From a virus, in the IMG/VR virus record IMGVR_UViG_3300010334_000283, positions 1 to 23,702 of that record: a DNA stretch of 23,702 nucleotides, one strand, 5' to 3'. Position numbers and translations under genes: made by a program. The notes beneath the pieces were generated by a model. The model ran no database searches. It was not told the DNA's origin and saw only the letters and a list, made by a program, of their open reading frames with translations. Positions 1 to 23,702 of the stretch are shown here, piece after piece (within the stretch, counting starts at the first letter, position 1; every line of letters begins with the position of its first letter).

Positions 1-480
1 GGTTCCTTTACCAATGATTTCGTGAGTCGCGTTCACTCCGTTTCGCTTCAGCACACAAAATGCCGTGACGCTACCTGTATTGCCGTCCAGATAGTCTCCG
101 CCGACCAGCGAATCATTGCTGCCATCGAACAGCAGCGTGTCTCGCCCGTTTTGCTGATTTGTTTTTCTTGTTGGCCGATTGCCAGCGGTTGATTGCGTTA
201 CGTGCCGCGCGTTGCCGCTCTTGTCCTCCCAGCGCGCTACGCCGCCATCCGCCGCGACGAGCGAGCCGCCAATTGTGGCGTCAAAGATCGTGCTGGCGTC
301 GGCAGCGTCAAGCCAAAGTTGGCACCCGGCAATGTCTAGAACCGGAGCTGCACTTGGCCAAGTCCCAGCCCTCTTGAGACTTTCCGCCTCTCGCAGCGTC
401 CACATACCGCTCGCCGCAGAGTTGATCGCCGACGCCGCAGGCGTCGCGTTGGTGCCGATGTATCCGCCTTGCCCCCTCAT
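1..480 (-). CDS. LamG-like tail or surface protein, N-terminal part (runs off window)
   Basis: This open frame starts at ATG 480 and continues past base 1, giving the first 160 residues. After a short N-terminal region it reads CQLWLDAADASTIFD at about residues 53-67, then WEDKSGNARHVTQ and RPTRKTNQQNGRDTLLFDG. This is the usual opening of a concanavalin A/LamG-like jelly-roll found in phage and bacterial surface proteins. The start codon shares an ATGA overlap with the stop of the upstream gene, so translation is probably coupled. Its position at the end of the tail-fibre run suggests a virion-surface, glycan-binding role. That role is inferred from fold and context only, and the C-terminus is not visible. 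Confidence 0.75.
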   Translation of the reverse strand, partial: MRGQGGYIGTNATPAASAINSAASGMWTLREAESLKRAGTWPSAAPVLDIAGCQLWLDAADASTIFDATIGGSLVAADGGVARWEDKSGNARHVTQSTAGNRPTRKTNQQNGRDTLLFDGSNDSLVGGDYLDGNTGSVTAFCVLKRNGVNATHEIIGKGT

Positions 481-929
481 GCGTCCTCCGCTGCGGACGC
501 CGCCGCTCGTGCCGCACCATAGGCGAGCATCAAAGCCTCAAACGCCGAGAACGTCAGCGCATGCCGCTCGCCCGCCATATCAGTCACGACGCAGGGCTGC
601 GAGACACCCAACTGTGCGGCCCGTGCCGCCAAGACGTAAAGTCCAGTGAGCAGTGCCACATCATCGGCCTGCCAGCCAAGCCGCCACCCTTCGGCCGTCT
701 GATAGCCTGCCTCCAACCACGACAGCGGCGGGTCTGGCGGATAGAGCAGATCGAGGTCGTCCTGCGTGAGCGTGGACCGCGTCCAGCCGGTGGCCGCGAG
801 AATGTCGGCGTCTTCGCTCCACTGCGAAGGATCGGTGCGTGTGCTGCCGTCGGGAAGACGAACCCGCCAAGGGAGCGATTCGTGAGCGACCCCCGCAGCA
901 TCTCGCCAGCATGGATCACCGACGATCAT
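477..929 (-). CDS. Phage tail-associated protein of unknown function, tail-fibre-assembly-like
   Basis: This encodes 150 residues, starting at ATG 929 inside an ATGA overlap with the preceding gene. The first half is rich in W, P and D (WRVRLPDGSTRTDPSQWS), and a motif YPPDPPLSWLEAGY lies near residue 65. The second half is an alanine-rich helix (AAQLGVSQPCV ... ALMLAYGAARAAASAAEDA). The layout, a short beta N-terminus followed by a helical C-terminus placed among fibres, is like small tail-fibre assembly or DUF4376-type proteins. I recognise no diagnostic motif, so the function is inferred from neighbours. No signal peptide or membrane segment is visible. Confidence 0.7.
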   Translation of the reverse strand: MIVGDPCWRDAAGVAHESLPWRVRLPDGSTRTDPSQWSEDADILAATGWTRSTLTQDDLDLLYPPDPPLSWLEAGYQTAEGWRLGWQADDVALLTGLYVLAARAAQLGVSQPCVVTDMAGERHALTFSAFEALMLAYGAARAAASAAEDA

Positions 930-1285
930 GTGATCTCCTCATAGTGGGCAGTAAACACGATGTACGAGCTTGCCGAGGCGAGCCCCGAGATCGACCATCC
1001 CTCTTGCAGATAGGCGATGTTCTCCCTGCCGATCACGATCAGAGTCGCGTCGGCAGGCACCGTGATCGTGTTGGCGATCGCGTAAGATGTTGAGCCGTCC
1101 GAGATCGTGACAGTGATGTCGGCCGCGTTGCTACCGTTGACGTTCGCGGCGACAAGCGAAACGACTCGCAAGCAAGCGTTGCTTGATGATCCGTTCGACA
1201 GGATCGCGCTACTCGATGTCGTGGCGGCGAGGCGGGCGGTCTTGCCCACCACTCGCGTCGGGCTGTTGAGGTTAGGGGCTGTCAT
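926..1285 (-). CDS. Small virion structural protein (beta-rich, fibre-module type)
   Basis: This encodes 119 residues from ATG 1285, preceded by GGAG nine bases upstream. A TTG at 1291 in the same frame is less likely to be the start. The sequence is rich in S, T, A and V. It contains ITVTISDGSTSYAIANT, then VPADATLIVIGRENIAYL and QEGWSISGLAS. This resembles the small beta-sandwich virion proteins common in aquatic phages, in which a field value is followed by a 'YLqEGDSL'-like segment. It lies between a LamG protein and a tail-associated gene and shares an ATGA junction with the downstream gene. A structural role at the tail or head surface is likely but not proven. Confidence 0.75.
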   Translation of the reverse strand: MTAPNLNSPTRVVGKTARLAATTSSSAILSNGSSSNACLRVVSLVAANVNGSNAADITVTISDGSTSYAIANTITVPADATLIVIGRENIAYLQEGWSISGLASASSYIVFTAHYEEIT

Positions 1286-1287
1286 AG

Positions 1288-2121
1288 TCAATCACTCCAT
1301 GAGTACATCGGCTGTAGGATTTCGTCCCTTTGATACATCGACGGGATGACAGGATCTGTGTCGGCGTAGATGTCCAACCCCAGACCGCTGTTGTAAATCG
1401 CTTGCACTTCTGAGGCGGTCAACGCCCGATTCCACTTGCCGACTTCGTCGATCTGACCGTCGAGGTTTTCAAAATAGCCAGAGTATGAACGTCGGCCGAG
1501 GTAAAAAGGCGTCGATGTCGCGTTGAATGCAGTCGCGCCGCGTGAACCTGTCGCCGTTTGCGAATAGTTGTAGTAAACGGTGACTGTTCCTGAGTTATGC
1601 ACGACCGCAAGATGATTCCACGCGCCAGTGAAAGTTGCCTTGTTGGTAAAGCCCGGGAACTGAATTTGCAGCTCTGAGCCGTTCGTGCGAAAAACAGACG
1701 CTGTATATCCGCACGTGGTTCCTGTGCCGCTGATTTGCGTTTTCAGCCCGAACTCTCGTCCAGACGATTGATCCTTGCCGATCACATGTTGATAAATTGC
1801 AGAACTGCCTGAGTAGGTCGATGAATTGGCGACCCACAGACTTAGGCTCCAGTTGCCGTCTCCAAACTGCAAATCGCTGCTGCTTGTCGCAGACAGATAT
1901 TGCGACGACGAAGAAACGAAATTCCGAGCCGCCCCGACTTTTCCATTCGCATAGACCGGCGAGCCGCTGGCCGTCAGCGTGTTCCCTCTGCCGGTCGCGT
2001 CGGTCGCCGACACGTTGCCGCTGGTGGCAATCTCATTGAGCGGCCAGAAAGCCACCAGTCCCGCCCGCAGCGAAGCGTAGCGTCCGACCGCCCGATAGAA
2101 ACCGACCTTTGCGGCGAGCAT
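1288..2121 (-). CDS. LamG-domain (concanavalin A-like) tail protein
   Basis: This encodes 277 residues. The ATG at 2121 overlaps the upstream stop by one base (TAATG). After about 20 residues it reads LVAFWPLNE, DATGRGNTLTASGSP and ARNFVSSSSQYLS. These are the opening strands of the LamG/laminin-G jelly-roll in its bacterial 'W.l.e.sG...D..G..n' form. Later segments WSLSLWV, WNHLAVVHNSGTVTVYYN, PFYLGRRSYSGYFENLDGQIDEVGKWNRALTASEV complete the classic order, with the domain filling about residues 22-250. The family binds carbohydrates or other surface ligands. Here it probably sits at the fibre tip or as a virion decoration for host adsorption. The ligand cannot be read from the sequence. Confidence 0.85.
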   Translation of the reverse strand: MLAAKVGFYRAVGRYASLRAGLVAFWPLNEIATSGNVSATDATGRGNTLTASGSPVYANGKVGAARNFVSSSSQYLSATSSSDLQFGDGNWSLSLWVANSSTYSGSSAIYQHVIGKDQSSGREFGLKTQISGTGTTCGYTASVFRTNGSELQIQFPGFTNKATFTGAWNHLAVVHNSGTVTVYYNYSQTATGSRGATAFNATSTPFYLGRRSYSGYFENLDGQIDEVGKWNRALTASEVQAIYNSGLGLDIYADTDPVIPSMYQRDEILQPMYSWSD

Positions 2122-3173
2122 TAAAAATTCTGCAACGCAGACCCATACCAGTAGGTGCCGTCAGAAACGAACACAAGCACGTCGATTTTGCTGGCCGTGG
2201 CCGTTATAGTCGGGGCAGTGCCTCCAGACCACTTCACGGCCGTGAACGTCGCGGTGTTCGTCGCGGATTGCGTGAGGAAAATCGTCAGGCTCGCACCGGC
2301 TGATGCGGTGGGCATGGTGAACGTGCAGTTGTTATTGAGCGTCCACGTTTGCACGCTACCGCTGGAGAGCGAGAGCGTGACGGCAGTGCTGGTATTGCCG
2401 CCCGCGACCACCTGCTCTAGCACGGTTGGCAGTCGGGCGACGGCTACGCTACCGCTTGTGATCTGGGAGGCCGCGACGCTGATCGCATCACTCCCGCCGC
2501 TGGCGTGACTGCTGGCATGCGCCGTGGCTGTGCGGGCATCCGACAGTCGCGAATCGTTGCCCACGCACGCCGTGCCGCTCGTCGTGCCATACGACACGCT
2601 TACAGTGCCGCTGGTGACTCCCAGTCCGGTGCCGACGATCACGCCGCCCAGCGTGGAGGCCGTGGCGTTTGGAAGGCTGTAGGAGGTGATCGTGGCCCAC
2701 GTCCGATCACCGCGCAGGTATGTCGATGCCGAGGCCGTGCCGGTGCCGAGACGGTCCGTGTCGATGGTGCCAGATGTAATGTCCGCTGCGCTATGTGTGT
2801 GAGAGACGTTCGCCGCATCCGTAATTCCGTACCCTAACAGGGTCGTCGGCGTGGAAGTGATCGTTGACCACGCTTGGCTGTGCGCCGCAGGCGCGAAAGT
2901 CGCGGGCGTACCAGTTAGGGACGAGTAGGCCACGGCGGGCGAACTGCCAGCCGTCACGCGGCCGGTCGCGTCTACGGTCACGCTCGTGTAGGTTCCGGCG
3001 GTCACTCCGCTCGCAGGCAAGCGTGCGGTTGCCACTGTTCCTGTAAGATTCCCGGCATCAAACGTCGTGGCCGACGCAACCAATTCCCACGCCGATCCCG
3101 TCCACTGGTAGACGCGGCTGTTCTGTGTGGATTGCTGACCGACTGTCGGTGAGGCTGGAAATGAGAATGGCAT
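2121..3173 (-). CDS. Modular phage tail fibre protein
   Basis: This encodes 350 residues. The N-terminus (FPASPTVGQQ ... RVYQWTGSAWELV) is a short capping domain that I associate with phage fibre and neck proteins. The body is built of repeats such as LTGTVATARLPASGV, YSSLTGTPATFAPAAH, HTHSAADITSGTIDTDRL and TLGGVIVGTGLGVTSGTVS, typical of beta-helical or triple-stranded fibre shafts. The C-terminus (from WTLNNNCTFTMP to DGTYWYGSALQNF) looks like a small tip domain. It shares shaft modules with the large fibre just upstream, suggesting module exchange or co-assembly. It overlaps both neighbours by one base. Role: adsorption apparatus. Confidence 0.85.
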   Translation of the reverse strand: MPFSFPASPTVGQQSTQNSRVYQWTGSAWELVASATTFDAGNLTGTVATARLPASGVTAGTYTSVTVDATGRVTAGSSPAVAYSSLTGTPATFAPAAHSQAWSTITSTPTTLLGYGITDAANVSHTHSAADITSGTIDTDRLGTGTASASTYLRGDRTWATITSYSLPNATASTLGGVIVGTGLGVTSGTVSVSYGTTSGTACVGNDSRLSDARTATAHASSHASGGSDAISVAASQITSGSVAVARLPTVLEQVVAGGNTSTAVTLSLSSGSVQTWTLNNNCTFTMPTASAGASLTIFLTQSATNTATFTAVKWSGGTAPTITATASKIDVLVFVSDGTYWYGSALQNF

Positions 3174-6100
3174 TACGCTGCCCTCCCGAGCGATCTGTTG
3201 AACTCTTGCAAGGCAGCCGAATAGGCGACCGCCGCCGCGCCCGTCATGCCGAGGCCGACCGAATACGCGACCAGCCGACCGTTCCAGAACTGATTCGTTC
3301 CGCTGGCACCGTTTCGATTACAGAACACGGTTAGCGTCGCGCTCGGATTCGCGGTCGTGTTTGAGAGGCCATAGACGACCCCCTTCACGTCCCATCCGCC
3401 CTTGTACATATTCCAGAGTAGAGCCGCAGTATTCGTTGCGATAAAATGCGCTCCGGCTTGAGCGTAATATGCATCCTTGCACGAAGACGCAGCACTGCTG
3501 TCGAGATAAGCACCGTACGTGCCGTAGGTCGCACCACTCGCTGTTTCCCAGTCGTAGCGGAAGTAGTAACTCGTTCCAGTCACGCCGATCGGCGTCGACC
3601 ACTGCACCGTCGCTTTCTGGTTTTCGTAAAACGACAGGTGCCGACTCGCAAGCGTCAGCGTCGATACGTTGAAGCCGGTGTCAAGGTATTTGTTTGATCC
3701 GTTGCCGATCAGGCCGGTCGACTCGGAATAGTCGCCGGAGAGAAAGTTGTAGTTCGTGTCCGTTGTGTTTCCGTATTGCGTTCCTGATCGCGACAGCCCG
3801 CGATAGAGCGGCACGAGGGCCGTCGTGAGGTTGGAGCCGCAGAACAGGTTCAGCCTGTAGAACCGATCGCGGACTCCAGCGGCGGCAATCGAAATACAAA
3901 ACTTATAAACGGCCGTCATCGTGTCGGTAGAGACACTGCCGCCCGCTGTCGCGACGCGAGATGCCCAGTCGTCCGCATCCGCGATGCCGTCATAGCCCGG
4001 CAAGTATCGGCCGATCACTTCCGCCGAGATCGTGCCGCTTGACACGGCGAGTCCTGTGCCAACGGTGACGGCACCGGCGGTTGAGGTCGTGGCCGACGGA
4101 AGTCGGGCCGATGCGAGCGTCCCGCTCACAATGTCGCTCGCCGCGTGCGTGTGCGTTGGCAGATACGCACCGGCAGGGCCAACCTCCGCGTATGCCGCGC
4201 CCGTCCACCGATACGCGCGAGACGAGTCGGTGGCGACGTAAATTTTTCCGGTTGATCCGGTGGCGGGAAAACTGGCCGATGTAGTGTATTCCAAAACTTC
4301 GGCCGGGGATGCAGACGCAACGGCACTGTCGAAATCTGTAATCGCTGACGCCGTGTGCGTGTGCGACGACGGCGCGAAGGTTGCGGGCTTGTCTGTCAAG
4401 GCTGAATAGGAAACGCTCGACTGAGTTGCCAGCGAACCCAAACCAGACACATCTGCCGCCGCGATCGTGACCGCACCAGTTCGCCCTGCAACCGACTGTA
4501 CAGGTGCCGCTGCCGCCGCTCTGGCGGTTGTGTGGTAGAGGTTGACACTCCCCTCCGAGATGCTGTCCGTCGATCCGGGAGATGGGCTGATCTCGATATA
4601 AGTCGAACCCGACCAGCGATAGATTTTCCCCGTCCCGGTGGCGACGAAAATCTTTCCGCTCTCGCCAGTCGCAGGGAAGGCTCCGACGGAGGCGAACTCA
4701 AGCACGTCGTCGACATAACTTGGAAGCTGCGATGAGGGTACGGTCCCGCCGACCAGAGTTGCGTAGTTTCCGGACGCTTGCTTGCCGTCGAGCGCGGCCT
4801 GCAAACCAGTCACGCCAGAGATCGCGATAGAGCCGGTCCATGCGGTTGTTTGGGTTCCGCCGCTGTTGAAACTTAGCGATGCAATTCCGAGGATTTGCTG
4901 ATACCCGATAAACATTCCGCCGCCGCTGCCGGGGCCGTCATACATCGTTATTCCGGCAAACGACACGTTGGCGGTCTGCGTTGTCAGCTTGGCGTCCACC
5001 GCCGAACTAAAATCTGTGATCGCGGAGGCGGTGTGGGTGTGGCTGGACGGAGTGAAGGTTGCGGGCTTGTTCGAGAGGTCCGCGTATGAGCCGCTCGTAG
5101 CAACTGTTGCGAGGCCGCTCACCGCACTCGAAGAAATGCTCGACGCCGCCGTAACGACACCGCCGGTCGTGGTCACGACAATCTGACCGCTGGTTGTGCC
5201 AATTGCTCCAGCGTTTGTCAGGTTGCCGTGGGCGTGGCTGGCCGACGCCTTTCCGTTAATAGCCGTTTGCGTGGCTGTGCTGATTGGCTTGTTAACGTCG
5301 CTCGTGTTATCGACGTTTCCAAGTCCTACATCGCTGCTGCTCAGAATCACCGACCCAGTCTTCCCGGACACTGTCTGCACGGGTGCAGCAGCAGCCGCCC
5401 TAGCTGTCGTATGGTAGAGGTTGACGCTCCCCTCTGGGACGCTGTCCGTTGATCCGGGAGATGGGCTGATCTCAACGTAGGCAGAGCCCGACCATCTGTA
5501 GACCTTGCCACTCGATGTTGCGACGAAAATCTTCCCGCTCTCGCCTGTCGCCGGGAAGTTTCCGACGGAGGCGAACTCAAGCACATCGTCAACGTAGCTC
5601 GGAAGCTGCGATGAGGGCACTGTGCCGCCTACGAGAGTCGCGTAGCTGCCTGTCGCCTGCTTTCCGTCGAGCGCAGTCTGGAGCCCATTCACAGACGATA
5701 TCTCGTGCGAATGGCTGGAAGCTGCGAAGTCAAGAGTCGGCCGACCAGACAAGTCGGAGTAAGCACCGCTCGTGGCGACTGTGGCGAGTCCCGTAATCGT
5801 CCCCGCAGATTGAGTTCCTGTGTGGTTCGCTCTTGAAAGCAAGGTCGCGTCGGAAGAGTTGGCCGTCGCTCCAGTGGCGATCCCGTCTAGCTTTGTTTTC
5901 GACGAAGATGCTGCCCACCACGCTGCGATCGCTTGGAAGATTCTCTGCGGAGTAAACGCGAGGCGGCTGGTTGAAGTGCCTGTTTCAGCCTCAGACTGGC
6001 TCGCAGTGGAGGCAGACCACTCTCGTGAGTTTGTCAGACGAGAGTCCGACGAACCAACGGCGTCCGTGATCCCATAGCCTGAGAGCGTCGTTGGCTTGCC

Positions 6101-6424
6101 AGTGAGCGAAGAGTAGGCCAAGCTTGACTGCGTAGCGAGCGAACCAAGTCCCGAAACATCAGCCGCTGCAATCGTCACCGCACCCGTGCGACCGGCCACG
6201 CTGGTCACGTTTGCAGAGACCGTGCCGCTCGAAACGCTCAAGCCCGATCCGACAATCACACCGCCTAGTGTCGATGTCGTGGCGTTGGGGAGTGTATAGC
6301 TGACGCCAGCCGGGCCTTGCGGACCAGTCGGCCCTACACCACCAGTGACTGTCACGTCAATCTGCGTCTCACCAACGCTCGCAGTGATCTGCTGATTCGT
6401 GACACTGGCGTTGATTGGTGGCAT
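3173..6424 (-). CDS. Large modular tail fibre with collagen-like linker, internal duplication and receptor-binding tip
   Basis: This encodes 1083 residues. ATG 6424 follows GGAGG at seven bases and overlaps the upstream stop (TGATG). A short N-terminal beta domain (to about residue 28) leads into a collagen-like VGPTGPQGPAG linker. Next comes a long shaft of HTHTAS, YSSLTGKPTTLSGYGITDA, VGLGNVDNTSDVNKP and GRTGAVTIAAADVSGLGS modules. A block of about 99 residues occurs twice, at roughly residues 246-345 and 540-639. The last ~260 residues (from PGYDGIADADDWASRV) form a non-repetitive tip containing RDRFYRLNLFCGSN, PLYRGLSRSGTQYGN and NKYLDTGFN. I associate this tip with phage-like genes in Planctomycetota. 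The tip is the best candidate for the receptor-binding domain. Confidence 0.9.
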   Translation of the reverse strand: MPPINASVTNQQITASVGETQIDVTVTGGVGPTGPQGPAGVSYTLPNATTSTLGGVIVGSGLSVSSGTVSANVTSVAGRTGAVTIAAADVSGLGSLATQSSLAYSSLTGKPTTLSGYGITDAVGSSDSRLTNSREWSASTASQSEAETGTSTSRLAFTPQRIFQAIAAWWAASSSKTKLDGIATGATANSSDATLLSRANHTGTQSAGTITGLATVATSGAYSDLSGRPTLDFAASSHSHEISSVNGLQTALDGKQATGSYATLVGGTVPSSQLPSYVDDVLEFASVGNFPATGESGKIFVATSSGKVYRWSGSAYVEISPSPGSTDSVPEGSVNLYHTTARAAAAAPVQTVSGKTGSVILSSSDVGLGNVDNTSDVNKPISTATQTAINGKASASHAHGNLTNAGAIGTTSGQIVVTTTGGVVTAASSISSSAVSGLATVATSGSYADLSNKPATFTPSSHTHTASAITDFSSAVDAKLTTQTANVSFAGITMYDGPGSGGGMFIGYQQILGIASLSFNSGGTQTTAWTGSIAISGVTGLQAALDGKQASGNYATLVGGTVPSSQLPSYVDDVLEFASVGAFPATGESGKIFVATGTGKIYRWSGSTYIEISPSPGSTDSISEGSVNLYHTTARAAAAAPVQSVAGRTGAVTIAAADVSGLGSLATQSSVSYSALTDKPATFAPSSHTHTASAITDFDSAVASASPAEVLEYTTSASFPATGSTGKIYVATDSSRAYRWTGAAYAEVGPAGAYLPTHTHAASDIVSGTLASARLPSATTSTAGAVTVGTGLAVSSGTISAEVIGRYLPGYDGIADADDWASRVATAGGSVSTDTMTAVYKFCISIAAAGVRDRFYRLNLFCGSNLTTALVPLYRGLSRSGTQYGNTTDTNYNFLSGDYSESTGLIGNGSNKYLDTGFNVSTLTLASRHLSFYENQKATVQWSTPIGVTGTSYYFRYDWETASGATYGTYGAYLDSSAASSCKDAYYAQAGAHFIATNTAALLWNMYKGGWDVKGVVYGLSNTTANPSATLTVFCNRNGASGTNQFWNGRLVAYSVGLGMTGAAAVAYSAALQEFNRSLGRAA
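4509..4805 (-). repeat. Intragenic direct repeat, copy B, in the large tail fibre
   Basis: About 297 bp encode residues roughly 540-639 of the large fibre (VGGTVPSSQLPSYVDDVLEF ... NLYHTTARAAAAAPVQ). The same block lies 881 bp away at 5390-5687. Most differences between the copies are at third codon positions, so the protein repeat is under constraint and the duplication is not recent. Confidence 0.85.
5390..5687 (-). repeat. Intragenic direct repeat, copy A, in the large tail fibre
   Basis: This is the partner of the block at 4509-4805 and encodes residues roughly 246-345 of the large fibre. Both copies start with the PSSQLPSYVDD segment and run through GESGKIFVAT, YRWSGS and ISPSPGSTDS to YHTTARAAAAAPVQ. 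The flanking modules differ: DVGLGNVDNTS follows this copy and a GRTGAV module follows copy B. The duplicated piece therefore behaves as an exchangeable shaft unit. Confidence 0.85.
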
Positions 6425-6735
6425 CAGAGAGCCTCCACGTAGCCAGTGAGAGCGGTGCGTACCACAGCCCCCTGAGTCCAGACGAATCGCCAGCCATAAG
6501 TGCCGCGAGGCAGCGAAGCCGTCTGCTGCGAAGTCAGAGACACGTTGACCTGTCCGTTCGCCGCCGAAACGACGGATATCGTCAACGGAACGACTTCAAG
6601 CCCAGTGACAACGGAGATGAGAGAGCCGACGAACGAGTAGCCAGTGAGATCGTTGCTGAAATCGACCAGAGCCGAGAGCGTGTCGCCACGAACGAATGAG
6701 ATCGGGAGGCTACCCGGTTTCTGGTCGTAGGACAT
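6424..6735 (-). CDS. Small baseplate/tail protein, BppU-N-like beta domain
   Basis: This encodes 103 residues from ATG 6735, six bases after the stop of the preceding small gene, whose last codons carry the AAGGAG ribosome site. It opens with ISFVRGDTLSALVDFSNDLTGYSFVGSLIS, followed by alternating beta strands and YGWRFVWTQGAVVRTALTGYVEAL. The 'RGDT ... LTGY ... L' pattern is seen in the N-terminal beta-sandwich of baseplate upper proteins and similar virion adaptors. Directly upstream of the long fibre gene, it may be the adaptor or chaperone that attaches or trimerises that fibre. This role is inferred. Confidence 0.75.
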   Translation of the reverse strand: MSYDQKPGSLPISFVRGDTLSALVDFSNDLTGYSFVGSLISVVTGLEVVPLTISVVSAANGQVNVSLTSQQTASLPRGTYGWRFVWTQGAVVRTALTGYVEAL

Positions 6736-6739
6736 GAAT

Positions 6740-6874
6740 TCACTCCTTCGTCGCGAAGGAGGCGTATGCGACAGAGACGGCGGCAGCAGCCTTTGGAGCC
6801 TCGACGTCCATTGCGTGAGGGTCCGAAGACAGAGAAGTCAGTATCGCGGCGATCCAAGACCAGAGTGAGTTCAT
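6740..6874 (-). CDS. 44-residue small membrane-type protein
   Basis: This short gene starts at ATG 6874 and has a strong ribosome site, GGAGGT, six bases before the start. It overlaps the stop of the upstream gene through ATGA. The product begins MNSLWSWIAAILTSLSS, which could form one short amphipathic or membrane helix, and continues into an alanine-rich segment ending ASFATKE. Its last codons supply the ribosome site of the next gene, so coupling is likely. I recognise no family. Size and position among membrane proteins suggest a membrane or lysis accessory role, but this is weak. Confidence 0.65.
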   Translation of the reverse strand: MNSLWSWIAAILTSLSSDPHAMDVEAPKAAAAVSVAYASFATKE

Positions 6875-7029
6875 TTCGACACCTCCACGTGCTGCCGCTG
6901 AACGTCAAGACACCACGCAGCGGCTACGAACAGAGAGAGAGGTGCGACGACGAATGCGACCACCCACGCCCACCACGGCGTGGGGAATCGAAACGCTTGG
7001 TTGTTGATGTCGTAGATGCTTCTCCGCAC
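6871..7029 (-). CDS. 52-residue single-pass membrane protein
   Basis: The gene probably starts at GTG 7029, one base after the upstream stop, with an AGGGG-type ribosome site eight to ten bases before it. It ends in an ATGA overlap with the next gene. The product reads RRSIYDINNQAFRFP followed by one clear hydrophobic span, WWAWVVAFVVAPLSLFVAA, and a short polar tail (LDVQRQHVEVSK). Positive charges precede the span, which suggests an N-in topology. It belongs to a row of small membrane proteins beside the peptidase gene, so a holin, antiholin or spanin-like role is possible but unproven. Confidence 0.65.
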   Translation of the reverse strand: MRRSIYDINNQAFRFPTPWWAWVVAFVVAPLSLFVAAAWCLDVQRQHVEVSK

Positions 7030-7030
7030 T

Positions 7031-7294
7031 TCACCACCCCTGACCGTGATTCAAGACTTGATGCCCGTCGGCATCGATACGAGCGTGAACGATGTTGGCC
7101 TCTTGAGGAGGCCTCTCGGCGACCATCATCACCCAGAGGAAGCCTTTCGCAACTCGTGCGATGAGCTTGAGAACGGGACGATCCGGCCGAGCGTTGTCGG
7201 GCTTGATGGGAGAAGCTGGCGATGACGCCAACCACCAACCCACGGCGAGGCAAACAAGACCAGCGATCACGATATTGCGGTCACTTACTCTCAT
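7031..7294 (-). CDS. 87-residue membrane-anchored protein
   Basis: ATG 7294 lies 14 bases inside the end of the peptidase gene in another frame, with GGGGAA upstream. A longer in-frame upstream extension would overlap most of that gene's C-terminus and is rejected. The product starts MRVSDRN, then has a hydrophobic segment (IVIAGLVCLAVGWWLASS) that is a membrane anchor or uncleaved signal. A soluble part of about 55 residues follows, with PVLKLIARVAKGFLWVMMVAE and ending HQVLNHGQGW. No family is recognised. The second hydrophobic patch (FLWVMMVA) might also touch the membrane. Confidence 0.65.
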   Translation of the reverse strand: MRVSDRNIVIAGLVCLAVGWWLASSPASPIKPDNARPDRPVLKLIARVAKGFLWVMMVAERPPQEANIVHARIDADGHQVLNHGQGW

Positions 7295-13991: not shown

Positions 13992-14455
13992 TTGGCACCC
14001 GCTTTCAGGGAAGACAGCGGCTTAAGAGCATCTTGAGGGACGAAGTACGCTGGAGGCCTACCGCCGTAGTCCCTAAGCCACTCTTCTTTCATTGCGTCTC
14101 GACCAGCAATCCAGCCACGAATTTCGTAAGTAGGACACTTGCCAGTAACTAAAACATAGGCGGCTTCTCTGGAGTCTCCGGGCCTGACAATCAACTCGTA
14201 GTCATCTCGACTGCGAGTCTTGATCTGAATTCCCGGCAGATCATTGGCCTTAAACGAGTCAACGCTGCCGTCCCAGTAGATGCCAAGGCATTTAGCAAGT
14301 GCCATCTCACCGCACGCGCCTTCGATGTGTTCCGACCAGCCCAATCCGTCGAAGCCGTAGGCATCCTTTCGACCGGCCTTGATCGACGCCAAATGCCTCA
14401 TGCGACCAACGTCTGAAGCCATAGCCGCTTCGTACCACTCAAGAGTCGTTCGCAT
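13979..14455 (-). CDS. PD-(D/E)XK-like nuclease-fold phage protein
   Basis: This encodes 158 residues. ATG 14455 has AAGGA at seven bases. It shows the restriction-endonuclease-like order: a helix with Glu (IEGACGEMALAKCLG, Glu50), then NDLPGIQIKTRS, which gives Asp72 and Q77-x-K79, and then a strand ending in AAYVLVTGK. This matches the core E ... D ... (E/Q)xK of the PD-(D/E)XK superfamily. The C-terminus is less conserved (IAGRDAMKEEWLRDYGG, PPAYFVPQDALKPL). It is the last of three successive nuclease-like genes in transcription order. Roles could include recombination, Holliday junction processing or host DNA breakdown. Confidence 0.7.
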   Translation of the reverse strand: MRTTLEWYEAAMASDVGRMRHLASIKAGRKDAYGFDGLGWSEHIEGACGEMALAKCLGIYWDGSVDSFKANDLPGIQIKTRSRDDYELIVRPGDSREAAYVLVTGKCPTYEIRGWIAGRDAMKEEWLRDYGGRPPAYFVPQDALKPLSSLKAGAKWDQ

Positions 14456-14726
14456 CGAGAATCCTTTCTGCCTCAGCCTTGCTCGTGACCACTTCCGCGA
14501 CGGCTCCGCCGATCTCGCGTATCTCTTTCATCCTTTGCACCTGAAGCGGCCTCGGCTTCTGGCCCGGACGCTTCACCTCCATGAACACGGCCCTGCCGTG
14601 CTTCACAGTCAACAAGTCTGGAACTCCAGCCATCTGCATCGGCCCGCCAGCGATCTTGAACGTCCACCATCCCTTGGCCTTCGCCAGAGCCACGATCGAC
14701 TTTGTGATGGTGGATTCAAGCGTCAT
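14439..14726 (-). CDS. VRR-NUC domain nuclease
   Basis: This encodes 95 residues; ATG 14726 overlaps the upstream stop (ATGA). It is almost a bare VRR-NUC domain: STITKSIVALAKAKGWWTFKI, then GPMQMAGVPDLLTVKHG, then AVFMEVKRPGQKPRPLQVQRM and IGGAVAEVVTSKAEAERIL. Asp37 and E50-x-K52 plus Gln62 are the catalytic set. Phage VRR-NUC proteins of this size usually act as structure-specific or Holliday-junction-type endonucleases. It sits between two other PD-(D/E)XK-type genes. Family assignment is firm. Confidence 0.9.
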   Translation of the reverse strand: MTLESTITKSIVALAKAKGWWTFKIAGGPMQMAGVPDLLTVKHGRAVFMEVKRPGQKPRPLQVQRMKEIREIGGAVAEVVTSKAEAERILDANDS

Positions 14727-15121
14727 TTCAGGACGTGCCACGCTTCGTGCCACGGCGATGTGGGGCTAAGAGAGACCTTGTGCGACGACAGGTTGATCTC
14801 ACTCACGGGCATTACCCAAAAGGCTCTCGTTGCGACACTGACGAACACAAACGCGTCGATTTCGTCTTCTGCGTACATCTCTTTGCGTTGCTTGTTCTTC
14901 GCCCGCCTGACATTGAACTTGTACGACCCTGACTTTGGAGATGCCATCTGCTCGTAGACGCTCTTGACCTGAACCCGACACACCCTCGATCCGAAAACGC
15001 TTACGATGTCGTACCCGTGGTCATCCTCTGGCCTAGACGGAGAAATGCCGTTGATCAGCATCTCAGCCGAGGCGAGAAGACGTCCTACTTCTCCCACCGC
15101 CCGCGTAGAAATGGGAGACAT
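14723..15121 (-). CDS. PD-(D/E)XK endonuclease-like protein (PDDEXK_5-type)
   Basis: This encodes 132 residues. ATG 15121 has GGAG seven bases upstream and lies 37 bases inside the Gp88-like gene. The sequence AVGEVGRLLASAEMLINGIS is followed by DDHGYDIVSVFGSRVCRVQVKSV, which gives Asp38 and Q51-x-K53. Next is KFNVRRAKNKQRKEMYAEDEIDAFVFVS, then AFWVMPVSEI. This order resembles group I intron-associated and related PD-(D/E)XK nucleases. Together with the next two genes it forms a rare run of three different members of this superfamily. The exact substrate cannot be read here. Confidence 0.75.
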   Translation of the reverse strand: MSPISTRAVGEVGRLLASAEMLINGISPSRPEDDHGYDIVSVFGSRVCRVQVKSVYEQMASPKSGSYKFNVRRAKNKQRKEMYAEDEIDAFVFVSVATRAFWVMPVSEINLSSHKVSLSPTSPWHEAWHVLK

Positions 15122-15837
15122 TCTTTCGCTCCAGCGATCGCCCAGCCGTTAAAGCAACGGCGGCAAGTGCCGCAGACGCCTGCGATGTCGTCGCTTGCAT
15201 TGAGCGGGCAATCGTTTCCGTACAATTCTCCGCCCTTGGGGTCGTAGCCGTCGCGGAAGATCACAGGAGCCACGAACGGGTCTGGCGGAGTCTCGCCCTT
15301 GTCGCACTGGTAAGACCAGAACCATTGCAGCCCGGCCGGGGCCAGCCTCTGCATCTCTTCGAGCCGATCCCACGAAGACCTGTCTACAGAGAGATGCACG
15401 TAGACGTTCGAGGCAGGCTCGATCGCCGCCGCCAGCTTGGGCTTCCTGCTTACGATCCATTGCGGGACTTCTGGCATCAGGGGAGCGGCCCGGTTTATGC
15501 AGTCCACGCTCTCGGCGAACAAGTCTCCTCCGCCGTTCCAGCGAACGAAGTCGCGCTTCAGTCGACGAGTCCAGTCGGCAATGATCACAGCCATGTGCGT
15601 CGGCGAGGCCTTCACGGAGTTCAGAAGCCTGCTTTGCTTCTTGAGCGAGGCAGTCCATGTCGACGGCCCTTTGGCGAAGTAGCACGTCTCGGCACATACG
15701 ATCGACGGCGTGCATGTGTTGACGATCGGGAAATTCAGCGAGTGGCCGGTGACGCGGTTCGACGAAAACGGGTTCTCGCCGTCGGCGAGGAGGTCGCTGT
15801 AACTGACGTGTTTTTTGGCTAAATGTCGAACCGTCAT
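15085..15837 (-). CDS. Gp88-like cysteine-rich phage protein (possible Fe-S or radical-SAM-like)
   Basis: This encodes 250 residues from ATG 15837, with no strong ribosome site seen. The N-terminal part has GHSLNFPIVNTCTPSIVC and AETCYFAKGP: Cys42, Cys48 and Cys52 in a CxxxxxCxxxC array like the Gp88 and DUF5131 phage families. The middle contains PQWIVSRKPKLAAAIEP and NVYVHLSVDRSSWDRL, which look like TIM-barrel strands. A second cysteine set is at the C-terminus: NDCPLN then GVCGTCRRCFNG (Cys210, 222, 225, 228). Two clusters suggest Fe-S or zinc binding. It is the first gene downstream of the structured repeat array, separated from it by a terminator-like hairpin. Confidence 0.75.
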   Translation of the reverse strand: MTVRHLAKKHVSYSDLLADGENPFSSNRVTGHSLNFPIVNTCTPSIVCAETCYFAKGPSTWTASLKKQSRLLNSVKASPTHMAVIIADWTRRLKRDFVRWNGGGDLFAESVDCINRAAPLMPEVPQWIVSRKPKLAAAIEPASNVYVHLSVDRSSWDRLEEMQRLAPAGLQWFWSYQCDKGETPPDPFVAPVIFRDGYDPKGGELYGNDCPLNASDDIAGVCGTCRRCFNGWAIAGAKECLPFLRGRWEK

Positions 15838-15860
15838 TTCAGGAACTTTCTTGTTCTTTC

Positions 15861-15900
15861 AAAAGCCTCCCGGCGAGTTCTTGCGAATCTCGCCGAGAGG
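15861..15900 (-). terminator. Terminator-like hairpin at the end of the repeat array
   Basis: On the minus strand CCTCTCGGCGAG pairs with CTCGCCGGGAGG, giving 12 pairs with one U-G, around an 11-base loop, followed by CTTTTG. This is a good intrinsic-terminator shape with a short U run. It sits between the repeat array and the Gp88-like gene. Its first base on the plus strand (15866) lies exactly 126 bp before the first structured repeat, the same period as the array. Confidence 0.6.
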
Positions 15901-15991
15901 TGTTGCTGCCATGCCTCGCCGTGCTAAGCCACGCTCTGCCGCGCCAGGCCAAGCCCAACCGTGCCGCGCCTAAACACGCTCGCGTCACATC

Positions 15992-16036
15992 CCACCGCTT
16001 GGCATCGAAGCCAAGAGATCGCCAGCCGATCGGTGG
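15992..16036 (-). repeat. Structured 45-bp repeat, copy 1 (three-way junction)
   Basis: Minus-strand folding: outer stem CCACCG/CGGTGG, first arm ATCG-GCTGG-CGAT, two-base joint CT, second arm CTTGGC-TTCGAT-GCCAAG stacked directly on the outer stem. All pairs are Watson-Crick. The identical flanks extend the repeat to 15988-16038. It is identical to copy 2 through all 45 bases. Confidence 0.85.
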
Positions 16037-16117
16037 TTACAGATTCCAACCTCGCCTTGCCGTGCCCTGCCGCGACCAGCCTGACCGCGCCTCGCCACGA
16101 GCGACTTTCGCCGCATC

Positions 16118-16162
16118 CCACCGCTTGGCATCGAAGCCAAGAGATCGCCAGCCGATCGGTGG
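16118..16162 (-). repeat. Structured 45-bp repeat, copy 2 (three-way junction)
   Basis: This is identical to copy 1 across the 45-base core, extending to 16114-16164 with shared flanks. Its start is exactly 126 bp from copy 1 and exactly 126 bp from copy 3, while the 81 bases between copies are not similar apart from their five-base periodicity. Confidence 0.85.
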
Positions 16163-16243
16163 TTTGTTAGCCCAGCCCCAACAGGCCAAGCCTCACCAGA
16201 ACTTGCCATGCCTTACCGGACCCCAAGAAGATTTAATTCCATC

Positions 16244-16288
16244 CCACCGCTTGGCATCGAAGCCAAGTCATCGCCAACCGATCGGTGG
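16244..16288 (-). repeat. Structured 45-bp repeat, copy 3 (diverged only in unpaired bases)
   Basis: This differs from copies 1 and 2 at three bases. In the minus-strand fold the joint is GA instead of CT, and the first-arm loop is GTTGG instead of GCTGG. All three stems are unchanged. Extended flanks run 16240-16290. Confining every change to unpaired positions is what a structural constraint predicts, although three changes are few. Confidence 0.85.
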
Positions 16289-16353
16289 TTTCCTTAACGG
16301 GCCAAGCCGCACCTTGCCGGGCACTGCCGAGTCCCGCCGCGCCAGACCAAGAC

Positions 16354-16974
16354 TCAAGTCGCTTCAACAGTCTCCCGATTCGTCGGAGCCTGAGACGCCT
16401 TTTTGATTACCTCAGCCGTGAATCGACCGTTCTGCGGACGCCAATCGCCGAACCCGACTCGCGTTCCGGCAGTCTCGACCCACTGAATGACCTGAGACGA
16501 GTTGATGACCGAGTCCTCAAACTGAACCTCGATCACCGTCGACCAGTCCTTGAAGATCGGTCGAGTTCGCATCACTCTGCTCTGGCCCACCTTCACGCCA
16601 GCACAACACCGGAAGGACTCCTCCTGCCAGAGCGAGTCGGCGTCCCTCGGGCCTTCATATTGAAGCACGGCGTTCTTCTTGACGAAGCAGACAGACTTCG
16701 CGAGCTTGCCTTCCTTCGTGACCTTGGCGGCTTCGTAGATGGAGGCCTCGACGTTGCGTGCTGGGATGACCGGACCACTGTCCTCGTCGATGTAGAGGCT
16801 GGCCTTGAACTCGATCTCGGCGAGCCTCTCGTGATCAGCGTCAGTCTTCTTCTTCTTAGACGTGATCTGCTTCATCTGTTTTGAGTGAACGCTCAAAGGG
16901 TTTGCGAGTTCTCCGTTGTGCATCAAGAGGGGGGCGTCGCCAGTCAGGCGAAAAAGAAGCGATTTCCAAGCCAT
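16354..16974 (-). CDS. Conserved phage protein of unknown function with MRTRPxFxxW and GDWRPxxGRF motifs
   Basis: This encodes 206 residues. ATG 16974 has AAGGA eight bases upstream; the longer in-frame ORF is a shadow. It begins WKSLLFRLTGDAPLLMHN with a lysine cluster SKKKKTD near residue 40, then GPVIPARNVEASIYEAAK and GKLAKSVCFVKKNAVLQYEG. The C-terminal part has SRVMRTRPIFKDW and AGTRVGFGDWRPQNGRF. I know this motif set from many phage proteins without an assigned function; the shape of the motifs recalls Cas7/RAMP-like nucleic-acid binders, but that is speculative. It lies directly upstream of the repeat array and its stop codon abuts it. Its first 119 bases overlap the HNH gene. Confidence 0.75.
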   Translation of the reverse strand: MAWKSLLFRLTGDAPLLMHNGELANPLSVHSKQMKQITSKKKKTDADHERLAEIEFKASLYIDEDSGPVIPARNVEASIYEAAKVTKEGKLAKSVCFVKKNAVLQYEGPRDADSLWQEESFRCCAGVKVGQSRVMRTRPIFKDWSTVIEVQFEDSVINSSQVIQWVETAGTRVGFGDWRPQNGRFTAEVIKKASQAPTNRETVEAT

Positions 16975-17263
16975 GATGAGAATCCTTACGTTGCTGAGGG
17001 GTACTAGAAACAACACCAATCGACACCGGCCTACCCGCGTATCGCCTACTGCGAATGACGCTGGTAATTGCTTCGTGACACTGCGAACAAAGCGTGATCA
17101 GATCGCCAACAACTTCCTCGCTGCCAAGTCTTTCGTATGTTTTGTGATGCACTTCGAGCCGCCATTCCGATCCGTCGTGGAGGCACGTCTGACACTTGTG
17201 TCCGTCGATCGCCAGTCGCTGCGACCTTTTTTCAGGCCACGACTTTCCGTAGTCGATGTTCAC
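16856..17263 (-). CDS. HNH endonuclease
   Basis: This encodes 135 residues. The start is GTG 17263, which overlaps the upstream stop (GTGA) and has GAGGT seven bases before it. The HNH core is complete: SQRLAIDGHKCQTCLHDG gives Cys24 and Cys27, LEVHHKTYERLGSEE gives His39/His40, and VGDLITLCSQCHEAI gives Cys59 and Cys62-His63. This is the zinc-stabilised phage HNH type, used in packaging, homing or general nicking. The last ~40 residues overlap the next gene in another frame and look unlike a folded domain, so the C-terminus may be an accidental extension. Family assignment is firm. Confidence 0.85.
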   Translation of the reverse strand: MNIDYGKSWPEKRSQRLAIDGHKCQTCLHDGSEWRLEVHHKTYERLGSEEVVGDLITLCSQCHEAITSVIRSRRYAGRPVSIGVVSSTPQQRKDSHHGLEIASFSPDWRRPPLDAQRRTRKPFERSLKTDEADHV

Positions 17264-17508
17264 TTCGTGAACCTCACGTAAAGCGGCCCATTCGGCCCCA
17301 CGTAACAACCAAGCGTGTTAAACGACAAGAACTCTTCCGCCCCCTCGTGCGTCATGCCATCACGCTCGACAAGAATGTCGATGCACTTCCGGATGTCGTA
17401 TACGGCTACGTGAGCGTGATGGTGATTGACTGTGTAGCCGACGAAAGCCTTTTCGAGACCGTCGGCGAGCAGGGCGTCTGGGTTGAGTTCTGCAAGGTCT
17501 TCGATCAT
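17260..17508 (-). CDS. Conserved phage/bacterial hypothetical protein, 82 residues
   Basis: This encodes 82 residues from ATG 17508, with GAGGC eight bases upstream. It reads IEDLAELNPDALLADGLEKA, then FVGYTVNHHHAHVAVYD, then IRKCIDILVERDGMTHEGAE, then EFLSFNTLGCYVGPNGPLYV. This 'LNPDALLADG ... AVYD ... CI..LV.RDGM..E.A.EF..FN..G.YVG' pattern is widespread in phages and some bacteria, but no biochemical role is known to me. The histidine run near residue 29 is notable. It is translationally coupled to the HNH gene by a GTGA overlap. Confidence 0.8.
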   Translation of the reverse strand: MIEDLAELNPDALLADGLEKAFVGYTVNHHHAHVAVYDIRKCIDILVERDGMTHEGAEEFLSFNTLGCYVGPNGPLYVRFTK

Positions 17509-17605
17509 GTGTGTTGGCCTCGTGACGTGAGGCAGACGGTCGAGTCACTCGCGGAAAGAGACAGGAGTTAAACGCAAGCCTCGACTGCCGCAGTTGTGTC
17601 GCCAC
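17509..17605. other. Short gap between small genes; nothing recognised
   Basis: This 97-base gap lies between the conserved 82-residue gene and the small membrane protein gene. I see no strong hairpin, promoter or coding frame. A minus-strand ORF from 17727 to 17545 crosses it but is a basic, serine-rich shadow of the membrane protein gene. Confidence 0.4.
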
Positions 17606-17800
17606 TCACGGCTTAGCGACCAATGGTGCTGATGCGTGGCAGCACCTGACGGATATGGCGATCCGATGAATTTCTTGGAGCGTCCTGTACTGGAGGTACG
17701 GGACAGAGATACAGGCGAAGCTGACAAGCAGGCACGCCGCGATAGTCATCACGTAGGCTGAGTTGTCGATTAATTCCCAAAGCCAGTCGGAGAATTTCAT
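17606..17800 (-). CDS. 64-residue small membrane protein
   Basis: ATG 17800 overlaps the stop of the methyltransferase gene through ATGA. The product is MKFSDWLWELIDNSAY followed by one clear hydrophobic helix, VMTIAACLLVSFACISVPYL. A short basic and polar tail then contains QYRTLQEIHRIAISVRCC. One membrane span is likely. I recognise no family. The ribosome site is weak (GAGGG about 12 bases away), so it may depend on coupled translation from the upstream gene. Confidence 0.65.
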   Translation of the reverse strand: MKFSDWLWELIDNSAYVMTIAACLLVSFACISVPYLQYRTLQEIHRIAISVRCCHASAPLVAKP

Positions 17801-18966
17801 GAGAAGAGAGGAACCCTCTGTCGAGACTTGTTGATTCGTTCGTTAGCCAAGTCGATGTATTCAGGATTTAGCTCGAATCCGATGCCGTTCAGGCCAAGCT
17901 CGGCAGCGACAGCCAGAGTCGTCCCTGAGCCGCCGAATGGATCGAGTACAGTGCATGGCGACACTGACGCGTTGCAGCTACACGTAGGACGCCAGCCGGT
18001 CGTGGTGGTGGTCGTGACGTGCCTCTCCGGGTCGCGGTTGCCGTCGGTCATCTTGTCGCCAGTGACTTTCGTGTCTGTGCCGGGACGAGTCGCGACTCGC
18101 TTGCGATCGACGACACGCTCGTGAGGCGTGCCGCACAGAGAGCAACAGCCAGCCTCGCTCGTGCCAGCCCGCAGGCACGTCTCTGCAAGCTGCGGAGGCA
18201 TCGTGGCGAAGTGTGCGCCTTTGTACGATCGTGCTGCGATCGTCCAGACAGAGCGTCGGTTTCTGGTTGACGCGACCGTCATAGGCTCTCCCGTTGCTTC
18301 CAGCCCCGTCGCCGTGCGACCAGAAGCAACGCACCTCGACGATGAGAACCTCTTCGTTGAGCCAGCGGTTTTTGAAGGCTCAGCAACAGCCTCAGAATCG
18401 TAGAAATACCGGCCACTCTTAGTGAGCAGAAACACGTACTCGTGAGCCTTCGTGCATCGGTCTCGCACGCTCTCCGGCATCGGGTTTGGCTTGTGCCAGA
18501 TGATGTCCTGACGGAGATACCAGCCCTCAGCCTGCAACGCGAAAGCGACTCGCCACGGGATGCCTACGAGGTCTTTGTGCTTGATGCCGCTGCTTTTCAG
18601 GGCGTGTCGCAAGTCTCGCTTCTTGTATCCGCACTCTCCGTCAGCACCTGTCGCTCCGCCTCGCATATTGCCGTCAAGTCCTGTCCCGTTCTTCGACGAC
18701 CCGGCGTTGTTGTACGAGTCCCCCAAGTTCAGCCAGCAAGTCCCGTCGTCTCGCAACACTCGACGCACCTCGCGGAAGACTTCCACGAGCCGCTCGACAT
18801 ACGCTTCGGGAGTGGCTTCGAGGCCGATCTGCCCGTCGTGTCCGTAGTCTCTTAGTCCCCAGTAGGGAGGAGACGTCACGCAGCAATGGACGCTGCCGTC
18901 GGCAAGAGTCCGAAGCCCGTCTAGGCAGTCGCTCTGGATGATCTTCTGCGATGCCATTGGGATCAC
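17797..18966 (-). CDS. Site-specific DNA methyltransferase, beta-class amino-methyltransferase
   Basis: This encodes 389 residues from GTG 18966, which overlaps the upstream stop (GTGA); ATG 18957 is the alternative. Catalytic motif IV is TSPPYWGLRDYG at residues 31-36 onward, and SAM-binding motif I DPFGGSGTT is near residues 342-350, giving the beta-class order (IV before I). An IPWRVAFALQAEGWYLRQDIIWHKPNPMPES segment is the usual central block. SPPY-type enzymes make N4-methylcytosine or N6-methyladenine; the product cannot be told here. A cysteine insert (CCSLCGTPHERV, later CSCNASVSPC) looks like a zinc ribbon. No restriction enzyme partner is next to it, so it probably protects phage DNA. 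Confidence 0.9.
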   Translation of the reverse strand: MIPMASQKIIQSDCLDGLRTLADGSVHCCVTSPPYWGLRDYGHDGQIGLEATPEAYVERLVEVFREVRRVLRDDGTCWLNLGDSYNNAGSSKNGTGLDGNMRGGATGADGECGYKKRDLRHALKSSGIKHKDLVGIPWRVAFALQAEGWYLRQDIIWHKPNPMPESVRDRCTKAHEYVFLLTKSGRYFYDSEAVAEPSKTAGSTKRFSSSRCVASGRTATGLEATGEPMTVASTRNRRSVWTIAARSYKGAHFATMPPQLAETCLRAGTSEAGCCSLCGTPHERVVDRKRVATRPGTDTKVTGDKMTDGNRDPERHVTTTTTTGWRPTCSCNASVSPCTVLDPFGGSGTTLAVAAELGLNGIGFELNPEYIDLANERINKSRQRVPLFS

Positions 18967-19430
18967 GTCTGGTTCGCCAGATAGTTGTCGAGTCCGATCT
19001 GGTCGATCACGAGACGAGTGGCCTCGATCTCAGCCATGCCGTTCTCGCTGCCTCTCAGGAGATCGGCGAAGATCGTCGCCGTCTCGGCATCGCCAAGCTC
19101 AACGCAGAGAATGTATCCAGACCTTTCAGCATTGGCAGCGGTCTGGTCGAGCGTGTAGTTGACTTCGAGAATCCCCTCAAAGTCGTGTCGAGGCCAAATT
19201 GGCTGCTCGAATTCGTAGGTCGGCTGAGCGTCGAAGAACTCAAGACGCTGAACAACCTTGCGAGCGTGTTCTCGCTCTTCCTCGGCGTAGGCAAGAAACT
19301 CGACTCCAAGCTTCTTGTATCCCCAGCGTGCGAGATGTGCGGCCTGCGACTCGTAAAGCAGAATCTGGGTCCAGTGATTCCGGAGTCCAGAATTCAACGC
19401 GTCAACGACGCCTGACATGGGCTTGGGCAT
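18963..19430 (-). CDS. Bacterioferritin-like (ferritin-superfamily) protein with altered metal ligands
   Basis: This encodes 155 residues. ATG 19430 has AAGGA six bases upstream. It follows the bacterioferritin order: VVDALNSGLRNHWTQILLYE, then AAHLARWGYKKLGVEFLAYA, then EEEREHARKVVQRLEFFDAQP, and a C-terminus of VIDQIGLDNYLANQ, which matches the end of Bfr proteins. By eye against E. coli Bfr, Glu52-x-x-His55 is kept, but the helix A glutamate aligns with His19, the last-helix EEGH becomes ENGM, and the heme Met becomes Arg53. A working ferroxidase centre is therefore doubtful. Phages sometimes carry ferritin or Dps-like genes, perhaps for iron or DNA protection. It has its own good promoter. 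Confidence 0.8.
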   Translation of the reverse strand: MPKPMSGVVDALNSGLRNHWTQILLYESQAAHLARWGYKKLGVEFLAYAEEEREHARKVVQRLEFFDAQPTYEFEQPIWPRHDFEGILEVNYTLDQTAANAERSGYILCVELGDAETATIFADLLRGSENGMAEIEATRLVIDQIGLDNYLANQT

Positions 19431-19459
19431 TGCAAATCCTTTTGCGTTCGAGGGAGGCG

Positions 19460-19489
19460 ATAGTGTCCGTACTAATCAGTGAGTGTCAA
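19460..19489 (-). promoter_or_regulatory. Sigma70-type promoter for the bacterioferritin-like gene
   Basis: On the minus strand an A6 run is followed by TTGACA (19484-19489), an 18-base spacer and CACTAT (19460-19465). The ATG of the bacterioferritin-like gene is 30 bases further on, with AAGGA between. The spacer contains TTAGTACGGA, shared with the element at 13841-13870, which could be an operator or an extended promoter feature. It lies over the last codons of the upstream gene. Confidence 0.55.
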
Positions 19490-19946
19490 GCCATTTTTTC
19501 GCGGCGTCCGAGACGACTGTCCTCTTCGAGACTGTCACGAGCGACTCGATGTACCAGCGAGCGTCAGCCGCAGCGATCTCGTCGAAGCTCTTTCCGTCGT
19601 ATCGTCCGCCACGCATCCGGAAGACGTCCTGCTTGCGGTCTTCCTTGTCGAGAAGGCCGGGGATCGGGTCGACGAGCCACGAGTGCAGGCACCACCAGCC
19701 GCACGTTACCAACCACTTCGTTCCAGACTCAGTCTTCCTGATGTCGATCAGGTCAAGTGTCGTCAACCCGCATCGGTCGCAGGCGTAGTGGCCGTCGATG
19801 CTCGCAAGGTATCCGACTGGCTGCTCCTCGACCGCAGGATCACTGCGAAGAACCGGCCTAGGGCTTGGGGAGGCCTTCTTTCGAGGATGCTTCTTCTTTT
19901 TGCCGTCGTTGTCCTCGACCGGCGAGATGTCGAAAAGAAAATTCAT
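19476..19946 (-). CDS. Zinc-binding protein with DUF3820-like C-terminus
   Basis: This encodes 156 residues. ATG 19946 overlaps the helicase stop (ATGA); a longer in-frame ORF is a shadow. After a lysine-rich segment (DGKKKKHPRKKAS) come CDRCG at residues 56-60 and CGWWC at 82-86, a four-cysteine zinc site. The end reads RMRGGRYDGKSFDEIAAADARWYIESL, the 'GkykGktf.EI...d..Yi' pattern of DUF3820 and related small domains often next to replication or exonuclease genes. Immediately downstream of the helicase, it is probably a DNA-metabolism accessory protein. The function is inferred. Confidence 0.7.
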   Translation of the reverse strand: MNFLFDISPVEDNDGKKKKHPRKKASPSPRPVLRSDPAVEEQPVGYLASIDGHYACDRCGLTTLDLIDIRKTESGTKWLVTCGWWCLHSWLVDPIPGLLDKEDRKQDVFRMRGGRYDGKSFDEIAAADARWYIESLVTVSKRTVVSDAAKKWLDTH

Positions 19947-21610
19947 GCTGGTATCTCGATCGCGTACTTGTCGCCGTCGTTGACGATCCACAGGTCTCTG
20001 CGGGCGCGAGTCACGGCCACGTAGTTCACTCGACACTCTTCGTCGTGAAGCTCGTCGATCGCCTGCCTGCCACGCTCCACGGCGGGGCTGGAGATCGTCG
20101 ACAGGATGACCGTGTCGCCCTCGCAGCCCTTGGCACCGTGAATCGTCGAGAGCCTAACCTTCGGGTTGCACGCCGTTTCAGGTCCGAACTTCTTCGCCGC
20201 CTCGATCCAGTTCGCCGCCTTCTTGGCGTGAGACTTGTCGAGGAACGCGGGCCAGCGACCCTCGCGGACGATCTGGGCAAATGTCTCCGTGGCTCCCGCG
20301 AGAGCGAAGTCCTCATCGACCGGCCGGATGATATCGACCTGAGATCGAAGCCCCTTCTTCCAAGCCTGTTTCTCGCCTCGAACTAGCAACTGACCGACCT
20401 CCTTGTCGGCGACCTGAATCATCGAGATAGCGTTCGCCCAGTCGTCGTGGTGGACGACCTTTCCATGCTGAAGACCCCAAAGGCACGCATATCCAGACAT
20501 TTCAGCCGCACTGCCGACGCGATCTATCCATGTGTACGGGATGCCACGACTGCGGAGGATATCCTCGTACTCGTGGAGAGCGAATCCGCACCGGCCAAGG
20601 ATCAGGACAGACTCATCTGGCCTGATTGCTGCGATCGCTTGTTCCGGAGAGCCCGCCCTTCGGACGTGGCCGGAGTGTGACGCTGGCTGGATGTGGCGAT
20701 CCCGATAGCCGTGACGCATCTTGCGAATGCAGCGTTCTCCAAGCTCCATCACTGCCGGTGGGCATCGGTAAGACCGGGGCATCACGAACTCCTCGGCATC
20801 CCAGTTCAGGAATAGCCGGTAGTCGCTGCCATTGAACGAGTAGATCGACTGGTAGGCGTCTCCGCTCAGAAAGACTCGCTCGATGAACGGACTCTCAGCC
20901 AGCCGACGACAGACTCGATCGACCAAGACAGACGAGTCTTGGGCCTCGTCGATTGCCAAGGCTCGAATGCTGGCAGGAACTTCACCCTCTGGATCGATTT
21001 GCTGCGGCCCATCAATCTCGAACTTGATCCCTGCAAACCTCGCGATTATGTCGGTGTAGTCCGCACGGCCCTCTCGCCGCTTTGCCTGCTCGTAACGCTC
21101 GACGTGTCGGCGGACGCCAGACTCTTCCGGCACACGCTCGCCAGCGACAGCCCAACGTCGCAGGACGCTCTTCAGGCTTGTCATGTTGGCTCTCGCCAAG
21201 TCCCAAGCCTTCAGGCCAAGAGTAAGGCCGTCGTCGCCGTCGCCGGAGACGAAGCTGATCTCCCGGCTGCGAGGGTCGAACCGGGTCGCCACCTTGCCTC
21301 CTACGGCATTGCCGATCCACTCAGCACCCTCGCTGCCCTCAAGCAACTGACCGTCCTCAATCCCGCACTGACGGTGGGCGACAGAATGGGCGGTGCGGAA
21401 CCAGCCGTGCTTGGTCAGTGTCTCCGGATCGCAGCCCCACTCCGCCGCCGCTCGCTCCGAAAGTTCCTGACGACCCGCGCGAGTGAACGTGCAGAGACCG
21501 ATCTCGTGGACGCTCAATCCAAACTCGACTTTAGTCTCGCTCAAACGATCGAGAATAAGACGTGTCTTTCCTGTGCCGGGACCGCCCTGATGCCTCTCCA
21601 CCCTTCGCAT
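19943..21610 (-). CDS. UvrD/Rep-like superfamily I DNA helicase
   Basis: This encodes 555 residues. ATG 21610 has AAGGAG nine bases upstream, better than ATG 21619, which touches that site. Helicase motifs are in order: Walker A GGPGTGKT (9-16), motif Ia CTFTRAGRQEL, Walker B LAIDEAQDSS (219-227), motif III GDAYQSIYSF (250-259), motif IV-like SYRCPPAVMEL, motif V STIHGAKGCEGDTV (488-501) and motif VI VAVTRARRDLWIV. It is shorter than cellular UvrD but has all core motifs, so it is probably active as a 3'-5' translocase. It lies next to the primase-polymerase and follows an intergenic control region. Confidence 0.93.
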   Translation of the reverse strand: MRRVERHQGGPGTGKTRLILDRLSETKVEFGLSVHEIGLCTFTRAGRQELSERAAAEWGCDPETLTKHGWFRTAHSVAHRQCGIEDGQLLEGSEGAEWIGNAVGGKVATRFDPRSREISFVSGDGDDGLTLGLKAWDLARANMTSLKSVLRRWAVAGERVPEESGVRRHVERYEQAKRREGRADYTDIIARFAGIKFEIDGPQQIDPEGEVPASIRALAIDEAQDSSVLVDRVCRRLAESPFIERVFLSGDAYQSIYSFNGSDYRLFLNWDAEEFVMPRSYRCPPAVMELGERCIRKMRHGYRDRHIQPASHSGHVRRAGSPEQAIAAIRPDESVLILGRCGFALHEYEDILRSRGIPYTWIDRVGSAAEMSGYACLWGLQHGKVVHHDDWANAISMIQVADKEVGQLLVRGEKQAWKKGLRSQVDIIRPVDEDFALAGATETFAQIVREGRWPAFLDKSHAKKAANWIEAAKKFGPETACNPKVRLSTIHGAKGCEGDTVILSTISSPAVERGRQAIDELHDEECRVNYVAVTRARRDLWIVNDGDKYAIEIPA

Positions 21611-21793
21611 ATTGCCCATCTCCTTGTTTTTGGAATCTGATGAACCTGATCACGCTTTTAGTAGATTCCCTCTATAGGGCAACTTAAATTCTTTGCCTGT
21701 AAGACTTTCGGTTTCAGCATTTTCTAGGAATGTAGGAATCTGGTCTGACAGAAGTTGTTTAAAAAAACTGCCCTATAGGGAGAGCGCACATTC
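21611..21793. promoter_or_regulatory. Intergenic region with paired inverted CCCTATAGGG-type sites
   Basis: This gap separates the primase-polymerase from the helicase. Two related sites face each other: the minus-strand form TGCCCTATAGAGGGA at 21666-21685 and the plus-strand form TGCCCTATAGGGAGA at 21766-21785. They are 100 bp apart. Both carry a near palindrome CCCTATAG(GG). A weak minus-strand promoter, TTGCCC, 16 bases, TAAAAG, overlaps the first site. This looks like operator pairing around a replication-gene promoter, which is inference. Confidence 0.45.
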
Positions 21794-23392
21794 CTACGCG
21801 CCGGTCAGGCGATCGAGCGCGGCCATGTGCTGATCAGTCCAGACGATCCAGCGACCGGGTTTCGCATTCACTGTGAACTTCTTGTCAATAAAGTCTTCGA
21901 GACCAGCCTCGTGGAGGATGTGCCTCTTGAGCTTGGTCTTCTCCTTGAGGGTCGGGATGCCAGCCTTCGCCGATCGCCACGCGGCAGCGCACAACTCGTT
22001 CCATTTGAAGTAGAGGCACCAGACGCCGTCCTCGCCCTTGATCCATTTAGGGGTTCCGTCAGGGCAGGGCAGGACGTCCTCGTCGTCGTCAGACCGCGAG
22101 AAAGGCCTCAGATAGGCAATCAGGAAGGCAGCGTGCTGGCTCCACGAGCAGGCGTCCACCGACGGCCACTCGTCGTCGGCCTCTTCGAGAAGCTTGCTCA
22201 TGAGCCCCCGAACGTCCCTGTCTCCGTCGTCGTTGTGGATGGTGTATCCGACCCAGATTTCGTGCCACCTAGAGTTGTGGGGGTCTCTCAAATTCACTTT
22301 CCCCGACGCCGCCAGCACCGCCGCAGCAACGTCCTTCGACTCTGGGAACTGCCGTGCGTCGAGAGAGGCAGAGATCGTCCTTCCCTCGAAAGGGAACCTG
22401 AGCCGATACTCGATCGGATCGGAGTGGACGACCGTCACCTTCCAGTCTCCAGACTCGTACTCTCTCGTGTCGGCGTCCCACCTGAGACCGAATCGCTCGA
22501 ACAGCCTGCCAGCCCTCCTCTCGACGGCCCGGTCGCGATAGTGGTTGAACTGGTCGCTTGCGATCCGCTCGACCTCGTCCTCGCTCTTAGCTGGCGAGCA
22601 GAATCGCTGGTTGCAGGCCGACAGGATGTTGGTCAGTTCCCGTCGGTCGGCGTCGGTGAAGTCCTTGATCGTGCGAGCCAGACGCGATGCGTATCCCACG
22701 AGGAACCCATGCCGCCCACCGGCTGTCACTTGACGATCATCTCGAACGACGTCGATCGCCTGACAGATCGCACCGGAGCCGCCCTTCTTCGAGTTTGCCT
22801 TCACTGCCGCCTTGAACTCCGGCGGAAGCGGGGCAGGCTCGACGTCATCTGGCGACAGGCATGGGAGCCACAGATACTGGATGCCCGTCCTGTGCCACGA
22901 CGACGGCATGACGCTCTGCGCGGCTTTGCCGCCGCCGCCAAGTCTCACCTCTAGCTGGTCGACCTTCACGACGCCCACGTCAGGCAGATCGTCTTCGTAC
23001 CGGAAAATCCTGTGGCAACCTCGCGATGCCCGATAGGTCGGAGTCTCGATCGTGTCGAGACCGTACTTCTTGAGAGTGGCTTCGGCCTCCGGGCCGTCGA
23101 TCTCAACGTCCACGATTCCGCTGGCCTTTCCCAGCCTCACGCCGACGTTGACACGCATATTCTCGTTGTCGTCGCCGTCATGAAACCATTCGCCGATTTC
23201 GTTTTCGTCATCGGTGGCTCGCGAGGGCCAATCCGCTCCACCGGCCGGATGCTTCCCCGGAGTTGGGCAGTCCTTGCCCTTGTGACAGGTGCAAGTCGCG
23301 TTGTCGCGGACCCCGTAAAGTCGGACGACCTTCCAACCCTTGCGTGCGACCGATGCCGCCGCCTGAAACACTTGATCTGCGCGGTAATCCAC
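21794..23392 (-). CDS. Bifunctional primase-polymerase (AEP/prim-pol family) with unassigned C-terminus
   Basis: This encodes 532 residues. The start is GTG 23392, set by AAGGAGG six to seven bases before it; the longer ORF is rejected. The N-terminal prim-pol is typical: RKGWKVVRLYGVRD, then a cysteine loop CTCHKGKDCPTPGKHPAGGADW, then GVRLGKASGIVDVEIDG with acidic residues Asp95, Glu97 and Asp99, then VRLGGGGKAAQSVMPSSWHRTGIQYLW. A Met-less helical primase-C-like part follows (GRHGFLVGYASRLARTI ... ACNQRFCSPAKSEDEVERIA). The last ~220 residues match no helicase that I recognise. It probably makes primers for replication with the UvrD-like helicase. It is the first gene of the replication block visible here. 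Confidence 0.9.
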   Translation of the reverse strand: MDYRADQVFQAAASVARKGWKVVRLYGVRDNATCTCHKGKDCPTPGKHPAGGADWPSRATDDENEIGEWFHDGDDNENMRVNVGVRLGKASGIVDVEIDGPEAEATLKKYGLDTIETPTYRASRGCHRIFRYEDDLPDVGVVKVDQLEVRLGGGGKAAQSVMPSSWHRTGIQYLWLPCLSPDDVEPAPLPPEFKAAVKANSKKGGSGAICQAIDVVRDDRQVTAGGRHGFLVGYASRLARTIKDFTDADRRELTNILSACNQRFCSPAKSEDEVERIASDQFNHYRDRAVERRAGRLFERFGLRWDADTREYESGDWKVTVVHSDPIEYRLRFPFEGRTISASLDARQFPESKDVAAAVLAASGKVNLRDPHNSRWHEIWVGYTIHNDDGDRDVRGLMSKLLEEADDEWPSVDACSWSQHAAFLIAYLRPFSRSDDDEDVLPCPDGTPKWIKGEDGVWCLYFKWNELCAAAWRSAKAGIPTLKEKTKLKRHILHEAGLEDFIDKKFTVNAKPGRWIVWTDQHMAALDRLTGA

Positions 23393-23427
23393 TGGAGCCC
23401 TCCTTGGCGTGATGAATGGTGAGAAAT

Positions 23428-23463
23428 GCCCGGCCGGTGGAGACAGTCCCACACCGGCCGGGC
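23428..23463 (-). terminator. Perfect 12-bp hairpin upstream of the primase-polymerase gene
   Basis: GCCCGGCCGGTG and CACCGGCCGGGC pair perfectly around a 12-base loop, between the gene at 23490 and the primase-polymerase. On the minus strand it is followed by ATTTCTC, not a true U run, so it may be an attenuator, an RNA-processing structure or a protein site instead of a classical terminator. Confidence 0.5.
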
Positions 23464-23476
23464 AGAAGAAAACGAG

Positions 23477-23485
23477 TCCGTACTA
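23477..23485 (-). promoter_or_regulatory. Third copy of the TAGTACGGA motif
   Basis: The 9-base motif, TCCGTACTA on the plus strand, is found here just after the stop of the 23490 gene, and also at 13855-13863 and 19466-19474. Unlike those two, this copy lacks a TTGAC box at the right distance, so it is more likely a shared operator element than a core promoter. Confidence 0.35.
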
Positions 23486-23489
23486 TCAA

Positions 23490-23702
23490 TCAGAAAGGAA
23501 CCGCGTCGGTCGAAGCCTTGCCCACGTACTTTTCGAGAGAGCCACGGAGCTTCGGCGACACCTCGACGAAGTAGCTCCGGAAGGCCTCGACCATCTCGGC
23601 GGGGGCCGGGCTGACGAACTTCGGCACGACACGGCTGTAGTTCGCCTTGCCGCCCGTCACCTTCTCCAGACCCAGCGAGACCACGCACTGGTAGGGCTGC
23701 AC
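23490..23702 (-). CDS. C-terminal part of a phage DNA-metabolism-type protein (runs off window)
   Basis: The last 70 residues of a gene that enters from beyond base 23702; the GTG at the edge is probably internal. The sequence reads QPYQCVVSLGLEKVTGG, KANYSRVVPKFVSPAPAEM, VEAFRSYFVEVSPKLRGS and LEKYVGKASTDAVPF. Such an 'ASTDAVPF' acidic-aromatic end resembles the tails of phage single-strand-binding or recombination-associated proteins that lie beside replication genes. The domain is not visible, so this is only a suggestion. Confidence 0.5.
   Translation of the reverse strand: MQPYQCVVSLGLEKVTGGKANYSRVVPKFVSPAPAEMVEAFRSYFVEVSPKLRGSLEKYVGKASTDAVPF

What the first reader, a model, noticed from the sequence alone, without database searches (positions are those of the whole stretch)
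15861..16353. Exact 126-bp tandem array of three-way-junction repeats, a candidate new phage non-coding RNA
Three 45-bp sequences start at 15992, 16118 and 16244, exactly 126 bp apart. Each can fold perfectly into a three-way junction: CCACCG/CGGTGG, ATCG/CGAT and CTTGGC/GCCAAG, with only a two-base joint. Copy 3 differs at three bases, all unpaired. The 81 bp between copies are not similar in sequence, yet length is fixed. I know no named RNA family with this layout.
Basis: seen in the sequence. Interest (0 to 1): 0.92.

Follow-up and report, generated by a model that had tools for sequence, protein, structure and literature searches.

The report
Phage RNA-guide array with tRNA-like separators
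The repeats belong to a recently described phage weapon (VIPR) in which a Cas7-like protein carries coded guide RNAs; here four guides are separated by three small tRNA-like RNA folds, and one guide decodes to the start of a gene in rival phages while sparing the phage's own copy.

Summary
The three 45-nt three-way-junction (3WJ) repeats are real. That gene encodes Vipr: 2.5e-33 to the PDB chain "SUSP1 Vipr", and a high-confidence model with the Csm3/Cas7 fold. So this is a VIPR locus (PMC13142463): Vipr plus four guide RNAs (vrRNAs).

The 3WJs are separators between guides. They carry an acceptor-like stem, a D-arm-like hairpin with invariant GG, and a T-arm-like hairpin with a UUCGA loop. 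137 model matches covary on both sides in 14 of 15 pairs. A model built without the window ranks the three reported units first in the window. Actinophage VIPR loci use similar elements, one contig uses a complete tRNA-Gly, and many more copies stand alone before genes. Nothing matches Rfam.

Read with the published one-base-skip code, vrRNA4 matches 28/30 bases over the GP88 start codon of two rival phages (shuffles at most 22), but only 18/30 of its own GP88. Five other vrRNAs in related loci also have targets.

Known kind (VIPR), apparently new array architecture. Cutting at the separators is inferred, not shown.

The parts
16354..16974 (-). vipr gene: RAMP/Cas7-like Vipr protein, phrog_4652 (ATG at 16974; an upstream TTG at 17019 is possible)
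   Evidence: phmmer 2.5e-33 to PDB 36pp_D 'SUSP1 Vipr protein'; AF2 pLDDT 95.6; Foldseek top hits Csm3/Cas7, E 3e-6; phrog_4652 8e-60
16299..16353 (-). vrRNA1 repeat tract: 11 units from GTCTT to GGCCC, starting directly after the vipr stop codon
16244..16288 (-). separator 1: tRNA-like 3WJ (P1 CCACCG/CGGTGG, P2 ATCG-GTTGG-CGAT, P3 CTTGGC-TTCGAT-GCCAAG)
   Evidence: leave-out covariance model E 8.8e-4, best hit in the window; fold
16168..16222 (-). vrRNA2 repeat tract: 11 units
16118..16162 (-). separator 2: tRNA-like 3WJ
   Evidence: leave-out covariance model E 0.015; fold
16047..16096 (-). vrRNA3 repeat tract: 10 units
15992..16036 (-). separator 3: tRNA-like 3WJ
   Evidence: leave-out covariance model E 0.015; fold
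15906..15980 (-). vrRNA4 repeat tract: 15 units; decodes to the GP88 start-codon region of rival phages
   Evidence: 28/30 in L015/L016 with the 1-nt skip, shuffles at most 22
15866..15900 (-). strong hairpin after the last tract (CCTCTCGGCGAG/CTCGCCGGGAGG, then CTTTTG), terminator-like; takes the place of a fourth separator
   Evidence: -26.9 kcal/mol, z -6.6; not called by the consensus terminator scan, which allows loops of 3-8 only
15085..15837 (-). GP88 gene (PF17338) just downstream; the phage's own copy of the gene family that vrRNA4 matches in rivals
   Evidence: Pfam 3e-12; vrRNA4 matches it at only 18/30
16856..17308 (-). HNH endonuclease ORF overlapping the start of vipr; possible vap (accessory) gene, not tested
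   Evidence: PF01844 1.9e-6; a corresponding ORF precedes vipr in L014

Best explanation
This is a VIPR locus. One minus-strand transcript runs from vipr through four vrRNA tracts to a terminator-like hairpin. Vipr, a Cas7-like RAMP, would bind each vrRNA, with GGY as scaffold and NN as code, and read double-stranded DNA as NNxNNx..., silencing the matched gene. The three reported 45-nt 3WJs are minimal tRNA mimics (acceptor-like, D-like and T-like arms, no anticodon arm) placed between consecutive guides. The likeliest role is RNA punctuation: they mark where the polycistronic transcript is cut into single vrRNAs, probably by host tRNA-maturation nucleases, as tRNAs do in engineered tRNA-gRNA arrays. 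vrRNA4 targets the start of GP88 in competing phages and mismatches the phage's own GP88. Shown by computation: the protein family and fold, the repeat code, the covarying tRNA-like structure, the placement between tracts, the target match. Inferred: transcription, RNP formation, cleavage and the enzyme, and silencing in this phage. Confidence is about 0.97 for VIPR membership, 0.6 for cleavage at the 3WJs and 0.8 for the vrRNA4 target.
For: Vipr identity and fold. Repeat tracts directly after the vipr stop. Linkage: 85 of 120 contigs fetched only by an (GGCNN)8 DNA pattern encode Vipr; among 29 loci fetched by GP88 only L014 and L028 have Vipr, and both have tracts. 3WJ family: covariation on alignment A3 (6 pairs, 36 cells, 0 of 500) and A4 (14 of 15 pairs, 184 cells, 0 of 500); leave-out model ranks the window's units 1-3, next hit E 0.85. 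GG of the P2 loop invariant. Acceptor plus T-arm elements after 28 of 375 tracts against 0 on the reverse strand, a mean of 0.3 in shuffles and 1 of 1532 control windows. A full tRNA-Gly(UCC) lies 9 nt after a tract in L213, and ARAGORN calls Gordonia phage Trine's element 'tRNA-???'. Separators number one fewer than tracts in the window, L243, L244 and L250. Target: 28/30 for vrRNA4, shuffles at most 22; with skip 1, 6 of 39 tracts exceed all shuffles by more than 1, with skip 0 or 2 none; in all six the skipped base falls on the wobble position.
Against: No RNA-seq, so transcription and cleavage are unproven. The preprint describes an invariable 3' tail that belongs to the mature vrRNA, so the 3WJ could be that tail. 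P3 has a 6-nt rather than a canonical 7-nt T-loop, and there is no anticodon arm or CCA, so tRNA enzymes might not act on it. Only 15 of 163 Vipr loci show this element class by the strict descriptor. In L324 an eighth separator precedes a gene, so the one-fewer rule is not universal. Targets were found for only 1 of the 4 window vrRNAs.
Confidence: 0.82

Rival explanations
1. VIPR locus, but the 3WJ is the structural 3' tail of each mature vrRNA, a handle bound by Vipr, and not a cleavage signal.
For: The preprint reports an invariable structured 3' tail in SUSP1-type vrRNAs; the 3WJ lies 3' of tracts 1-3, 0-10 nt from the detected tract end.
Against: The last vrRNA of the window, L243, L244 and L250 has no 3WJ after it, yet window vrRNA4, L244 vr8 and L250 vr6 have clear targets. 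The same family stands alone before genes without pentamer tracts in most of 99 folded copies. Another locus uses a whole tRNA gene at this position.
Confidence: 0.3
2. The 3WJ is a self-cleaving ribozyme, as in the hammerhead-interspersed VIPR arrays of the preprint.
For: Three-way junction placed between guides; hammerhead-interspersed arrays are reported for some VIPR types.
Against: No CUGANGA...CGAAA core in the window, no ribozyme family in Rfam up to E 10 other than a sub-threshold group II intron match at E 2, junction linkers of only 0-3 nt, and conservation concentrated in D-like GG and T-like UUCGA loops.
Confidence: 0.05
3. In-frame protein repeats: the plus-strand 168-aa ORF (15900-16406) is a real gene with a 42-residue repeat.
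For: 126 = 3 x 42, so the frame is open across the array.
Against: No Pfam match; the sister phage's spacing of 140 bp does not keep the frame; stem changes are compensatory; the tracts follow the vipr strand.
Confidence: 0.01
4. The 3WJ is a DNA element (origin, packaging site or recombination hairpin), not an RNA.
For: Palindromic 45-nt units in tandem can also form in DNA (sequence).
Against: Single-copy relatives lie on the sense strand about 15-20 nt upstream of start codons of many unrelated genes; T-like and D-like loops; a true tRNA at the same place; after tracts the element is never on the reverse strand, 0 of 375.
Confidence: 0.04

Closest known systems
VIPR (Viral Interference Programmable Repeat), preprint PMC13142463, SUSP1/P. 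fulva type II
   Same: Vipr homologue, flanking GGY/NN tracts of 10-15 units, 1-nt-skip target in rival phages with the skip at the wobble base
   Different: Separators here are tRNA-like 3WJs, not the SUSP1-type tail or hammerheads; no vap1-like gene directly after vipr; the preprint's main text does not mention tRNA; its supplement could not be read
tRNA (RF00005) and tRNA-like structures
   Same: Acceptor-like stem, D-like arm with GG, T-like arm with UUCGA; some relatives (L164, L253, L326) have a further arm; L213 uses a complete tRNA-Gly
   Different: No anticodon arm, no CCA, 6-nt T-like loop in the window; not recognised by ARAGORN or Rfam
Engineered polycistronic tRNA-gRNA arrays (from memory)
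   Same: tRNA-like units alternate with guide RNAs
   Different: Natural and phage-encoded; processing here untested
Class 1 CRISPR-Cas (Csm3/Cas7)
   Same: RAMP fold of the protein; repeated RNA with variable guide parts
   Different: No other cas gene recognised near the locus, no CRISPR repeats; noncontiguous code
Hammerhead-interspersed VIPR arrays (PMC13142463)
   Same: Structured RNA between vrRNAs
   Different: No hammerhead core or Rfam match here

Membership tests
VIPR | Vipr protein (ancestral RAMP) | tested here: met
   2.5e-33 to SUSP1 Vipr; Csm3/Cas7 fold
VIPR | vrRNA tracts of 9-16 YNNGG (GGY/NN) repeats next to vipr | tested here: met
   Four tracts of 10-15 units on the vipr strand, the first right after the stop codon
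VIPR | Targets read by NN with a 1-nt skip, mostly in competing elements | tested here: met
   vrRNA4 28/30 over the GP88 start of rivals, skip 1 only; no target found for vrRNA1-3
VIPR | Invariable structured 3' tail on each vrRNA | tested here: inconclusive
   3WJ follows tracts 1-3; tract 4 is followed by a different, terminator-like hairpin
VIPR | vap accessory gene | tested here: inconclusive
   HNH ORF overlaps the vipr start; vap families are not named in the libraries searched
VIPR | vrRNAs expressed and bound by Vipr | not testable with these tools
   needs sRNA-seq and pull-down
Hammerhead ribozyme | CUGANGA and GAAA core at a 3WJ | tested here: not met
   no core in the window, no Rfam hammerhead match
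tRNA | Full cloverleaf recognised by ARAGORN or Rfam | tested here: not met
   0 tRNAs in the window, no RF00005 match at E up to 10
tRNA-like 3WJ element family described here | P1/P2/P3 3WJ with covarying stems, GG in the P2 loop, U/AUCRA in the P3 loop | tested here: met
   leave-out covariance model, covariation, alignment
tRNA-like 3WJ element family described here | Cleavage by tRNA-maturation enzymes | not testable with these tools
   inferred only

The most novel reading that the evidence does not exclude
A large family of minimal tRNA mimics, absent from Rfam, is used by phages as general RNA punctuation. It separates guide RNAs in VIPR arrays and sits before genes in mRNAs, so that host tRNA-maturation enzymes cut both, making this a natural counterpart of engineered tRNA-gRNA arrays. 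In addition, the last guide of such an array tends to target the rivals' version of the gene next to it, an RNA-guided allelic exclusion.
Probability: 0.4. Interest if true: 0.88.

Novelty: new variant of a known kind. Interest (0 to 1): 0.78.

Why it matters
VIPR was described only in 2026. An independent locus whose guide decodes, with the published skip rule, to the start codon of a rival's gene while sparing its own copy is strong outside support for the code. The tRNA-like separators suggest how polycistronic guide RNAs could be matured without ribozymes or dedicated nucleases, and point to an uncatalogued structured-RNA family spread through phages. Both are directly testable.

Tried and rejected
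Protein-repeat reading (frame lost in the sister phage). Hammerhead or other Rfam family (none convincing). True tRNA in the window (none). DNA similarity to named phages (none). Alignment A1 as a query for related loci failed because it has too little conserved sequence. Targets of vrRNA1-3: not found among the loci held, in 26-34 whole records, or, for vrRNA2, in an exact scan of viral contigs. No exact match to the 11 central NN of vrRNA4 in viral contigs, so the best known target still has two mismatches. Host assignment from the 3WJ pattern failed: 119 of 120 genome hits did not fold (chance matches); one, L474, a Pseudomonadota metagenome bin, does. 126-bp period as a functional constraint: rejected. 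Literature searches for pentanucleotide repeats in phages found nothing useful before the PDB name led to the VIPR preprint.

Full report
What is there. The three 45-nt units are at the stated places, 126 bp apart, with three unpaired differences in one copy, and fold on the minus strand as described. Their surroundings hold a stronger signal than the repeats themselves. The DNA between and around them is built of GG[C/T]NN pentamers on the minus strand: 32 matches against 2.0 expected, 0 of 100 shuffles. Four tracts result, 16299-16353, 16168-16222, 16047-16096 and 15906-15980, of 11, 11, 10 and 15 units. The first starts directly after the stop codon of the upstream gene; the last is followed by a strong hairpin and CTTTTG. 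The promoter/terminator scan did not list that hairpin, but it allows loops of 3-8 only.

The gene. The ORF at 16354-16974 (-) is phrog_4652, of unknown function in PHROGs. Of 120 viral contigs fetched only by an (GGCNN)8 DNA pattern, 85 encode a homologue, so the repeat tract and the gene belong together. The background frequency of the gene in viral contigs was not measured. As an indirect control, among 29 loci fetched by the neighbouring GP88 gene only two carry the homologue (L014, L028), and both have tracts. A profile of 72 homologues, and the window protein alone, hit PDB 36pp_D, 'SUSP1 Vipr protein' (1.5e-40 and 2.5e-33). AlphaFold2 gives pLDDT 95.6, and Foldseek's best matches are Csm3/Cas7 subunits (E 3e-6). 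The preprint PMC13142463 describes VIPR: a phage RAMP protein with vrRNAs of 9-16 YNNGG repeats, read by a one-base-skip code.

The three-way junctions. In related VIPR loci the same place is taken by elements of one plan: an acceptor-like stem P1, a short hairpin P2 whose loop holds GG, and a hairpin P3 with a UUCGA loop. By a strict descriptor (P1 plus a UUCRA T-like loop within 75 nt), 28 of 375 tracts in 15 of 163 loci have one. This compares with 0 on the opposite strand, a mean of 0.3 (maximum 2) in shuffles and 1 of 1532 control windows; five of the 28 are from the window and its sister. In L213 the place is taken by a complete tRNA-Gly(UCC) 9 nt after the tract. ARAGORN calls the element of Gordonia phage Trine 'tRNA-???'.

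Covariation and leave-out test. Thirty sequences without any from the window or its sister show six pairs changed on both sides, 36 cells, 0 of 500 shuffles. A covariance model of these ranks the three reported units first to third in the window, E 8.8e-4, 0.015 and 0.015, with the next hit at 0.85. The seed pattern was chosen because its plan resembled the window's, so the test is not blind, but no window sequence was in the model; E-values are rough. Over 137 matches, 14 of 15 pairs change on both sides, 184 cells, 0 of 500 shuffles; that alignment was fitted to the model. In a plain MAFFT alignment of 33 separators the two Gs of the P2 loop are invariant. No Rfam family reaches its threshold.

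Where the elements sit. Ten loci found by the element pattern, not by Vipr, hold a Vipr gene of one close group, and those whose elements were listed carry several tandem copies, up to eight, about 105-160 nt apart. In L243, L244 and L250, as in the window, there is one element fewer than tracts; L324 has an eighth element before a gene. Most other copies have no pentamer tract nearby and lie about 15-20 nt upstream of start codons of many unrelated genes. An element used both between guides and before genes is best read as punctuation of transcripts rather than as a part of the guide. This step is inference; the rival that it is the vrRNA 3' tail is given 0.3.

What the guides say. Read with the one-base skip, vrRNA4 matches 28 of 30 coded bases over the start codon of GP88 in L015/L016, 27 in L012/L013, 26 in L011, but 18 in its own GP88 and 21 in the sister's. 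Four hundred shuffles of the 13-unit code reach at most 21 of 26 against 24 observed. Among 43 whole records only four rivals match with up to 3 mismatches, and the reversed control has none. For 39 tracts of seven loci, skip 1 gives six that beat all shuffles by more than one; skips 0 and 2 give none. All six place the skipped base at the wobble position, and none matches its own genome piece above background. The sister phage's last vrRNA also hits GP88 of other phages (21/22). The last vrRNAs of L250 and L244 hit the starts of genes that resemble the gene following their own array. vrRNA1-3 of the window found no target in what could be searched.

Verdict. VIPR membership is secure on protein, repeats and code; tail and vap are inconclusive, and expression was not testable. 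The tRNA-like separators are not mentioned in the preprint's main text, but its supplement was out of reach, so novelty is set at a new variant of a known kind.

Noticed in passing
L213:3660-3731: A complete tRNA-Gly(UCC) gene lies 9 nt after a vrRNA tract and before the next gene.
   Followed up: partly
L246-L361 (e.g. L251:3910-3954, L255:4728-4772): Many viral contigs carry a free-standing copy of the tRNA-like 3WJ just upstream of a ribosome-binding site, without pentamer tracts, before many unrelated genes.
   Followed up: partly
L164:3714-3773; L253:5814-5876; L326:1764-1826: Relatives of the 3WJ with an additional hairpin between P2 and P3, close to a four-arm tRNA plan.
   Followed up: no
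L324:10825-10930; L244:8494-8561 and 8160-8229; L250:9610-9685; L014:3814-3945: vrRNAs of related loci decode to conserved genes of other phages (GP88, replication-type genes and their starts).
   Followed up: partly
L099:1965 onward: A 158-kb viral contig has about 32 GGYNN tracts near its Vipr gene, far more than other loci.
   Followed up: no
L157-L159 (Gordonia phages MakoManhole and Trine, Mycobacterium phage LittleE): Cultured actinophages carry VIPR loci annotated as hypothetical proteins, with T-arm-bearing separators; good laboratory material.
   Followed up: partly
window 16856-17308: An HNH endonuclease ORF overlaps the start of vipr by over 100 nt in another frame; a similar ORF precedes vipr in L014.
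   Followed up: no
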